A stretch of DNA of 64,000 bases from Ktedonobacteraceae bacterium (lineage in GTDB: Bacteria; Chloroflexota; Ktedonobacteria; Ktedonobacterales; Ktedonobacteraceae), in contig DASRBN010000033.1 of the NCBI GenBank assembly GCA_035653615.1, positions 62,001 through 126,000 on the forward strand, given 5' to 3'. The notes under the pieces are model-generated. The model searched no databases and was not told where the DNA came from. It saw nothing but the letters and a program-made list of their open reading frames with translations. Shown here one piece after another: positions 1 to 64,000 of the stretch (positions are counted from its first letter, which is position 1; every line of letters begins with the position of its first letter). Position numbers and translations under genes: made by a program.

Positions 1-487
1 GTGTATAAGCAATATGCAAATGCCCGAAAGCCAGCGCTCCTATGCCCTCGTCCAGACCCCCTAGCAGGTGTTCCAGCGTGCTGTCCTCTGCATTCGGGAA
101 AATCGCATCTTCCAGATTAAGCGGATTGGCATGCACAACCAGCAGATCACTACCGCGAGGATTGCGAACGCGATAGGATAGCGGCAGCGAAGCGAGGTAA
201 TGAATACCGTCCGGCCCGATCTGTTCGCGCGTCCATGCCGCCGTACTGCGTTTCTTTTCGCCCTTGTTCGGCGCGGCAGTAACCACTTCCTCATCCACAT
301 TGCCTCGCAGAACGGGACAATGCAGACCTTGCACTGTTGCCAGCACTTCTCGGGGGCACGGTCCATTCAAACACAGATCGCCTGCGATCACCGTCTGATC
401 CACCGGTGGCTGGTTCGCCAGGTCTCGCAGCACGGCCTCCAATGCCAGTTGATTGCCATGAATATCTGAAATAATTGCAATACGCAT
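1..487 (-). CDS. Metallophosphoesterase (partial, continues past left edge)
   Basis: The minus-strand frame is open from an ATG at 487 to the left edge, giving 162 residues of an unfinished protein. It begins MRIAIISDIHGNQLALEAVL, the Asp-x-His metal motif of calcineurin-like phosphoesterases. It continues with a GD motif (VIAGDLCLNG), GNVDEE, and near the edge GHLHIAYT, the GHxH metal motif. This is the YfcE/DevR-like single-domain type that binds two metals and hydrolyses phosphodiesters or phosphomonoesters; the substrate cannot be read from sequence. The tnpB stop codon lies only about 14 bases upstream of this start, so the insertion has probably separated the gene from its original promoter. 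The C-terminus is not visible. Confidence 0.85.
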   Translation of the reverse strand, partial: MRIAIISDIHGNQLALEAVLRDLANQPPVDQTVIAGDLCLNGPCPREVLATVQGLHCPVLRGNVDEEVVTAAPNKGEKKRSTAAWTREQIGPDGIHYLASLPLSYRVRNPRGSDLLVVHANPLNLEDAIFPNAEDSTLEHLLGGLDEGIGALAFGHLHIAYT

Positions 488-1850
488 CTAACATCCGTTC
501 TCTAAAACATGGATATGTGGGGCAGGGCCCAAACATCGCCTTTAGTTCCTAGTTCCACAAGAGTAGTTTCACCTACTCCATTGAGCAGGCCAGCGCTTCT
601 CTCTCCATAGGCGTTTTGCGTGTCGATAGAACTTACCGCCGCGTCTCTTAAATTGATTGCTGCATTCATATCACGGTCGATGACCAATCCGCATTGCTCA
701 CAGATGAAGGTACGCTCTTGCAAGGACAATTCAGCCTTGACGTAGCCACATCCTGAGCAGGTTTTAGAAGATGGATAGAACCGATCTACTGTGACGAGGT
801 GTGAGCCGTGCCATTCCGCTTTATAGGTCAATTGCCGTCGTATTTCACCGAAGTTGCTATCACTCACGGCTTGCGCTAACGAGTGATTTTTGAGCATGCC
901 AGCCACGTGTACATCTTCAATCGCTATCAATGCGTGGTTTTTGCTCAGATAGCTGGTGAGTTTGTGGCTAGCATCTTTTCTTATATTGGCGATACGAGCA
1001 TGCTGTTTTGCAATGCGTTTGCAGGTCTTGGCGCGGTTCTTACTGCCTTTTTTGCGCCGTGATTTTTGCCGCTCTAAACGCTTCAGGCTCTTTTGTGCAT
1101 GCTTTAAGGCGCGAGGATTAGCAAAGATCATCCCATCTGAACAGGTCGCAAGCGTCTTAATGCCTAAGTCCACTCCAATAGTTGATGTAGCTGTCATGAC
1201 AGGCGTGTCGTGTTCCTCTTCTACCTGGATACTGACAAACCAGCGTCCAGCCTGCTCACTGACGGTCGCACTCAATATCTTGGCATCGGTAGGAATGTAG
1301 TTGTGTTCGTGAAAGCGCAAACGGCCTAAACGCGGTAACTGGACAGCATGAGCAAAGACATGAATGCTGCCAGTGAGACGAAATGAGCCGATGCCTTTGC
1401 TTTTCTTCTTGAAGGTGGGAAAGCCTAATTTGCCTTTGTACTTCCCTTGCTTCTTGAGTTCCACCCGTCGAAAGAAGTGCTTGTAAGCGTTGTCTAAGTC
1501 TCTCAATGCCTCTTGCGGGGCACATTTAGAAACACCATACATCCAAGGAAAATCAGTCTTCTTTAAGGCGTTCAGTTCCTTGTGCAGTGCAATCGCGTTG
1601 GGACGTTTGCCGGTTGTACGGTAGACCTCTTGTGAACGAGCTAAGGCCCAATTGTAGGCAAAGCGTGCGGCTCCGGCATGTTGTAGGCAAGCTGTTCTTT
1701 GCTTATTATTGAGGTCTAGCTCTGTTTTGTAGCCACGTACAACCTTCATGCGTCTTCTTCCTTATCTCATGTTGATAGAATAGCATAAACGCTCCCAAAT
1801 GCTAACATTTTGAGAAGCTATTTACCACCCTGTACGGATTAGCAACGACG
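488..1850 (-). mobile_element. IS200/IS605-type element carrying tnpB only (ends approximate)
   Basis: The stretch holds one tnpB gene and no tnpA, so it is a TnpB-only derivative that would need a TnpA supplied from elsewhere to move. The ends are not resolved: the family makes no target duplication and has no long terminal inverted repeats. The right end should lie just beyond the tnpB stop, close to 490-500. The left end lies somewhere in the 1750-1860 leader, which is more A/T-rich than its surroundings. In this family an omega RNA is normally produced from the 3' end of tnpB through the right end; here that would be roughly 490-640. Confidence 0.4.
502..1749 (-). CDS. tnpB: RNA-guided endonuclease TnpB (IS200/IS605 OrfB family)
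   Basis: This 415-residue protein is full length for TnpB. It has the N-terminal helix-turn-helix/wedge region and a RuvC nuclease split in the usual way: Asp194 in GVDLGIKTL, Glu278 in IAIEDVHVAG and Asp360 in IDRDMNAAINL. A four-Cys zinc finger (Cys331/334 in CSGCG, Cys350/353 in CEQCG) sits between the last two RuvC parts. All catalytic residues are present, so it is predicted active. TnpB is guided by an omega RNA made from its own 3' end and cuts DNA next to a short target-adjacent motif, which helps the element persist. No tnpA partner is adjacent. About 40 residues follow the last RuvC motif, a moderately long tail. The start at 1749 gives the typical MKVVRGYKTEL N-terminus. Confidence 0.95.
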   Translation of the reverse strand: MKVVRGYKTELDLNNKQRTACLQHAGAARFAYNWALARSQEVYRTTGKRPNAIALHKELNALKKTDFPWMYGVSKCAPQEALRDLDNAYKHFFRRVELKKQGKYKGKLGFPTFKKKSKGIGSFRLTGSIHVFAHAVQLPRLGRLRFHEHNYIPTDAKILSATVSEQAGRWFVSIQVEEEHDTPVMTATSTIGVDLGIKTLATCSDGMIFANPRALKHAQKSLKRLERQKSRRKKGSKNRAKTCKRIAKQHARIANIRKDASHKLTSYLSKNHALIAIEDVHVAGMLKNHSLAQAVSDSNFGEIRRQLTYKAEWHGSHLVTVDRFYPSSKTCSGCGYVKAELSLQERTFICEQCGLVIDRDMNAAINLRDAAVSSIDTQNAYGERSAGLLNGVGETTLVELGTKGDVWALPHISMF

Positions 1851-1862
1851 AAAATCCATAGC

Positions 1863-3235
1863 CTATAGCAGTAATATACCGCAAAGGGATGATAGAAACC
1901 AGATGACAGGATTTCGTTTCCATATCTGGCTGCCCAGGCGCATGCCCGGCTTCTCAATCAACAGGAAAGAAAGCGCTGAAAAAGGAATGATGACCAGTAG
2001 CGCCCACAGCCAGTAGAGGCCGAATACGGCGTACCTGTTCCATCCTTGCACCTGATTCGCCACCTGCGTCATGAAAAAGATCAGCAGCGGCAGGTGCCAC
2101 ATGTAGAGACTGAAGGAGATCAGCCCAATCCAGCGCAGTGGTTTCCATCCAAATGGCCGTTTGAGCGCAACTGGCCCAAACAGGATGGCGAGAATGCACA
2201 GGCCGAAGCCAAGCGAGAAGCCCAACTCGCCCAACCAGTTAAACGCCTGGTCAAACAACGACGAGAAGCTCCAGACCGGCCAGTAGAGCAGGTTATAATG
2301 CCACATCGCGACGAACACCAGCGACAGAATACCTGTTCCCCACAACCAGTGACTCAGACGACGTATCGATTGATCGAGTCTCCCCTGGCTATTGACCTGT
2401 TTTGCGTAGACGAACAGCAGGCTGAGCAGCATACCAACGGCAAAATCTTCCAGGAATTTCCCATAGCTGCCATAAGTAAAGAACAATACAACGTTCAACA
2501 CTGAACGCGGCACAAGCAATGTAGCCGATGGATGAACCGTAAAATAGTAGCCCCAGTAGCGCGCAAAGAGTCCCCAGGCGACCAGGCATCCAAGACAGCC
2601 TGCCACCGTCCATACACGATGCAGTGTTGAGCGTTCCTTGCAAACATGCCGCACGATGAAGCGCATCCCCAATACGAGAAGAGGCAGGAGCATATAAAAT
2701 TGCCATTCAACCCCTAACGTCCAGAATGGGCCGTTGATCTTTTGATACGTGATGCTGCTGGACTCGTGAAAAAAACTGAGAAACAGCCCGAGTTCGGGCC
2801 AGTGCGCCGGTTGCAGGTACTGCCTCTGGGAAATCAGAATCAGCAGGAACAGGCAGACATAATACGCGGGAATGATACGAAATACACGCCGCAGGTAGAA
2901 ATGGCGTGCCAGAGGCCAGGGCGCCTGTGGATGGAGCAGAGCTTTAGCATATGGCATGAAGAGCAGGAAGCCCGAAAGTACGAAGAATAGCGTCACGCCC
3001 GACATCCCGGCTCGTACAATCGCCCCAAAAAGAGGATGCGATACACTGAAGGGATTCCAGAGATGCGTGCTGAATCCTATCAAACAAATATGGTATGACA
3101 TGACAATCAAACAGGCGATGGCGCGAACTCCATCAAGCTCGGCAATGCTGCTCTTCTGCCTGTCCCCTCAAATTGAGTTGCCAACCAGAACCGTTTAAGA
3201 CCAGATTTGCGCGGTAAGGGTACAGATGGGTTCAT
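1863..3235 (-). CDS. Acyltransferase-3 family membrane protein, apparent N-terminal frameshift
   Basis: This is an integral membrane O-acyltransferase of the OafA/acyltransferase-3 type, with about ten hydrophobic segments. Such enzymes transfer acetyl or other acyl groups to surface glycans or lipids. The uninterrupted part from Met at 3110 (415 residues) lacks the family's N-terminal signature. That signature, IAELDGVRAIACLIVMSYH, is found in the same frame just upstream, but a TGA precedes it with no ATG, GTG or TTG before the signature. A second frame starts at an ATG at 3235 (MNPSVPLPRKSGLKRFW...) and runs into the first if one G is added to the GGGG run on the minus strand at 3164-3167. 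The simplest reading is a one-base deletion, either real (a pseudogene) or a sequencing error. The transmembrane core is otherwise intact. Confidence 0.75.
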
Positions 3236-3377
3236 TTCTGAGAGCATACGAATCCTGACCCTATGACCGCATAAAGATCACAGGGATACTTTTAATGATT
3301 ATGAATACAAATGAAGTGAGAACGAGTTACGTATTCTGGCAGGTTATGCTAACAGCATATACAGCGATATAAGAGCA

Positions 3378-4361
3378 TCACGTGAATACGACGATAGTAA
3401 TGCGGGAAGCTGGATTAGATGCCAGGTGCCAGGTGAAGACCCCTGTTTTATCTAGCAGCATCGTGTAAGAATACTTAGGTAATATTTTGACGCTTCCTCC
3501 AGTACTGTCATTGATCAGAATCTGAGCCTGATTCGTCGTATTCGTCCACAATATGCTCGTTCCGACTTTCAGTTTAAGACCATGGAGAGAGAGGGAAGCG
3601 GCGTTGCCAGTCCCGGTCGAAACAATCTTGATCGCATTGAACACATTGATCGTTACATGTGTCATGGGATTAGCCTTCAGGTGATACGAGAAGTTGCCAA
3701 CTGTAGGGAAAGGTCTCGCAAGCTGCTCCCCTGCCTTCAGCATAAGATACTGAACCGGCTTATCGTCTCTAACAATCAACTGGGAAATGCTGGACTGGTT
3801 GTCCCAGAGTACACCGGCCCCTTGTGGAACGTTGAGTGAAGCTGGCTGGAACTCAATTGTACCTTTCATCTGAATAATACTGATCTTTCCCGCGATAAAT
3901 GAGGGTGTCGCCGTCGGATGAGATGATATGTGCTGAGTCTGATTGGATGCTCCTACATTACTGCTTTCATGATGAAATGTATTCAGCACTACCACCAGGC
4001 TTCCTACCAGCAGCGCGATAAAACATACTGCCGAGGCTATACCGAGTCGGCGTTGAAATGTGCCGCGCTTCTGAATCTCGAACTCGCGCTGTTTTTCGTG
4101 GGCAGCAGGCAAGAGATTGCCTGTCTTCAGATTGGCCAGATTGCTGTTTGTCTGATATGCGCTGCTATTACTGGCAACATGTTCTCGCATGCGATCCCAG
4201 ACCCGATCTAACGATTGAATATCTGGTTTCGCAACCTTTTCCGAACTATACACGAAGTTGTGGCCGGGTGAACGCCTCCATGTGAATGGCTGTGTCCAGG
4301 AAACAGCATCTTCTTGCTCATCTACAGTTTCTGAAAAAAACTCTTCGTCGTGCCTGTTCAT
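3378..4361 (-). CDS. Membrane anti-sigma-like protein with two cupredoxin-like extracellular domains
   Basis: This 327-residue protein overlaps the upstream ECF sigma gene by 4 bases (ATGA), so the two are translationally coupled. Residues 1 to about 105 are cytoplasmic, one transmembrane helix follows (about 108-130), then a short Ser/Thr/His linker and two tandem beta-rich domains. Each outer domain has cupredoxin-like spacing: FQPASLNVPQGAGVLWDNQS with a later GEQLARPFPTVGNFSYHL, then LSLHGLKLKVGTSILWTNTT with a later GVFTWHL. The Cys/His/Met copper ligands are not apparent. No HxxxCxxC zinc motif of classical anti-sigma factors is seen in the N-terminus. Position and topology suggest it anchors or regulates the sigma factor and senses an outside signal; this role is inferred. 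Confidence 0.65.
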   Translation of the reverse strand: MNRHDEEFFSETVDEQEDAVSWTQPFTWRRSPGHNFVYSSEKVAKPDIQSLDRVWDRMREHVASNSSAYQTNSNLANLKTGNLLPAAHEKQREFEIQKRGTFQRRLGIASAVCFIALLVGSLVVVLNTFHHESSNVGASNQTQHISSHPTATPSFIAGKISIIQMKGTIEFQPASLNVPQGAGVLWDNQSSISQLIVRDDKPVQYLMLKAGEQLARPFPTVGNFSYHLKANPMTHVTINVFNAIKIVSTGTGNAASLSLHGLKLKVGTSILWTNTTNQAQILINDSTGGSVKILPKYSYTMLLDKTGVFTWHLASNPASRITIVVFT

Positions 4362-4999
4362 GGATTATCATGCCCTCCTTCCTGCTGCTTATAGATATTG
4401 CGCAAGAAGTGGAAAGAGCGTGAGAGAAGCACACGAATTGCTCCCTCGCGTTTCTGTACCCGTGCAGCTATCTCCTGATAGGGTAACTCATCGTTGTAGC
4501 GCAGGCGCACAATCTCCTGTTGAAGCGTGGGAAGCCGTCCCAGATTTGCCTGTAACAGGGCATATTCCTCCTGTCGCAGCATGACCTGGTCAGGCTCCAT
4601 ATCCTCTGCGCCATACAGCGTTTCGGCTACATCCTCAAGTGGCACATTGTTACGGCGAGCGGCATAGCGGTGAAAATCGACGACCTTATTGTGTGCCACG
4701 CGCAGCAGCCATGCCCGTTGCTTCTCAGCATCAAGACTGCCAATAGCCTCGTTCTCAAGCGCGGCCAGGAAGATTTCTAAAAGAATATCCTCCGCATCCT
4801 CCCGCGATGGCACCCGGCGCAGCACATAGGTAAATATCGCCAGCGCCTCCCTTTCATAAAGCGCTGCCATAGGTGAGTCGTCGAGCCTGGAACGTGCCTG
4901 CTGCTGACGCGCCATGATGCCTTTCTCGATTTCACCGGTATCCCGGCCGGTCTGCGCTCTTTTTGTACCTTCACTAGAGAAGTCGAACAGTCCCGGCAT
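4358..4999 (-). CDS. ECF-type RNA polymerase sigma factor
   Basis: This 213-residue protein carries sigma region 2 (about residues 45-115, with REDAEDILLEIFLAAL and RAWLLRVAHNKVVDFHR) and region 4 (about 150-205, with LPTLQQEIVRLRYNDELPYQEIAARV). It lacks regions 1 and 3, as expected for the extracytoplasmic-function group. It would direct RNA polymerase to a specific stress or envelope regulon. The next gene on the strand, overlapping by 4 bases, encodes a one-pass membrane protein that probably controls it. The first ATG at 4999 has no clear ribosome site. An in-frame ATG at 4915 (MARQQQARSRL) follows GAGAAAGG and may be the true start, giving 185 residues. Confidence 0.88.
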   Translation of the reverse strand: MPGLFDFSSEGTKRAQTGRDTGEIEKGIMARQQQARSRLDDSPMAALYEREALAIFTYVLRRVPSREDAEDILLEIFLAALENEAIGSLDAEKQRAWLLRVAHNKVVDFHRYAARRNNVPLEDVAETLYGAEDMEPDQVMLRQEEYALLQANLGRLPTLQQEIVRLRYNDELPYQEIAARVQKREGAIRVLLSRSFHFLRNIYKQQEGGHDNP

Positions 5000-5121
5000 T
5001 TGTTACATCGTTATTAGAAACGTTAAAGAGGTAGCGTATGTGCGATACTATCATCATAATAAGTGATAGCTGGCGAAAAAGATAGAGATTCAATGGAAAT
5101 GCCCGAACGGATGAATAGGCG

Positions 5122-5613
5122 ATGATCAGAAAAATTGGCGTCATCTCGGATACCCATATCCCCGAATTTAAGCAGTTGCCCCCGGCCATCTGGCAGTATT
5201 TTGACGGCGTCGAACGCATCATTCACGCCGGTGACCTCTCCATTCTGCGCGTCATCGATGAGTTGGAAACGATAGCGCCCGTCGTAGCCGTCCAGGGCAA
5301 TATCGAAGAGGAAGAGGTCGTCAGGGCACTGCCGATCAAACGCGAAATGCTGGTGGGGAACTGCCGTATCGGTATCGTGCATATCCTCGGCGACTCACGC
5401 ACTCGCGCCCGGGTAGCTCGCCGGGAATTCCCCAGCGCCCGCGTCGTCGTCTTCGGCCACAGCCATATTCCCTGGAACGAGGATGTGAATGGGCAATTAC
5501 TCTTCAATCCAGGAAGCGCGACCGACCGGCGCAGGCAACCCACATGCAGCATCGGCATGTTGTATGTGAATGACGAAACCAATGATGTGCGTGGGGAGAT
5601 CATCAGGCTATAG
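5122..5613 (+). CDS. YfcE/MJ0936-type metallophosphoesterase
   Basis: This 163-residue single-domain calcineurin-like phosphoesterase begins MIRKIGVISDTHIPEF, giving the DxH motif. IIHAGDLS supplies the GD motif and VFGHSHIPW the GHxH motif, followed by LLFNPGSATDRR. The usual GN(C/H)D motif reads GNIEEEEV, so the conserved Asp after GN is replaced by Glu. The family is manganese-dependent and acts on phosphodiesters, often cyclic or model substrates; the natural substrate is unknown. It converges with serS, and the two share a palindromic terminator at 5628-5654. It is not closely similar to the metallophosphoesterase at the left edge. Confidence 0.9.
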   Translation: MIRKIGVISDTHIPEFKQLPPAIWQYFDGVERIIHAGDLSILRVIDELETIAPVVAVQGNIEEEEVVRALPIKREMLVGNCRIGIVHILGDSRTRARVARREFPSARVVVFGHSHIPWNEDVNGQLLFNPGSATDRRRQPTCSIGMLYVNDETNDVRGEIIRL

Positions 5614-5627
5614 GTCAGGAACCAGAG

Positions 5628-5654
5628 GGCGACCGCACCCTTGCGGTCGCCCTG
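5628..5654. terminator. Perfect palindrome between convergent genes (probable bidirectional terminator or REP-like element)
   Basis: Two perfect 11-base arms (gggcgaccgca and tgcggtcgccc) flank a loop of about 5 bases. The palindrome sits between the stops of the phosphoesterase and serS. There is no clear T-tract. The core GGGCGACC...GGTCGCCC recurs near 26.7 kb, so it may be a copy of a dispersed palindromic repeat reused as a terminator. Confidence 0.55.
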
Positions 5655-5660
5655 GATGAG

Positions 5661-6944
5661 CTATACTTTATGGGGCCGAATATACTTCTGCCCGCCCATA
5701 AAAGGTTGCAGCGCCTCCGGAATACGGATGCTTCCATCGGCTTGCTGGTGCGTCTCGAAGATCGGAATCAGGATGCGCGGTGACGCGATGGCTGTGTTGT
5801 TGAGCGTATGGACAAACTTCACCTTGCCATCCTCATCGCGGTAACGAATATTCACGCGCCGCGCCTGCCAGTCGTGGAAGTACGAACATGAATGCGTCTC
5901 CCGATACCTGCCCTCGCTCGGTATCCAGCATTCAAGGTCATACATGCCGACCTTGCCGTCGCCCATATCACCCGTGCAGACGTTCACCACACGATAGGGC
6001 AACTCGAGCGCCTGCACCAGTTCTTCCGAATTTTGCAGCAACTGCTCATGCCAGCGCACCGACTCTTCGTGATCGGCCTTGCAAATGACATACTGCTCCA
6101 CCTTGCTGAACTGGTGGATGCGAAACACGCCGCGTGTATCCTTGCCATATGTTCCGGCCTCCTTGCGGAAGCACGGGCAATAGCCAACGAGGGTCATGGG
6201 CAGGTCTTCGGCGCGCAGAATCTCGTCCTTGTACATGCCCGTAATCGAGACTTCAGCGGTCCCAACCAGGAAGGTATCCTCATCCTCAATGGCATAGACC
6301 TGGTCGCGCCCCTTGGGGAACTGTCCATTGCCGATGAAGCAGAAGTCACGTGCCATCGCGGGTACAATCAGCGGCGTGAAGCCTTTGCGCGCAATGCGAT
6401 CAAGGGCAAAATTCATCAGCGCCAGTTCCATGCGTGCCGCGTCTCCCTTGAGCGCATAGCTGCGCGCCCCCGCGATCTTGACCGCTCGCTCGATATCCAC
6501 CAGGTCGAGATTTTGCATCAATGTGTAGTGATCGAGCGGCTCAAAATTGAAACGCGGCTTCTCGCCCCAGTACTTAATCGGCACATTATCGTTCTCGTCC
6601 TTGCCGATAGGCGTGCTGGGATCAGGGATATTCGGCACCAGCAGCAGCAACTGGTAGCGTTCTTCAACCAGCTCGTTCAGCCCTGGCTCCATTGCTTTGA
6701 TCTGGTCGCCGAGTCGCTTGCCCTCTGCGATCAGCGCATCGCGCTTCTCCTTGTCCTTGCCCACGCGAGGAATTTCTTTCGAGACGCGGTTCTGTTCGGC
6801 GCGCGTCTCCTCCACCTGGTGCTGCAACTCCAGCACCTTCCGGTCAACCTCTAAGAGGTAATCGATATCGAGCGTATTGTTTTTCACACGCGCGGCCTCT
6901 TTTACAACATCTGGATGGTTGCGAATAAAAGCCATGTCCAACAT
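5661..6944 (-). CDS. serS: Seryl-tRNA synthetase
   Basis: This 427-residue class II aminoacyl-tRNA synthetase charges tRNA-Ser (and tRNA-Sec where present) with serine in the cytoplasm. The N-terminal coiled-coil tRNA-binding arm spans about residues 30-105. The catalytic core shows the TAE loop (VGTAEVSI), motif 2 (CFRKEAGTYGKDTRGVFRIH) and motif 3 in a variant form (TLNNTAIASPRILIPIFE instead of the common NGSGLAVGR). The protein ends with the usual IPEALQPFMGG. Length and domain order are normal. A strong ribosome site (AAAGGAG) precedes the ATG at 6944. Upstream lie a sigma-70 promoter, a T-box leader and an antiterminator-controlled terminator, so expression should rise when uncharged tRNA-Ser accumulates. 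Confidence 0.97.
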   Translation of the reverse strand: MLDMAFIRNHPDVVKEAARVKNNTLDIDYLLEVDRKVLELQHQVEETRAEQNRVSKEIPRVGKDKEKRDALIAEGKRLGDQIKAMEPGLNELVEERYQLLLLVPNIPDPSTPIGKDENDNVPIKYWGEKPRFNFEPLDHYTLMQNLDLVDIERAVKIAGARSYALKGDAARMELALMNFALDRIARKGFTPLIVPAMARDFCFIGNGQFPKGRDQVYAIEDEDTFLVGTAEVSITGMYKDEILRAEDLPMTLVGYCPCFRKEAGTYGKDTRGVFRIHQFSKVEQYVICKADHEESVRWHEQLLQNSEELVQALELPYRVVNVCTGDMGDGKVGMYDLECWIPSEGRYRETHSCSYFHDWQARRVNIRYRDEDGKVKFVHTLNNTAIASPRILIPIFETHQQADGSIRIPEALQPFMGGQKYIRPHKV

Positions 6945-7020
6945 AATAATAGCAACTCCTTTACCCGGCGCCCGCGCGGGGTGCCGCTATATTTTCACTT
7001 CAAAGCATCCACAATACATG

Positions 7021-7280
7021 ACCAATAAAAAAAGCGCCCTCGTCCACAAAGGACGACGACGCGAAATGCGCATAAGCCGTGGTACCACCTTAATTCTTTC
7101 AATCCTGCACCAGGATTGAAACTCTCTGTTGCCCGGTAACGGGGGCTACCGTTGGCGCTTCTCGCGCTGGCTCGCGGGTGGATTTCCCCTCACTGGCCAC
7201 TGCGTTGCACCATCCCGCAGCTCTCTGTTGCCCTATTAAGGGTACTTGTCCCGTTCACTGCCTGTAATTTCAATTGTACT
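7021..7280 (-). promoter_or_regulatory. T-box riboswitch leader of serS
   Basis: On the minus strand the leader contains the T-box proper (AAGGTGGTACCACGG, about 7077-7092), which pairs with the NCCA end of uncharged tRNA. Stem I hallmarks lie 5' of it, including ACAGAGAGCTGCGGGATGGT-type apical sequence near 7200-7240. The 3' side of stem I has GGAAATCCACC, offering a UCC serine codon followed by A at 7182-7180 as the likely specifier. Downstream comes a GC-rich terminator hairpin. Uncharged tRNA-Ser should favour the antiterminator and readthrough into serS. The specifier assignment comes from reading the sequence by eye, not from a covariance model. Confidence 0.9.
7027..7063 (-). terminator. 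T-box-controlled intrinsic terminator
   Basis: On the minus strand, GCGTCGTCGTCC pairs with GGACGAGGGCGC around a short loop and is followed directly by TTTTTTTATT. It lies between the T-box sequence and the serS start, the expected position for a leader terminator. Confidence 0.9.
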
Positions 7281-7286
7281 GGCGGT

Positions 7287-7315
7287 AGCATAGCAGTAGT
7301 TTTGCTGTTTGTCAA
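7287..7315 (-). promoter_or_regulatory. Sigma-70-type promoter of serS
   Basis: TTGACA (7315-7310) and TATGCT (7292-7287) are separated by exactly 17 bases. Transcription would start near 7280, at the 5' edge of the T-box leader. The -35 box lies a few bases from the stop codon of the neighbouring upstream gene. Confidence 0.8.
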
Positions 7316-7319
7316 TACT

Positions 7320-8672
7320 TCATCGTCCAAAATAGCGCTGCGTAAACGTCGCGATGAAACTGATTTCGATGAACAGGCCCACAACCGCCTCTGTCGCTGC
7401 CAACGCTGTTACCGGACTACCCAGGCCAAAAGGACCCGGCAGGAAGCCACGACCATGGAACGAGGTAACGCTGAAAATTAATGACTCCGACGGTGAAAGA
7501 TGTCCTAGCAGGTAGTAGCATGTCGCGAAGGACAGGATCATCAGCAGGTAGATCAGCACGCTGCGGCCAGGCTTATAGCCAAAGCCGGCCAGTATATCCA
7601 AAAACCACGAAAAGATATAAGCCGCGAACTTACGTACCCGCAGCCAGGATCGCTGTAGCGCGAGACGCAGCCTGCCCGGCGCATCCTGCGGAAACGACTC
7701 TAACCATCCCCACTTAATTTGTCGCCAGAGCACTTTGCGTTCGATCACCTGCGCGCGATAGGCGTAACGCACTGCCACCTCGTTCATCCCCTGCGCGCGC
7801 ATAGTATTGGCGAGCTGGCGATTGGCTCGTACTGCCGCCGCATAGTCCTCCAACCGCTTGCGCTTCTCTCCCGCCGTTTTCGCCCCTCTCTCTAGCTCAC
7901 GTTGGCGTGCCCTATACTCATCGCCCAATCTTCTCATCCCTGTCCAATCGACGACCGAAAGATTCACATCTCTCCAATGAACATCGGCAAGTGTCGCAAA
8001 ACCAAACTTCCGCGAGCCGAGCATAATACTCTCAAGATTGGTAGCGCTATCGAAGAAAGCGTTACGGAGGTCCGCGCCCTCCAGGTGGGCATCAAACAGA
8101 TAAGCGCCCTCCAATACGGCACCGCGCAGGTTAGTCTGCTCCATGTGCGCGCCACGCAGGTAAGCATTTCTCAGATCAGCCCTGAAGAGACTCGTTTCTC
8201 GCATATGCGCGCGCCGCGCGGTTATCCTTGCCATATGCGCCCCTTCCAGTACCGCACCTTCCAGGTGGGCTTCGCTGAGATCGGCTCCCTCCAGGTGAAC
8301 GCCGGCAATATCGCGTTGCTCAAGCGTCGCCAGCTGCCACTCATCGCGCGTCAATCCTCCACGCGTGCAGGCCAGCGGCAGGTCCCGCAGGTCGATCCCA
8401 TGTACATCGGCCCCGCGCAAATCCAGTCCCAGGCGTTTCCGATCCTGCTCATCGTTCCAATCCACCGGCCCTCGTCCATCATCATGCTGTACCAGCAGCC
8501 ATTCAATATCTGCCCGCGTGAGCCTGACCCCCCTGAACGGATAAATATTTTGTCTGAAGTCCGGCGAGATTGCCAGATATTGGGCAAGCTCTTGCTGGCG
8601 GGCAAGGGGGATTTCAGGCTCGGTACGCCAGGATAGTACGTTATTCAGTTCGGGAACGGATGGCATGTTCAT
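7320..8672 (-). CDS. Pentapeptide-repeat protein with C-terminal two-helix ion-channel-like domain
   Basis: In this 450-residue protein, residues about 80-230 form a right-handed pentapeptide-repeat helix (A(D/N)LxxA type, e.g. LEGADLSEAHLEGAVLEGA). A charged helical stretch follows (about 255-345), then two hydrophobic helices (about 365-390 and 420-447) flanking SESLIFSVTSFHGRGF. The helix-loop-helix order and the end IEISFIATFTQRYF resemble two-TM potassium-channel pore modules. The TVGYG filter is absent (SFHGRG in its place), so potassium selectivity is not supported. It lies 16 bases downstream of a gene of unknown function, probably in one operon. Pentapeptide-repeat/channel fusions exist in many bacteria with no settled role. 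An ATG two codons in (MPSVPEL) is an alternative start. Confidence 0.8.
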   Translation of the reverse strand: MNMPSVPELNNVLSWRTEPEIPLARQQELAQYLAISPDFRQNIYPFRGVRLTRADIEWLLVQHDDGRGPVDWNDEQDRKRLGLDLRGADVHGIDLRDLPLACTRGGLTRDEWQLATLEQRDIAGVHLEGADLSEAHLEGAVLEGAHMARITARRAHMRETSLFRADLRNAYLRGAHMEQTNLRGAVLEGAYLFDAHLEGADLRNAFFDSATNLESIMLGSRKFGFATLADVHWRDVNLSVVDWTGMRRLGDEYRARQRELERGAKTAGEKRKRLEDYAAAVRANRQLANTMRAQGMNEVAVRYAYRAQVIERKVLWRQIKWGWLESFPQDAPGRLRLALQRSWLRVRKFAAYIFSWFLDILAGFGYKPGRSVLIYLLMILSFATCYYLLGHLSPSESLIFSVTSFHGRGFLPGPFGLGSPVTALAATEAVVGLFIEISFIATFTQRYFGR

Positions 8673-8688
8673 CGGATTCAGTCATCAC

Positions 8689-9591
8689 CTATTCGTTTAC
8701 GTGCTTCAATAAATCACGCAAAGCTGTTATTTGCTCATAGTCCATGCGTCCCGTATCATCGAGAAAACGGAGAAAACGCTTAAAGCTGGTCAATGTTGTT
8801 TTATCTCTTACTGTTTGCATATAGGTTTCCAGGTCTTCCATTGTCATGGTAAGCAGCCCGCGTGGTGGGTCCTGTGATAGAAGATAGTCGCGTGCAAAAG
8901 CATCGATATTCCCAACATGCTTTTCCACCATTGCATTGCTGAGCCCCCTACTTGCCAGGTCCTTGCGGAAGACGCTTACAATGCGTTTGTTACGTGCCAT
9001 AATCCCCTTTTGTATCTCCTGAACATTCTCGGGGGAAGTGGCTGCTAAAAGATTTGTGATGATTCCTTCGCGTTCCTGCGCATCCCGGTAGCTATCATTC
9101 AGGGTGCTGCGAATACCTGGACCAAAGTAGATGCTGAAAGGTGCCAGGAGACTATCATAAATGATGTGATCTTCAAGCGGCAGTAATACGGCCTCAATGT
9201 ATATAGGGAGGTACGGTCCAAGAATCTCTTCAATCGGACTATACAGGCCCAACACGCCATAGGCACGAGCAGGAGTTTCGGAGAGAAAGACGGTATATTT
9301 CTTGAGATAGCGCACCACAAAGAATTTACCAGAAACGCGATGCTGCCAGCTTTCGACGATTGCCAGGTCTTCATTAGGCAAACGAGCAGGATTCTCAGCA
9401 ATAAAATCTTTGCGTAGTGTATCATCTTTCCACAACACATCTCGAATTTTCATCACGTCCTGTGGGTCCAGCCTGGTAATCTTTGGATCATTCGGAAAGG
9501 GCGCAATGATGTGCCTCTGCTCATTGATGTAGTAGAGCAGCAGAAACCAGATATGGTAAAAGCGTTCGGTCTGATCGGGGGGTAGTTGCAT
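8689..9591 (-). CDS. Uncharacterised 300-residue protein, first gene of a two-gene unit
   Basis: I do not recognise a family. The protein is soluble, with no signal peptide or convincing transmembrane segment. The N-terminal half is rich in aromatic and hydrophobic residues (FYHIWFLLLYYINEQRHII near the start). The C-terminal part (about 190-300) is helical and charged: ...VFRKDLASRGLSNAMVEKHVGNIDAFARDYLL, then DLETYMQTVRDKTTLTSFKRFLRFL. That pattern recalls the SAM-like core-binding domain of tyrosine recombinases, but no catalytic domain is present, so this is weak. The ATG at 9591 follows CGGAG at good spacing. The next gene downstream encodes the pentapeptide-repeat membrane protein. Its promoter region borders the CRISPR island. 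Confidence 0.7.
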   Translation of the reverse strand: MQLPPDQTERFYHIWFLLLYYINEQRHIIAPFPNDPKITRLDPQDVMKIRDVLWKDDTLRKDFIAENPARLPNEDLAIVESWQHRVSGKFFVVRYLKKYTVFLSETPARAYGVLGLYSPIEEILGPYLPIYIEAVLLPLEDHIIYDSLLAPFSIYFGPGIRSTLNDSYRDAQEREGIITNLLAATSPENVQEIQKGIMARNKRIVSVFRKDLASRGLSNAMVEKHVGNIDAFARDYLLSQDPPRGLLTMTMEDLETYMQTVRDKTTLTSFKRFLRFLDDTGRMDYEQITALRDLLKHVNE

Positions 9592-9752
9592 GGTGATCGC
9601 TCCGTTTTAAATGAATTATAACATTCTCTACTGCCTCATGGTCTTATTCTAACAAACCGCCGCAACTCATTTGAGCAATCACCTTTAATAATTTATTGTC
9701 AAGTGAGCCTTATGATATCAAAAGTTCTACTAAAAATTTTCTGCTTATATTA

Positions 9753-9782
9753 TTGTATTTTTACTCAGCGATGTGTTATAAT
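9753..9782 (+). promoter_or_regulatory. Strong plus-strand promoter reading antisense into the csx3-fusion gene
   Basis: TTGTAT (9753-9758), an 18-base spacer and a perfect extended -10 (TGTTATAAT, -10 at 9777-9782) point rightwards into 9792 onwards. There the minus-strand csx3-ATPase gene ends and no plus-strand gene is convincing. An antisense transcript over the 3' end of that gene is possible. In an A/T-rich spacer, such matches can also arise by chance. Confidence 0.4.
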
Positions 9783-9791
9783 CGCATGAGA

Positions 9792-10958
9792 TTAGCCAAC
9801 AGGCATGGAGACGAAATCTCCAGGCGACAAATCGGGTGTGCGCGAGACCACTACGATGGCACCGTTCAAGGGTGGCTGGTGGCAGGCAATCCAGGCAAGG
9901 CCATAACCATAATAGAGACGCACCAGGGCTGTCAGCAACCAGTGTGGTATAGCACCGCTTAAAATGAGACCGCGCTCCGTTGAAACAGCTGGGAAGGAGA
10001 GATGTTCAGCCTCCGTATAATCGAGGTATTTTATCACGATATTTATCTTCAGCACGGTTGCGCCTTTATACTCATCGACTGTGATGTGCAACTCAGGTGA
10101 AAGTTCTGTGCCCGGGGACGCCAGTTGTAAGCGTGGGGCAGTTACCCAGCCAAGCCTTGAATCGAATTGGTAGAAGAGTTCTTCTCCTGGCTGTGTTGCC
10201 AGCGATCCATAGAGCCAGTTAGGGCCTCGTCCATAGACTGCGAGCGGCATATTGATCGGTAGTTCGGCAAGTAGGGGTGGTATCATTGCAGGTTCCCAGC
10301 GTCTTGTTTCAGGTGCCCATGCCTGTATGATGATATTCAGATTGACAACGAGTTCCACCGGTGCCGTATCCAGATGTGTTTTCTCTAGCTCATCTGGCAG
10401 ATAGGCGAAGAGCGAGGCCAGCCGGTCAACAAGCAGATCAAAAAGAGGACCGTGTGCGAGCTTTCCGCGATCCAGTCCAACCAGGGTTCCCTCGATCACA
10501 GGTTTATCCGCGGTGATGGCAGAATCACCGCTTAGTTCGGAATAAATAGAGGCTAAAGGTAGGAGACCGCTGACTTCAGTCAGGTGACGCCAGAATGTTG
10601 CAATCTCTGGATTATTTCTGTGTAGCAGCAATATGGAATGCGTACATCTGTGCAGGATGCCGATTTGATCTTCTGTTGGGAGACCGCCAATGTCGACCAG
10701 TAGTGGTAGGGGACGGTGTTCCAGGTCACGGCAAACGAGTTTTACAAAAGTATCGGTCCATTGTCCCTTGATGCGAATGAGGCGTACCGTATCCTGTTGA
10801 ATTTCATGGGACCAATCGCCCTCGCCATCGGGGCAGGCGCGCAGGACGTAGTGTTCGATGTGCCGTTCGCGCAGCGCCTGCGTCAGGCTATAGGTCAAAA
10901 CAGACTTACCGGCATGTGGAGGCCCGCCGATAAGCACGGCAGGCAAGAGATTGACCAT
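9792..10958 (-). CDS. csx3: P-loop ATPase fused to two tandem Csx3 (Crn3-type ring nuclease) domains
   Basis: With the start at 10958, which follows AGGAGG, this is a 388-residue protein. Residues about 5-200 form a P-loop NTPase with Walker A GGPPHAGKS (11-19) and a hydrophobic strand ending in LLVDIGG. Residues about 202-285 and 288-386 each resemble Csx3: the first has YGRGPNWLYGSLA (about 242-254) and FDSRLGW, the second LSGAIPHWLLTALV (about 333-346) and NGAIVVVSRTPDLSPGDF. Csx3/Crn3 enzymes degrade cyclic tetra-adenylate and so switch off type III CRISPR signalling; ATPase-fused forms are known. The two halves are diverged, so conserved residues are split between them and activity is uncertain. 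The gene is divergent from the CARF-HTH gene with only 52 bases between starts. Confidence 0.8.
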   Translation of the reverse strand: MVNLLPAVLIGGPPHAGKSVLTYSLTQALRERHIEHYVLRACPDGEGDWSHEIQQDTVRLIRIKGQWTDTFVKLVCRDLEHRPLPLLVDIGGLPTEDQIGILHRCTHSILLLHRNNPEIATFWRHLTEVSGLLPLASIYSELSGDSAITADKPVIEGTLVGLDRGKLAHGPLFDLLVDRLASLFAYLPDELEKTHLDTAPVELVVNLNIIIQAWAPETRRWEPAMIPPLLAELPINMPLAVYGRGPNWLYGSLATQPGEELFYQFDSRLGWVTAPRLQLASPGTELSPELHITVDEYKGATVLKINIVIKYLDYTEAEHLSFPAVSTERGLILSGAIPHWLLTALVRLYYGYGLAWIACHQPPLNGAIVVVSRTPDLSPGDFVSMPVG

Positions 10959-11010
10959 AGTTGGCCTCCTGAACTTATTTTTGCTATGTTGCCAGAGAGG
11001 AAAGGTTTCT

Positions 11011-11943
11011 ATGCCAGAATACATCCATACCTTACTCGCAACCCTTGGCGGACAGCCGCAAATCGTGACATTTACGCTCGATCTCCTGCTTCAGCGTGGT
11101 TTCCCTATCAGTGAGGTAATAGTCGTTCATCCCGAAGCGTCGGACGCGCGCCTGCGACACTCAGTAGCATGCCTCAACGCCGAGTTCGTTGGTGATTACT
11201 ACAGTTATTACCTGGTTCACGGGCAACCTCTCCGTTGTCGTCTTCGTTCATACGTGCTGGAACTGGATGAAGCTCCGCTGCAAGATATTGTAGACGACCT
11301 CAGCGCAAAGGGCACGCTCGACACTGTTCATCGTCTTGTCCGCGACCTCAAGCTGCAGCACCGGCGCATTCACCTTTCACTCACCGGTGGTCGTCGTCTG
11401 ATGTCACTGATGGCGATTTCAGCAGCGCACCTCAACTTCGACCACTTCGATCACATCTGGCACATCTACACACCCTCAGCCCTCAGGCCCCTGGTCAACG
11501 AAGGCAAAGTCATGCATATTCCCACCGAGGCCGGTGTAAGCCTGATAGAAGCCCCTTTCGTCCCCTGGGGAGCCTACTTCCCAGGCCTATCGCAAACAGT
11601 CGATACAGCCCAGGATATGCGCCACTACCAGACTGCTCGCATGGATGCGGAGGAACGGGCGAGATGTACCAGGGTTATCGAGCAGGCAACACAGCGTGAG
11701 CAAGAAGTTTTGCAAGCTTTTGCTCTCGGCCTGACCCAGCAGGAAGTAGCAAAAGAACTTCACATCTCCATTAAGACCGTAGATGCTCACAAGGCCAATC
11801 TGCTTGATTATTGCCGTGAGGCCTGGAACATCGATCCAGACGAAAGACTAGGCTATCATTTCCTCTACAAGAAATTTGCGCCATACTTCGATAGTACACA
11901 GTATACCTCTAGGGCAAGGCAAACGCATCAGAGAAATCTCTAA
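11011..11943 (+). CDS. CARF-domain protein (NE0113 type) with C-terminal LuxR-type HTH
   Basis: In this 310-residue protein, residues 1 to about 190 are a CARF (CRISPR-associated Rossmann fold) domain of the Cas_NE0113 type. It has LLATLGGQPQIVTFTLDLLL near the start and the ligand-loop motif HLSLTGGRRLMSLMAI at about 121-136. Residues about 225-275 carry a helix-turn-helix of LuxR/GerE style: TQREQEVLQAFALGLTQQEV, then AKELHISIKTVDAHKANLL. The arrangement predicts a transcription factor whose DNA binding responds to cyclic oligoadenylate. It precedes cmr1 by 94 bases and is divergent from the csx3 fusion, a good place to control both. The start at 11011 follows AGAGAGGAAAGG; an upstream in-frame ATG at 10951 is less likely because it overlaps the other gene's start. 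Confidence 0.85.
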   Translation: MPEYIHTLLATLGGQPQIVTFTLDLLLQRGFPISEVIVVHPEASDARLRHSVACLNAEFVGDYYSYYLVHGQPLRCRLRSYVLELDEAPLQDIVDDLSAKGTLDTVHRLVRDLKLQHRRIHLSLTGGRRLMSLMAISAAHLNFDHFDHIWHIYTPSALRPLVNEGKVMHIPTEAGVSLIEAPFVPWGAYFPGLSQTVDTAQDMRHYQTARMDAEERARCTRVIEQATQREQEVLQAFALGLTQQEVAKELHISIKTVDAHKANLLDYCREAWNIDPDERLGYHFLYKKFAPYFDSTQYTSRARQTHQRNL

Positions 11944-11965
11944 CTTATTTTAATAGATATCCCGG

Positions 11966-11994
11966 TTGTGTTTTAGACGAAGGAATGGTATTCT
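11966..11994 (+). promoter_or_regulatory. Candidate promoter of the cmr operon
   Basis: TTGTGT (11966-11971) and TATTCT (11989-11994) are spaced by 17 bases, about 45 bases before the cmr1 start, in the only sizeable gap between the CARF-HTH gene and cmr1. Downstream genes overlap or are closely spaced to 21404, consistent with one long transcript. Confidence 0.5.
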
Positions 11995-12037
11995 CTTCAG
12001 GAAAAAAGATGATTGTGCGAGAGAAAGGAATGTAGGG

Positions 12038-13078
12038 ATGCAGGAAGTTGAATTTACCCTACGTACTCTAACCCCTTTATTTCTGGCAGGGGCAGATCAG
12101 ACAAAAGCAGAACTGCGCGCTCCCACGTTTCGAGGTCTTATGCGCTACTGGGAACGCGCGCTGGTAGGAGGAATGGCTGGAACGTCCTCTAAAGGCCTTG
12201 AAAAAGTGATGGAAGTTGAAACCGAGGTTTTTGGCGCGACGGATAAAGGCTCTGCTGTAGCTGTCAAAGTTTCGGAAGCCTCCAATTCTCCAAAGGAATT
12301 TACCGAGCAAATAAGTGTGAGAGTAGGTGGGAGATGGCAGGCGACAGGAAAAGGCTATTTCTTGTGGTCAATGGCGAGAAGCGGAAGGGAAGATAGAGGA
12401 AATTTTAAACCTGCACGCTGGTTCTTTCCTCCTGGAACAGGATTTAAGGTCACGCTTTCAACACGAGGACAGGATACTGTAAAACTCAAGCAGGCAGTTG
12501 CGGCATTCTGGTTACTGACGCAATTAGGTGCGGTGGGTTCGCGTTCGCGGCGTTGTGCCGGAAGTCTGGCCGTTCAGTCTGTTGAAGGTAATGGTGCCAA
12601 AGCTGTTCTCGAAGATTTTCCTTTTTCTATGCCGGCAAATGCTCAGACGTTAAAGCAGCAGATTGAGCAGGGAATCAAAAATGCTCGTTCACTCTATAAC
12701 CTTGCGCAGCAACCAATTCGCGATGCACAATTTGATGTACTTGCTCGGGGAGCCTGTCGTATCTGGATACTCCAGGATGAACAACCCTGGCCAAGTGCCG
12801 AAGTCGCGATGCAGAAGTTAGGGGAGAGGCTCCAGGACTATCGCCATGATATACCTATCCAGCAACGCCGGATTTTTGGATTACCTTTGCCTCCAATTAT
12901 ATTCAACAAGCGCAGAGCCTCACCTTTATTGCTGAGAGTGGTAGAACTACAGGGAAATAAGTATGTTGGGATAGCAGTGCTTTTTAAAACAGCAGGGAAT
13001 GATGTATTCATGCAAGACTACAAACTAATCGAGAACTGGGCCAATGGATTTCGTGGAAAGCTGGAGGTGATGCTATGA
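12038..13078 (+). CDS. cmr1: Type III-B CRISPR RAMP protein Cmr1
   Basis: This 346-residue RAMP (Cas7-like) protein has the typical Cmr1 opening: MQEVEFTLRTLTPLFLAGAD, then ELRAPTFRGLMRYWERAL. RNA-binding glycine-rich and basic stretches follow (LGAVGSRSRRCAGSL). Cmr1 caps the 3' end of the crRNA-bound Cmr filament and contributes to target binding. The ATG at 12038 is preceded by GAAAGGAATGTAGGG. An upstream in-frame start at 11966 would add 24 atypical residues and would overlap the promoter. The gene overlaps cas10 by 4 bases (ATGA), the first of several couplings in the operon. Confidence 0.92.
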   Translation: MQEVEFTLRTLTPLFLAGADQTKAELRAPTFRGLMRYWERALVGGMAGTSSKGLEKVMEVETEVFGATDKGSAVAVKVSEASNSPKEFTEQISVRVGGRWQATGKGYFLWSMARSGREDRGNFKPARWFFPPGTGFKVTLSTRGQDTVKLKQAVAAFWLLTQLGAVGSRSRRCAGSLAVQSVEGNGAKAVLEDFPFSMPANAQTLKQQIEQGIKNARSLYNLAQQPIRDAQFDVLARGACRIWILQDEQPWPSAEVAMQKLGERLQDYRHDIPIQQRRIFGLPLPPIIFNKRRASPLLLRVVELQGNKYVGIAVLFKTAGNDVFMQDYKLIENWANGFRGKLEVML

Positions 13079-15087
13079 GCGAGTATATGCTGATGTTTTC
13101 CCTGGGTCCTGTACAGCCATTTATTGCTCAGGCCCGTAAGACGCGGGATTTGTGGTTGGGAAGCTATCTATTGGCGAAACTGATGGAAGCGGCAGTAAAA
13201 GATCTGAAAGGAGAGCTTGTTTATCCTACACGTAGTACCGTGGATGACAGACGAGGTATCCCCGATATACCTAATAAGTTCGTAGCTATTTTCCCATCAG
13301 AAGAGGCAGCTTATGAGGAAATAGGACGCTGTGTGACTCGAATTGAAAAGCGTTGGGAAAAGATATGCAAAGAGGTGTGGCAAGAGATTGTTGCAGAGTA
13401 TACCACCAGGGAAACAGAAAGAATTTGGAATCGGCAAACGGATGCACAAAACCTGTTCGAGACATACTGGGTAATTGTGCCAGATAGTTCTAGAGAATAT
13501 AAGCAATGGCTAAGTTACACCCAGGAGGTATTAGATGCGCGCAAGCGCCTGCGCAATTTCGCATCACAAAGTAAACGAGGGCAAGAAGGCGAATTAAGAG
13601 AGGAAGGCGAACCGGGGGAGAAGAGTACCGTCTCTGGAGAGCGTGAAGCGTTACATGGAATAAGAACTGATCGCCAGGGAATTCAGGACTTCTGGGTTAA
13701 GCTGACAAGTAAGCTTTCTGCACACGATATTAGCAAGGATGGGTCTGAGCGTCTTGATGCTATTGATACTGTCAAGCGTTTCGCCACCAAATCACAGGAA
13801 ATTCCGTTTAAGACTTTTCCCTCGACAAGCTATATTGCGGTAGCTTCATTTATGGAGGTCTTGTTGCTGGCCCCTATAGATCAGGATGTACTTGGCAATT
13901 GGCAAAAGGCAACAAATGAACAATTAGAATTGCCGGAGGGTGCAAAAAGAGCGGTTCCTTATCTACATAGGATGGTAATGAATGACCGTCAGCTAGCTGA
14001 GCGCGATTGGATTTTGCAGCGCGATGGTGATTTGTACTTTCCAGAAATGTTTGTGCCACGGCAATTAATGCAGAATTATGGTATTGCTGATGTATCAGAA
14101 GCTACAAGCATAGCTCGAAGTGCCAAAGATGCTTTGGCTCATCTACTGTCCGCAACTGATGAATTGCACATTACTCGTCCTACTCCTTACTATGCCTTAA
14201 TCCAGATGGATGGTGATAGAATGGGTTCTTTACTTGGAGGTGTCGGTGGTAAAGAAGAACACTGGGCTATTAGCGAAGCACTTTCCACCTTTTCTCGTGA
14301 GCGCACTCCAGAGTTGGTAGAGGATAGTTACCCAGGGAAACTTGTCTATGCGGGCGGCGATGATGTTGTGGCTCTAGCACCGCTCGCAAGAGATATCCGA
14401 GCAGGTAATCAGCCTCTGACAGTTCTTGATCTGGTAGATGCATTACGAAAGATATACCACGATACAGTTCAAGGAGCGGTATTAGACGAGACACGCAAAG
14501 CGGAAGTTACTGCCAGTATCGGTGTCGCTATTGCACATCACTACACTTCTCTTTCCTATGTGCGGCGGACAGCAAAGGCTTCCGAAGATCTTGCAAAGAA
14601 GGCCTATGGACGCAATGCTTTAGTTGTCACTATTTTGAGGCGTTCAGGTGAGCAAACACGAGTAGGTTGCCATTGGTTTTATAAGGTTTCGAGGGATGGC
14701 AGTGAGCAAATGTTAGAACCAGTGTCACTCTTTCTAGAGTTTTATGAATTTTTCAAGAAAGAGATTCTTTCGCCTAAGTGTGTCTATATCTTGCTTGAAG
14801 AAGCTCCTGTGCTGGTTGGATTAGATAGGAATGCCCAGATTAGCGAGATCAAGCGTGTATTACACCGGCAGCGTAAGGAAGAGGTTGAGAGTAAATTTGT
14901 TGAGCGCGATCTAGCCGGGAGATTAGTCGATTTGGCAGAGGCTATGGACAATGATGACAGACGACCCAGAAAAGCAGATTCATCATTGGCTATCGAATTA
15001 CATTCGGAAGAGCGCCGGCATGGATTGGTCGAGGTGCTAGGTTGGTTGCTAGTGATGGCTTTTCTAGCACGAAAGGAGCCGGAATGA
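13075..15087 (+). CDS. cmr2: Type III-B large subunit Cas10/Cmr2 with intact GGDD palm, no HD domain
   Basis: This 670-residue Cas10 opens with the Cmr2 signature FSLGPVQPFIAQARKTRDLWLGSYLL. A first palm-like region has YALIQMDGDRMG (about residues 380-392). The second palm has LVYAGGDDVVAL, with GGDD at 427-430, the active site that makes cyclic oligoadenylates from ATP when target RNA is bound. No N-terminal HD nuclease motif is seen and the protein starts directly with the Cmr2 N-domain, so single-stranded DNA cleavage is not expected. The immune output should therefore rest on signalling and on Cmr4 RNA cleavage. It is coupled by 4-base overlaps to cmr1 upstream and cmr3 downstream. Confidence 0.95.
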   Translation: MSEYMLMFSLGPVQPFIAQARKTRDLWLGSYLLAKLMEAAVKDLKGELVYPTRSTVDDRRGIPDIPNKFVAIFPSEEAAYEEIGRCVTRIEKRWEKICKEVWQEIVAEYTTRETERIWNRQTDAQNLFETYWVIVPDSSREYKQWLSYTQEVLDARKRLRNFASQSKRGQEGELREEGEPGEKSTVSGEREALHGIRTDRQGIQDFWVKLTSKLSAHDISKDGSERLDAIDTVKRFATKSQEIPFKTFPSTSYIAVASFMEVLLLAPIDQDVLGNWQKATNEQLELPEGAKRAVPYLHRMVMNDRQLAERDWILQRDGDLYFPEMFVPRQLMQNYGIADVSEATSIARSAKDALAHLLSATDELHITRPTPYYALIQMDGDRMGSLLGGVGGKEEHWAISEALSTFSRERTPELVEDSYPGKLVYAGGDDVVALAPLARDIRAGNQPLTVLDLVDALRKIYHDTVQGAVLDETRKAEVTASIGVAIAHHYTSLSYVRRTAKASEDLAKKAYGRNALVVTILRRSGEQTRVGCHWFYKVSRDGSEQMLEPVSLFLEFYEFFKKEILSPKCVYILLEEAPVLVGLDRNAQISEIKRVLHRQRKEEVESKFVERDLAGRLVDLAEAMDNDDRRPRKADSSLAIELHSEERRHGLVEVLGWLLVMAFLARKEPE

Positions 15088-16286
15088 TGCGCCTTTTTAT
15101 TGAACCTACAGAACCGTTATTGTTTCGTACTGGACGTCCATTTAATGCAGGAGAAAATAACTTCGCGGAAACTATTTTTCCTCCTACTCCTGAAACAATG
15201 CAGGGTGCTGTACGGGCTGCAATAGCTACGCATTGGGATAGAACGAAAACAATCGCACAGGTATTTGAGGATCCAGAGCTTGTTGAGCTAATTGGAAATC
15301 GTAAAGGTTATGGGCGCTTTCGTATTACTAGTCTGGCATTAGGGCGGCGCAAAAATAGTGATAGTGAGGATGGGCCGGTCGAGCGTCTTTTCCCATCCCC
15401 TCTGTATCTACAGAAGGATAGGAAAAAGGTCATTCGTTTCTATCCTAAACCAATAACAGAAGTACGTAGTGACATACCAGAAGACATGTGGTATTTGTGG
15501 CCTGATGAAGAGGCTGAAGATAAACTGGAAAATGCGGGATGGCTGACAGAACGTGGATTAGTGAGGGTACTACGGGATAAGGAAAAGCCTTTCGATGAGG
15601 AGATAGTCAGCAATCGCGAGATATTCGAGTATGAATCACGTCTTGGTATTGGCATGAACAATGAAACCAAAACGACCAGAGAGGGATTGCTATACCAGGT
15701 GCGAATGGTACGAATGAAACATGATCTTGATTTCACCAATCGCGATAATGACTTTGTCTATGGGTTTGTTGTCGATATCAGCCTTGCTGGAACAGAAGAA
15801 AGCGCCTGTTTGACTGATTCTCCAGAGACATTATTGAGTGATGAGCAGGTGCAGAAACAACTGCGTTTACCAGATAGTGGATGGATTACACTCGGTGGGG
15901 AAAGGCGAGCAGCCTATTTTAGGGTACTCAAATCGGTAACGCTATCGGCGTCAGAAAATGTAGAGCAGCTCAAGGCTGGTAGGGCCGTTTACCTCTCAAC
16001 GCCGGCAGCTCTCGATGATGGCTGGAAACCTCTCAATTGGCAACCAAAGAAGTGGAGCAAACCACTTCCTAAACCAATTGCAGTAACGATTGATCGTTAT
16101 CAACCAATAGGAGGTTGGCTACTTGCTCCCGGCACTGCCGGAGGTGAGAACAAGATTATGCGCCGTTGTGTTCCGGCTGGTAGTGTTTACTTTTTTAACG
16201 AGCCGGTAGCAATAGAACGTCCCTTTACGGATTACGGTTGGCAAATTGGCTATGGAATTGCATATGCAGGAGAATGGAAATCATGA
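15084..16286 (+). CDS. cmr3: Type III-B CRISPR RAMP protein Cmr3
   Basis: This 400-residue Cas5-like RAMP begins MMRLFIEPTEPLLFRTGRPF and continues AGENNFAETIFPPTPETMQG, the standard Cmr3 opening. The C-terminus carries PIGGWLLAPGTAGGENKIMRRCVPAGSVYFF, which includes a glycine-rich RNA-contacting loop. Cmr3 binds the 5' handle of the crRNA together with Cas10 and forms the foot of the complex. The start at 15084 overlaps the cas10 stop (ATGATG) and follows AAAGGAGCCGGA. The gene in turn overlaps the cmr4 start by 4 bases. Confidence 0.92.
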   Translation: MMRLFIEPTEPLLFRTGRPFNAGENNFAETIFPPTPETMQGAVRAAIATHWDRTKTIAQVFEDPELVELIGNRKGYGRFRITSLALGRRKNSDSEDGPVERLFPSPLYLQKDRKKVIRFYPKPITEVRSDIPEDMWYLWPDEEAEDKLENAGWLTERGLVRVLRDKEKPFDEEIVSNREIFEYESRLGIGMNNETKTTREGLLYQVRMVRMKHDLDFTNRDNDFVYGFVVDISLAGTEESACLTDSPETLLSDEQVQKQLRLPDSGWITLGGERRAAYFRVLKSVTLSASENVEQLKAGRAVYLSTPAALDDGWKPLNWQPKKWSKPLPKPIAVTIDRYQPIGGWLLAPGTAGGENKIMRRCVPAGSVYFFNEPVAIERPFTDYGWQIGYGIAYAGEWKS

Positions 16287-17203
16287 TCACAGAGACCACC
16301 ATGCTTTATCTTTACGTCGAAACGCCGCTTCATGCAGGAGTAGGCTCTGGTTTGAGCAGTATTGACCTGCCGATTCAGCGAGAGCGAACAACTCAGTATC
16401 CCATGATTCAGGGAAGTGGCATCAAAGGAAAATTGCGTGCAACAGCAGAAGATGTTATTAAGGATCGGACTATAATTGATATCTTATTCGGGCCTGGTAC
16501 TCCTGGTGCAGGAGCAGAAGATTACGCCGGTGCGCTTATTGCAGGTGATGCGCGTATTCTCCTTTTCCCTGTGCGTTCGCTCAATGGTGTTTTTGCCTAT
16601 ACTACTTCCTGCGATATATTGAGCCGCTTTAAGCGTGACATAGAGAGGGGTCATGCCAGCAGCGTACTACCATGGAATGTCCCTGAACAAGTTGCAGTAG
16701 GCAATGCGCTGATGACGACTACAAGTGAAGTCCATGCTAATAATACCATTGTGCTGGAAGAATTCAGCTTTGAGGCTCGCCCAGATGGACAAGTTGACAC
16801 AATTGCGAATTGGCTTGCAACTAATGCCATCCCTGATCTGGGAGCAGGTGATTACTGGCCCAACAAGATTAGGAACTCTTTAGTCATCTTATCCAATGAT
16901 GATTTTCGCGATTTCGCGCTTTATGCGACAGAGGTTATCACCCGCGTTCGTCTAGATCGACAGACAAAAACGGTTCAGCGCGGCGCTCTCTGGACTGAAG
17001 AGCATCTACCCACCGATACACTGCTCTATGTGCCGATTTATGCAACAGATGGACGCCAAAATGGGAAGAATGGCTCGAAAGTGACTGCTGCCCAGGTTCT
17101 GGAAAGGGCCAGATCACTTGACACTGGTAGGGGTAGCTATCTCCAACTTGGCGGCGATGAAACTGTTGGGCGTGGTCTGGTACGCATGCGCTGGGGAAGT
17201 TAG
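16283..17203 (+). CDS. cmr4: Type III-B CRISPR backbone RNase Cmr4
   Basis: This 306-residue Cas7-like RAMP forms the helical backbone and cuts target RNA every six nucleotides. The opening LYLYVETPLHAGVGSGLSSI leads into DLPIQRERTTQYP, and the Asp at position 28 matches the catalytic Asp of characterised Cmr4. The loop MIQGSGIKGKLRA follows. The C-terminus ends in a glycine-rich motif (YLQLGGDETVGRGLVRMRW). All visible features are intact, so target RNA cleavage is predicted. The start at 16283 overlaps the cmr3 stop; the in-frame extension from 16238 lies entirely within cmr3 and is not supported. Confidence 0.94.
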   Translation: MITETTMLYLYVETPLHAGVGSGLSSIDLPIQRERTTQYPMIQGSGIKGKLRATAEDVIKDRTIIDILFGPGTPGAGAEDYAGALIAGDARILLFPVRSLNGVFAYTTSCDILSRFKRDIERGHASSVLPWNVPEQVAVGNALMTTTSEVHANNTIVLEEFSFEARPDGQVDTIANWLATNAIPDLGAGDYWPNKIRNSLVILSNDDFRDFALYATEVITRVRLDRQTKTVQRGALWTEEHLPTDTLLYVPIYATDGRQNGKNGSKVTAAQVLERARSLDTGRGSYLQLGGDETVGRGLVRMRWGS

Positions 17204-17244
17204 TCAGGTAGCGCAGATCACTATTGTTTAAAAGGGAGAAGATA

Positions 17245-17781
17245 ATGACTGAGAAGACTCAACGTCAGAATATTGAGCAGCAGCGCGGGAAGCAGGCTTG
17301 GGATGATATTGATGAAATTAAAAAGCTTGCAGAGAAAACTCAAAGGCTTCTAGGAGAAAATCAGGATGAAGAGATAAGGAAAAAATTAGAGAGACTGCTT
17401 AGGGAATATGAAGGACTGCAAAAAGAGTATCGGTCATTAGCTCGAGGACTGAATGCAATGATCCAGATCAATGGATTAGGACAAAGTCTTGGCTTTTTAA
17501 AGGCTAAAGGCAAAGTTAAGGTGGAAGATGGAGTACAAAAAAGAAATGCTCATTTTTACTTGCTAGGTCATCTGACACATTGGATGCATGAGCATTTTGA
17601 TACATCTATTATAGATGCTACGAGTACCGAAAATGATGGGCTTCTTCGATGGGTAACTAATAGAGCAAGTAATACAGATTACCGACGTGCAACCACGGAA
17701 TGTCTTGCTTTCGGTAGTTGGCTGCGTCGTTTTGCCGAGGCAGAATTGAAGGAACCAGACGCAGGAACGGAGCAGATATGA
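17245..17781 (+). CDS. cmr5: Type III-B small subunit Cmr5, with extended charged insert
   Basis: This 178-residue all-helical Cas11-type small subunit stacks along the Cmr filament. The core motifs are present: SLARGLNAMIQINGLGQSLGFLKAKG and, near the end, TDYRRATTECLAFGSWLRRF. Between the first helix and the core there is a Glu/Lys-rich coiled-coil-like stretch (about residues 25-65) that makes the protein longer than the common 120-150 residues. AAGGGAG precedes the ATG at 17245. The coding sequence is visibly richer in A/T than the nuo or housekeeping genes. The stop overlaps the cmr6 start. Confidence 0.9.
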   Translation: MTEKTQRQNIEQQRGKQAWDDIDEIKKLAEKTQRLLGENQDEEIRKKLERLLREYEGLQKEYRSLARGLNAMIQINGLGQSLGFLKAKGKVKVEDGVQKRNAHFYLLGHLTHWMHEHFDTSIIDATSTENDGLLRWVTNRASNTDYRRATTECLAFGSWLRRFAEAELKEPDAGTEQI

Positions 17782-18950
17782 ATAACCAGGAGAGCAGGCA
17801 ATACTATCTTCCTCAAAGTATAGCAAGATTGCTTACAGTAGATCAACTGAGCAAGTGTAAAAATCTAGGCTTGATACTGGATAAGTATCCCCCAGAATCC
17901 GCTATTCAAAGGAGTGAAGGAAAAAGTGGCTGGCTTAAAGAGCTTGCTGCAACTAATCATGTTGATGTAAGGCTTGTCGAGAGCGTTTACAGGCGCTGGT
18001 TAAACATGATAACAGCGAGAGGAGCAACACATTTCACCGCTATTACTGATTGGCGTATGGTAGTTGGTCTGGGTGGTGAATCTGTGCTGGAAACCGATTT
18101 AACATTGCATCACCTGTATGGTATTCCTTACATTCCTGCCAGCGCCTTGAAAGGTTTGACGCGCGGCTATGTGACCGGAGAGGTATATCCTAGCAGCGAT
18201 ATCGAACATGATAATGAGATTGTCAGACGTATTTTTGGTTCACAGAAACAGGCCGGAACTGTGATCTTTTTTGATGCCATGCCTGTAGGTTCTAAGATAG
18301 ATTTCGTACTCGATATCATGAATTCGCATTATCCTCATTATTATGGGGAGAAGAAACTGCCAACCAATGACCAGAATCCCAACCCTGTGACTTTCTTGAC
18401 GGTAGCTGGTACAACTTTTGTATTTGCTCTGGCTCCACGTCGTCTCAATAATGAGGTCGATTCGAAGGACGTAGAGTTAGCAAAAGGCTGGTTGCAAGTA
18501 GCTCTAGAAAAGTATGGCATTGGAGGAAAGACGAGTGCAGGATATGGCTTCTTCAGGATGGTCAACGATGGAGTGCTGCCAGAAAGCCTTACCGAATCAT
18601 TGCAAACCGTATCAACACCGACATCTACACCTTCATCAACAACACCAAAGCCTGCTATAACTGAGCGTATACGCCCGAATATTCCTAAATTCAGAGAGGG
18701 GCAGGAAATCACAGGGTCTGTCATTGCTCTTACCGATGAATTACGACGAAGAGTTCCTGCTGATGCAAAGGCCATCTTGAGATATCAATCGTTTGCGACG
18801 AGGGACGTGCTGATAGTTGTGAGCGCGGAGGAAGCACAGAATTGGAAACCTGGCGAGACGCGCATTTGTGTGTTTATGCGAGAAGAAGAGCGGGATGGAT
18901 GTACATTGCTGATATGCCAACCAAGGGCAAGTAAGAAAAAGAAGGCATGA
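17778..18950 (+). CDS. cmr6: Type III-B CRISPR RAMP protein Cmr6 with additional C-terminal domain
   Basis: In this 390-residue protein the first ~265 residues are the Cas7-like Cmr6 RAMP: HHLYGIPYIPASALKGLTRG, then TVIFFDAMPVG, VTFLTVAGTTFVFAL and the glycine loop YGIGGKTSAGYGFF. Cmr6 sits beside Cmr1 at the head of the complex. After a Ser/Thr/Pro-rich linker (about 272-295) comes an extra ~95-residue domain: IRPNIPKFREGQEITGSVIA, then ETRICVFMREEERDGCTLLI, ending in KKKKA. That region has the look of a small beta-barrel/OB-type nucleic-acid-binding fold, but I cannot assign it. Most Cmr6 proteins end after the RAMP. The start at 17778 overlaps the cmr5 stop. Confidence 0.9.
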   Translation: MNNQESRQYYLPQSIARLLTVDQLSKCKNLGLILDKYPPESAIQRSEGKSGWLKELAATNHVDVRLVESVYRRWLNMITARGATHFTAITDWRMVVGLGGESVLETDLTLHHLYGIPYIPASALKGLTRGYVTGEVYPSSDIEHDNEIVRRIFGSQKQAGTVIFFDAMPVGSKIDFVLDIMNSHYPHYYGEKKLPTNDQNPNPVTFLTVAGTTFVFALAPRRLNNEVDSKDVELAKGWLQVALEKYGIGGKTSAGYGFFRMVNDGVLPESLTESLQTVSTPTSTPSSTTPKPAITERIRPNIPKFREGQEITGSVIALTDELRRRVPADAKAILRYQSFATRDVLIVVSAEEAQNWKPGETRICVFMREEERDGCTLLICQPRASKKKKA

Positions 18951-19015
18951 ATATAGGTGAAAGGGCTTGGATGTGTTTTATTATGAGTTGTTAATGAGGT
19001 GAAAAGGAGAAAGAG

Positions 19016-20080
19016 ATGACAACAATTCTAACAGCAACAGGTATTTCCCTGTATCTCAATACGAGGAGAAAGTATGGTATTGAGACGCCAACCGAGGATC
19101 AAATGCGGCAATACCTACGAACTGAGCCAGGAGCAGCATCTGCTGAAGCTAATTCAATCCTCCAAATATCTCAGTCTGATGATCAACTTGTTTTTCTCCA
19201 TACCGAAACGATAGAAGGGAAGAGGTGTACCAACTTATTACGGGAATTCTTCAGTAGTAGAGGTTACAAACATATCCGGCCGGTTGGACTTCAATTTCAA
19301 GAGGATGAAAAGCACATAGAAACCCACGGGTTGCGTAACTTTGTTAACACGTTCATTGATGAGATTGAAAAAGCCAAGAGAAATAATCAAGACGTTGTTA
19401 TAAATGCAACTCCTGGTTTCAAATTAGAAAGCGGTTATAGCACTCTGATAGGCATGCTTTATCAGGTTCCGGTTAAATATATACATGAGAAATTCAAACG
19501 TGTTGTTACCTTTAATCCTATTGCCCTTGATTGGGATACCAGCCTTTTCCTTAGATATAGTTGGTTTTTTGAATGGATAGATGCAGAGGCTCGCTCCCAA
19601 ACGGAAGTAGAGGAGCGTCTCAAGGCTATCCCTGAAAAAGAAAAAATACAATCAATGTTGACATTACCTGATGAGCATGGAGATGTATTTTTATCTCCAA
19701 TGGGGAATGCCCTTCAAAGACGATTCAAGGAACAAACTGAGGAAGCAAAAGAGGCTCCATTGCCATCTGAAGTGCAGATAGAAAATCCTGATGAGAAGAT
19801 TACCTCTTCACTCAAGAATGTGGCGCATCACTATCCCAAGAACACGCTCGCTGCTTGCAATAAAATAGCTCAGTTACCTTATGTACGAACAATAATCGGT
19901 GGAAACTTCGAAAATACAACACGTTCTGCTGTTAAAAGGGTTACTGAAGATGGAACAATTTTACTACTCTGGGCAGATAATGATAAAGCTGCAAACCTGA
20001 CAATACAAACAACAGCCCAGGGGCTTCCTCAAACGCAGAAAGTCGCAGAAAAAATAAAGGAGTTGTTGAAGATCAAATAA
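19016..20080 (+). CDS. CARF effector (APE2256/Csm6-like) with putative RelE-like C-terminal domain
   Basis: In this 354-residue protein, residues 1 to about 180 form a CARF domain with the ligand motif VVINATPGFKLESGYSTLIG (about 127-146) and PVKYIHEKF. A winged-helix-like linker follows (about 200-238, DVFLSPMGNALQRRF). The C-terminal ~90 residues (about 265-354) read YPKNTLAACNKIAQLPYVRT, then GTILLLWADNDKAANLTIQT, TAQGLPQTQKVAEKI. CARF-wHTH-RelE proteins such as Cami1 are cA4-activated mRNA interferases that block translation. I assign the tail to that group by pattern memory only. The gene follows cmr6 by 65 bases with its own AAGGAG, and its stop overlaps the csx15 start (TAATG). Confidence 0.75.
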   Translation: MTTILTATGISLYLNTRRKYGIETPTEDQMRQYLRTEPGAASAEANSILQISQSDDQLVFLHTETIEGKRCTNLLREFFSSRGYKHIRPVGLQFQEDEKHIETHGLRNFVNTFIDEIEKAKRNNQDVVINATPGFKLESGYSTLIGMLYQVPVKYIHEKFKRVVTFNPIALDWDTSLFLRYSWFFEWIDAEARSQTEVEERLKAIPEKEKIQSMLTLPDEHGDVFLSPMGNALQRRFKEQTEEAKEAPLPSEVQIENPDEKITSSLKNVAHHYPKNTLAACNKIAQLPYVRTIIGGNFENTTRSAVKRVTEDGTILLLWADNDKAANLTIQTTAQGLPQTQKVAEKIKELLKIK

Positions 20081-20460
20081 TGCTTGTACTCAACTTCACC
20101 CACCCCCTCACCCCCAACCAGCAAGCGCAAATCGAATCCCTGGCTAAAACCTTCATTGCAGGTATTCGCACTATCCCTGTACAAATCAACCAGGCAGAAC
20201 CTCTCGAACCTCAAATCACCGCAATAATAAATTCAATAGATTTGTCATCTGAAGAGTGGCAAACTCTTCCTCTTCTCATCAATCCGCCAGGCTATGCTCC
20301 CGCCGCGTTTGTTCTACTCGCTGAACTTCACGGGCGCATCGGTCATTTTCCCTCGCTGATTCGCCTGCGCCCAATAGCTGGCAGCATTCCGACAACCTAT
20401 GAAGTAGCTGAATTGGTTAATTTACAGGCAATCAGGGAGCAAGCTCGCCAAAGAAGATAG
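20080..20460 (+). CDS. csx15: CRISPR-associated protein Csx15
   Basis: This 126-residue protein matches the compact Csx15 family: MLVLNFTHPLTPNQQAQIES at the start, LPLLINPPGYAPAAFVLLAE in the middle, then LHGRIGHFPSLIRLRPI and a basic end. The fold is a small Rossmann-like domain reminiscent of half a CARF. The family occurs with type III CRISPR loci and has been proposed as a candidate ring nuclease that degrades cyclic oligoadenylate; I recall this from the literature and treat it as unproven here. Translation is coupled to the upstream CARF gene by TAATG. Its GC content is higher than that of the preceding gene. Confidence 0.8.
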   Translation: MLVLNFTHPLTPNQQAQIESLAKTFIAGIRTIPVQINQAEPLEPQITAIINSIDLSSEEWQTLPLLINPPGYAPAAFVLLAELHGRIGHFPSLIRLRPIAGSIPTTYEVAELVNLQAIREQARQRR

Positions 20461-20513
20461 CCTGTATCGATAGAGATAGCTATATATGTAGCATTTAGGA
20501 AAGGAGAATGGTC

Positions 20514-21404
20514 ATGACTTTAATGATAGCACTTGTTGGTGAGCAGCCTATGCCCAATCTCCTTCCGGTACGGCACTCCCATCCCTCTGATGTATTGCTC
20601 GTTTATACGAAAAGAACAAAAGGCATATATGATCGTCTGGCTGCAACACTTCAGAAAGAGGCAAATGTTTATGAACTAGAAACAGAGCCTTATAGGATAG
20701 GTGTGATAGTAGATGCTCTGAAAGCAAAACTTGAGTCTCCAGAGCTTGCAGGAAAATCGAATACATTTAATCTTACAGGTGGCACGAAGGCAATGGCTTT
20801 TGCTGCTTATCAAGTTGCGCAACAACAAAAGGCACCGATGTTCTATTTGCAAAGTGAGGGGAAGCATAACCGCATTTATCACTATATCTGGGAAGATCGA
20901 GGTTTAAAGCTGGTAGATGACGAGTTGGTGCCAGCGTGTGTGAAGCTGAATGACCTGTTTAACCTACACTTCGGGCCAGGAGAGTGGCAAGAATGCAGCT
21001 CAAATCGTGGTGATGATGGTGGACCATTTGAGGTAGCATTAGCCGAGGCTCTACGACTAAATGAATATGAAGTCATGACGGGCGTCAGGGCTATGGATGG
21101 GCAGATTGATATTGACGTTGCAATGAGATTTGAAAACCGATTTGGTATCATTGAAGCAAAGGCAGGTAATAAGGGAAAGAAGCTCGATGGCATCAAACAA
21201 CTGAGTAATGCCGTTCGCCATATCGGAACTTATACTCAATCTTTCTTTGCGATCACTGTTCAACATACTTCAACGCATGAAGCCATTATGCTTGCCTCCC
21301 GTATTAAGGTGGTTTCACTAACGAACTATGTGCCTGGATCAGAAACGCTCACTTTAGATGATGCAAAGAAATTGGTTGGTGCTGTTGATGAGGTTCTTAA
21401 GTAA
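20514..21404 (+). CDS. can2: CARF-PD-(D/E)XK nuclease of the Card1/Can2 type
   Basis: In this 296-residue protein, residues 1 to about 150 are a CARF domain opening IALVGEQPMPNLLPVRHSHP and carrying the ligand loop FNLTGGTKAMAFAAYQ (about 85-100). Residues about 165-290 are a PD-(D/E)XK nuclease: Glu173 in FEVALAEAL, Asp201 in QIDIDVAM and the EAK motif (Glu214, Lys216) in GIIEAKAGNKGKK. Card1/Can2 enzymes are activated by cyclic tetra-adenylate and cut single-stranded DNA and RNA or nick supercoiled DNA, arresting the infected cell. Catalytic residues are intact. The start at 20514 fits the AAAGGAG spacing better than the ATG at 20508. It is the last gene of the island. Confidence 0.9.
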   Translation: MTLMIALVGEQPMPNLLPVRHSHPSDVLLVYTKRTKGIYDRLAATLQKEANVYELETEPYRIGVIVDALKAKLESPELAGKSNTFNLTGGTKAMAFAAYQVAQQQKAPMFYLQSEGKHNRIYHYIWEDRGLKLVDDELVPACVKLNDLFNLHFGPGEWQECSSNRGDDGGPFEVALAEALRLNEYEVMTGVRAMDGQIDIDVAMRFENRFGIIEAKAGNKGKKLDGIKQLSNAVRHIGTYTQSFFAITVQHTSTHEAIMLASRIKVVSLTNYVPGSETLTLDDAKKLVGAVDEVLK

Positions 21405-21616
21405 TAGTGCCAATTTTTGGCAATGGAGTGCTAAAAGTCTTCCTTAGCCCGTCTCCATTCTCCTGGCCTCTCCTCTCCCCCACCATGAGAATCCTCTCAC
21501 ATAATTCCAACATTCACCCAATGAACCTGCATTATCCTATCCTTGTAAGTTGAAAAACAACTGGTCCTACTGAAAAGTCGTTACAGAGCCGAATTACTAA
21601 AAAGGAGGTTTTAGAA

Positions 21617-22030
21617 ATGAATACGATCAACACATCAAAAAGCTGGCTTGAGAAAGTACACATCGTACTCGGAGTGCTGCTCATAAGCGTACCGTTTGTC
21701 TTCGGTATAACCGCGTTTGGAACACTTTCCTTGAGCGCCTGGATATTGGCAGCAATCGTCGGCGTCGTCGCTATGGCGCTTGCCATCCTCTGGCTGGGAT
21801 TTAAGAGTAATGGACTCGTCACAGGCGCGACCATCATGCTTGGTACTGTCGTCGCCATCACCCCCTGGGTCATGGGCGATGCCCCGTCCCCTGCCGGCGC
21901 ATTGATAGCGTCCGTACTTGGAGCGCTGCTTATCGTGGCTGCCGGCAGTGTATCGGCAAAGAATTGGAACCGGCAGGCCACGCTTGCCACTTCCTGGAGA
22001 GCGCAGAGAGGCTTGATGGAGTCCGAGTAA
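21617..22030 (+). CDS. Small four-helix membrane protein, SPW-repeat type
   Basis: This 137-residue protein has four hydrophobic helices in two pairs (about 15-35, 40-60, 68-85, 92-110), with Trp and Pro at helix ends (VPFVFGITAFG, ITPWVMGDAPSPAGA). The pattern matches the two-copy SPW family of small bacterial membrane proteins of unknown function. AAAGGAGG precedes the ATG at optimal distance, suggesting high expression. The gene is monocistronic, separated from the CRISPR island by about 210 bases and followed by an intrinsic terminator. Family assignment rests on overall pattern. Confidence 0.7.
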   Translation: MNTINTSKSWLEKVHIVLGVLLISVPFVFGITAFGTLSLSAWILAAIVGVVAMALAILWLGFKSNGLVTGATIMLGTVVAITPWVMGDAPSPAGALIASVLGALLIVAAGSVSAKNWNRQATLATSWRAQRGLMESE

Positions 22031-22047
22031 CAGGTACCTACCGTACC

Positions 22048-22072
22048 GGCGAGTAAGCATTGCTTGCTCGCC
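22048..22072 (+). terminator. Intrinsic terminator after the SPW gene
   Basis: An 11-base-pair stem (GGCGAGTAAGC / GCTTGCTCGCC, one G-T pair, 3-base loop) is followed by TTTATTCTTT. Confidence 0.85.
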
Positions 22073-22189
22073 TTTATTCTTTGTCATTATCCTTCCCTAC
22101 ATCCATTTCCCCTTGTTACCATGGTTGCATTCTTGTATCCTATAAACAGTAGCGCTTGATTGTCTTACAAAATAGGAAAGGACCGGCAA

Positions 22190-22834
22190 TTGGCAGATCA
22201 ATCTGGAACAATAAAGGAATGGAATGGACTAAAAATCATCGGCGCAGGCTTTGGACGAACGGGAACACTCTCCCTCAAGAACGCCCTTGAGCAACTCGGC
22301 TTCGCCCCCTGCTACCATATGACGGAACTCTTTTCCCATCCCGGAGCTGATGAACTCTGGGAAGCAGTTAGCAGGGGAATCCCCGTTGATTGGGATGACA
22401 TCTTTAAAGGCTATCAGGCAAGTGTTGATTGGCCTGCCTGCGCCGTCTATAAAGAACTGATGCAGGCCTATCCGGCGGCAAAGGTGCTGCTGACCGTGCG
22501 CGATCCCGAAAAATGGTATGAAAGCGCTCGAAAAACCATCTACCAGGTTACCGACCGCCAACTGCTCTCAACACATGCTCGCATGGTCAATGCCCTCATC
22601 TGGCAGGGCACGTTTCATGGCAGATTCGAAGAGAAGGAGTATGCCATCTCCGTTTTTCATGCCCATAACGAAGAGGTCAAACAACTGGTACCGCCAGAAA
22701 AGTTGCTCGTCTATGATGTGAAAGACGGCTGGGAGTCGCTTTGTACATTTTTAGACGTCCCGGTACCTGTGAATATGCCTTTCCCCCATCTCAACGACTG
22801 GCAAGAATTTCTGGGCAGGATAAATCATCCCTGA
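22190..22834 (+). CDS. Sulfotransferase-family protein
   Basis: With a TTG start at 22190, which follows GGAAAGGA, this is a 214-residue protein. It has the 5'-phosphosulfate-binding loop IIGAGFGRTGTLSLKNALEQ near the start, the TVRDPEKWYESARK region corresponding to the 3'-phosphate-binding segment, and a C-terminal LVYDVKDGWESLCTFLDVPV. This matches the Sulfotransfer_4 group, which transfers sulfate from PAPS to small molecules or glycans; the acceptor is unknown. An upstream in-frame TTG at 22160 has no ribosome site. The gene stands alone between the SPW and tRNA nucleotidyltransferase genes. Confidence 0.85.
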   Translation: MADQSGTIKEWNGLKIIGAGFGRTGTLSLKNALEQLGFAPCYHMTELFSHPGADELWEAVSRGIPVDWDDIFKGYQASVDWPACAVYKELMQAYPAAKVLLTVRDPEKWYESARKTIYQVTDRQLLSTHARMVNALIWQGTFHGRFEEKEYAISVFHAHNEEVKQLVPPEKLLVYDVKDGWESLCTFLDVPVPVNMPFPHLNDWQEFLGRINHP

Positions 22835-22921
22835 TTGAATGAGCTTGACCCTTTATGCTATGCTCGATAGCAATAGAGACAGGCAGCGAAAAAATACTGG
22901 TCTCATTGTGAAAGAGGAGCT

Positions 22922-24436
22922 GTGGACGCCCGCATCCTGCAAATTCTGAGACAAACAGCGCAACACTTTAACGATAACCACGCGCAAGCCTACCTCGTTG
23001 GAGGCTCGCTGCGCAACCTTCTGCTCGGCGAACCAACCATCGATTGGGATATCGTCACCGCCGCTGATGCTCCTACAGTAGCCCGGCAACTGGCCAATAA
23101 ACTGGGTGGTTTCTATGCTCATTTGCACGAAAAGGCCAGCCGCGTAGTCGTCAAACAGCAAGCAGGCGAAACCGTTCTTGACATCTCGCCATTGAACGGC
23201 AAGACTATCGAGGACGACCTGCGCTGCCGCGATTTTACCATCAACGCCATGGCCCTCTCCCTGGACGAGGCCGTGCGCTATCTGGAACGCGTCAAGACTC
23301 CAGACGCGGTTCTGACTTCTCTTGAACAAGCGATCTTGATCGACCCCGCGGGCGGGTTTGCTGACATTGCCGCCCATCGCCTGCGCGCAGTCAATAAGGA
23401 TGTCTTCAAACATGATCCCCTGCGTATGCTGCGAGCCGTGCGCTTGATGATGCGCTATGGTCTGAGTATTGAGCCGGAAACGCAGCGTTTGATTGCCCTT
23501 GACGCGCCATTGCTGAAAAAAGTCGCCCCGGAACGAGTCCACGACGAATTCTATGCCATCCTTGAGCCAGGTGGCGCCACTAACAGGCTGCGTTTCCTGG
23601 ATGAACTGGGCCTCTTCACCGTCATTTTCCCGGAGTTCATCCCGGCGCGTGGCATGCAACAACCGTTTCCGCATTATTGGGATGTGCTGGAGCATTCTAT
23701 CGAGTCCGTTGGGGCGTTGGAACGATTGGCAGCGGCGTTGCAGGGCGAAATTCGCGTTTTGTTAGATGAGGCGGAGGAACAGGGCATCTTTTCGTTTGAG
23801 GCGTTGAGGTCGCCGCGCGTCAAGATGGCGGCGCTGCTGCATGATATTGGGAAGACGGTGACGTATGCAACTGATCAAGAGGGCCATATACATTTCTATT
23901 ATCATCCGCAAGCTGGTGTACCGCTGGCCCAGGAGATTATGAGGCGCTTGCGGGCCAGCACGCAGGATCGCCGTTTCGTGCAGCAGGTTGTAGCCCATCA
24001 CATGCGGCCCGGGCAACTGGGCCAGGATGGGCCGGTAACCCTGCGAGCCACCCGGCGCTATTTTGCCGATCTCGGGCCGGTCGGCATTTACGTCGCCTTG
24101 ATTTCGCTTGCCGATCACCTGGCGACAATGGGTCCACAGCCGCTCGGTGAGGCATGGGAGCGCCACCTGGGAGTTGTGTCTGTACTATTGACACGCTACG
24201 TTCGCGAACGCGAAACAATCCTGCCCCCGCGCCTGGTCACCGCGGAAGAATTGATGCGCCGCCTGCGCCTCGAGCCGGGACCGCAGGTGGGACGCTTACT
24301 GGATTTGATCGCGGAAGCGCAGACCGAGGGCCGCGTTTCCTCAAAAGAAGAAGCTATCTGGCTGGCCGAAGATGTCCTTGCCATTGATGAAGATGCCGAG
24401 ATCGCCGATGAGTCTTCCCAGACAGAGAATAGGTGA
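22922..24436 (+). CDS. tRNA nucleotidyltransferase / poly(A) polymerase family protein with HD domain
   Basis: In this 504-residue protein, residues about 20-150 are the class II nucleotidyltransferase head: YLVGGSLRNLLLGEPTIDWD gives the GGS and DxD metal-binding motifs, and RCRDFTINAMA is the RRD-type motif. The RNA-binding region follows (about 170-240, DPLRMLRAVRLMMRYGLSIE). An HD phosphohydrolase domain lies at about 260-400 (HYWDVLEHSIE, ALLHDIGKT, VVAHHMRPGQ). It adds or repairs the CCA end of tRNA, or in some lineages adds only part of it or polyadenylates RNA. The start is GTG at 22922 close behind AGAGGAG. It is followed immediately by a strong terminator. Confidence 0.9.
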   Translation: MDARILQILRQTAQHFNDNHAQAYLVGGSLRNLLLGEPTIDWDIVTAADAPTVARQLANKLGGFYAHLHEKASRVVVKQQAGETVLDISPLNGKTIEDDLRCRDFTINAMALSLDEAVRYLERVKTPDAVLTSLEQAILIDPAGGFADIAAHRLRAVNKDVFKHDPLRMLRAVRLMMRYGLSIEPETQRLIALDAPLLKKVAPERVHDEFYAILEPGGATNRLRFLDELGLFTVIFPEFIPARGMQQPFPHYWDVLEHSIESVGALERLAAALQGEIRVLLDEAEEQGIFSFEALRSPRVKMAALLHDIGKTVTYATDQEGHIHFYYHPQAGVPLAQEIMRRLRASTQDRRFVQQVVAHHMRPGQLGQDGPVTLRATRRYFADLGPVGIYVALISLADHLATMGPQPLGEAWERHLGVVSVLLTRYVRERETILPPRLVTAEELMRRLRLEPGPQVGRLLDLIAEAQTEGRVSSKEEAIWLAEDVLAIDEDAEIADESSQTENR

Positions 24437-24491
24437 CAAGAAAAAAAGCCTGGCCTGGCGACCATTTCACCAGACCAGGCTTTTTCTTGTC
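24435..24491. terminator. Bidirectional intrinsic terminator
   Basis: A long palindrome (GACAAGAAAAA, AGCCTGGCCTGG, loop, CCAGACCAGGCT, TTTTTCTTGTC, with one mismatch in the GC stem) is flanked by an A-run on the left and a T-run on the right. It therefore ends both the rightward nucleotidyltransferase gene and the leftward HAF-repeat gene. Confidence 0.92.
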
Positions 24492-24502
24492 GTATGTCTT
24501 GC

Positions 24503-25450
24503 TTACTTCTTCGTAGCCAGCATACCGTCGGTGTTCCCGTTACCATCGACGTAGAAGCCGACCAGGTTGCCTTTATCGTTGACGCCGTTGATGGTCGTCG
24601 TTCCGATGCCGTTGGGGTCATCGATTGACTGCCACTGCGCGTTCTTCAAGGGGCTGCTCAATGTGAAGCCGTGCATCAGGCCGTTGGCATCGAAGTAGCC
24701 GCCGACGATCTCATCGTATTTGTTGACGCCCAGAGGAGTCGTGTTCGTCGAGCCGGGATAATCGAACTCGGTGAAGGCATTGCTCTTGAGCAGGAAGCCA
24801 ACGATGTCTCCATTGGAGCCGGTCAGGAAGCCGACGATGTCGCCATTGTCATTGATGCCTGTGGCGATGGCATTGGTACCATCAGGCGGCACAATTGCCG
24901 TGAACTTGCCGGTCGCCTGGTTCAACTTGTAGGCGTGGTTGACACCATTGCCATCCGTGTAGAAGCCAACTGCGATACCTTTGTCGTTGATGCCGAGCAG
25001 CTGGTTGACGGTTCCTTTTCCGGTGTGCGGGTTCTTGTAGGATGTGAAGACGCCGTTCCACTCGACGAAGCCGAAATTGTTGCCGTTGCTATCGACATAG
25101 AACCCAGCCGTGTCACCTTTGTTGTTGATGGCCGTAACCTGTGTCTGTACCGAGCCAGGATAGTTCTCATTCACATAGTTGCCCTGTCCATATGGTGGAT
25201 TGAGGATGTAGCCCTGGTTGGGATGGCCAGAAGCGCCGCTGCCGAAGTAACCGGAGATCACTCCCGCGTTGTTGATGCCGAGCAACTGGTTGAAGGTAGG
25301 ATCAGCATTGTCATCGAGCGTTGTGAACTGGTACTTCGCCCCCGCGTGTGAATTCACCGGGCTGGCCAGCGCCGTCGCGGTGAGGGCCATAATGCCTAAG
25401 GCGGCCACGATAGTTGCCATAAAGATCCGGCGGAAAATTGGGTTACGCAT
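24503..25450 (-). CDS. Secreted HAF-repeat protein
   Basis: This 315-residue protein has a Sec signal peptide (RRIFMATIVAALGIMALTATALASP; cleavage near residue 29). It is otherwise built of about seven tandem ~40-residue repeats of the HAF type, each with a core like LLGINDKGIAVGFYTDGNG and VNHAYKL. These repeats probably form a beta-propeller-like fold outside the cell. No catalytic residues are recognisable. It is likely a secreted or surface-associated structural or binding protein. The gene is monocistronic, ending at the bidirectional terminator. The ATG at 25450 follows AAAAGGAGAAAAC. Confidence 0.85.
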   Translation of the reverse strand: MRNPIFRRIFMATIVAALGIMALTATALASPVNSHAGAKYQFTTLDDNADPTFNQLLGINNAGVISGYFGSGASGHPNQGYILNPPYGQGNYVNENYPGSVQTQVTAINNKGDTAGFYVDSNGNNFGFVEWNGVFTSYKNPHTGKGTVNQLLGINDKGIAVGFYTDGNGVNHAYKLNQATGKFTAIVPPDGTNAIATGINDNGDIVGFLTGSNGDIVGFLLKSNAFTEFDYPGSTNTTPLGVNKYDEIVGGYFDANGLMHGFTLSSPLKNAQWQSIDDPNGIGTTTINGVNDKGNLVGFYVDGNGNTDGMLATKK

Positions 25451-25713
25451 GTTGTTTTCTCCTTTTTTTCAACGTTTTTAAAATGCGCAAGCTGCGCGCT
25501 ACAGTGATATCGCAATTTTTTCCGGTAAGAGGTTTTTGTATGCGCTTACCTCAATTGCTGTACAGAGTATGCCCTACCAGGCTCAAGAAAATAAGATCTT
25601 TCTCTAGTCTTCTTCTCGTCTTCTACTGGTCAACTGCCACTTCAGGTTCGCCCGATCAACTCATCATCGACCTTTATGCCCATTTTCGGCCAAAAGCAAG
25701 CTAATGAGCATAG
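25451..25713. other. Intergenic region between divergent secreted-protein and nadK genes
   Basis: I see no convincing gene here. Short frames lack ribosome sites and family resemblance. The left side must hold the promoter of the HAF-repeat gene (A/T-rich near 25451-25480). A small palindrome (gcgcaagctgcgc) lies near 25483-25496. Confidence 0.5.
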
Positions 25714-25742
25714 TTGACAACAGCGCCCGCATATCGTACCAT
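25714..25742 (+). promoter_or_regulatory. Candidate nadK promoter
   Basis: TTGACA (25714-25719), 17 bases, then TACCAT (25737-25742), about 90 bases before the nadK start. The -35 is consensus and the -10 weak. Confidence 0.5.
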
Positions 25743-25831
25743 TACGTTGGCGGATTACGGTTAGTCGCTGGTGCGCGCCGGATTTCGGCAAGTGGAACCT
25801 CGCCCCGACAGCCCTTGGGAGATGAACTGGT

Positions 25832-26677
25832 TTGAAGGCAATCACGATATTTTATCAGGGCCGTAAAGATGATACCTCGAAAGCCGCGGAGCAACTCGTA
25901 CCCTTTCTAAAGAAATTGGGGTACGATGTGCGCATTATCGATACGCGCTATGAAGGTGAAGAAACACCCGAACCCTCCATCCGGGATTGTCAGCTTGCTA
26001 TCGTGCTGGGTGGTGATGGCACAATCGTCCATGCCGCTCGCCTCTCAGCATATGAGGGCGTTCCCCTTCTGGGCATCAACTTTGGGCGGGTAGGATTTTT
26101 AACCGAGCTTGAGCCGCAAGAGATGTTGTCCAAGCTGCCGCTCTACCTGGATGGCGATCCATCGGTATGGATCGATAAACGGGCCATGTTGCACGCGGTT
26201 CTGGAACAGGACGGCAAGCAAGAGGAATTCCTGGCTTTGAATGATATTGTGATTGCGCGTGGCATGTGGCCGCGCATGGTACAAATACGTACCTGGGTCG
26301 ATGATTTCTATTACAATACGACCTTTGCCGACGGCATCATCCTTTCCACCGCTACCGGCTCAACAGCTTATAACATGGCCGTTGGCGGGCCGCTGATGCA
26401 CCCGCACGTGCAAAGCGCCGTACTGACGCCCATCGCGCCTCATCTCGTATCCGACCGCTCGCTGATTTTACATCCTGACGCTGTCGTCAGGCTCCAGATT
26501 GCGACCGGTTCTCAAAATGGGGTCTTCTCCGCCGATGGTCAGATGAGCCGCGAGGTGAAAGACGGCGCGACGATCATGATTCGTAAGAGCCAGTATGTCA
26601 CGAAATTCCTGCGGCGCAGGCCGCCAACCTATTTCTACCAGATCATCAATGCCAAATTGAAAGATGAGGATGCTTAA
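25832..26677 (+). CDS. nadK: NAD kinase
   Basis: This 281-residue ATP-NAD kinase makes NADP from NAD. The diagnostic loop IVLGGDGTIVHAARL (GGDGT at about residues 60-64) is followed by GINFGRVGFLTEL. The LNDIVIAR motif stands for the usual NE/ND segment, and ADGIILSTATGSTAYNMAVG covers the NAD-binding and self-association loop. Length is normal. The start is TTG at 25832; no ATG is in frame before the conserved strand. Downstream, two copies of a GC-rich palindromic repeat separate it from recN, a common neighbour of nadK. Confidence 0.95.
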   Translation: MKAITIFYQGRKDDTSKAAEQLVPFLKKLGYDVRIIDTRYEGEETPEPSIRDCQLAIVLGGDGTIVHAARLSAYEGVPLLGINFGRVGFLTELEPQEMLSKLPLYLDGDPSVWIDKRAMLHAVLEQDGKQEEFLALNDIVIARGMWPRMVQIRTWVDDFYYNTTFADGIILSTATGSTAYNMAVGGPLMHPHVQSAVLTPIAPHLVSDRSLILHPDAVVRLQIATGSQNGVFSADGQMSREVKDGATIMIRKSQYVTKFLRRRPPTYFYQIINAKLKDEDA

Positions 26678-26749
26678 CCGTAGGGGCGACCCTGCTGGTC
26701 GCTCTCATCGAAGTCACATGCACCGTAGGGGCGACCCTGCTGGTCGCCC
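26678..26749. repeat. Two direct copies of a 25-base palindromic repeat
   Basis: The unit CCGTAGGGGCGACCCTGCTG followed by GTCGC occurs at 26678-26702 and again at 26723-26747, identical, 45 bases apart. Within the unit, GGGCGACC and GGTCGCCC can pair. The same core occurs in the palindrome at 5628-5654. It looks like a REP-type dispersed repeat. Confidence 0.75.
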
Positions 26750-26761
26750 GCGTCAAAAATT

Positions 26762-28678
26762 ATGTTATTAGAGTTAACCATCAAAGATTTTGCCATTATT
26801 GATAGCCTGCACTTGCGACTGAACCGCCTCTTCAATGTCTTCACCGGCGAAACGGGCGCGGGCAAGTCGATCATTATCGATGCCGTGAGCGCCCTGCTGG
26901 GCGGCAAGATCGGCGCGGAATTCGTGCGCGCCGGGTGCGAGCGTGCCACGGTCGAAGGCGTCTTCTCCATCGATGCCTTGCCCCCGATTCGTGATGACTG
27001 GCAGCCATTCGAAGCTTTCTTAAACGAAGAACACAATGGTAATCGCACGATGTTCGAGGCATTAGACAACGCCGAAACGCAGCGCGCGCACTTTAATCAT
27101 GCTGATAACAATAGCGCTGATGCCGCCGTCGCTCTTGCCACACTGCTGCACGAATACGATATCGAACCTGAAGATGGGCAGTTGATCCTCTCACGCGATA
27201 TCTTCCGCTCCGGGCGTACAGTTTCACGCATCAACGGGAGAGCCGTTGCCCAGCACGTACTCCAGCAGGTAGCCAGCTGGCTGGTCGATATTCATGGGCA
27301 GAGCGAGCATATGAGCCTGCTACGACCTGAACAGCACGTGAATTTTCTGGATCGCTACGCCGAACTTTTGCCCCTGCGCGAGCAACTCGGCGCGAAGGTA
27401 ACGGAATGGCGCGAGGCTCGCAAGAAGCTGGCCGCGTTGCGGCAGACGGAGCGGGATGCTGTTCGCCGCGCCGAATTCTTGCGCTTCGAGATCGAGGAAA
27501 TTGAAAAGGCCGAGCTGGAACCCGGCGAAGTCGACGAACTGGAAGCCGAACGCAAGGTACTCAACAACGCCGAGCGCTTGCGCGAACTATGCGCCCTCAT
27601 CTATGGTTCCATCAAAGGTGGCGACTTTGCCGGCGATGAGTACCGCCCGGCGCTGGATCAACTGCGCCCCGCTTTGCGCGCTATGAACGAACTCGTGCGG
27701 CTCGATCCGACCCTGCAAGAAAACGAAACCAATCTCGCGGAAGCCATTTATCGCCTGGAAGATGTGGCCGCCAGTATCAGCAGCTACGAGAGCGATATCG
27801 AGGATGATCCGCAGCGATTGTCCGATATCGAAGAGCGACTCGACCTCATCAATCGTCTTAAGCGCAAATACGGCGCGACTATAGAAGAGATTCTCAAACG
27901 CGTCGATGAAGACCGCGCCGAACTTGAAACCATCGTCCACCGCGACGAGCTGGTCGCGAACCTGGAGAAGCAAGATACTGAATTGCGGCGCGAGATTGGC
28001 CGCATCGCCCAGCAAATCTCCGAGCGCAGGCGTGAGGCCGCCATGCAACTCTCTGCCGCCATGGAAGAGCAACTGGACAGCCTCAATATGAAACGCGCGC
28101 GTTTTTCCGTTGAAATCGAGCAGGTTCCCGATGAAAACGGCGTACCGGCCAGCATCAATGGTCAACCAGAACAGCTTTATGCCTGCGATATGACGGGTAT
28201 CGACCGCGTGCAGTTCCTGATTGCGCCCAATCCCGGCGAACCATTTAAGCCGCTGACCAAAATTGCTTCCGGCGGTGAAACATCGCGCCTGATGCTCGCC
28301 CTTAAAACCATCCTCGCCTCGGCGGATGCCACTCCAACACTGATCTTTGACGAAATCGACGCCGGTATCAGCGGCAAAAGTGGTCAGATCGTGGGCGAGA
28401 AGTTGTGGCAATTGACCCACAACCACCAGGTGATCTGCGTCACACACCTTCCACAAATCGCCGCTTTTGCCGATATGCACTACAATGTCAATAAGCAGAT
28501 CTATGGTGAGCGCACTGTCACTATCGTTAACGAACTGCGCCCCGAACAGCGCGTGCGCGAGATCGCGCATATCATGGGCGGTAGCGTGACCGAGTTTTCG
28601 ATGAAGAGCGCCGAAGAATTGCTGGCAAGATCATATCTCTGGAAAGAGCATTGGACAAAAAACAGGCAGGAGCAATAA
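26762..28678 (+). CDS. recN: DNA repair protein RecN
   Basis: This 638-residue SMC-like ATPase helps bring broken DNA ends to recombination. Walker A lies in FTGETGAGKSIIIDAVSALL (GETGAGKS at about residues 29-36). Two long coiled-coil halves (about 170-230 and 290-400) flank the hinge region. The C-terminal head has the ABC signature KIASGGETSRLMLALK, Walker B TLIFDEIDAGISG and the D-loop/switch VICVTHLPQIAAFAD. Length and order are normal. ATG at 26762 lies just after the repeat pair with no strong ribosome site, so an upstream signal is not excluded. It is followed after 4 bases by an FAD oxidoreductase gene. Confidence 0.96.
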   Translation: MLLELTIKDFAIIDSLHLRLNRLFNVFTGETGAGKSIIIDAVSALLGGKIGAEFVRAGCERATVEGVFSIDALPPIRDDWQPFEAFLNEEHNGNRTMFEALDNAETQRAHFNHADNNSADAAVALATLLHEYDIEPEDGQLILSRDIFRSGRTVSRINGRAVAQHVLQQVASWLVDIHGQSEHMSLLRPEQHVNFLDRYAELLPLREQLGAKVTEWREARKKLAALRQTERDAVRRAEFLRFEIEEIEKAELEPGEVDELEAERKVLNNAERLRELCALIYGSIKGGDFAGDEYRPALDQLRPALRAMNELVRLDPTLQENETNLAEAIYRLEDVAASISSYESDIEDDPQRLSDIEERLDLINRLKRKYGATIEEILKRVDEDRAELETIVHRDELVANLEKQDTELRREIGRIAQQISERRREAAMQLSAAMEEQLDSLNMKRARFSVEIEQVPDENGVPASINGQPEQLYACDMTGIDRVQFLIAPNPGEPFKPLTKIASGGETSRLMLALKTILASADATPTLIFDEIDAGISGKSGQIVGEKLWQLTHNHQVICVTHLPQIAAFADMHYNVNKQIYGERTVTIVNELRPEQRVREIAHIMGGSVTEFSMKSAEELLARSYLWKEHWTKNRQEQ

Positions 28679-28682
28679 TATC

Positions 28683-29750
28683 ATGCCTTCTATCGCAATT
28701 ATAGGCGCCGGATGCAGTGGCCTTGCCGCCGCCCATGTACTACAAGACGCCGGATACACCGTCACCCTCTTTGAACAACACAATTATGCTGGTGGGCGAG
28801 TCGCGACAGGTAAACGTGAGGGCTTCATTTATGAGTATGGAGCGCAATACATCAAAGGCGGCAGCCCGGTCAGCGATAGTTTGATTCTTGAACGTTTCCG
28901 CGCGGAAGATTTGATCGATATCGACAAACCCGTCTGGATTTTTGATAGCCAGGGACACATCCAGGAAGGCGATCCGGCGCAGAATATCGGCCCGAAGTGG
29001 ACGTACCGCAGTGGCCTTTCTACCTTACCGCAACGTATGGCGGAAGGACTGGATATCCGCTTGAGGAGCCATGTTTCACGAATAAAACCCCTGGCGGCAG
29101 GTTGGAGCCTGGCCGGTGAAGAAGGCCGGCCTCTTGGAGACTACGATCAACTCCTGATTGCCCTGCCCACAGGTGAAGCCGATGCGCTTATCCTGTGCAG
29201 CAAAGAGGACCTGAAAGATGATTCAACGAACTGGATGTATCTCGTAAGTGTTTACCTGCGCGAGGGAGGCTCTAAACCGCTGCTTTCGGTGATGTTAGGA
29301 TACGAGACAAGGCCCGAAAAGCGCCCCTATTATGCCCTGGTCAATACAGATAAGAAGCACCCCATCTCCTGGCTGGCCTGGGAGCATGAAAAGTCTCCTG
29401 AGCGAGTTCCACCGGGTGCGGGACTGTTGATAGCGCAGATGGCTCCTCAATTTACGCTCGACCATTGGAATAACAAGCACGAGCAAACCGTAGAGGATGT
29501 ACACCAGCTGGTTGTCGAACTCATCGATGAGCCTCTGGACACGCCAGTTTTTGGTGATGTATATGCCTGGGCCTGCGCATTGCCGGTGAGAAAGGCTAAC
29601 GCCGATACCATCAATGCTATAGCCTTTCCTCATCGCCTGGCTTTTTGTGGCGATGGCTACGTTGGTGGGCGCGTTCACCTGGCACTGGAAAACGGCATCA
29701 GGGTAGCACACCAGATTATTCAAGGGCACGTGGAAGAAAAACAGGAGTAA
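28683..29750 (+). CDS. FAD-dependent amine oxidase/renalase-like oxidoreductase
   Basis: This 355-residue flavoprotein has a classical dinucleotide-binding start IAIIGAGCSGLAAAHVLQDA (GxGxxG), the flavin motif YAGGRVATGKREGF and a C-terminal FAD-contacting segment LAFCGDGYVGGRVHLALENG. This domain layout is that of renalase/NAD(P)-binding amine-oxidase-like proteins. Substrate is not predictable. It starts 4 bases after recN and is followed after 5 bases by a Nudix hydrolase, so recN, this gene and the Nudix gene form an operon. Confidence 0.87.
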   Translation: MPSIAIIGAGCSGLAAAHVLQDAGYTVTLFEQHNYAGGRVATGKREGFIYEYGAQYIKGGSPVSDSLILERFRAEDLIDIDKPVWIFDSQGHIQEGDPAQNIGPKWTYRSGLSTLPQRMAEGLDIRLRSHVSRIKPLAAGWSLAGEEGRPLGDYDQLLIALPTGEADALILCSKEDLKDDSTNWMYLVSVYLREGGSKPLLSVMLGYETRPEKRPYYALVNTDKKHPISWLAWEHEKSPERVPPGAGLLIAQMAPQFTLDHWNNKHEQTVEDVHQLVVELIDEPLDTPVFGDVYAWACALPVRKANADTINAIAFPHRLAFCGDGYVGGRVHLALENGIRVAHQIIQGHVEEKQE

Positions 29751-29755
29751 AAATA

Positions 29756-30358
29756 GTGTTTCCCACGCTTCCGCCATCCACTCAAGATGAGCTTGAACAG
29801 TTAGCGCAGCGTTATGGGCGTCCACTGGTACATGACGCTGTGCTTGATACACCCGGCATGTTCGACCCGCTGAACCGTACTGATCGCTTCGGAGAAGTAT
29901 GCATGGTCGTGCGTCGCAGGAACGGCAATTTGCTCGCCATCAAGAAAACCTTTTATCCGCCCGGAGCCTACCGGTTGCCGACCGGAGGAATCAATCACGG
30001 AGAACATATCCTGGATGCATTGCGACGTGAAACATACGAGGAAACCGGTCTTGAAGTCAACGTTACCCGGTTCCTGGCCGCGGTAGCATATCACGTTGGA
30101 AGTAGCGAAGCGAACCCGCTATTTTACACATTTGCGTTTCTGCTGGACGAAATAAGTGGTTTGCTGCAAGTCGTCGATGAAAATGAACGCATAGAGGCCT
30201 TTCGCGAGGTAAAGCCTGCCGACCTGTTGCTCATGGCTGATTACCTCAATGGTATAGGAACACAACATAGCAGCGAAATCAATGGCGACTGGAGAGATTG
30301 GGGGCGCTTCCGGGCCGTAATTCACAGGCTGGTATGGGAAGCCCTCAAGGCCGCGTAA
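29756..30358 (+). CDS. Nudix hydrolase
   Basis: This 200-residue protein has a complete Nudix box from GGINHGEHILDALRRETYEE through TGLEV (GX5EX7REUXEEXGU satisfied) at about residues 76-100. The conserved Gly of the preceding strand is present (YRLPTGG). Nudix enzymes cleave nucleoside diphosphates linked to other groups; the substrate cannot be told. The GTG start at 29756 follows CAGGAGTAAAAATA at good spacing, in preference to an in-frame ATG at 29645 that lies inside the oxidoreductase gene. Confidence 0.88.
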   Translation: MFPTLPPSTQDELEQLAQRYGRPLVHDAVLDTPGMFDPLNRTDRFGEVCMVVRRRNGNLLAIKKTFYPPGAYRLPTGGINHGEHILDALRRETYEETGLEVNVTRFLAAVAYHVGSSEANPLFYTFAFLLDEISGLLQVVDENERIEAFREVKPADLLLMADYLNGIGTQHSSEINGDWRDWGRFRAVIHRLVWEALKAA

Positions 30359-30410
30359 TTGCAGGGCATGCTATAATATGGTTGTTGATATTTATCCAAG
30401 GGACAAAGAT

Positions 30411-30593
30411 ATGAACAAGAAACTACTCAGCACGGTCTTACTATTTGCCGTTTTCATCGGCTTCCTCTGGTGGGGCCTCTCCATGCTCACATCGCCCGGC
30501 GATGCTGAAACGAAGGTCTATGCCGTTTTGCTCCTCGGCTGCTCCGCCTACGCGCTGGTTTCAATTTTAATGCTGCCACGCAAAAAAATGTAG
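30411..30593 (+). CDS. Small two-helix membrane protein
   Basis: This 60-residue protein has two hydrophobic segments (LLSTVLLFAVFIGFLWWGL and VYAVLLLGCSAYALVSILML) joined by a short polar turn, and a basic end (PRKKM). AAGGGAC precedes the ATG at 30411; the earlier in-frame ATG at 30378 lacks a ribosome site. I do not recognise a family. It lies 52 bases downstream of the Nudix gene and may belong to the same transcript. Confidence 0.6.
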   Translation: MNKKLLSTVLLFAVFIGFLWWGLSMLTSPGDAETKVYAVLLLGCSAYALVSILMLPRKKM

Positions 30594-30660
30594 AGCCGCT
30601 TAAATTTTGTGACGTACCCATGACCCCCTTCGTTTTAAAACTCAGGCCGAGAAACTGAAT

Positions 30661-30830
30661 CATAAGGAGTCGCTTCTATAGCCGATTCATATAGGAAGCG
30701 ACCAGGCGGAATCCCCTCTGAGGCAGGTTGCTCGCAGGGCAATTGAGTAGGGGAATCCTGCGAGTTACGGGACTTTTTGCTCGCATATCTCAGACCAATA
30801 GACCTTTGTCCTTGCTCGCAGGATACGAAT
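30661..30830 (+). promoter_or_regulatory. Structured 5' leader with mutually exclusive pairings
   Basis: The 313-base gap before the membrane glycosyltransferase-like gene holds no gene. It has a 12-bp stem (GTCGCTTCTATA 30669-30680 with TATAGGAAGCGAC 30690-30702, one bulge). The segment ATCCTGCGAG (30755-30764) can pair either with upstream CTCGCAGG (30731-30738) or with downstream CTCGCAGGAT (30815-30824, perfect 10 bp). Alternative pairings of this kind are typical of riboswitches and attenuators. I do not recognise a known class. Confidence 0.45.
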
Positions 30831-30906
30831 AGAAAATAGCGCTACTCTCGGCACTTATAGGGGAGGTTAAAAGCGCTCCAACCTGGAAACCCGTAGCCCA
30901 GGAAGA

Positions 30907-32484
30907 GTGCGCCAAGTTATGGAGCAAGTACCTGTCTTAACACGGTCAGATCAATTAGAAAAGCAAGAGAACGCCAGTAATGAGAAGTTTCGCTGGATGC
31001 GACATTTCTTTACAGAAGATGTATCAGCAGGTAACCGTTCGCTTATCGACCTGCAGCGACGAGCTACCTGGATAGGAATCGCGTGCGTTCTTCAGGCAAT
31101 CGATCAAATTGACTCCAACTGGTATCTGCAATTTTTACCTTTCCTGCGCCCCATCATCCATATTTACCCCGTCTTTCTAATCCTTGGCAGCTTTTTTGCC
31201 ATGTGGCAGGCATTACGCCCCGCGAAGCAAAAAAAGCAGGCCGAACGCCCTGTCCGCCGTCCTCAGCGCTGGCAGCGTATTGCCCTGATATGCATATTGC
31301 TGGCAGCGATTGGAGGCGTATTCGAATTTTCACTCGCAACCGTAACCAGCTTTATGTCTCCTCAGTATTCTAATGATGGGACTTCGCTTGATACAAATGC
31401 TGCCGCCCTCCTTTTAGAGGGGCGCAATCCCTACACCGATTCAGATATCGTCCACCTGGTGCGCGCATTTGAAATCCAGCCGGATTGGACAACACCTTTG
31501 CGCGAAGGACAGTTTGCCGGACGGCTGGCATATCCATCCCCCAGCGAAATGCGAACCGTGCTGGACACGGACTTGAAAGCAGGAAGCGCCCCTGAATTCG
31601 AATCGAAGGTCAGTTATCCTGCCCTGTCTTTCCTGTCACTTCTTCCATTTATCGCGCTTGGTATATATAACGTCCTCATCTTCTATGTTGCGTGCTACCT
31701 GGTGCTGGTGGCAATTGCCTGGAAGCTGGTACGCCCGGAACTGCGTCCCTGGGTATTGCTACTGGCATTGGCCAATGTGGGGATGTTATCTTCGGTTGCG
31801 GGTGGAAATCTCGATATCTTTAATATCGTATTGATTGTGTTTGCCTGGCTCTTGAGGGAGCGGAAATGGAGTTCAGCGGTTTTCCTCGGCCTGGCTATTG
31901 CGACCAAGCAACCTTCCTGGCTCATCGCTCCGTTCTATGCAATCATGATCTGGCGCCACTATGATTTCAAGGAAGCGGTACGCCGCCTGTCTATTGCCGG
32001 CGTCGTCGCCCTTGCTATCAATCTGCCTTTCATTCTTTGGGACCCACATGCCTGGCTCGCTGGTGTTCTGGCCCCGGTTGCCGATCCGATGTTCCCTCTG
32101 GGAGATGGTTTGATCAGCCTCAGCTTTGCCTCGATCCTACCCTTTTTCCCATCCTGGGTTTACGATATCCTCGAGTTCTCTACGATGATTGCATGTCTCG
32201 TATGGTACTGGCGTCTAAGCAAGCAGCGTCCTGAAGCGGCCCTGGTATTTGCCTTTATGCCGCTGTTTTTCGCGTGGCGCAGCCTGCCCTCTTACTTTTA
32301 CTGCTCGGCCTTCCCGCTGTTTATCATGTTGACATCCAATGGGCTGGCTCGACTGCGTGGAGAAGCCAGTCAATCACTATCTCTGCCATTTGGTTATGGC
32401 GGGCGAACAGTAAACGATTTAGCGGGTAGTGTCGGTATGCATGCGGCAGTCCAATATCCAGGAATGATACGCAATTTGCGTTAA
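30907..32484 (+). CDS. Integral membrane glycosyltransferase-like protein
   Basis: This 525-residue polytopic protein has about eleven hydrophobic helices. The first ~45 residues are cytoplasmic and polar. A large loop after the third helix carries DTNAAALLLEGRNPYTDSDI and SYPALSFLSLLPFIALG, the NPY and YPP-like features of GT-C fold, polyprenyl-phosphate-dependent glycosyltransferases (DUF2029/GT87-like). The later AIATKQPSWLIAPFY segment is also common in that group. Donor and acceptor are unknown. The start is ambiguous: GTG at 30907 sits very close to AGGAAG, and ATG at 30919 is slightly far. The stop overlaps the convergent ferritin-like gene by 4 bases. Confidence 0.75.
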   Translation: MRQVMEQVPVLTRSDQLEKQENASNEKFRWMRHFFTEDVSAGNRSLIDLQRRATWIGIACVLQAIDQIDSNWYLQFLPFLRPIIHIYPVFLILGSFFAMWQALRPAKQKKQAERPVRRPQRWQRIALICILLAAIGGVFEFSLATVTSFMSPQYSNDGTSLDTNAAALLLEGRNPYTDSDIVHLVRAFEIQPDWTTPLREGQFAGRLAYPSPSEMRTVLDTDLKAGSAPEFESKVSYPALSFLSLLPFIALGIYNVLIFYVACYLVLVAIAWKLVRPELRPWVLLLALANVGMLSSVAGGNLDIFNIVLIVFAWLLRERKWSSAVFLGLAIATKQPSWLIAPFYAIMIWRHYDFKEAVRRLSIAGVVALAINLPFILWDPHAWLAGVLAPVADPMFPLGDGLISLSFASILPFFPSWVYDILEFSTMIACLVWYWRLSKQRPEAALVFAFMPLFFAWRSLPSYFYCSAFPLFIMLTSNGLARLRGEASQSLSLPFGYGGRTVNDLAGSVGMHAAVQYPGMIRNLR

Positions 32485-33269
32485 TAAATGGGAGGCGTTC
32501 CAATGTCCAGACCTATTTTGGCTGCCAGTTTCTGTGCCTGCACAATTGACTCTTGAATCATTTTCATATCACGCGCGCTCATAGTGGTGTTGATCCAGGA
32601 ACGCGCTCTCGGACGCCACATAAGATGCTCCAGAAATAATGGCCATACTTCCTGGCTCACGCGTTCAATGGCACGTTTCGTATGAGGGGAGGCCTGTTGT
32701 AGTAAGAATTGCTCATACGCTACACCGGCCCCGTGATGAATTCCATCGTCAATCGCCAACCGCTTGCAAATCTCACCGAGAATAGTACCTGGCGCCGCCG
32801 CCGCGATCTGATGGAAACGATCAATGACCAATCCTTCATAGATGACCTGCAGCAGCCACACTTTCTCCTCAATGCTATCTGATTCTAGCGTCAGTTTGCC
32901 CAGTTTCTCAAGATAAGGATCAGGCTCACCCGTACCTCCCACTTCCTGCGTCAGCTTGAGCCAGGCCTCCGCGTGACGAGCCTCATCTTGCATCATCGTC
33001 GAATAATAGAGCTTCCCTGCCATATCAGGCGCCCCTGTCAGCAATTGAACCGCGGCCTGAGATGCCAGCATATCAGCCTGTAATTGCTGGGTTACGACTG
33101 AAACCCATATCTCCCGGCGGCGAGCAGCCTTCTCCTGCGATGCTTGCTTCTCAGGTATAGGCGGCAACTGGCCCCATGATAGCTGTTCTACCTTCCAGGC
33201 TTGACGCTTTGCCAACGTATAGAAACGTTGCATTTCTTCAACAGTTGTCTCATCTGGTTGTTGGCTCAT
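32481..33269 (-). CDS. Ferritin-like di-iron protein
   Basis: This 262-residue all-helical protein has ferritin-superfamily metal motifs. A Glu in the first core helix (REIWVSVVTQQLQADM) is followed by MMQDEARHAEAWL (the ExxH pair), then a Glu in LLQVIYEGLVIDRFH and LAIDDGIHHGAGVAYE, supplying the second His. The pattern suggests a carboxylate-bridged di-iron centre as in ribonucleotide-reductase-R2-like oxidases or AurF-like oxygenases. Its substrate is unknown. It converges with the membrane glycosyltransferase-like gene, overlapping it by 4 bases, and is divergent from the padR gene. The ATG at 33269 follows GAAAGGAACATGCT. Confidence 0.7.
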   Translation of the reverse strand: MSQQPDETTVEEMQRFYTLAKRQAWKVEQLSWGQLPPIPEKQASQEKAARRREIWVSVVTQQLQADMLASQAAVQLLTGAPDMAGKLYYSTMMQDEARHAEAWLKLTQEVGGTGEPDPYLEKLGKLTLESDSIEEKVWLLQVIYEGLVIDRFHQIAAAAPGTILGEICKRLAIDDGIHHGAGVAYEQFLLQQASPHTKRAIERVSQEVWPLFLEHLMWRPRARSWINTTMSARDMKMIQESIVQAQKLAAKIGLDIGTPPIY

Positions 33270-33502
33270 AGCATGTTCCTTTCAATCAATCCCGTTCAGC
33301 ATCAAGCACGAGAATGGATCAATAGACAAACGTGGCACCCGGCACTCTTTCCTCGTCTTCAAGGCGTAGGGGCTAGATAATCCAGGCCCATGTAAATACG
33401 AGCTGAGGCGGCGTTTCCCGCATAAGCACTTCATAAATTCTTTTCCATATGCGATAAGAGTATCGTAACATGCAATAGTTGTGCCGTCAAGGAGCATACA
33501 CC

Positions 33503-33561
33503 TTGACACCTTGACAATCAAAGCGATATATCGCTATAATTAACGATATATCGCTTTGATT
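33503..33561 (+). promoter_or_regulatory. padR promoter embedded in a long palindromic operator
   Basis: TTGACA (33511-33516), 18 bases, then TATAAT (33535-33540) form a near-perfect promoter. It lies inside an inverted repeat with identical 18-base arms, AATCAAAGCGATATATCG (33516-33533) and its complement (33544-33561), 10 bases apart. Binding there would block RNA polymerase, so PadR autorepression is likely. A second TTGACA lies at 33503-33508. The rest of the gap from 33270 holds nothing further that I can identify. Confidence 0.85.
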
Positions 33562-33589
33562 ATCGGCGCTGTGGAAAGGAAGAACGAAT

Positions 33590-34273
33590 ATGTTCGGTGA
33601 ACGTTTTGCTTTTGGATTTGAGGGATCAGGAGATGAATCCTGGACGCCTCCATGGTTACGGTCCGAGGGCCGCCCGGATCGAGGCCCCCGTTTCTTCGCT
33701 ATGCACCGGGGACGTGGCCCATTTGGTCATGGCCCGTTTAGTCCTGGAGGTTCCTTTGGTCCTGGCGGAGAAGGAAGCCGCTTCTTTGGCCGGGGTGATA
33801 TGAAGTTTGCCCTGCTGCAGCTCTTGCAAGAGCGCCCTATGCATGGCTATGAAATGATGAAAGCCCTTGAGGAAAAGTCGGGTGGGTTCTATACCCCCAG
33901 CCCTGGATCAATTTATCCCACGCTGCAAATGTTGGAAGATCGTGGGTTCGTCACCTCTAGTGAGGTCGAAGGCAAGCGAGTATATAGTATAACCGATTCC
34001 GGCCGTTCCATGCTAGCCGAACGGCGGAGCGACGAAGAAGGATTCGCAGGCCCTCCCTGGATGCGAGGTCGAGGCCCCGGTGGGCATGGTCAGCGCCCGG
34101 AAATGAGAGCATTGCGCAGTGAAGCGGCGGAAGTGGGGCGCTTGTTTGCCATCGCCGGCAGGATGTCCCTACAAAACCCGGAGAAACTGGCCCGACTGCG
34201 CACTATCATTGAACGCACACGTAAAGAATTAAGTGACTTGATCTATAACACTGATTCGCAGCACGGGCAGTAA
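33590..34273 (+). CDS. PadR-family transcriptional regulator with Gly-rich N-terminus
   Basis: In this 227-residue protein, residues about 70-145 form the PadR winged helix: MKFALLQLLQERPMHGYEMM, then SPGSIYPTLQMLEDRGFVTS and GKRVYSITDSGRSML. Residues 1-68 are a disordered Gly/Pro/Arg/Phe-rich extension, and a second Gly-rich linker (about 150-170) precedes a C-terminal dimerisation helix. PadR proteins repress small regulons, often drug or phenolic stress genes, on binding ligand or damage signals. A long palindrome over its own promoter indicates autoregulation. The divergent ferritin-like gene may be a second target. The start at 33590 follows GGAAAGGAAG. Confidence 0.92.
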   Translation: MFGERFAFGFEGSGDESWTPPWLRSEGRPDRGPRFFAMHRGRGPFGHGPFSPGGSFGPGGEGSRFFGRGDMKFALLQLLQERPMHGYEMMKALEEKSGGFYTPSPGSIYPTLQMLEDRGFVTSSEVEGKRVYSITDSGRSMLAERRSDEEGFAGPPWMRGRGPGGHGQRPEMRALRSEAAEVGRLFAIAGRMSLQNPEKLARLRTIIERTRKELSDLIYNTDSQHGQ

Positions 34274-34364
34274 AAAAAGGGTTACGGTTTTAACCAGGCT
34301 CATCCAAAAGTCCTGTTTTCTAGCAAGTGTTAAGGCGAATTTCACCTCGATTGACGATAGTACC

Positions 34365-34394
34365 TTGTGTACAGGTCGAACTTTAGGCTATACT
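34365..34394 (+). promoter_or_regulatory. Candidate promoter of a small RNA
   Basis: TTGTGT (34365-34370), 18 bases, then TATACT (34389-34394). The predicted start falls at the foot of the hairpin that begins at 34399. Confidence 0.5.
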
Positions 34395-34398
34395 GTAA

Positions 34399-34467
34399 GC
34401 AACGGGAATCGCTTTGTCACTCAGTGGGCGCGGTGACGAAGAGGCAAGATATCCCGTTGCATTTTTT
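34399..34467 (+). ncRNA. Candidate ~70-nt structured small RNA ending in an intrinsic terminator
   Basis: Outer arms GCAACGGGA (34399-34407) and TCCCGTTGC (34452-34460) pair perfectly. Inner arms CTTTGTCAC (34412-34420) and GTGACGAAG (34433-34441) pair with one G-U. Directly after the outer stem comes ATTTTTTATT. With the promoter just upstream, this is a compact promoter-hairpin-T-tract unit. It could instead be the padR terminator (padR stops at 34273) or a leader attenuator of the TPR gene. Confidence 0.5.
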
Positions 34468-34580
34468 ATTCTGCTCACCTTTCAGAAAGTTCTGCCTCAC
34501 CTGCTGCACAAAGTATCTGATCTCTACGCCTCCCTATCCAAATTTCGCAATCTCATCATCTTTTCTATTAATTTTCAAAA

Positions 34581-34594
34581 AGATGTGTTATACT
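34581..34594 (+). promoter_or_regulatory. Extended -10 promoter of the TPR gene
   Basis: TGTTATACT (TGn-TATACT, -10 at 34589-34594) lies about 36 bases before the gene start. No good -35 box is seen. Confidence 0.45.
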
Positions 34595-34629
34595 AGCATA
34601 AGTCCACTTTGTAGGGAGGTATTGCCATT

Positions 34630-35775
34630 ATGTCACAGATGCAAGAAATGGAGTTGATGCTTCTACGCGCTCGCCTCAACATTCAAGAAGGGCGACCGGA
34701 AGACGCTTTGACCGCACTCGAAACCATTCAGACCGATGATCCCGAAAAACAGCGAGAAATTGCCTATTTATGTGCCTGGTGCTACCACCAGCAGGGAAAA
34801 TGGACTGAAGCAGTTCGTTATCTTTCTCAGTATACTCCGAACGACATCGAAGATAACTGGAACGATGCAGATCATAACGAGCGTGAGCGTCGTGCTTTCT
34901 ATCTTCTCTGGCTCGGAAATGTTGCCGTCAACCTTTCGCATTATGCCGATGCTTCTCGTCATTACGAGCAATGTCTCAAAATTTTGCGTGAGCGTCGCGT
35001 TCATCTTCCCAGGGTCCTGCTGAAAGCTCGCTGCGGGCTTGGCCTGACCTCCACCATGAACGGGTTTTATCTTGCCGCTATCCAGCACTACGAAGATGCG
35101 CTCCAGCTCATTAAGGATGATCTGGAGAGCGAAGACGCCACCGAGATCTACTATGGACTCGCCGATGCCTACCGCTTAGCAGGGAAGTTTGAGCAGGCCT
35201 ATACTTATGGTAAGATGGCACTGCGGCTCTATGAAAAAAGGTCCCAGCGCTATTGGGAAGGACGCATGCACAACCTGCTTGGCCGCATTTGTTTCCAGAT
35301 GGGCCAGTATCAGGACGCGAGCGACCATTATATGGAAGCGCTCTCCGCTGCGACCCTTGATAACTCCCCTGGCATGATGATGATCAACTTCGTCGCTCTC
35401 GCCGACCTGCGCCTGTCTGAAGAACGTCTTGAAGAGGCTTTGCGATTCTGTCAACGCGCTCGCGAAGCAGGTGCGCGTGTGAACGACGAACACCTCTGCG
35501 GCCTCATGTACCTCGTCTGTGGTAAGGTAGTCCACGCACAGGCCGAGCAGACCGAAGGCGCGCGCCATCAAGAGCTCCTGGAGGAATCTATCCAATACTT
35601 CGAGCAGGCCCTGGAGCAACTTTCCCGCACTCAGGCAACCACCAACCTTGCCGAATTGCATGGCTGGTTGGCCAAAGTCTATGAAGAGTTGGGACGGCAT
35701 CAAGATGCGGTTGAGCACTGGAAACATGCCTACTCCTCGCTCTCCACTTCAAAAGGCCCATCCTGGTGGTACTAG
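34630..35775 (+). CDS. Tetratricopeptide-repeat protein
   Basis: This 381-residue soluble protein is made almost wholly of TPR-like helix pairs; about eight are visible, for example AYLCAWCYHQQGKWTEAVRY, NVAVNLSHYADASRHYEQCL, YYGLADAYRLAGKFEQAYTY and GRICFQMGQYQDASDHYMEA. There is no enzyme or DNA-binding domain and no signal peptide, so it is likely a protein-interaction scaffold in the cytoplasm. The ATG at 34630 follows AGGGAGGT with about 7 bases between. It converges with the membrane-protein gene, 3 bases apart. Confidence 0.85.
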   Translation: MSQMQEMELMLLRARLNIQEGRPEDALTALETIQTDDPEKQREIAYLCAWCYHQQGKWTEAVRYLSQYTPNDIEDNWNDADHNERERRAFYLLWLGNVAVNLSHYADASRHYEQCLKILRERRVHLPRVLLKARCGLGLTSTMNGFYLAAIQHYEDALQLIKDDLESEDATEIYYGLADAYRLAGKFEQAYTYGKMALRLYEKRSQRYWEGRMHNLLGRICFQMGQYQDASDHYMEALSAATLDNSPGMMMINFVALADLRLSEERLEEALRFCQRAREAGARVNDEHLCGLMYLVCGKVVHAQAEQTEGARHQELLEESIQYFEQALEQLSRTQATTNLAELHGWLAKVYEELGRHQDAVEHWKHAYSSLSTSKGPSWWY

Positions 35776-35778
35776 TTG

Positions 35779-36621
35779 CTATTCTGGCTGTAGCCGCACC
35801 AGCATAATGCCGAACCAGAGCACCCAGATCGCGAACAGCAGGATCGCCGGGGTAGTGAGTACGGCCTGCCCTGCATTGCCCGCGTTGGGCGCGTATGCTA
35901 CCTCGACCGCGCTACCGCTTAGCAGCGCGGCGAGGGCCAGCGCCAGGTAGCTGAACAGCACCCATATATCTGGCCACAGATTTCGCCCCCGCCTGGCAAT
36001 TACCATGCCAAAAAATAGACACGCAATTGCCAGTAATCCCCCGCCTACCGTGTAAGTAATAAAGGCTAACATGCCCGAGAAAGCAGCAAAATTGGTAGGC
36101 AGCATATTCGACGTAGACACGACCAGCAGATAAATTGTACTCGCCAGCGTCCCCGCCACCGTCAGAAGCAGTCCTGAAACTCCTCCCCATGCTGCGATCA
36201 CTGCATAGCCCCGCCCGCGCCACGCGTAAGCTGGCATACCACTCGCATCTTTGCCATCTGTATTGCTTTCTTCTGCCGCCTCTTCGTCTGTCTCCTCGTC
36301 TTCCTCCTCTTCCTCTACATCCTCGTTCTCCTCTTCGTCCGCACCCAGAATTTCCTGCGCCACAATAATACGGAACAGCGTAAAAGGCAGGCTCAGCATC
36401 AAAGCGAATCCCAGCATCAGTAGCAGGCGATAGCCAAGAAATTGCAAATCGTGCCTGGAAATCCAATGCAGCGTCGCAACCGGTGTCGCTAAGGCGTCTC
36501 CATAGCCCTGTGGTACGAGTATAAGCAGTTGATAAAGCAGTACTCCCGGAAAGAGCAGCAAAGCCCCAATAATGCAATAGAGGCCGTTTCTATGTAGTTT
36601 TGATAAGAATGATCGTTTCAT
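35779..36621 (-). CDS. Membrane protein with acidic cytoplasmic loop
   Basis: This 280-residue protein has about six hydrophobic helices: two before and four after a strikingly acidic stretch (residues about 93-120, mostly Glu and Asp, DVEEEEEDEETDEEAAEES). I do not recognise a family. The coding DNA of the loop is a purine-rich imperfect repeat of GAG/GAA codons, seen as a pyrimidine tract on the plus strand near 36280-36340. It is a stand-alone gene convergent with the TPR gene. Confidence 0.7.
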   Translation of the reverse strand: MKRSFLSKLHRNGLYCIIGALLLFPGVLLYQLLILVPQGYGDALATPVATLHWISRHDLQFLGYRLLLMLGFALMLSLPFTLFRIIVAQEILGADEEENEDVEEEEEDEETDEEAAEESNTDGKDASGMPAYAWRGRGYAVIAAWGGVSGLLLTVAGTLASTIYLLVVSTSNMLPTNFAAFSGMLAFITYTVGGGLLAIACLFFGMVIARRGRNLWPDIWVLFSYLALALAALLSGSAVEVAYAPNAGNAGQAVLTTPAILLFAIWVLWFGIMLVRLQPE

Positions 36622-36686
36622 GTTCGTGTCGTTTTGATACTATCTCAGTCCGGTGCGCCTGTCAATAATGGATGTCGCTTCTCTTA

Positions 36687-38420
36687 TTATGCCGGTGGTT
36701 GCTGTTGTGACCTGACCTTCTGGTGAACTTCCATCATATAATGTTTTGCCGCCCCCTGTGTGTGAATGCTCAAAAAGTTTACGGCCCGTCGCTGCCTTTC
36801 TGTCGCGGGAGTCGTGTGTAAATCACGTAAGAAGGCTACATGCAGGAATCCTTGCATCGCGGGATCGGGGGGCGCTGCCGCTTTAGCAGGATTTTCAACG
36901 AGTTGTCTTGTGGCCAGTCGTTCAACTGGCTCGTCTGCACAAGCTATTCCTGAAGAAGCAGGATTGGGTAAAGTTACAGGCGCATCGGTTCGCGGCGCAT
37001 CCAGGGAGAAGAGGTGATTGAGTGAGTTCGCTTGCTTATCGCGCTCCGTTAACGGCTGCAGGCCAAAAATGTTCTCCACGGTAGCAAGTACCGAAGTATG
37101 GTCATAAACGGTATGGTCGATGGTATTTTTGGGAATAAGAGGCGATATGATGATGGCAGGAACGCGCACACCAAGCTGCTTAAAATCAAATGAGGAGCGA
37201 TTGTTCTCAGGGTTGGTCGGTTTATCGCCGGGAGCTACCGCCTGCGGTGGCGGCACGTGATCGTAGAATCCGCCATGTTCATCGTAGGTGATGATCAGGA
37301 CGCTATCTTCCCAGTGCGGTGAGTTACGAATGGCCTCATACGTGCTTTTTATGAGCGCTTCGCCCCGCGTAATATCGTCCAGGGGATGCTGTGAATTGCC
37401 GCACACAAAGTCTGATAAAACACGATAATCCGGTTCGATAAAGGCGTAGGACGTGCCATAATCAGCATTCTGCACATCCTTACTAAAGTCCTCGAATTCG
37501 CGAAAGCGACCCTCGGCAAGCCGCACCGTCATCCCGCTGATTGCCAGCGCCTGGGGAAACAGGTCACCCTTATAGATAGTCCAGCTGAACCCCTCGTCGT
37601 CAAGCTCATCGTAAATGGTGCCATTGTCAAATGTAAAGCCGTTGAAGAGTATGGAACTCGCCATATCCGCATTTGAGGGACTATGATCGAGTCCGCCTGA
37701 TGATGCGGCATGAATAAAGAAACGATTGGGCCATGTCGGGCCGGGCATAGAGGAAAACCAGCGATCGCACACGGCAAATTCTCGCGCCAGAGTCGTAAGC
37801 ACAGGCAGTTGCTCCGGCGCAAAACATTTCATGATCTCGCCGGGATGTTCCGTATCGACGGTAGCATAATCCAGCACGAAGCCGCTATTATCGATCTGAG
37901 GATAAGTGCCCTTAAGTCCGCAGAGCTGCATCTTGACATCACTGAACTCGTGCCCAGGATCATGCGGCATCGACCAGTCGGCAGGAGAGGAAACAGCGAT
38001 CTTATTGCCACGCGGGTCAAGATTCCAATCCCGCGCCGGGTCCAGCCCATCGATAGCAGTAGGCTGCCCGGTCCCGGCGTCGGTTCCACGAATATTGGAG
38101 AAGCCGAGCAAATGATCAAAGGACCTGTTTTCCAGCATCAACACAAACACATGTTTGATGCGGTCGGGTTTCTTCTTGCCGTGTACGAAAATTTGGCAGA
38201 TGATAAATGCCAGTTGTATGCCGAGCAGCCAGAAAAGGTTGACCAGGTTCGCGAAAATGAGGCAGGCATACTTAACAACAGTGTAGAACGCCACAGCGGC
38301 CCAGTTTCCATGCTCCTTGATGGCGTTGTCTGCCCACTGCGTGCATCTATACGTAATTCCGATCAACCAGCGATCTCGAGTGCGGTCAGCCTGCAATTTA
38401 CGATATCCGCAAAGCGACAC
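36687..38420 (-). CDS. Phospholipase C / acid phosphatase-type phosphoesterase, membrane-anchored
   Basis: This 577-residue enzyme belongs to the phosphoesterase family that includes phosphatidylcholine-specific phospholipase C and AcpA. The metal-nucleophile region is HVFVLMLENRSFDHLLGFSN (about residues 89-108). The downstream metal-site motifs ITYDEHGGFYDHVPPP and TVYDHTSVLATVENIF are intact. Two hydrophobic helices near the N-terminus (about 43-80) suggest membrane anchoring rather than the Tat-type signal common in the family. Likely substrates are phospholipids or other phosphate esters outside the membrane. It lies 14 bases downstream of the pseudokinase gene and is probably cotranscribed with it. 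Confidence 0.9.
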   Translation of the reverse strand: MSLCGYRKLQADRTRDRWLIGITYRCTQWADNAIKEHGNWAAVAFYTVVKYACLIFANLVNLFWLLGIQLAFIICQIFVHGKKKPDRIKHVFVLMLENRSFDHLLGFSNIRGTDAGTGQPTAIDGLDPARDWNLDPRGNKIAVSSPADWSMPHDPGHEFSDVKMQLCGLKGTYPQIDNSGFVLDYATVDTEHPGEIMKCFAPEQLPVLTTLAREFAVCDRWFSSMPGPTWPNRFFIHAASSGGLDHSPSNADMASSILFNGFTFDNGTIYDELDDEGFSWTIYKGDLFPQALAISGMTVRLAEGRFREFEDFSKDVQNADYGTSYAFIEPDYRVLSDFVCGNSQHPLDDITRGEALIKSTYEAIRNSPHWEDSVLIITYDEHGGFYDHVPPPQAVAPGDKPTNPENNRSSFDFKQLGVRVPAIIISPLIPKNTIDHTVYDHTSVLATVENIFGLQPLTERDKQANSLNHLFSLDAPRTDAPVTLPNPASSGIACADEPVERLATRQLVENPAKAAAPPDPAMQGFLHVAFLRDLHTTPATERQRRAVNFLSIHTQGAAKHYMMEVHQKVRSQQQPPA

Positions 38421-38434
38421 CCTTGCACCTCTCT

Positions 38435-40546
38435 TTAAACAGGGAGCGTCAGGACATTATGTCCCTCGCGCCCTGGTTGTACCAGGTGAGAAATGAAGAG
38501 TTCCACCACAAACGGTTTATCATAGAGTGGCTGGCGTTTTTCGTTCAGGAAAAAGATATGCAGGCGATCTCTACGCCCGCTCGGTCCACTGGCCAGCGGG
38601 CGCATCGGAATTGTTACTTCCGCGACATAGCCTGAGGCGGGAACAGTTACCAGCGCTCGCTGCACAATATAAGCGTAACTCTGGTAAAGCGCCGAGCGTA
38701 CCTCAATCAGCACTTTATCCCCATACACAAGCGCGCTAAGCCCGCATGGTTCGGACCCCCTTTTCGCCCCCGGAGCCAGTACCGGCTCATCTCTGCCCAT
38801 GATATGCAGGCGGATCGTATATCCTTGATCCGGCTGTATGCGTAATGGAGTCTCGATAATAGCCGCGGCTGCCGTCGCCGCCTGCGGTTGGCCAAGGATA
38901 AACTGCTGTAATTGCTTGAACCATGATCGTTCGCCGCTCTGTGAGGCCAGATTGCCCTCGCGCGTAGCAGGCGCTCTTCTGCTCGTTGCTCCACCTCTCT
39001 GTTGCGGCTTCATCGCCGGTAACAGGCCGGTGATACGCTGTTTCCAGCCGGGAGGTTGCTGCTCCACCTTGTTTGGACGTGGTTGTGCAGGTAGGGAGAC
39101 CTTTTCTTCTGGAGCAATGGTATCCTGCTCCCAATATAAATCCACCGTATCCGCCTCGACTACCTGGTCGAGCGTGTTCTGCGTACCCTGCGCGGCAGGT
39201 GCCGCCTCGACACTTCTGACTTCTTCTCGCGTTTCAGGTGAAATCGTTTGGGATTGCTGTGTAGGGGCTACATTTGTCCCGCTCCTCTCCGTTGCGGCTC
39301 CTGCGTGTTCTGCCGGCTCCTGCGTTGGCGATGCCGGGCGAGGCGCAAGCGGGCGCTGTGGAATTGTTTGCGGGCGCGCCGATTGCCAGCGTTCCAGATT
39401 CTTGTACGAGAGCGGGACAATACGCACCGTCTCAACATCTCCATCCCCCTCGACGGCGGGAGCGACTTCGCTGCTCAACTTCGGCGACCTCATCACTAAG
39501 GGGCGGCGGAAGCGAGGATTGCGCAATGCCGCGGCCATTTCCGCGATAGTCTGGAAGCGCTCTTCAGGATCGACCGATAGCGCCTGCATAACGCACTCAT
39601 CTACATGAATGCTGATATGTGAGTCGATCTCCCGTGGAGAACGTAACCGCTGCTGGGAGCGCAATGCCGATTCATCAGGAGGAGTCCCGGTCAACAGCAG
39701 GTAGAGAACTGCCCCCAGGCTGTAGACATCTGAACGCTGATCCCCATTGCCAAGCAGCGCCTCAGGTGCCCCAAAGTATGACAAATGTGTTGCCGGCGAC
39801 ATTGGAGCAGGCAGCATCTCACGCAGCTTCGGCGGCAACCAGGAAATCATCAACGCGGGTTCCGCCTGCTCGCTGTTCGTATTTAAGATAATCGTATAGG
39901 GATCAAGGTCCCTGACCACGATTTGACGGCTATGGAGCCTCTCTAATACCTGGCAAAGTTTCTCCATCCACTCAAGCGTGCGGCGTTCTGATGGTAAGCC
40001 CTGGCCGCTTTGTAGAAAGTCTTGCAGCGTATAAAGCCGGGAGGTATTATTTCTGGTGGCTTCCTCGCTTTCGACGTTCTCTTTTGTTCCTGAGAGGGCG
40101 GCTGGTTTTCCGGTAACCGTGTAGAGATGCAGCTGCGAGTAACGCAGGTCGGTCACAGGCATTAAATGAGGCAACTGCCAGCGGCGCAGCAAATCGTATT
40201 CCTGCTCTACCAGTTTAATCGCTTTCATCCGATCCTCGTCCTCTAAGGCAGTAATATCTATATCACGCATAGCCACCATGCGCTGCTGCCCGGTCTGGGA
40301 CGGTCGGCGGTTATCGAGCGCAAAGTAGAGATTCACATAGGGACGGCGCCGGATAAGGGACGTAATGCGATAGTATTGAGCGATATCAGATTCATCTTGC
40401 ACGAGTAAAGAGGCATCTTTTTGTTTATCGATACGCTCGCCACAGGAACTGCAGAAAGCTGCGTGCGGCGGCAAAGCGGCCTGGCAGAATGGACAGAAGA
40501 GGCCGCCATCAGTCGTATGATCGGGGGAAGCTTGTGTCATACTCAT
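38435..40546 (-). CDS. Zinc-ribbon protein with catalytically degenerate Ser/Thr kinase domain
   Basis: In this 703-residue protein, an N-terminal zinc ribbon (Cys18/21 and Cys32/35, CPFCQ...CSSCG) precedes a kinase fold (about 58-345). The APE and DVYSLGAVLYLLLTG parts of the C-lobe are well kept, but key residues are lost. The ATP-anchoring Lys is Arg94 (MVAMRDID), HRDLKPEN reads VRDLDPYT (211-218), and DFG is replaced by ISW (about 234-236). It should not phosphorylate and probably acts as a scaffold. A long Pro/Gln/Glu-rich disordered region follows (about 390-545), then a C-terminal beta-rich domain (about 560-703). The phospholipase-type gene follows at 14 bases. No transmembrane helix is apparent. 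Confidence 0.85.
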   Translation of the reverse strand: MSMTQASPDHTTDGGLFCPFCQAALPPHAAFCSSCGERIDKQKDASLLVQDESDIAQYYRITSLIRRRPYVNLYFALDNRRPSQTGQQRMVAMRDIDITALEDEDRMKAIKLVEQEYDLLRRWQLPHLMPVTDLRYSQLHLYTVTGKPAALSGTKENVESEEATRNNTSRLYTLQDFLQSGQGLPSERRTLEWMEKLCQVLERLHSRQIVVRDLDPYTIILNTNSEQAEPALMISWLPPKLREMLPAPMSPATHLSYFGAPEALLGNGDQRSDVYSLGAVLYLLLTGTPPDESALRSQQRLRSPREIDSHISIHVDECVMQALSVDPEERFQTIAEMAAALRNPRFRRPLVMRSPKLSSEVAPAVEGDGDVETVRIVPLSYKNLERWQSARPQTIPQRPLAPRPASPTQEPAEHAGAATERSGTNVAPTQQSQTISPETREEVRSVEAAPAAQGTQNTLDQVVEADTVDLYWEQDTIAPEEKVSLPAQPRPNKVEQQPPGWKQRITGLLPAMKPQQRGGATSRRAPATREGNLASQSGERSWFKQLQQFILGQPQAATAAAAIIETPLRIQPDQGYTIRLHIMGRDEPVLAPGAKRGSEPCGLSALVYGDKVLIEVRSALYQSYAYIVQRALVTVPASGYVAEVTIPMRPLASGPSGRRDRLHIFFLNEKRQPLYDKPFVVELFISHLVQPGREGHNVLTLPV

Positions 40547-40995
40547 AATTCATTCTCTTTCAATCCCAGTCGGGAAAAGGTCCAGTTCCTGCCGCTTCCC
40601 TGTGGGAGGAGTGTAGTAGCCAAACCTGCATATGTCAAGTGCAAATGCTCTAGCGAGTCAATTTGATAGGTTGCTTAGTACCTGACAAGATTATAGCATA
40701 GCAATGAAAACTCTTCACCCTGCTGTATAGCAGGATAATAGGCATTTTATCTTATCCTCTCCGGAACAGATGAAAAACTCTGACCTTGCCACAAATGGTT
40801 GGTTTTGTTAGAATTCTCCAAGATGTGGTGTGCTTTTAAGCCAACATACATGCTACAATAACAGTAGTGCAGGCTAAAAGGCCCGGATTCTCGATTGAGA
40901 TTGAAAAAGGAATATTGCACTCTCGCCTGGCCGTTCTACCCTCAAACAATGTGGGCAGATTCATGTCGAAAGAAGTACCTGGAGGCGTTATTTTT
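40547..40995. other. Intergenic region upstream of nuoJ
   Basis: This spacer separates the divergent pseudokinase and nuo genes. A TGCTACAAT extended -10 (-10 at 40854-40859) is the best rightward promoter candidate, without a good -35. An in-frame GTG at 40867 would extend nuoJ by 43 residues with no family support, so I treat that stretch as leader. No other gene or repeat is evident. Confidence 0.5.
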
Positions 40996-41544
40996 ATGGA
41001 CTTAGCAACACTTCTATTTTGGATCGTTGCTGTGATACTGGTCGGTTCCGCTCTGCTGGTGGTGGGATTGAATAACATCGTTCACAGCGCGCTGTCCCTG
41101 GTCGTCGTCTTCGCGATGGCCGCCGGCATCTATCTTCTGGCTAATGCCGAATTCATCGCCATCGTACAAATCCTGATTTACGCGGGAGCGGTTACTATCC
41201 TTATCCTCTTTGCTCTCATGCTCACCCGTACCGTCAATATCCAGACCAATAGCAACCCGATAAACAAATACTGGTGGTTGGGAGTGATTATCAGCGCCCT
41301 GGTCGGCGCGACGATCCTCTTCGCGGTCACCGTCAGCCCGCATTTTGTGGCTCCTGCCAGTAGCGCCCTCGGATATAGCGCGCACAATAGTACCTGCCCG
41401 CTGCCACCGAACAATGTCGTCTACATTGGCAACTTATTGTATAGCCCCACCTGTTATAGCTACGTGCTTCCTTTTGAAATCGCATCGGTTGTGTTGCTCG
41501 TAGCCATCATAGGCGCGATCGTGATTGGTAGGGAGGAAGAATAA
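40996..41544 (+). CDS. nuoJ: NADH-quinone oxidoreductase subunit J
   Basis: This 182-residue membrane subunit of complex I has five helices. The conserved third-helix region reads VVVFAMAAGIYLLANAEFIA, followed by IVQILIYAGAVTILILFALML. It is part of the proton-translocating arm next to the quinone module. The start at 40996 (MDLATLLFWIV) has GGAGG ten bases upstream; an ATG at 40963 and a GTG at 40867 are less likely. A hydrophilic loop of about 45 residues before the last helix (SPHFVAPASSALG...) is somewhat long. It is the first gene of the nuoJKLMN operon. Confidence 0.93.
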   Translation: MDLATLLFWIVAVILVGSALLVVGLNNIVHSALSLVVVFAMAAGIYLLANAEFIAIVQILIYAGAVTILILFALMLTRTVNIQTNSNPINKYWWLGVIISALVGATILFAVTVSPHFVAPASSALGYSAHNSTCPLPPNNVVYIGNLLYSPTCYSYVLPFEIASVVLLVAIIGAIVIGREEE

Positions 41545-41547
41545 TCT

Positions 41548-41868
41548 ATGCTCACGCTCAATCATTTTCTGGTACTCGGCGCTGTCCTTTTCTGTATTGG
41601 ACTCTACGGAGCCATCGTGAAGCGCAACGCCATCGCCGTGCTGATGGGCATCGAAATTATGTTGAATGCAGTCAATATCACCCTGGTTGGTTTTTCGCTC
41701 TTCAACACGGCCAGACCGTATGCTACTTATTTGACCGGCCAAATTTTCGCCATTTTCATCATTACTGTCGCCGCCGCCGAAGCCGCGGTCGCCCTTGCCA
41801 TGGTCATCTCCATCTACCGCAAGCGCAGCACGGTTGACGTGACAGACTTTGACATGATGAAGTGGTAA
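41548..41868 (+). CDS. nuoK: NADH-quinone oxidoreductase subunit K
   Basis: This 106-residue, three-helix Mrp-related subunit has family features in ALFCIGLYGAIVKRNAIAV-like order (VLFCIGLYGAIVKRNAIAVL) and MGIEIMLNAVNITLV, with the conserved helix-2 Glu. The last helix carries FIITVAAAEAAVALAMVISI. It forms part of the E-channel proton path in complex I. It starts 3 bases after nuoJ and is followed after 13 bases by nuoL. Confidence 0.95.
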   Translation: MLTLNHFLVLGAVLFCIGLYGAIVKRNAIAVLMGIEIMLNAVNITLVGFSLFNTARPYATYLTGQIFAIFIITVAAAEAAVALAMVISIYRKRSTVDVTDFDMMKW

Positions 41869-41881
41869 ATGGAGAAATACT

Positions 41882-44023
41882 ATGGCATTGTATTCGTATT
41901 CCTGGTTCATTCTCTTCTCGCCGCTTTTCTCATTTGTCGTGATTGTATTTGGCACGCGCATGTGGGACCTGCTCAGCCGCAAGTCCGTTGAAGCAGCCGC
42001 CACGCACGAGGAAAAAGAGGAAGCCGAGGAGGAGAGCGATATTCATGAAATGAAGGTGCAGGGGCCAAAGGGTGAGGATCAGACTTTTCTCGATATCGAA
42101 GACCCTAAAGTGCCCCGCCTCACACCGGGTGCCAGGATCAGCGCCTATCTAGGCATAGTGATCATGGGGCTTGCCTGCATTTATTCCTGGATTTTGCTCC
42201 TTGCTTCAACAGGCGTTATTCCTGGTTTTCCCATGCCTGCTGGCGGCGTTCCCGTTTTTTCCTACAATTGGTTCACGCAAGGAACTGCCAGCTATATCAT
42301 CGCCTTTCGGGTGGATAACCTGGCCATCGCCATGATGGTCGTCGTCACGACCGTCTCGCTGCTGGTGCAATTTTATTCACAAGGATACATGGAAAGGTCG
42401 TCGGGCTACGCGCGTTTTTTTGCCTATCTCTCGCTCTTTACCTTCTCCATGCTCGACATCACCTTTGCCCAGAACTTCCTGGTGATCTTCATCGGTTGGG
42501 AGCTGGTCGGCCTGAGTTCTTACCTGCTGATCGGCTTCTGGATCAACAAACGAGCCAAGCCTGACGAGGACCGCCTCTCGCCCGCCAGCGCGTCCATTGA
42601 AGCCTTTATCACCACGCGCATCGGTGATGTTGGCTTCATTATCGGCATCATGATCCTGTTTACCAGCACGGGCACCTTCGATTTTGCGCAACTGGCGACG
42701 CGCGTTGGAACCATGGACAAGGCTCTGCTCACGACTGCAATGATCCTGGTCTTCTGTGGCGCCATCGGCAAATCCGCGCAGTTCCCGCTGCATGTCTGGC
42801 TTCCACCTGCTATGGAAGGCCCGACACCGGTCAGCGCCCTCATCCACGCTGCTACTATGGTGGCCGCCGGTGTCTACATGGTGGCGCGTACCTTTCCGCT
42901 CTTTGCCGCCGCCGGGCCGCAAGCGTTTGAGGTAGTGGCCTGGGTGGGTGCATTCACCGCTCTCTTTGCTGCTTCGATTGCCATGTGCCAGAGGGACTTC
43001 AAGCGCGTCCTGGCATTTTCCACCATCAGCCAGCTTGGTTATATGTTCGTCGGGCTTGGTGTCGCTGGTAGCGCTTATGGCCCTGGCCCTGGTATGTTTC
43101 ACCTGTTCACGCATGCTTTCTTCAAAGCCCTGCTCTTCCTGGGTGCCGGTAGTGTTCTGCACGCCTTGCATCATGCCACGCATCACGAGGAACAGCGCAT
43201 GGATAAAATGGGTGGACTGGCAGCCTTTATGCCAGTTACAGCGATCACCTGGCTGATCGCGACCCTTTCAATCGCCGGTTTCCCTTTCTTCGCCGGCTTC
43301 TATAGCAAAGAAAGCCTGATCGGTTTAGCCTTCGATAGCGGCCACTACGCGATATGGGCAGTCACCTTGTTTACCGCCGGCCTGACAGGTTTCTACATGC
43401 TGCGCGCCTATATCCTGGCATTTGGCGGCAAGGGTGGCCCCTGGGGCGGGCTCTGGGGCAAGGCGGAACTCTATCGCGGCGAAGGTCACCCACATGAATC
43501 ACCGCTGACCATGACCATTCCACTGGTCTTGCTGGCAATCGCCTCGGTCGCCGCCGGGTACTGGTTCGGCATCTATGGCTACCTGCAACCGGGCGTCAGC
43601 TTCGACGTGGGCCGCTTCTTTGCCGATTACAAGACCTGGGTAGGCGTGGTTGTCTCCATCGCCGGTCTGGGCGTCGCCTATGCCATCTACGCGCGTGTCG
43701 AATACGCGCGCATTCATGAATACGTCGAAAGCCACGCGGCCCTGCGCCTGCTGCACCGCATCCTGCTGAATAAGTATTATATGGACACACTGTACAACCT
43801 GCTCATCAAATATGGCGTGCTTGGTCTCTCGCATATCGAGCAGGCCTTCGATATGTACATCGTGGATGGGCTGGTCAACGGCGTAGCGCAAGTGGTAACC
43901 CTGTTTGGGCGCGACCTGCGGCACACCGAAACCGGTCGCGTGCAGGCCTACATGATTGGCTTCTTTGGTGGTGTAGCAGTGCTGGCAATCGTCGTCATCG
44001 CGCTGGTCACATATGTGAAGTGA
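41882..44023 (+). CDS. nuoL: NADH-quinone oxidoreductase subunit L, with acidic insert after helix 1
   Basis: This 713-residue antiporter-like subunit has the proton-pumping core: LVIFIGWELVGLSSYLLIGF with the conserved Glu, GKSAQFPLHVWLPPAMEGPT with the helix-7/8 Lys-His region, VSALIHAATMVAAGVYM and RDFKRVLAFSTISQLGYM. The C-terminus carries the lateral helix and final anchor. Unusually, about 45 hydrophilic, mostly acidic residues (about 35-80, EEKEEAEEESDIHEM and PKGEDQTFLDIEDPK) are inserted between the first helix and the rest. The gene is in order between nuoK and nuoM. Confidence 0.96.
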   Translation: MALYSYSWFILFSPLFSFVVIVFGTRMWDLLSRKSVEAAATHEEKEEAEEESDIHEMKVQGPKGEDQTFLDIEDPKVPRLTPGARISAYLGIVIMGLACIYSWILLLASTGVIPGFPMPAGGVPVFSYNWFTQGTASYIIAFRVDNLAIAMMVVVTTVSLLVQFYSQGYMERSSGYARFFAYLSLFTFSMLDITFAQNFLVIFIGWELVGLSSYLLIGFWINKRAKPDEDRLSPASASIEAFITTRIGDVGFIIGIMILFTSTGTFDFAQLATRVGTMDKALLTTAMILVFCGAIGKSAQFPLHVWLPPAMEGPTPVSALIHAATMVAAGVYMVARTFPLFAAAGPQAFEVVAWVGAFTALFAASIAMCQRDFKRVLAFSTISQLGYMFVGLGVAGSAYGPGPGMFHLFTHAFFKALLFLGAGSVLHALHHATHHEEQRMDKMGGLAAFMPVTAITWLIATLSIAGFPFFAGFYSKESLIGLAFDSGHYAIWAVTLFTAGLTGFYMLRAYILAFGGKGGPWGGLWGKAELYRGEGHPHESPLTMTIPLVLLAIASVAAGYWFGIYGYLQPGVSFDVGRFFADYKTWVGVVVSIAGLGVAYAIYARVEYARIHEYVESHAALRLLHRILLNKYYMDTLYNLLIKYGVLGLSHIEQAFDMYIVDGLVNGVAQVVTLFGRDLRHTETGRVQAYMIGFFGGVAVLAIVVIALVTYVK

Positions 44024-44033
44024 GGGTAAGATT

Positions 44034-45626
44034 GTGATATTTACGAGTGATCTCACCTGGATACTCTTCCTGCCGGTGTTGGGTGCATTAGCAGTGCTGG
44101 CAACTCCGGTACGCATTGCGCGCTGGATGGCTTTGTTGTTTTCCGCCGCCACCTTCGCGCTATCCCTGGCCATATTCGTCCGTATCGCCGTTAATGGCTA
44201 CAACTTTGGCAGCCTGGCGAATCCTGCCGATTCGTACAATGCTCCGTGGATCAATTTTACCGCCGGCTCCTTCCATTTCGTCGTGAACTACTTCCTGGGG
44301 GTAGATGGTCTGGCTTTGCCCATGGTCATCTTGAACGCCCTGCTCACGATGCTGGCAATCATCGGCGGTTGGCATAAAGTGCGCGTCAAAGAATATATGG
44401 CCCTGATACTGCTCCTGGAAACTGGCGTCATGGGCGTCTTTATATCGCTTGATTTGTTCCTCTTCTTCCTCTTCTGGGAGGTCGAACTTGCACCCATGTT
44501 CCTCTTGATCGGCATCTGGGGCAACGAACACATCAAGCATACCGTCTTCGGAGATATGCCCGGTCGCATCTACTCGGCCTGGAAATTCCTGCTGTACACC
44601 TTCTTCGGCAGTATCTTCATGCTCGCCGGTATCCTCTTGCTCTACTTCAACGAAGGCGGCACCACGGCCAGCATGCAGTTCTTCCTGACGCATATGCCGG
44701 GCGGTAATATATCGTTCCTTGGTATCACGATGAGCCTGCAGCTCCTGATCTTCCTGCTCATCTACCTGGCTTTCGCCATCAAGATACCAATGTTCCCGTT
44801 CCATACCTGGCTGCCCGATGCGCACACCGATGCCCCGACCGAGGTCAGCGTGATCCTGGCGGGTATCCTGCTGAAGATGGGGGCCTATGGATTGATCCGT
44901 ATCTGCCTGACGCTCCTGCCGGTTGGTATCCAGCAGTTCTCCGGCTGGCTGGCGATCCTGGCCGTCATCAACATACTCTATGGCGCGGGTATCTGTCTTG
45001 TGCAGACCGATATGAAGCGTCTGATCGCCTACTCCAGCGTCAGCCATATGGGTGTCGTACTGCTGGGTGTAGCGGCTGCTGCCGGTCTCACTGGAACAGC
45101 CCAGCTTGCATTTCGCACGGCGGCGCTCACAGGCGCGAGCATCCAGATGTTCAGCCACGGTATCATCACGGGTATGCTCTTCTTCTGCGTCGGCGTCATT
45201 TACGATCACGCGCATACCCGCGAAATTGCGGTCTTCGGCGGTGTCGCCAAAACGATGCCTATACTGGCAACATTCTTTACGTTCGCGGGTCTGGCATCTC
45301 TTGGATTACCAGGATTGGCCGGCTTCGTCGCCGAATATATGACCTTTACGGCCAGCTTCCAAATCTGGACCGCGGTGACTGCTGCCTCGGTCTTCACGAT
45401 GATCCTCACGGCAGGCTACCTGCTCTGGATGTTGAAGCGCGTCTTCTATGGTCCATTCAATATCAAATGGAAGTTGCTGCCGGATGCGACTTTGCGCGAA
45501 TCGCTGCCTCTCATTTCGCTCGCATCGGTCATCGTTCTTGTCGGGATATATCCAGCTTTCTTGATTAATATGCTGAATCCCAGTCTGACCGCGATCATGC
45601 AGACGGTGACTACGGCGCTGCATTGA
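44034..45626 (+). CDS. nuoM: NADH-quinone oxidoreductase subunit M
   Basis: This 530-residue antiporter-like subunit has the expected signatures: FLFFLFWEVELAPMFLLIGI with the conserved Glu, AIKIPMFPFHTWLPDAHTDA, PTEVSVILAGILLKMGAYGL and the later QMFSHGIITGMLFFCVGVIY. It is a proton pump of the complex I membrane arm. The start is GTG at 44034 after GAGGGTAAG, ten bases after nuoL. A hairpin lies between it and nuoN. Confidence 0.96.
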   Translation: MIFTSDLTWILFLPVLGALAVLATPVRIARWMALLFSAATFALSLAIFVRIAVNGYNFGSLANPADSYNAPWINFTAGSFHFVVNYFLGVDGLALPMVILNALLTMLAIIGGWHKVRVKEYMALILLLETGVMGVFISLDLFLFFLFWEVELAPMFLLIGIWGNEHIKHTVFGDMPGRIYSAWKFLLYTFFGSIFMLAGILLLYFNEGGTTASMQFFLTHMPGGNISFLGITMSLQLLIFLLIYLAFAIKIPMFPFHTWLPDAHTDAPTEVSVILAGILLKMGAYGLIRICLTLLPVGIQQFSGWLAILAVINILYGAGICLVQTDMKRLIAYSSVSHMGVVLLGVAAAAGLTGTAQLAFRTAALTGASIQMFSHGIITGMLFFCVGVIYDHAHTREIAVFGGVAKTMPILATFFTFAGLASLGLPGLAGFVAEYMTFTASFQIWTAVTAASVFTMILTAGYLLWMLKRVFYGPFNIKWKLLPDATLRESLPLISLASVIVLVGIYPAFLINMLNPSLTAIMQTVTTALH

Positions 45627-45644
45627 ATGGAAGGGGCATGATGT

Positions 45645-45684
45645 CCTGCCTGAGCGCACGGCACCGCCCGCGTACTCAGGCGGG
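45645..45684 (+). other. Intercistronic stem-loop between nuoM and nuoN
   Basis: CCTGCCTGAG (45645-45654) pairs with CTCAGGCGGG (45675-45684) with one G-U, 20-base loop. No T-tract follows, so it is more likely an mRNA-stability or processing element than a terminator. Confidence 0.45.
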
Positions 45685-45708
45685 GCGAAAAGAAAAGGAA
45701 TAATCGGT

Positions 45709-47193
45709 ATGTTTCAAGTATATGATCTCTATTTACTAGGGCCAGAATTGAGCCTGACGCTGCTGGCGTTGCTGGTGATACTGGTGGATCTGTTTATAAA
45801 GCGCTTCATCGTGACTACTGTGGTCGCGTTTGTCGGGCTACTCATCCCCCTCGGCATCCTGATATCGCAGGCCGCCACGCTGAACTTCACGCAGCCACAT
45901 CGTGCCTTTTACGGCATGCTCGTCGTTGATCCGTATGCCATCTTCTTCGGCTTCGTCTTCCTGTTTATCGCCTTCATGATGATCCTGATGTCCTACCGCT
46001 ATATCCAGAAATACGTCAGGTCAGGAGCCGAATTCTACATGCTGCTGCTCTTCTCCATCACTGGCATGATGTTGATGGCAAGCACCGGCGAGCTGATCTC
46101 CATCTACATCTCCTATGAACTCGCCAGCATACCGCTCTACGTCATGGCGGGCCTGTTGCGTCAAGGGGAGCGTTCGGCAGAGGCAGCTGTCAAATACGTC
46201 CTGCTTGGCGCCATGTCCTCGGCCATCCTGCTGTATGGCTTTGCCCTGCTCTACGGCCTCACGGGAACCACCGACCTGATGGGTATTGCCGCCGCCATCC
46301 GTACCGGAGTCGCGCCCGGCAACCCCCTGCTCATGGTCGCCTCTGTTCTTATCCTGGCCGGCTTCGGCTTCAAAATTTCAGCGGTCCCATTTCACATGTG
46401 GGCGCCGGATATTTACGAAGGCTCCCCGACGGTATCCACCGCTTTCTTCTCCGTTGGTTCCAAAGCGGCAGGCTTCGCCGCTCTCATTCGCGTGTTCATC
46501 GATGGCGGCCTGGGGCAGGTCAACTATACCTCCCTACTGATCATCTTCTGCATCGTCGCCATCCTGACCATGACCTTCGGCAACATCGTCGCCGCGGTGC
46601 AAACAAACGTCAAGCGCCTGATGGCCTATTCCAGTATCGCGCAGGCAGGTTACATCCTGATCGGTGTGATCGCCAGCCTCTCCGATAAGAACGCGAATGG
46701 CATTTCTGCGTCTCTCTTCTTCATCGCGGTCTATGTCGTGACCAACCTGGGAGCCTTCTCCGGCATCATCGCTCTGGCGAATGCGACAGGCGGCGAGCGC
46801 CTGGAAGATTTCCGCGGCCTGGCAAGGCGCTCACCCCTGGTTGCGGCCTGTACAGCACTTTGCCTGCTCTCCCTCGCAGGTATACCGCCCCTGGCAGGCT
46901 TTATGAGCAAGGTTTTCATCTTTACTGCCGTCTGGGGGCAAAATCTCGGCTGGCTTGTCGTGATTGCCTTACTCAATACGGTCGTGTCGCTGGTCTACTA
47001 CGGAAACATCGTGAGATCCATGTACTTCGATGCCCCGCCCAAGCCGGACTACTTCCGACCCTCACCCACCATAGCGACCTCGATCACTGTAGCGACGGCG
47101 GGCCTGCTCGTCCTCTTTTTCGGCGCGCAACTCTTGCTGGCCGTATCCGATCCCTCGGCGGGCAGCCTGCTCGCCTTCCTGGTTGGCAAATAA
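45709..47193 (+). CDS. nuoN: NADH-quinone oxidoreductase subunit N
   Basis: This 494-residue antiporter-like subunit has LISIYISYELASIPLYVMAG with the conserved Glu, the FGFKISAVPFHMWAPDIYEG loop, SPTVSTAFFSVGSKAAGFAA and VKRLMAYSSIAQAGYILIGV. These are standard NuoN features. It closes the nuoJKLMN operon and ends just before a perfect 12-bp hairpin terminator. The start at 45709 follows AAAAGGAATAATCGGT. Confidence 0.96.
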   Translation: MFQVYDLYLLGPELSLTLLALLVILVDLFIKRFIVTTVVAFVGLLIPLGILISQAATLNFTQPHRAFYGMLVVDPYAIFFGFVFLFIAFMMILMSYRYIQKYVRSGAEFYMLLLFSITGMMLMASTGELISIYISYELASIPLYVMAGLLRQGERSAEAAVKYVLLGAMSSAILLYGFALLYGLTGTTDLMGIAAAIRTGVAPGNPLLMVASVLILAGFGFKISAVPFHMWAPDIYEGSPTVSTAFFSVGSKAAGFAALIRVFIDGGLGQVNYTSLLIIFCIVAILTMTFGNIVAAVQTNVKRLMAYSSIAQAGYILIGVIASLSDKNANGISASLFFIAVYVVTNLGAFSGIIALANATGGERLEDFRGLARRSPLVAACTALCLLSLAGIPPLAGFMSKVFIFTAVWGQNLGWLVVIALLNTVVSLVYYGNIVRSMYFDAPPKPDYFRPSPTIATSITVATAGLLVLFFGAQLLLAVSDPSAGSLLAFLVGK

Positions 47194-47200
47194 AACATGT

Positions 47201-47231
47201 AATGAGGTGAAGCATGAGCCTTCACCTCATT
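47201..47231. terminator. Hairpin terminator between nuoN and the kinase gene
   Basis: Perfect 12-base arms AATGAGGTGAAG and CTTCACCTCATT surround a 7-base loop between two convergent genes. Only a weak T-tract follows on either side. Confidence 0.75.
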
Positions 47232-47241
47232 CTAATGTTTA

Positions 47242-49143
47242 TTATGTTGGTGAAGTCCATACCCTGGCATTACGAAAAACAACCTCGGTCGAATGCGAAT
47301 CATTATCAGCGAAAACTCCAATTTGCCCCTCCGAGTAGTTATTATCGATAACGTTTCTAATAAGCTGATCATTTACATAGACAGACAGTGAATTATCGTA
47401 TGCAACAGCCGCGATGGTGTTAAGTTGATCATAGCCCGCATTGATTATAGGGGAGGAGCCACTAGCGAACGTTGTAGCCGCCTGCCCATGACTATTATAG
47501 AATAAGAATTCGTATGATCCATCCTGACAAATGCGGAAGTAATAATAATGACCGGTGATGATATTGCCACGAAAGAAAATGGCGCCACAATCCCCTGCAA
47601 TAATAGTGATCTGTGTCTCAAAAGCAAAGTTGCTAAAGTCTGTATTTTGTGCTGCACAGCCATGGTAAAGTGGGCTTACTGGTGCGGTAACTAAAAGAGC
47701 TCCTCCTGAAAACATGCAACTTCCGCCGCTATCGCTGTTCTGCGTCCAATTGTATCCCAGGCTATTGTCCTTTAGTGGGTCAAGCAATGCCAGCTTCCAA
47801 TTATATGGAGGATATGGGTCACGATTCGCGGCTACGACTGTGGTAGTAGCATTTCCCTCAGCAATGGTAGTCGTCGTAATAATCGTCTGAGCAGTTGCTG
47901 TTGCATGATTAGCCTGTGCTGTCCCCTGGGCGGCGAAAGTGCTAGCATCTCTGGCCTGGGTAGTTCCTATCACATTCGAATTGTTACTATTGTTGGTTTG
48001 TCCGCTGCTCTTAAAAAGGAGCACTCCCACACTGCCCAATACAACAAGTAATACCAGGCCAAACAAGACAAAAACCCTGCCGGTAGAGAAGCCTTGACGC
48101 CTGCCAGGCGTTCCGGTTTCTGCTGGACGCGGCATAAGAGGAACTGGGGACAATCCTCCTGGATTAGACGCGGGAAGGGTCCTCTCGACACCGCCAGAAT
48201 CTGGCTGGAGAACAGTTGCCGGTAACGAATTGGAATACAGGTATGGCGTGACGGGATTTTTCACTAAGGTTGGCCCATCAGCGCTTTGCAGGGCTTGCTG
48301 GAAGGCCTGAGCAAAGGCAGCTATGGATGCATAACGATTCTGAGGTTGTTTGTCCAGTGCTTTCAATAATACAGCATCGATTTCCTGGGAAATACGGGGA
48401 TTAAGTGTGCTGGGTGGCTGTGGTAGCTCGTTGGCGTGCAGGTACATCATACGCATCGGCGGACCCTGAAATGGGGGACGACCGGCCAACATTTCATAAA
48501 CCATGATCGCCAGTGCATATTGGTCGGTTGCAGGTACTGGATCGCCACTCCATTGCTCAGGAGCCATATAAGTTGGAGTACCACGCACACTATGGCTGAT
48601 ATTTGAGGTTGCGCTGCTCAATTTTGCCACGCCAAAATCGGCTAGTAGAAGGTCGGGACGAGCAGGGTTCTCCGGGTTGCTACGAATGAGAAAATTGGAA
48701 GGCTTCACATCCTGGTGAATGATAGCATGGTTATGTGCATATTGAAGAGCGCTAGCGGCCTGCTGAGTGAAGCGAGCGATATTCTCCAGGTTAAACCTGT
48801 TTCCGTATTGCTGCAGCCAGTTTGCCAGCGAACCCTCCTGGCGAAAAGGCATGACTAAAAAGATATATTCCCGACCGCCTACTTTTTCTTCTCCATAATC
48901 AAACAGAGGTAAGATATATGGGTGATCGAGCATAGCGATGGCTCGAGCCTCGCGCTGAAAAAGGCGGGCAGCTTCTTGACTCTCGAGGGAGCCTGGATAG
49001 GTACTCGATTCTGTGCGTATCACTTTGAGAGCGACTTGCCGGTGAAGCTGTATATCTTCCGCCAGATATACCTCACCCATACCGCCGCTTCCAATCAAAC
49101 GCAGCAATTGATAATGCCCCAACTTTAGCCCTTCAAAAGCCAT
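47242..49143 (-). CDS. Transmembrane Ser/Thr protein kinase with extracellular LamG-like domain (copy 1)
   Basis: In this 633-residue protein, residues about 10-275 are a Hanks-type kinase: GSGGMGEVYLAED (P-loop), VALKVI (Lys), HQDVKPSNFL (catalytic Asp; HRD reads HQD), LLADFGVAKL and PTYMAPEQW are all present. After a Pro-rich segment comes one transmembrane helix (about 355-377), an Asn/Ala/Thr-rich linker and a ~190-residue beta-sandwich domain starting NRDPYPPYNWKLALLDPLKD. That outer domain resembles concanavalin/DUF1080-type sugar-binding sandwiches and also occurs in the next two minus-strand genes. Binding outside probably regulates the kinase. The ATG at 49143 follows AGGGGGAAAT; GTG at 49164 is an alternative. 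Confidence 0.92.
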   Translation of the reverse strand: MAFEGLKLGHYQLLRLIGSGGMGEVYLAEDIQLHRQVALKVIRTESSTYPGSLESQEAARLFQREARAIAMLDHPYILPLFDYGEEKVGGREYIFLVMPFRQEGSLANWLQQYGNRFNLENIARFTQQAASALQYAHNHAIIHQDVKPSNFLIRSNPENPARPDLLLADFGVAKLSSATSNISHSVRGTPTYMAPEQWSGDPVPATDQYALAIMVYEMLAGRPPFQGPPMRMMYLHANELPQPPSTLNPRISQEIDAVLLKALDKQPQNRYASIAAFAQAFQQALQSADGPTLVKNPVTPYLYSNSLPATVLQPDSGGVERTLPASNPGGLSPVPLMPRPAETGTPGRRQGFSTGRVFVLFGLVLLVVLGSVGVLLFKSSGQTNNSNNSNVIGTTQARDASTFAAQGTAQANHATATAQTIITTTTIAEGNATTTVVAANRDPYPPYNWKLALLDPLKDNSLGYNWTQNSDSGGSCMFSGGALLVTAPVSPLYHGCAAQNTDFSNFAFETQITIIAGDCGAIFFRGNIITGHYYYFRICQDGSYEFLFYNSHGQAATTFASGSSPIINAGYDQLNTIAAVAYDNSLSVYVNDQLIRNVIDNNYSEGQIGVFADNDSHSTEVVFRNARVWTSPT

Positions 49144-49167
49144 ATTTCCCCCTGAAATCGACACAAG

Positions 49168-51036
49168 CTATATCTTCCACACCATCGCGTTGCTGAATAT
49201 AACGTCGGCCGTAGCACTATTGCCAAGACTCTCGGATGCTACCACTCCAATTTGACCAGAGCTATAGGTGTTATCGGCCACGGTAACGAGCAAATGATTA
49301 TTCACATACAGGCTGATAGAGGTTCCGTTTGCGACAATCGCCAGCACATTAGATGCCCCTGATCCTGTATGAATGTACGAGCTGGATCCCTGTTGCAGTG
49401 GCGAGGGAAAGTTATCGCCATTAGCGATAGCAAGTTCATACGATCCATCGCTGCCAATTGTAAAAAAATAGAAATTTAACTGGTTACCGCGAAATGCAAT
49501 TCCGCCCGCGTCGCCCGACACAATAGTCATTTGTACCTGGAATGTCAGATTGCTAAGCGGTGGCACGTTGGTCTCAGGATGACAATTGGTAATGCCGCCG
49601 AGTACAGAATTCTGAATGGCATGATACTGATTATTGATGAACTTGCAACTACCCGAACCTGCGATATCCGATATATCCCACTGGTACCCCTTGCTGTTAT
49701 CACGCATGGGATCGTCAAGTACCAGCGTTCCTGTATGTGGCGGGTAGGGATTTTGCGTCTGCGGTAGCGTGGGCTGCGTGGCAGTGCCGCCAGGCGTGGT
49801 TGCGTTGCCGTTTGCTGTCGCTGTGGCATGAGCGTTGGCAGTGGCCGTAGCATTGACATTGGTGGTATTGCCGTTCGTTGTAGCAGTAGGCGGATTGGCC
49901 TTACCGCCTCCATTCTGATGCAGAAGCGCCACTGCTAGCCCGGTACCGGCAAATATGAATAGCAGGATCAGCCCGAGAATCACAAAGGTTCTTGCTCGAA
50001 AGAACCCGGATTGCTTTCCTGGAATGGCCTGGGTCTTACTGATTCCGGGATCAGGCACAGGCATGGGTGTGAATGAGTAATCCGGTCTACGAACTGTGCC
50101 TTGTGAAGCTGGTAAAGATGGTGAGGCTGCAGGCGGCGCGGCATAGATTGTGCGTTGGAACGCGGGATCGGGAAACAGTGCCTGCTCTAATGCGCGGGCA
50201 AACTCGGTGATAGAAGGATAGCGCTCCACAGGGTCTTTGGCGAGCGCGCGTAGTATCACCGCGTTTACCGCTGTCGGAAGGGCCGGATTGATGGTGCTGG
50301 GCGGCGGCGGCGGGGCCATAAGATGCTGGTACATGATCTGATTCGTGTTACCCTGAAAAGGAGAGCGGCCGGTCAGCAGTTCGAAAGCCATGATCGCCAG
50401 CGCATATTGATCGGTGGCCGGTACAGGCGCGCCACTCCACTGTTCGGGCGACATGTAGATCGGGGTGCCGCGCACAGATTGACTGCTGCGCGTTGCAGCC
50501 GCCGTGATTTTAGCAACGCCAAAATCGGCCAGCAGCAGATCAGGAACGTTAGGGTTATCGCGGTTGCTGCGAATAAGAAAATTGGCCGGCTTGACATCAC
50601 GGTGAATAATGCCCCGGTCGTGCGCATACTGGAGCGCACCGGCTGCCTGGCGTATGAGTTGTACAACATCTTGCGGCGCAAGCGGCCCCATATCCTGGCG
50701 CTGCTTCAACCAGTCCTTGAGCGATCCTTCCGTGCAGAAAGGCATGACCATATAAGTCGGCGTAGAGCCATCTGAGCTTGCCTCATCAAAATCGAAGAGC
50801 GGCAAAATATGGGGATGATTGAGTTTGGCTATCGTCTGAGCCTCGCGATGGAAGAGCCGGATGGCATCTCTCGTCGCATCGTCATCGGGATACGCGCCGA
50901 TCTCAGTCGAGATCACCTTAATCGCTACCTGCCGGTCAATGCGTGTATCCTCCGCCAGGTAGACTCTACCCATCGCACCTTGTCCGATCAGGCGCAGTAG
51001 CCGGTATCGTCCATTCTGCAACGATTCTAATGCCAT
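49168..51036 (-). CDS. Transmembrane Ser/Thr protein kinase with extracellular LamG-like domain (copy 2)
   Basis: This 622-residue kinase is a paralogue of its downstream neighbour. Kinase motifs are complete: GQGAMGRVYLAED, VAIKVI, HRDVKPANFL, LLADFGVAKI and PIYMSPEQWSG. One transmembrane helix (about 348-370) is followed by a low-complexity Ala/Thr/Asn linker (NANATATANAHATATANGN) and the shared outer domain beginning NPYPPHTGTLVLDDPMRDNS. The start at 51036 (MALESLQNG) follows AAAAGGGGC; longer in-frame starts to 51168 add unrelated sequence. It sits 24 bases upstream of the second kinase and is probably cotranscribed, and is divergent from the GerW-like gene. Confidence 0.92.
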   Translation of the reverse strand: MALESLQNGRYRLLRLIGQGAMGRVYLAEDTRIDRQVAIKVISTEIGAYPDDDATRDAIRLFHREAQTIAKLNHPHILPLFDFDEASSDGSTPTYMVMPFCTEGSLKDWLKQRQDMGPLAPQDVVQLIRQAAGALQYAHDRGIIHRDVKPANFLIRSNRDNPNVPDLLLADFGVAKITAAATRSSQSVRGTPIYMSPEQWSGAPVPATDQYALAIMAFELLTGRSPFQGNTNQIMYQHLMAPPPPPSTINPALPTAVNAVILRALAKDPVERYPSITEFARALEQALFPDPAFQRTIYAAPPAASPSLPASQGTVRRPDYSFTPMPVPDPGISKTQAIPGKQSGFFRARTFVILGLILLFIFAGTGLAVALLHQNGGGKANPPTATTNGNTTNVNATATANAHATATANGNATTPGGTATQPTLPQTQNPYPPHTGTLVLDDPMRDNSKGYQWDISDIAGSGSCKFINNQYHAIQNSVLGGITNCHPETNVPPLSNLTFQVQMTIVSGDAGGIAFRGNQLNFYFFTIGSDGSYELAIANGDNFPSPLQQGSSSYIHTGSGASNVLAIVANGTSISLYVNNHLLVTVADNTYSSGQIGVVASESLGNSATADVIFSNAMVWKI

Positions 51037-51227
51037 ACATGCCCCTTTTAGACTAACCAGTAGAATATCGCAAGCCCTTGAAGAGTATAGCACAGGAGCG
51101 GAAGGATTGAAAATATGAAGTGTGGCTGGGCTCTGGCATAGATTGGTTCCGTTTGCGTCTCCCCTCACAAAAGTTGTACCCTACACTATTAAGAATCTCG
51201 AATGCACAGCAACGGAGACTGCATCCA

Positions 51228-51647
51228 ATGAGTACCGACAGTTCACAAGAAACGTGGCCTGAGCGTTCCGCAACCGGCAAGAATATCCTTAAACGCCTTG
51301 CTCGTAGGATAACCGGCAGTGTGAGGGCCAGAACAATATTCGGTGAGCCAATAGAAAAAGAGGGCATCACCGTGATTCCCCTTGCCAGGGCGCGTTGGGC
51401 CACCGCTTCTGCCTCGGAGGGTAGGGGCCGATTGATCCCGCCCAGCGCCGATTTATCGGCCCACGGGTGGGAAACCGTTAAAATAACCCCGGCAGGATAC
51501 GTTGAGGTGAGAGATGGTCGCGCCAGGTTTCACCCAATGTATGATCCCGCCAGGGTGACACAGATAATAGTCGCTTCAGGAGTCGTGGCAGTGCTGCTGT
51601 TGCAGGCAGTCCACTGGCTCATCTCCAGACAAAAAATGGGTAAGTAG
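51228..51647 (+). CDS. GerW/YtfJ-family spore protein-like
   Basis: This 139-residue protein has the GerW/YtfJ core: ARTIFGEPIEKEGITVIPLA, then GWETVKITPAGYVEVRDGRA and RFHPMYDPARVTQII, followed by a C-terminal hydrophobic helix. In Bacillus, GerW is needed for proper spore germination, but the wider family also occurs in non-sporeformers such as actinobacteria. Here it fits a sporulating Chloroflexota host without proving it. The glycine-rich middle loop typical of the family is reduced. The ATG at 51228 follows ACGGAG at a longish spacing. Its stop lies inside a long palindrome. Confidence 0.75.
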   Translation: MSTDSSQETWPERSATGKNILKRLARRITGSVRARTIFGEPIEKEGITVIPLARARWATASASEGRGRLIPPSADLSAHGWETVKITPAGYVEVRDGRARFHPMYDPARVTQIIVASGVVAVLLLQAVHWLISRQKMGK

Positions 51648-51681
51648 GGCTGGCCATAAATTGCCAGCCCTACTTACCCAT
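51638..51681. terminator. Perfect 18-bp palindromic terminator overlapping the gerW-like stop
   Basis: Arms 51638-51655 and 51664-51681 are exact complements (TGGGTAAGTAGGGCTGGC and its reverse). On the minus strand the stem is followed by TTTTTTG, so it terminates the gene ending at 51709. On the plus strand there is no T-tract. The left arm contains the last codons and stop of the gerW-like gene. Confidence 0.85.
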
Positions 51682-51708
51682 CTTACCGCTCCAGATTCCA
51701 GACCTGGA

Positions 51709-52905
51709 TTATAGTATCCACACCTTTAAATTGTTGAAATCAACCACCGTTGAGTTACTGACATCTTCAGCCGCAACTCCCACGCGACCCGCTACTAGCG
51801 TACTATCTGTGAACGTATTCAGGTGCTGCATATTGATATAGATGTCGATAGTACTTCCCTGGGCGACAATGCCGATAACATTGACCTGGTTCAACTGCGT
51901 CTTGATGGCTGAACTGCTGCCCTTGCCGATGGTATGAAATCCGCTGGGATCGACCTTATCCAACTCGTAATTGCCCGTCAGGTAGACGCCGAGGTAGTAA
52001 TAATGGGTATCGCTATCATCGGCGCGGAAAACCACTCCTCCTCCATCGCCTTGCTTGACGGTCATCTCTACCTGGTAGGCAAAATCGCTGAAGTGCTTCG
52101 CCTGGGTAGTGCAGTTCTGGACAAAGCCGGTCTGCGATTCTGATATCTGGTAAGAGCCGCCTGTAAATGTGCAAACCTTGCCATCATCAGGCCAGTTATT
52201 GCCCTGGCTGTTATCGGTTAATGGATCGTTGATGGCTAATGTTCCACCTCCAGGCGGATAAGGGTTCACGCCCGCAGATGCCGTTGCTGTTGCGGCAGCG
52301 CTGGCCGTGGCATTCGCGTTCGCCGTAGCGTTGGCATTGGCGGTGGCGGCGCTATTTGCTGTTTGCGCCGTACCCTGGGCATTGGCGGTGGCCGTCGCGT
52401 TCGTATGAGCGGTTGTCGCGCTGTTATTGGCTGCTACCGCGAAAATGATGCCCACGATAATGAGCAGCACCACTACGCCTGCTATAATTGCCAGAATGCG
52501 ACCTGTGCGACGCGGGCGCGGTGGAGGAGCCGAGGGAACAGGCGGAATAGGAGGTACCCCCGTAGATGGCTGCTGCTGATAAGGCGCGTAGTTCGGATTC
52601 GAAGGTGAATTTACCACCGTCGGGTCATTTGAACCGTAGGGGTAATAATTGGGATTCGATCCTGGCCCCGATGTATCCCGCGTTGTGGGATTCGCCTGGT
52701 ACGGATTGTATGGATCGTAATTCGTATTGGGCGGAGGCGGCGCCCCTGGTCCGGGTGTTGGCGGATTAACAGGATACGGATTGTAATTGGGGTTGGAACC
52801 CTGGTTAGGTGGAGGCGGAGGTGGCGCACCATATGATGTTCCAGGATTCTGATTGGGATCCGAAGGATTCGGATTGTAGGGGTTATAGTTAGGATTCTGG
52901 CTCAC
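51709..52905 (-). CDS. Kinase-less membrane protein sharing the extracellular domain of the two kinases
   Basis: In this 398-residue protein, residues 1 to about 130 are a Pro/Asn/Tyr-rich disordered cytoplasmic region with repeated NPNYNPY- and PYNPN-like units. One transmembrane helix (about 138-160) is followed by an Ala/Thr/Asn linker. The outer domain (about 210-398) starts NPYPPGGGTLAINDPLTDNS and is clearly homologous to the outer domains of the two kinases, including the paired Cys and GDGGGVVFR motif. It has no kinase domain, so it may compete for or share the same ligand. The GTG at 52905 with CAAGGAGCC upstream is the best start. Confidence 0.82.
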   Translation of the reverse strand: MSQNPNYNPYNPNPSDPNQNPGTSYGAPPPPPPNQGSNPNYNPYPVNPPTPGPGAPPPPNTNYDPYNPYQANPTTRDTSGPGSNPNYYPYGSNDPTVVNSPSNPNYAPYQQQPSTGVPPIPPVPSAPPPRPRRTGRILAIIAGVVVLLIIVGIIFAVAANNSATTAHTNATATANAQGTAQTANSAATANANATANANATASAAATATASAGVNPYPPGGGTLAINDPLTDNSQGNNWPDDGKVCTFTGGSYQISESQTGFVQNCTTQAKHFSDFAYQVEMTVKQGDGGGVVFRADDSDTHYYYLGVYLTGNYELDKVDPSGFHTIGKGSSSAIKTQLNQVNVIGIVAQGSTIDIYINMQHLNTFTDSTLVAGRVGVAAEDVSNSTVVDFNNLKVWIL

Positions 52906-53035
52906 AATATTGGCTCCTTGTCGAAATAAGCAAAGAGAACGATATAAAAGCTGAAATAGTATAACATAGAGCCGAGCAAAATGAAAGAAATTTGGCCTCA
53001 TAATTTCGATTGAAGTAAAAAAGCAGAAAACCGTT

Positions 53036-53065
53036 TTGCAAAGCTGCCATGTCGTGTGTTATATT
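53036..53065 (+). promoter_or_regulatory. Candidate promoter of the TPP-riboswitch operon
   Basis: TTGCAA (53036-53041), 18 bases, then TATATT (53060-53065), about 50 bases before the riboswitch aptamer. Confidence 0.55.
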
Positions 53066-53116
53066 TCATAGTGTCAATATAGTACGTTAATCATCATAAA
53101 TAACGTGTATCTTGTT

Positions 53117-53215
53117 CGCCAGGGAGCTTGGGAAAGCCAGGCTGAGAGGGTGGCCTACTTCGTCGCCACCGACCGGTTGAACCTGATCTGGATAATGCCA
53201 GCGCAGGGACGGACA
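53117..53215 (+). promoter_or_regulatory. TPP (THI-box) riboswitch
   Basis: The aptamer shows the invariant CTGAGAGGGTGGC segment (about 53141-53154) and GACCGGTTGAACCTGATCTG followed by GATAATGCCAGCGCAGGGA (about 53171-53209). These are the conserved J3-2/P2 and P4/P5 sequences that bind thiamine pyrophosphate. A terminator hairpin follows before the ABC transporter genes, so ligand binding should stop transcription when thiamine is plentiful. Confidence 0.97.
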
Positions 53216-53245
53216 GCAACATCACGTTGAAGAAGTCCTCATCTC

Positions 53246-53280
53246 AGGGGTGCTGGCATATGCCGGCACCCCTCTTTTAT
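53246..53280 (+). terminator. Riboswitch-controlled intrinsic terminator
   Basis: AGGGGTGCTGGC and GCCGGCACCCCT pair around ATAT (one T-G pair) and are followed by CTTTTATT. It is the expression platform of the TPP riboswitch. Confidence 0.88.
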
Positions 53281-53337
53281 TGCTCTGGCATCCTGGGAAC
53301 AGGAATAGGGAATTGCTCATGAAGGACGGTGAATAAC

Positions 53338-54108
53338 ATGGATGCACCGAAATTGCTGGTGCAGGAGGTGACAAAAACATTTCATCATGGAAGGCAAGAA
53401 CTGGAGGCGCTGCATTGTATTGACCTGACCGTTGCCGGGGGAGAATTTGTTTCGATCATCGGGCCGAGTGGCTGTGGCAAGAGTACGCTGTTTAACATCA
53501 TCGCGGGCGTAGAAGAACCCACTTCAGGCACGATTGCCATCGATGGAGAAATGAATACTTCCCGAGCAGGCAAGGCTGGATACATGCCCCAGCAGCCGCT
53601 CCTCCTTCCCTGGAGGACCGTCGAAGAGAATGTTCTGCTGGGATTGGATGTGCGCCATGTGCCGCGTAAGGAAGCACACCAGGAAGCATATAAGCTGCTC
53701 AAGCGCTTCGGACTGGCTGAATTTGCGGAGAGCTACCCCGCAACGCTCTCCGGCGGGATGCGCCAGCGCGTAGCCCTCCTGCGCACGGTACTGTTCAACC
53801 GTTCCTTCCTGCTATTAGATGAGCCATTTGGCGCGCTCGACGCGCTCACCCGGCTGGCAAGTCAAATGTGGCTGCTCAACGTCTGGAACGAGTTCCATTC
53901 CAGCGTCCTCTTTATCACGCACGATGTACGTGAAGCAATTTTGCTCTCCGATCGCATCTATGTCCTGAGCGCACGCCCGGCCCGCGTTTTGCGCGTGGTA
54001 GAAGTTGATCTCCCGCGCCCGCGCAAAACTGAACATCTCGCGCTCGAGCAATCCGTGCGACTGGAGCAAGACCTGGTAGCGCTACTGATGAAGGAGCAAC
54101 GTCTATGA
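53338..54108 (+). CDS. thiZ: ABC transporter ATPase, HMP/thiamine-precursor uptake
   Basis: This 256-residue ABC ATPase of the nitrate/taurine/HMP import group has Walker A IIGPSGCGKSTLFNIIAG, the Q-loop MPQQPLLLPW, signature LSGGMRQRVALLRTVL, Walker B FLLLDEPFGALDALT and the switch His LFITHDVREAIL. It energises uptake of hydroxymethylpyrimidine or a related thiamine precursor, as inferred from the upstream TPP riboswitch and downstream ThiY-like binding protein. ATG at 53338 is preferred; GTG at 53329 is in frame but too near AAGGA. It overlaps the permease gene by 4 bases. Confidence 0.9.
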   Translation: MDAPKLLVQEVTKTFHHGRQELEALHCIDLTVAGGEFVSIIGPSGCGKSTLFNIIAGVEEPTSGTIAIDGEMNTSRAGKAGYMPQQPLLLPWRTVEENVLLGLDVRHVPRKEAHQEAYKLLKRFGLAEFAESYPATLSGGMRQRVALLRTVLFNRSFLLLDEPFGALDALTRLASQMWLLNVWNEFHSSVLFITHDVREAILLSDRIYVLSARPARVLRVVEVDLPRPRKTEHLALEQSVRLEQDLVALLMKEQRL

Positions 54109-54878
54109 AACTGCGCTGGATAGCCAGCTATGGACCCGCTTTCGTGCTGGCCGTAGCGTTGTTAGCAATCTGGGAACTCTATGCCGGCATAGGGCATATC
54201 AGTCCCCGTGTGCTGCCCACTCCTATCGCCATTGTGCAAGGGTTAATCAACAATTGGGGCGTCATCTACGATAACACCATACAAACCTTGCTAGAGACGG
54301 TCCTGGGCATGGTAGCCGCCACTGTGGTTGGCCTGGCGCTGGCGATCATGCTCGATACCTCCAACTGGATGCGGCGGGCCATCTATCCATTGCTCATCAC
54401 GTCGCAGACCATTCCCATCATCGCCCTTGCGCCGCTCCTGCTCATCTGGTTCGGCTACGATATCGGCCCCAAAGTGCTCGTCGTCGCTCTCTACAGCTTC
54501 TTTCCTATAGCCGTAGCATGTGCCGATGGATTGGCAAGCGCCGAGCCTGAACTGATGAAGCTCTTACGTAGCATGCGCGCGACACGCTGGCAAATGCTGT
54601 GGCTGGTACGCCTGCCCGGAGCGATGCCCTCGTTCTTCTCCGGCCTGCGCATCGCGGCGACATATAGCGTGACCGCGGCGATTTTCGGCGAGTACGTGGG
54701 TGCGGCAAAAGGCCTTGGCATCTACTTGCAGCTTGAAGCCAATTCTTTTGCCACCGTCCAGGTCTTTGCCGCCATTCTGGTGACGGCGATACTCAGTCTA
54801 TTACTCTTCGGCCTTGTATCTTTGATCGAACGTATTGCTCTTCCCTGGTATCATGGCGCAATCGCGCGCACGATGTGA
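54105..54878 (+). CDS. thiX: ABC transporter permease, HMP/thiamine-precursor uptake
   Basis: This 257-residue membrane protein of the binding-protein-dependent permease family has six helices. The coupling-helix EAA-like motif (ASAEPELMKLLRSMRATRWQ) is followed by LPGAMPSFFSGLRIAATYSV and AAIFGEYVGAAKGLGIYLQL, all typical of the SsuC/ThiX group. It forms the channel for the ATPase before it and the binding protein after it, with start overlapping the ATPase stop (ATGA) and 18 bases to the next gene. Confidence 0.9.
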   Translation: MKLRWIASYGPAFVLAVALLAIWELYAGIGHISPRVLPTPIAIVQGLINNWGVIYDNTIQTLLETVLGMVAATVVGLALAIMLDTSNWMRRAIYPLLITSQTIPIIALAPLLLIWFGYDIGPKVLVVALYSFFPIAVACADGLASAEPELMKLLRSMRATRWQMLWLVRLPGAMPSFFSGLRIAATYSVTAAIFGEYVGAAKGLGIYLQLEANSFATVQVFAAILVTAILSLLLFGLVSLIERIALPWYHGAIARTM

Positions 54879-54896
54879 GTTATGAGGAGGTCGCTT

Positions 54897-56015
54897 ATGA
54901 ACAGGCGCACACGTTTATTCTTGAGTATTGGCATACCTGCACTCCTGGTCATCGTCGTTGCCGGCGCTTTCCTCTGGCAACAGTATGCCGCCGGATCAGG
55001 CGTAAAGCAATCACAACCCATTTCTGGAACGCTGGAGCCACAGTGTGCGGCATTGACAAAGTTCGATACGCCGTCAACACAGAATCTCACAGGCATGAGC
55101 CTTGCTCTCGACTGGACACCCAATACAAACCATACCGGCATCTATGTTGCGCTGGCCCAGCACTGGTATCAGGCTGAGGGTATCGACCTGCACCTGCTGC
55201 CCTATTCCGCCAGTGTCTCGCCCGATGTGCTGGTAAGCACAGGCAAGGCCGATGTGGGTGTCAGTTCAACAGAAGGCATTGTCGCCGATGCCGCGGTTGG
55301 CCAGCCCGTAGTTTCAATCGCCGCCATCATCCAGCATAACACCTCGGCACTGGTAACATTGGCAAGTTCTGGCCTGTCACGGCCGCGTGACCTCGACGGC
55401 AAAACCTACGGCGCGTTTGGCGCTCCCTATGAAACGGCGGTGGTGAGCGAGATTATTAAGCACGATGGTGGAACCGGGCAATTTAAGAGCGTGACGCTGG
55501 ATGTCGATGCGATGCAGGCGCTCGAATCGCACCGCATCGATTTCGTCTGGGTCTTTGAGAGCTGGGAAGTCATCCAGGCGCAGCGCGAGGGCTACAAACT
55601 GAACGTCTTTCCGATCATCAACTATGGCATCCCCGACTACTACACGCCAAACCTGATCACCAGCCCAACCGAGATTCAGCAGAAGCCGGAGTTGCTGCGT
55701 AAATTCATGCTGGCTACCGCCTGTGGCTACGAATACGCGCGCGCGCACCCCAAAGAATCGGCGCAAATGTTGCTCGATCAAAATGCTAACGGGACGTTTC
55801 CTGATCCCGGGCTGGTCTTCGCGAGCCAGAATTTTCTCAGCCCGCGCTACGCCGAGCCCGGTCGCAAGTGGGGCTTGCAGGATGCATCGGCCTGGCACGG
55901 CTATCCACAATTCATGTTGAACTCCAACGGCGTCGATGATGCCTCCGGCAAGCCAATCCATAGCCTGAACTTCGATGCATTGTACACGAATCAGTTCTTG
56001 CCCTGGGGAAGTTGA
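54897..56015 (+). CDS. thiY: ABC transporter substrate-binding protein of the ThiY/NMT1 type
   Basis: This 372-residue protein has an N-terminal signal/anchor helix (LFLSIGIPALLVIVVAGAFL). The mature domain has the diagnostic SLALDWTPNTNHTGIYVALA near its start, seen in THI5/NMT1-like pyrimidine-binding proteins. GVSSTEGIVADAAVGQPVVS and DGKTYGAFGAPYE follow as usual. It captures hydroxymethylpyrimidine or formylaminopyrimidine outside the membrane. No lipobox Cys is evident at the cleavage region, so it is probably anchored by its N-terminal helix. The start at 54897 (MNRRTRL) follows GAGGAGG at ideal spacing; ATG at 54882 is too early. Confidence 0.92.
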   Translation: MNRRTRLFLSIGIPALLVIVVAGAFLWQQYAAGSGVKQSQPISGTLEPQCAALTKFDTPSTQNLTGMSLALDWTPNTNHTGIYVALAQHWYQAEGIDLHLLPYSASVSPDVLVSTGKADVGVSSTEGIVADAAVGQPVVSIAAIIQHNTSALVTLASSGLSRPRDLDGKTYGAFGAPYETAVVSEIIKHDGGTGQFKSVTLDVDAMQALESHRIDFVWVFESWEVIQAQREGYKLNVFPIINYGIPDYYTPNLITSPTEIQQKPELLRKFMLATACGYEYARAHPKESAQMLLDQNANGTFPDPGLVFASQNFLSPRYAEPGRKWGLQDASAWHGYPQFMLNSNGVDDASGKPIHSLNFDALYTNQFLPWGS

Positions 56016-56119
56016 AATGAATGCTTGCCTTTTTATCACAAGAATGCTACATTGCAGGAGGTATTCTATATCTTTGCGTTCATTACTCGCATTATCACCA
56101 TAAATTACGGGAGATATTT

Positions 56120-57127
56120 ATGCCCTCGCGTCCGCTTTCTCTCGCTGGAGCAGGTGGTAAAAAACACCGCTCACCCTGGCTCTTCGCTGTCCCATTGCTG
56201 GTCGCAGGGGTGCTGGCTTCCGGCTATGCCGCCATCTCATTGCTGATCGCGAAGAAACTGGCCTATGCGCCCCATGTCTTGCCTCACAGCACCCCGGATT
56301 CGCTGGGTCTGGAGTACCGGGACGTGACATTTCCCAGCCGGGAAGATCACCTGCAAATCCATGGCTGGTTTATTCCCGGCGTATTGCCTGATGGCAGCCT
56401 GACTACCCGGCGAACCATCATTATGGTGCATGGCGTCCGGACCAACCGTGCTGATAAAGACGCTGGCTTGCTGGAACTTAGCGGACATCTTGCGCGCCAG
56501 GGCTTTGCCGTGCTTGCCTTTGATATGCGCGGCTCAGGCGAATCGACCCGCGCGCCGCTCACGCTGGGCTTTTTTGAACAGCGCGACGTATTGGGCGCGG
56601 TGGATTTCTTGCAATCGGGGCCGCTGCCTTATCCTGAACTGGGGCGTCCGCGCGTCATCGGTGGTTGGGGAGTCTCCATGGGTGGTGCGACGCTGCTGTT
56701 AGCCGCGGCTCGCGAGCCTGCTATTCGCGCTATTGTCTCTGATAGCGCGTACTCGAATATCATTCCCATTCTTGAACGCGAAATCCCCCGCAATAGTCGT
56801 CTTCCACGCATATTTACGCCAGGAGCGCTGCTCGCCGGAAAAATTCTTTACGGCGCAAATTATTATGCCATCCGTCCGGTAGATGTAATAGCCAGCCTCG
56901 TGCCGCGCCCGGTCCTCTTTATTCATGGCGCTGAGGATCTTTATATTTCCCCATCGCATATGCATGAACTTGCTGCTTGCACCGCCACTGGCTCCTGTAT
57001 CCAGGCATGGCTGGTGCCAGGAGCCGACCACGCGCAATCATTCAATACCCTGTTGGACGGATATGTAGCTCGCGTGGCCGCTTTTTATAACGAGGCATTG
57101 GGAACTGATAGTGAAGTTTTTCCTTGA
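56120..57127 (+). CDS. Membrane-anchored alpha/beta hydrolase
   Basis: This 335-residue protein has an N-terminal transmembrane helix (about 18-40) and a serine hydrolase domain of the alpha/beta fold. TIIMVHGVRTNRADK provides the oxyanion-hole strand, GWGVSMGGATLLL the nucleophile elbow (GxSxG), FIHGAEDLYIS the acid and VPGADHAQSFN the catalytic His. The triad is complete. This group includes BEM46/YqkD-like esterases; the substrate is unknown. The ATG at 56120 follows ACGGGAG. It lies 104 bases after the thiamine-precursor transporter and is probably separate from it. Confidence 0.88.
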   Translation: MPSRPLSLAGAGGKKHRSPWLFAVPLLVAGVLASGYAAISLLIAKKLAYAPHVLPHSTPDSLGLEYRDVTFPSREDHLQIHGWFIPGVLPDGSLTTRRTIIMVHGVRTNRADKDAGLLELSGHLARQGFAVLAFDMRGSGESTRAPLTLGFFEQRDVLGAVDFLQSGPLPYPELGRPRVIGGWGVSMGGATLLLAAAREPAIRAIVSDSAYSNIIPILEREIPRNSRLPRIFTPGALLAGKILYGANYYAIRPVDVIASLVPRPVLFIHGAEDLYISPSHMHELAACTATGSCIQAWLVPGADHAQSFNTLLDGYVARVAAFYNEALGTDSEVFP

Positions 57128-57166
57128 TAATGAATTTTCACCAGCAAAATGAGAAGCACTTGCTCC

Positions 57167-57273
57167 CCCCATGTCATTCTGAGCGCAGCGAAGAATCTGC
57201 ATCCATGACCACGGAGCTTCTTCCCTTTCGCTGCGCTCAGGGCTTCGGCTTACTTGCTCAGAATGACATGGGG
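57167..57273. repeat. Nested inverted-repeat element (~107 bp)
   Basis: Outer arms CCCCATGTCATTCTGAGC (57167-57184) and their exact complement (57256-57273) enclose inner arms GAGCGCAGCGAA (57181-57192) and TTCGCTGCGCTC (57228-57239). The ATGTCATTCTGAGCG...GAAGAATCT motif is a familiar dispersed intergenic repeat in diverse bacterial genomes. It lies between the convergent hydrolase and argD genes and could also serve as a terminator. Confidence 0.75.
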
Positions 57274-57285
57274 AGGCCTGAACTT

Positions 57286-58524
57286 CTACTCGTTCGCTAC
57301 CGGCATCTGTGCCACGTCCGCCAGCGCCTTATCCAGTAAATCTGCCGCCTCGTCAACATCTGCCTGGCTCACAATCAGCGGCGGGACGATGCGCAAGGTG
57401 TTTGGGCCAAGCGCATTGAGCAGCAAACCGTGTTCGAGCGCCTGTTGCACAATCGCGTGGGCAAGCTCATGCTTCACATTGACCGCCTGCATCAGCCCCA
57501 TGCCTCGCGGACTATCGATGAAAGGATATTTCGCGCAGAATTGCTCCAGCTTGCCGCGCCAGGTATTGCCCATCTTCGCGGCATTCTCCATCAGGTTTTC
57601 ATCGAGGATGGTTTTGATGGTTGCTATCGCGGCAGCAGAGGCAACAGGGTTCCCGCCAAAAGTCGTACCGTGATCGCCAGGAGCGAAGACATCCGTGCGC
57701 GGTCCGGTCAGCATCGCGCCAATCGGAATGCCTCCGGCCAGGCCTTTCGCCATCGTCACGATATCCGGCACAACCCCGTAGTGTTCCCAGCTGAAGAACT
57801 TGCCGGTGCGGCCCATGCCTGCCTGTACCTCGTCACAAATCATCACCAGATTCTGCTCATCGCACCACTGGCGCACACCCTGGATGAACTCCTGCGTCCC
57901 AGGCCAGATACCGCCCTCGCCCTGGATCGCCTCCAGCAAAATACCGACCGTTTTCTTGCTTGTCGCCGCCTTCAGCGCCTCCAGGTCATTAAATGGCACC
58001 TGTTTAAAGCCATCTGGCAGCGGCACCCAGGTCGCCTGGTAGTATGCCTGACCCGTAGCTGCCGTTGTAGCCAGCGTTCGCCCATGGAAGCTGCGCTCCA
58101 TGCTGATAATTTCAAAAGCTCCATCACGGTGGAGGCGTCCATATTTACGTGCCAGCTTGATGGCCCCCTCGTTGGCCTCGGCCCCGCTGTTGGAGAAGAA
58201 CGAACGCATGCCGCTGCTCAACAGGCCAAGCTGCTCCGCCAGTTCAATCTGGCGTGTATTATAGTACAGATTAGAAACGTGTATAAGCTGCGTTACCTGC
58301 TCCTGTACCGCCTGCACAACGGCAGGATGGCAGTGCCCCAGCACATTGACGGCAATGCCTGCCACGAAATCGAGATACACTTTCCCATCAGCATCCCAGA
58401 CACGCGTCCCCTCGCCCCGTACAAATGTAACAGGCTGGCGTTTGAAGGCGCTCTGATAATATTTGTGTTCCAGCGTCACCCAGTCGCGCTTGTTCACTTC
58501 TGTCTTCGCGTCTGTTGTTGTCAT
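57286..58524 (-). CDS. argD: Acetylornithine aminotransferase
   Basis: This 412-residue class III PLP-dependent aminotransferase converts N-acetylglutamate semialdehyde to N-acetylornithine in arginine synthesis. VYLDFVAGIAVNVLGHCHPA opens the domain. FFSNSGAEANEGAIKLARKY is the PLP-phosphate region, ICDEVQAGMGRTGKFFSWEH carries the cofactor-contacting Asp, and TMAKGLAGGIPIGAML contains the Schiff-base Lys. TTFGGNPVASAAA completes the site. It lies 59 bases downstream of argJ and is likely cotranscribed with it. Related omega-aminotransferases share these motifs; the arg context decides the call. Confidence 0.94.
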   Translation of the reverse strand: MTTTDAKTEVNKRDWVTLEHKYYQSAFKRQPVTFVRGEGTRVWDADGKVYLDFVAGIAVNVLGHCHPAVVQAVQEQVTQLIHVSNLYYNTRQIELAEQLGLLSSGMRSFFSNSGAEANEGAIKLARKYGRLHRDGAFEIISMERSFHGRTLATTAATGQAYYQATWVPLPDGFKQVPFNDLEALKAATSKKTVGILLEAIQGEGGIWPGTQEFIQGVRQWCDEQNLVMICDEVQAGMGRTGKFFSWEHYGVVPDIVTMAKGLAGGIPIGAMLTGPRTDVFAPGDHGTTFGGNPVASAAAIATIKTILDENLMENAAKMGNTWRGKLEQFCAKYPFIDSPRGMGLMQAVNVKHELAHAIVQQALEHGLLLNALGPNTLRIVPPLIVSQADVDEAADLLDKALADVAQMPVANE

Positions 58525-58583
58525 GTCGATTTTCTCCTTTGAAAATGCTACTATTCACCGGTCAAACTTTTACTTCTTAAAAA

Positions 58584-59795
58584 CTAACGTGTATAGAGTG
58601 TGTTCTCATCAATATAGCCATGGGTCAGATCACAGCCCCATGCGGTTGCTGTGCCGTCGCCAAGGTGAAGGTCAATAGAAATAGTGACTTCGCTGCCCGC
58701 CATAGCCGCGCGCGCATCGTCCTGGTTGTATTGAGCGGCCAGCCCCTGCTGTACGATATGCACATCACCGATGAAGATGTCGAAGTTGTTCGTATCAAGC
58801 TGGCAACCACTGGCTCCCAGCGCGGCCACAATGCGTCCCCAGTTGGGATCTCCTCCGGCCAGCGCGCACTGCCACAATGGTGAAAGCGTGACCGCGCGTG
58901 CCGCTTTTATAGCATCGCTTTTATGTCGTGCCCCTTTCACATGCACCGTCATCAGCTTCGTTGCGCCCTCGCCGTCGCGAGCCATCTCGATTGCCAGGTA
59001 CTGCGTCACATGCCGCAACGCGGCGCGGAATGTCTCCGCCTCTGGATGCTGCGCGTTGAGTGGTGTGTTGCCGGCCAGACCGTTGGCGAACAGGATGCAG
59101 CTATCATTTGTCGACATATCCCCATCCACTGAGATCATATTGAAGGTCTCCGCGACGGCTGCCTGCAATTCTGCCTCCAGCCATCCATGTTCGACGGCGG
59201 CATCGGTCGTCAGATAGCAGAGCATGGTCGCCATATTCGGGTAAATCATACCGGCGCCCTTAGTTACGCCGCCCAGTCGCACACTACGCCCCTCGATCTC
59301 AAATTCCAGCGCGATGCGTTTGGGGCACGTATCGGTCGTCAGAATCGCCTCTGAGAAGGCATTGCCCGCGTCAGCACTCAGCTCGATGGCTTTCACGCCT
59401 GCCTCGATCTTCTCAATAGGAAGTTGCCGGCCAATAATGCCGGTGGAGGAGCAGAGAACAAGCTCGTTCTCAATACCTAAACGTGCGGCGACAAATTCGG
59501 TCATACGATAGGCGTTGAGCAGGCCGGGGTTGCCGGTGGCGCAATTGGCGTTGCCGCTGTTCACAATCACCGCCTGAGCGCGACCACTGCGCAAATGTTC
59601 CTGGCAGACGATCACAGGCGCCGCTTTTGTTGCGCTGGTCGTGAACGTACCCGCTGCAATGCAAGGCACATCCGAGGCAAGGATAGCGAGGTCTTTGATC
59701 GAGGCATCAGATTTAATACCACAAGCGGTTACGCCCGCGCGAAAACCCTGGGGGGCCGTTACACAATTATCAATTTCGCGAAAAGTATGCGCCAA
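58584..59795 (-). CDS. argJ: Glutamate N-acetyltransferase / amino-acid acetyltransferase ArgJ
   Basis: This 403-residue ArgJ transfers acetyl from N-acetylornithine to glutamate (and in bifunctional forms also uses acetyl-CoA) in the cyclic arginine pathway. It self-cleaves at the conserved KGAGMI-P-N-M-A-TML site, here GGVTKGAGMIYPNMATMLCY, where the Thr before the second part becomes the nucleophile. The oxyanion motif VLCSSTGIIGRQLPIEKI and the C-terminal GGDPNWGRIVAALGASG are present. Length is normal. It precedes argD on the same strand. The ATG at 59795 follows TAGGAGG. Confidence 0.95.
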   Translation of the reverse strand: MAHTFREIDNCVTAPQGFRAGVTACGIKSDASIKDLAILASDVPCIAAGTFTTSATKAAPVIVCQEHLRSGRAQAVIVNSGNANCATGNPGLLNAYRMTEFVAARLGIENELVLCSSTGIIGRQLPIEKIEAGVKAIELSADAGNAFSEAILTTDTCPKRIALEFEIEGRSVRLGGVTKGAGMIYPNMATMLCYLTTDAAVEHGWLEAELQAAVAETFNMISVDGDMSTNDSCILFANGLAGNTPLNAQHPEAETFRAALRHVTQYLAIEMARDGEGATKLMTVHVKGARHKSDAIKAARAVTLSPLWQCALAGGDPNWGRIVAALGASGCQLDTNNFDIFIGDVHIVQQGLAAQYNQDDARAAMAGSEVTISIDLHLGDGTATAWGCDLTHGYIDENTLYTR

Positions 59796-60032
59796 CGAAG
59801 CTACCTCCTAAAAAATAAGAAAAGCATGAAAAAAACTGACTCTCGTGTGGAGTTCCCTATTAGCTGTTGCCGGAAGTGGGAACGGGAAACCAGGAACCTG
59901 CCTTTTCCTTCATTGTACAATGCGCAAGAGCGTTTTCACAACCCCTTCCTCAAACCCCGTTCAAGACTCTCGACAGCCCGTTTCCGTTATGTTACACTTC
60001 AGTAAGAAAGATGTATTGGAGTGTTCGTGTCT

Positions 60033-61016
60033 ATGCCTAAACCCTGGGATCGCGAGATGAAGCGATTGTTTAGAAAAGCACCACGTGATATCGTGCAATG
60101 GCTTTTTCCTGGAGCAGAATTTCATGGCGTTGTATCAACCGAATTAGATGCGGAACCGATCTTCGCAGATCATCTATTTAATATTTCCCAAGATGGGAAA
60201 CACTTTCTATTGCACCTTGAGTTTCAAAGTAGCCATGACCCGGATATGGCCCGGAGGTTGTGGAAATACAATGTACGTGCGACAATACAGTATGAACTTG
60301 CTGTCTGGTCGTGCGTAATCTATCTGAAAAAATGCAGTACGCTTCAAGAGCCTTTCCTTATAGTGAAGCTACCTGGTGGTAGATCCATCCATCAATTCGA
60401 TTTTTCCATGATTCGATTATGGGAGGTGCCGACCAGGGAACTTAAAGAGAAAGGGCTTGCCGGATTGTTTCCTCTGCTGGTATTGACGCAAGAGGGTGCG
60501 AGACGAGAAGTAATTGAGGATGTCATTACAGGGTTACCGCCATCAGAGGAAGCATCAAAAGCTGATTTACTGGCGTTGACATTTGGATTAGCGTCGTTAG
60601 CATTTGACAATGAAGAAGACCAGCAATGGCTCATCAGGAGGTTCGCTATGTTGGATGATATCTTAATGGAGACACCTGCGTTCCAACACATCAGAAAAAT
60701 GGCTCTTGAAGAAGGGCTTAAAGAGGGGCTGGAAAAGGGGCTTGAGAAAGGGCTTGAGAAAGGGCTTGAGAAAGGGCTGGAAAAGGGGCGAGAAGAAGGA
60801 AGACTGGAGGGGCTGCGTGAAGTCGCGCTCAGGGTTGTTCAAGTGCGTTTTCACGACCGCCGGCTCCAACAATTGGCGAAATTTCGGGCATCTCAAGTGG
60901 ATGATCCAACAGTACTTGAGGACTTGATAACGAAGATCGCCCTTTCCCAGAGCGTCGAAGAAGCCCACAACATTCTTCTTGATGTATCCGATGCTGACGA
61001 CGAGCAATTGGAGTAG
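60033..61016 (+). CDS. Rpn/PD-(D/E)XK transposase-like nuclease family protein with KGLE repeats
   Basis: This 327-residue protein of the Rpn-like PD-(D/E)XK nuclease family includes recombination-promoting nucleases and many 'putative transposase' copies. The N-terminal MPKPWDREMKRLFRKAPRDI and the core DAEPIFADHLFNISQDGKHF, LLHLEFQSSHDPDMARRLWK contain the Asp, the ExQ catalytic motif and the usual RLWxYN. A coiled region follows with five or more tandem (E)KGLEKGLEKG units (about residues 225-250). Role in the cell is unclear. The start is uncertain: ATG at 60033, or GTG at 60027 with better spacing from TTGGAG. Confidence 0.8.
   Translation: MPKPWDREMKRLFRKAPRDIVQWLFPGAEFHGVVSTELDAEPIFADHLFNISQDGKHFLLHLEFQSSHDPDMARRLWKYNVRATIQYELAVWSCVIYLKKCSTLQEPFLIVKLPGGRSIHQFDFSMIRLWEVPTRELKEKGLAGLFPLLVLTQEGARREVIEDVITGLPPSEEASKADLLALTFGLASLAFDNEEDQQWLIRRFAMLDDILMETPAFQHIRKMALEEGLKEGLEKGLEKGLEKGLEKGLEKGREEGRLEGLREVALRVVQVRFHDRRLQQLAKFRASQVDDPTVLEDLITKIALSQSVEEAHNILLDVSDADDEQLE
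60715..60790 (+). repeat. 12-base in-frame tandem repeat encoding KGLE units
   Basis: The unit GAGAAAGGGCTT (with variants GAAAAGGGGCTT and GAGGGGCTGGAA) is repeated about six times, coding Glu-Lys-Gly-Leu. In the family such tracts vary in length between copies, presumably by replication slippage. Confidence 0.85.
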
Positions 61017-61030
61017 CAACCAGCCAGATG

Positions 61031-61066
61031 ACCCTTGCCTTCACCCTGGACATCTCCGGCAAGGGT
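61031..61066. terminator. Hairpin between convergent genes
   Basis: ACCCTTGCC (61031-61039) and GGCAAGGGT (61058-61066) pair perfectly around an 18-base loop, between the Rpn-type gene and the small minus-strand gene. No T-tract, so termination is plausible but not certain. Confidence 0.45.
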
Positions 61067-61080
61067 CTTGCTGGATAAAC

Positions 61081-61347
61081 TTAATCTTTGGGCACCGGGC
61101 GCCCATTGCGTTTAAAAAGTTCGCGCCAATCCTGCTCCTGCAGCTCGACATTAAACTTCTTTGCCGCCTTCTGGATGCGTTTCCAGGCTTCATCGCGTTC
61201 CTTGTTCGTCACTCCCTTAACCTGGTCGAATCGTGCCACAGCCTCTTGAACGTGGCGCGCATCTTCGAGCGGTTCTTTGCGTTCTTTCGGGAAAGCGAAC
61301 TCTTTATCCGGCAGTTTTTCGCGCTCTTTGTTTGATAATTCGGCCAT
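61081..61347 (-). CDS. Small conserved protein (DUF6582-like)
   Basis: This 88-residue, highly charged soluble protein reads MAELSNKEREKLPDKEFAFP, then KERKEPLEDARHVQEAVARF and DQVKGVTNKERDEAWKRIQK. The pattern 'FAFP...R..PL.DA.HV..A.ARF.QV.GVT' is a widespread small family of unknown function, often seen in phages and in bacterial genomes. The ATG at 61347 follows AAAAGGAGC. No neighbouring gene suggests a role. Confidence 0.8.
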   Translation of the reverse strand: MAELSNKEREKLPDKEFAFPKERKEPLEDARHVQEAVARFDQVKGVTNKERDEAWKRIQKAAKKFNVELQEQDWRELFKRNGRPVPKD

Positions 61348-61713
61348 CGTTTGCTCCTTTTACAAGAATTTGTGAGCTATTTCACATCTTTTTACTTCCC
61401 TGTACTATATACTCAATAATGCACGGCAGCAAAATCCTGACGAGAACACCCGATGACCCTTGACAACCAAATGCAGGATTCCTGCGGAATGTTGATATCC
61501 GAAAGGGCAACGGCTGGAGAACCTGGTGATCTTTGGCAACCAGATCAGGAAATCCCTCTGCCCTGTAGGGCCAACCGCAGGCCTTACAGTCTTCTCCCGC
61601 AAGGAAAGCCCCTACCAGTACCAGCATATGTATGTAATACGTTTGAAAAAGGTCTCTTTAAGACAATGAATTGAAAAAAGCCGCCAATAAGCAAGCGGCA
61701 AAAGGAAAAAAGC
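61348..61713. other. Intergenic region before the secreted repeat protein
   Basis: I see no gene, and no RNA class I can name. Short imperfect direct echoes occur (GACAACCAAATGCAGGA and GGCAACCAGATCAGGA; CTGTAGGGCC...GCAGGCC), so decayed repeat material is possible. The promoter of the downstream gene is presumably near its right end. Confidence 0.4.
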
Positions 61714-62904
61714 ATGAAAAAACTATGGCAAATGTTCTTCTTATCGATTGGTTTGTTCTTGCTGGTCTGTTCACAAGGGGATTTGGTACAGGCTGCTCCA
61801 GTAAGTAGTGGGAGCTGGAAGATCATTGCTAGCTCCAATCCTCCTGGTGACGATAGTCTGTTCGCGGTTGCTGCCATCTCTTTGAATGATGCCTGGGCGG
61901 TTGGCTCCTCCGGTCAGGATGGTCCTAGCCCTATGACATTAACGGAACACTTTAATGGCACGCAATGGAGCGTCATCCCAAGCCCCAACCCCGGCCCCAG
62001 CAGTAACAAGCTCTATAGCGTAGCTGCCACCACAATGAACGATGTCTGGGCCGTGGGGTACTCGTATAATAGTCCTCCCCAGACCTTGATCCTGCATTAC
62101 GATGGCACGCAATGGAGTGTAATCGCCAGTCCATCTCCCGGATCATTCAACAACCAGTTACTGAGCGTGTCCGCCATCTCCGCTCATGATGCCTGGGCTG
62201 TAGGCTATGCCGCGAGCAATACGACGACCCAGGCATTGATCGAACACTACAATGGCAGTAGCTGGGAAGTTATTCCTGGCCCCGCGCTCAGCTCCTCGTA
62301 TTATGAGCTGGATGCCGTAACCGCGCTCTCATCTACCAACGTCGTGGCTGTTGGAAGCTTTATCAATCAGCAAGGCAATTCACAGGCGTTGATTGAGCAT
62401 TGGAACGGCTCGCGTTGGAAGGTGCTTTCCGGTCCAAATCCTGGTTCATCCAGCAGGCTGAATGGCGTGGTAGCCGTATCGTCCAGTGACATCTGGGCTG
62501 TGGGCGAATTTACCCCTCCACAAAGTAATGCAGCAACGCTGATCGAACACTTTGACGGCAACACCTGGCAGGTCGTCTCCAGCCCAAACCGGTCGGCTTT
62601 GAATTACAATGGCCTGGTGAGTGTGACTGCTCTTTCCGCCAGTGATGTCTGGGCTGTGGGTCAATCAGGCATTTCAAATGGAGATGCTCCACATGGCAGC
62701 TTCTCTCAGAGCCAGGTTTTTCCCCGCACCCTGATCGAGCACTTTGATGGGAGCAAGTGGCGCATTGCGGCCAGTCCAAACCTCGGTACGAGTGATACGC
62801 TTACAGGCGTCTCCAGCGTTTCCGGCACCGGCCATGCCTGGGCTGTAGGCTCCTACTATAATAGCGCGCCACCTGTGCAGACACTTACCGAGTTCTATGG
62901 CTAG
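61714..62904 (+). CDS. Secreted WAVG-repeat beta-propeller-like protein
   Basis: This 396-residue protein has a Sec signal peptide (LWQMFFLSIGLFLLVCSQGD...VQAAP; cleavage near residue 29) and seven tandem ~50-residue repeats. Each has a core like LYSVAATTMNDVWAVGYSYN followed by TLILHYDGTQWSVIASPSPG. The WAVG and EHxxGxxW motifs suggest blades of a beta-propeller, a fold often used for binding surface partners. No catalytic site is seen. AAAGGAAAAAAGC precedes the ATG. A second secreted repeat protein of a different type lies at 24.5 kb. Confidence 0.85.
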   Translation: MKKLWQMFFLSIGLFLLVCSQGDLVQAAPVSSGSWKIIASSNPPGDDSLFAVAAISLNDAWAVGSSGQDGPSPMTLTEHFNGTQWSVIPSPNPGPSSNKLYSVAATTMNDVWAVGYSYNSPPQTLILHYDGTQWSVIASPSPGSFNNQLLSVSAISAHDAWAVGYAASNTTTQALIEHYNGSSWEVIPGPALSSSYYELDAVTALSSTNVVAVGSFINQQGNSQALIEHWNGSRWKVLSGPNPGSSSRLNGVVAVSSSDIWAVGEFTPPQSNAATLIEHFDGNTWQVVSSPNRSALNYNGLVSVTALSASDVWAVGQSGISNGDAPHGSFSQSQVFPRTLIEHFDGSKWRIAASPNLGTSDTLTGVSSVSGTGHAWAVGSYYNSAPPVQTLTEFYG

Positions 62905-63025
62905 CGGGCGGCTTTCTATTCCTTCAGATTGATTTCTGAGCAGTTCTCTACAGCGTACAATCAAACCGGCCATCCATTCTATCGAGTATTCCCCCGAAAG
63001 ATGGAGAGCAGGATTGAACGATTGC

Positions 63026-63069
63026 TAAAAATCGTCCTATTCAGCACAGTTATGCTAAATAGGACGATT
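63026..63069 (-). terminator. Intrinsic terminator of the phosphomannomutase-like gene
   Basis: On the minus strand AATCGTCCTATT and AATAGGACGATT (63058-63069 and 63030-63041) pair perfectly, with an inner AGCA/TGCT stem, and are followed by TTTT. It lies about 70 bases after the stop at 63137. Confidence 0.8.
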
Positions 63070-63136
63070 CGCGTCAGCACTATCCTCTATACAATGAGAT
63101 CAGTTGACTGTAACAGTGTATCTGGTCGGAGTGCTA

Positions 63137-64000
63137 CTACTGTTGCAAGCCGCTCACAACGCGCGCGTATTTCTCCGCCAGCGCCTGGGCCTGTTCGTTG
63201 GAAACGGACTCGGCCACCACGTGGAACAATGGGCGGTCGGCATCGGGCAGCACCAGCACCCATTCTTTGCCTAGATCGATCTTGATGCCGTCAATCGGCT
63301 TCGTGCGCCTGTCTCGATATTGCTCGCTCAGGATGCGCATCACCTTGCCCTTGCTTTCCCAGGGGCAATTCACCATGGTCCTGCTGATGTAGTAAGACGG
63401 CAGGTCATCGACTACCTCTGAAAGGCGCATCTCGAACGTCGCCAGCAACTCGAGTAACTTTATGACGGCGAGCATGCCATCGAAAGCAGGTTGCATGGCC
63501 GGGAAGACAAACCCTCCTGTACCATCACCGGCCAGCACCACACCTTCGCGTCCCGCGGCGCTCAATATCGCGTAGGTCTGCACGCGCGTATGCTGGATAT
63601 GCCCTTCGTAGCGTTGCGCGATATGCTCTAACGCATTGGGAGCCGTCACCGGCGCCGCTACCGTCCCGCCGCGATATTTGCGCAAGAACAGGCTTGTCAT
63701 CACGGCCAGCATCTTTGTCCCGTCCAGGATGCGGCCCCGATCATCGACTACCGAAAGCCGTTCGCCACCTGGGTCGATGCGTATGCCCATATCGTTGTTC
63801 AATGTCGCGGTAATCGTTGCCAGGCGTTGCAGGTCTTTCTCTATTTCTTCCATGGGACGCGAGAAACGCGATTCGTCCGTATTGTTATTCAGCACGATCA
63901 CCTCGCAGCCAAGGCGATTGAAAAGCGCCGGCAGTATCTGCACGGTACTACCATTAGCGTAATCGACCACCAGTTGGAACCTGCGCTGCTGCACCAGCTG
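63137..64000 (-). CDS. Phosphomannomutase-like domain protein (partial, continues past right edge)
   Basis: The frame is open to the right edge; 287 C-terminal residues are visible. It matches the alpha-D-phosphohexomutase fold. Domain II is FQLVVDYANGSTVQILPALF. Domain III holds GIRIDPGGERLSVVDDRGRI, where the metal loop DPDGDR is altered to DPGGER. The sugar-contact loop is VLAGDGTGGFVFP in place of GExSGH, and the C-terminal domain IV contains phosphate-contact residues near the end. Degenerate mutase domains of this kind are usually fused behind a sugar-nucleotide (mannose-1-phosphate guanylyltransferase-like) domain, which would lie outside the window. The GTG at 63994 is probably internal. 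Confidence 0.8.
   Translation of the reverse strand, partial: QLVQQRRFQLVVDYANGSTVQILPALFNRLGCEVIVLNNNTDESRFSRPMEEIEKDLQRLATITATLNNDMGIRIDPGGERLSVVDDRGRILDGTKMLAVMTSLFLRKYRGGTVAAPVTAPNALEHIAQRYEGHIQHTRVQTYAILSAAGREGVVLAGDGTGGFVFPAMQPAFDGMLAVIKLLELLATFEMRLSEVVDDLPSYYISRTMVNCPWESKGKVMRILSEQYRDRRTKPIDGIKIDLGKEWVLVLPDADRPLFHVVAESVSNEQAQALAEKYARVVSGLQQ

Follow-up and report, generated by a model that had tools for sequence, protein, structure and literature searches.

Does a protein that joins a CARF domain to a LuxR-type helix-turn-helix (HTH) control the type III-B CRISPR locus in which it is encoded, and if so, from which DNA site and in which direction? This question is raised by a 64-kb stretch of a Ktedonobacteraceae contig (64,000 nucleotides; hereafter the window), in which the gene, here termed CARF-LuxR, lies between a divergent csx3 fusion and the genes cmr1 to cmr6, with a start-to-start gap of 52 bp towards the former, just as the preliminary description of this DNA had placed it.

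The CARF-LuxR gene, its protein and its relatives

The neighbourhood comprises the following features.

9792–10958, minus strand: csx3-AAA, an AAA domain fused to a Csx3/Crn3 ring nuclease (PF09620, E = 3e-20; PADLOC AAA-Csx3 C3a67, 390 bits)
10959–11010, unstranded: divergent gap of 52 bp, with an extended −10 TGCTATGTT (10982–10990) towards CARF-LuxR
11011–11943, plus strand: CARF-LuxR regulator gene (310 aa; PF09623 and PF00196 matches; AlphaFold model with a mean pLDDT of 92)
11053–11616, plus strand: CARF domain (residues 15–202), with a TGGRR loop at residues 125–129; aligned with Crn1/Sso2081
11689–11805, plus strand: LuxR/GerE HTH (residues 227–265), with a predicted recognition helix at 254–271 whose residues associate with operator bases
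12038–13078, plus strand: cmr1 (TIGR01894), first gene of the putatively controlled cas operon
13075–18950, plus strand: cmr2/cas10, cmr3, cmr4, cmr5 and cmr6; the cyclase GGDD motif is visible in the Cas10 translation
19016–21404, plus strand: CARF-DUF2103, csx15 and a Can2/Card1-like CARF nuclease (profile matches)

As a ring nuclease, Csx3 (Crn3) cleaves cA4 (PMC12409355). Downstream of csx3-AAA, likewise on the minus strand, the window encodes a 300-aa protein that matched neither Pfam nor PADLOC (8692–9591) and a pentapeptide-repeat protein (7320–8672); related loci keep neither of them. A CRISPR array was not found in the window, where no 23-mer is present three or more times. The same genome carries a second CARF-LuxR/csx3-AAA locus (G000 C44, L040).

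The CARF-LuxR frame is open from a TTG at 10951 to its stop at 11943. The likely start is the ATG at 11011, with the ribosome site GAGAGGAAAGG upstream, and position 10959, previously given as the first base of the gene, is instead the first base of the intergenic gap. Both proposed domains were recovered by Pfam: the NE0113-type CARF domain with its TGGRR loop as PF09623 (Cas_NE0113; E = 5.5e-36, 124.8 bits against a curated cut-off of 23), and the HTH as PF00196 (GerE; E = 8e-11, 41.9 bits against 23.5), so that the profile search suggested earlier as a check of the HTH was passed. In the AlphaFold model, CARF strands and helices are followed by a 35-residue helix (191–225) and by HTH helices at 228–238, 243–250, 254–271 and 282–295, which together form the tetrahelical HTH fold. 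Sequence profiles match the HTH part to the NarL, VraR and EL222 domains and the CARF part to Sso2081, and a structure search returned Crn1/Sso2081 with cA4 as the closest solved fold, along with Csa3-cA4 and Cad1.

In an alignment with Sso2081, the binding residue Arg105 is kept as R128, Lys106 is replaced by R129, and the Crn1-type motifs are changed at the aligned positions (motif I from GTS to GGQ, motif II from GRK to GRR). A role as ring nuclease was rejected, since the catalytic motifs are not kept. The replacement of GTS by GGQ and of Lys106 by arginine, with Arg105 retained, points to binding without efficient cleavage, and CARF-LuxR probably acts as a sensor and not as a ring nuclease. 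Its CARF fold and kept arginine, together with the GGDD motif of Cas10, make a cyclic oligoadenylate (cOA) its likely ligand.

To describe the family, we searched 400 Chloroflexota genomes and found PF09623 proteins in 60, most of them with a LuxR-type C-terminus; among 35 relatives sampled across the phylum, Pfam detected a LuxR-type HTH in 33. The combination, which had been regarded as unusual, is thus the rule in this Chloroflexota family and also occurs in Rhodothermus. The PADLOC CARF3 model PDLC01855 spans residues 6–294 (369 bits), a full-length match which indicates that a profile of the family already existed, under the bare label CARF. The best 80 genome-contig loci are labelled Chloroflexota with one exception: L138, a Chloroflexota-like CARF-LuxR on a 3-kb contig of a metagenome-assembled genome labelled Gammaproteobacteria, which most likely reflects misbinning.

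In nearly all related loci csx3-AAA is divergent to CARF-LuxR, often across gaps of only 25–50 bp. At L145 a 524-aa divergent frame stands in place of csx3-AAA and overlaps the start of the operator-bearing CARF-LuxR. A side branch without csx3 comprises L045, L046, L047, L052, L060, L061 and the Rhodothermus plasmids. On two Rhodothermus marinus plasmids (L182, 8974–9879; L183, 3974–4879), relatives from outside Chloroflexota lie directly before csm1, and neither csx3 nor an operator was found at these loci. Their public annotation as 'CRISPR-associated ring nuclease' is probably misleading for the LuxR-bearing branch. The viral contigs and phages searched contained no relatives.

A predicted 43-bp operator at the 3′ end of the gene

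Inspection of the intergenic stretches between CARF-LuxR and the next cas gene revealed a double inverted repeat that recurs from locus to locus. When 92 de-duplicated loci were analysed by de novo expectation-maximisation, with three dinucleotide-shuffled sets as nulls, it emerged as a 20-mer motif with a score of 310, compared to 130–134 in the shuffles. The complete 43-mer consensus, aCATCaGAgAAA.cTCTGAaAaataTCaGaggTtTcTCtGATG, reads CATCNGA-N6-TCNGA-N6-TCNGA-N6-TCNGATG, in which TCNGA occurs four times at a period of 11 bp. Two other approaches were set aside: a count of perfect-arm inverted repeats gave merely mild enrichment, and the motif search was used instead; a run of the 20-mer motif on the coding sequence upstream of the stop codon (score 628) is invalid as a null because that sequence is conserved protein-coding sequence. 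The window contains one predicted copy.

11925–11967, unstranded: predicted operator GCATCAGAGAAATCTCTAACTTATTTTAATAGATATCCCGGTT, overlapping the CARF-LuxR stop codon

With a model trained without any Ktedonobacteria, position 11925 ranked first on both strands of the 64 kb (19.9 bits, compared to 13.6 for the best unrelated site). The distal half of this copy (11926–11941) is strong and the proximal half degenerate; a strict-pattern search of the own genome at 3 mismatches gave no match and missed the window operator. About one third of the loci, some Ktedonobacteria among them, have no recognisable operator.

In whole genomes the motif is almost restricted to the CARF-LuxR neighbourhood. At no more than 2 mismatches, the 400 Chloroflexota genomes contain 10 operator places, 7 of them beside CARF-LuxR, and at 3 mismatches those of the 30 genomes of operator-bearing loci that match at all have about one site each. 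Scanning 1.62 Mb of locus sequence at 21 bits or more returned 45 sites, of which 40 lie at the CARF-LuxR 3′ end and 5 before cas genes. One further site (G412:C4:227448) was judged to be a chance match because it has no cas genes and no spaced −10 box. Across the family, columns of the HTH recognition helix associate with operator bases more than CARF columns do (p = 0.002, with shared ancestry only partly separated).

At a Dictyobacter locus (L038), the palindrome after the CARF-LuxR stop codon is longer and of another sequence, CATGGGAGAATTCACC...GGTGAATTCTCCCATG, and a −10 box lies at the same 20-bp distance; a switch of operator specificity is one possible explanation.

Outward-facing promoter signals and the divergent gap

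Promoter signals were found on both sides of the operator.

11966–11971, plus strand: weak −35 TTGTGT of the cas-operon promoter (TTGTGT-17-TATTCT)
11989–11994, plus strand: −10 box TATTCT of the cas-operon promoter, with TGG in front, 21 bp after the operator (phylum-wide spacing peak 20–21 bp)
11900–11905, minus strand: antisense −10 box TATACT inside the CARF-LuxR gene, towards csx3-AAA, 19 bp from the operator's other end (phylum-wide peak 19 bp)

The promoter proposed earlier at 11966–11994 is not outstanding by consensus alone, and a consensus promoter scan of 9500–12300 returned no sites above chance; its −10 box is, however, backed by comparative spacing. Although the operator model includes no promoter sequence, 24 of 40 strong sites have a sense −10 box at 20 bp (about 0.7 expected per offset), and 28 of 40 have an antisense −10 box at 19 bp on the opposite strand. 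Among the 49 operators of at least 14 bits, the sense box is present at 40, the antisense box at 43 and both at 35. Because operators well away from the stop codon have the same antisense box, neither the stop codon nor the coding sequence accounts for it. All five operators before cas genes, one of which belongs to the second locus of this genome, have a sense −10 box at 19–21 bp; in the two of them that have no CARF-LuxR behind them, the antisense box is lacking. The second locus has two operators, one between the end of CARF-LuxR and csx15, the other, without an antisense −10 box, before the Card1/cas10 operon.

The strong dyad symmetry just after or over the stop codon could also be that of an RNA hairpin, a terminator or attenuator ending the CARF-LuxR message. 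We consider this very improbable, given that no T-run follows the repeats, that the spacing to the −10 boxes is exact on both strands and that second copies stand before other cas operons at identical spacing. From the sequence comparisons, CARF-LuxR very probably binds the predicted operator and controls the cas operon.

As for the direction of control, the operator ends occupy the −35 position, where the match to TTGACA is poor (on average 3.0 of 6 positions on the sense and 2.6 on the antisense side, compared to 2.4 and 2.3 in shuffles). An operator end at −35 is the placement of LuxR-type class II activators. The same coverage of both −35 positions might suit a repressor that occupies the operator in the absence of cOA and is released by it, whereupon both promoters would fire together, and at some loci (L131, L143) TTGAC-like −35 boxes do merge with the operator end. 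At most loci, however, the −35 is as poor as activator-dependent promoters predict, and the operator lies upstream of the −10 box and start site at an exact spacing, not over them. We therefore regard repression as improbable and activation as the likely mode.

The preliminary description had focused mainly on the divergent gap, from which CARF-LuxR would control itself and csx3. This gap is very short and conserved across loci and holds a promoter-like sequence towards CARF-LuxR. Nevertheless, the operator model found no operator-like site in the window's gap, and many gaps measure 25–35 bp, too small for two promoters and an operator. Binding in the gap thus appears quite unlikely, and the best candidate site is the 43-bp operator at 11925–11967. 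Across loci, extended −10 boxes in the gaps are enriched towards CARF-LuxR (22, compared to 9.8 expected, s.d. 2.4) and not significantly towards csx3 (14, compared to 9.5, s.d. 2.5). The lack of a clear csx3-directed promoter fits, but does not prove, a model in which transcription of csx3 starts mainly at the antisense promoter, about 0.95 kb upstream. The earlier proposal that the protein controls its own defence operon and ring nuclease most likely stands, with the amendment that a shared divergent promoter is a less likely means of controlling csx3 than the antisense promoter near the 3′ end of CARF-LuxR.

Whether the antisense transcript reads through into csx3 is close to an even question. 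The operator might instead control the cas operon only, with the antisense RNA limiting the regulator and a csx3 promoter located elsewhere: the transcript need not extend to csx3, and two loci without an adjoining csx3 (L104 and L145) keep both the operator and the antisense −10 box. Against this stand the position of csx3-AAA, which in almost all operator-bearing loci lies divergently no more than a few tens of bases away, the lack of a clearly enriched csx3-directed promoter in the gap, and the finding that the csx3-lacking L045, L046, L047 and L052 as well as the tandem L139 have no operator. We consider a cas-only operator unlikely, though less so than repression.

A predicted cOA-gated circuit and its relatives

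The domains, the operator, its specificity and the bidirectional promoter geometry were established computationally. Building upon them, we think it reasonably probable that CARF-LuxR is a cOA-sensing one-component regulator of this type III-B locus that activates the cas operon together with an antisense transcript into csx3. Once its CARF dimer had bound the cyclic oligoadenylate that Cas10 makes (probably cA4), the LuxR-type HTH would bind the 43-bp operator at its gene's 3′ end. Two dimers would occupy this site, each covering the −35 position of a promoter that faces outwards and has its −10 box 19–21 bp away. One promoter would drive the cas operon; the other would produce an antisense transcript that crosses CARF-LuxR and continues into csx3-AAA, a gene that shows little separate promoter signal. 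With both under its control, cOA would amplify the defence operon and simultaneously damp it, through antisense RNA against the regulator and through the ring nuclease that destroys the signal.

Such an arrangement would resemble the excludon of Listeria, in which a long antisense transcript over one gene doubles as the message of its divergent neighbour. At the sequence level, a conserved antisense −10 box and a divergent csx3-AAA gene order are found across related loci. Tentatively, and with slightly less than even confidence, we propose a cOA-gated excludon conserved across Chloroflexota, in which the symmetric operator would switch on the type III operon while the long antisense transcript silences the sensor and expresses the ring nuclease. 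The Listeria case differs in that the present one is predicted and would be driven by the very regulator that it silences.

CARF-HTH fusions are known, as had been pointed out, from Csa3, which likewise fuses a CARF sensor to an HTH, controls CRISPR genes and has a palindrome (CAPP) upstream of cas promoters. Csa3 is, however, a winged-HTH protein of archaeal type I-A loci, whereas CARF-LuxR has a tetrahelical LuxR HTH of the GerE type and an NE0113 rather than a Csa3_N CARF domain; nor does the literature surveyed report a two-way promoter for Csa3, as is predicted here. With LuxR/NarL regulators the protein shares the GerE HTH and, as predicted, a dyad site at −35 in class II placement, but it would sense by CARF instead of an autoinducer or receiver domain, and its double operator would serve two outward promoters. 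Crn1/Sso2081, the nearest solved CARF by sequence and fold, differs in the catalytic GTS and Lys106 described above. CARF-LuxR itself belongs to the CARF family of NE0113/PF09623 (TIGR03642 Csx14-like, PADLOC CARF3), for whose members Makarova 2014 (PMC4012209) had predicted a role in transcription regulation; the literature surveyed on this family mentions neither the LuxR-type HTH nor an operator. The open-access literature, which did not include the 2020 CARF classification (Makarova 2020), yielded no account of a CARF protein that combines a LuxR-type HTH with an operator, and none of a ring nuclease under antisense control of this kind.

For Csa3a, the best-studied CARF-HTH factor, DNA binding, including that of its palindrome, was non-specific and independent of cA4 (PMC8699464), and a 2024 census left regulators for later study (PMC11229360). 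The precisely defined operator and two promoters in Chloroflexota type III loci make site-specific transcription control by cOA directly testable by footprinting. CARF-LuxR represents a bacterial family present in many Chloroflexota type III loci, and the proposed circuit would explain why csx3-AAA is kept divergent to it and points to a signal-coupled off-switch at the level of transcription. If this prediction is correct, the excludon would be a built-in amplify-and-reset circuit for type III defence.
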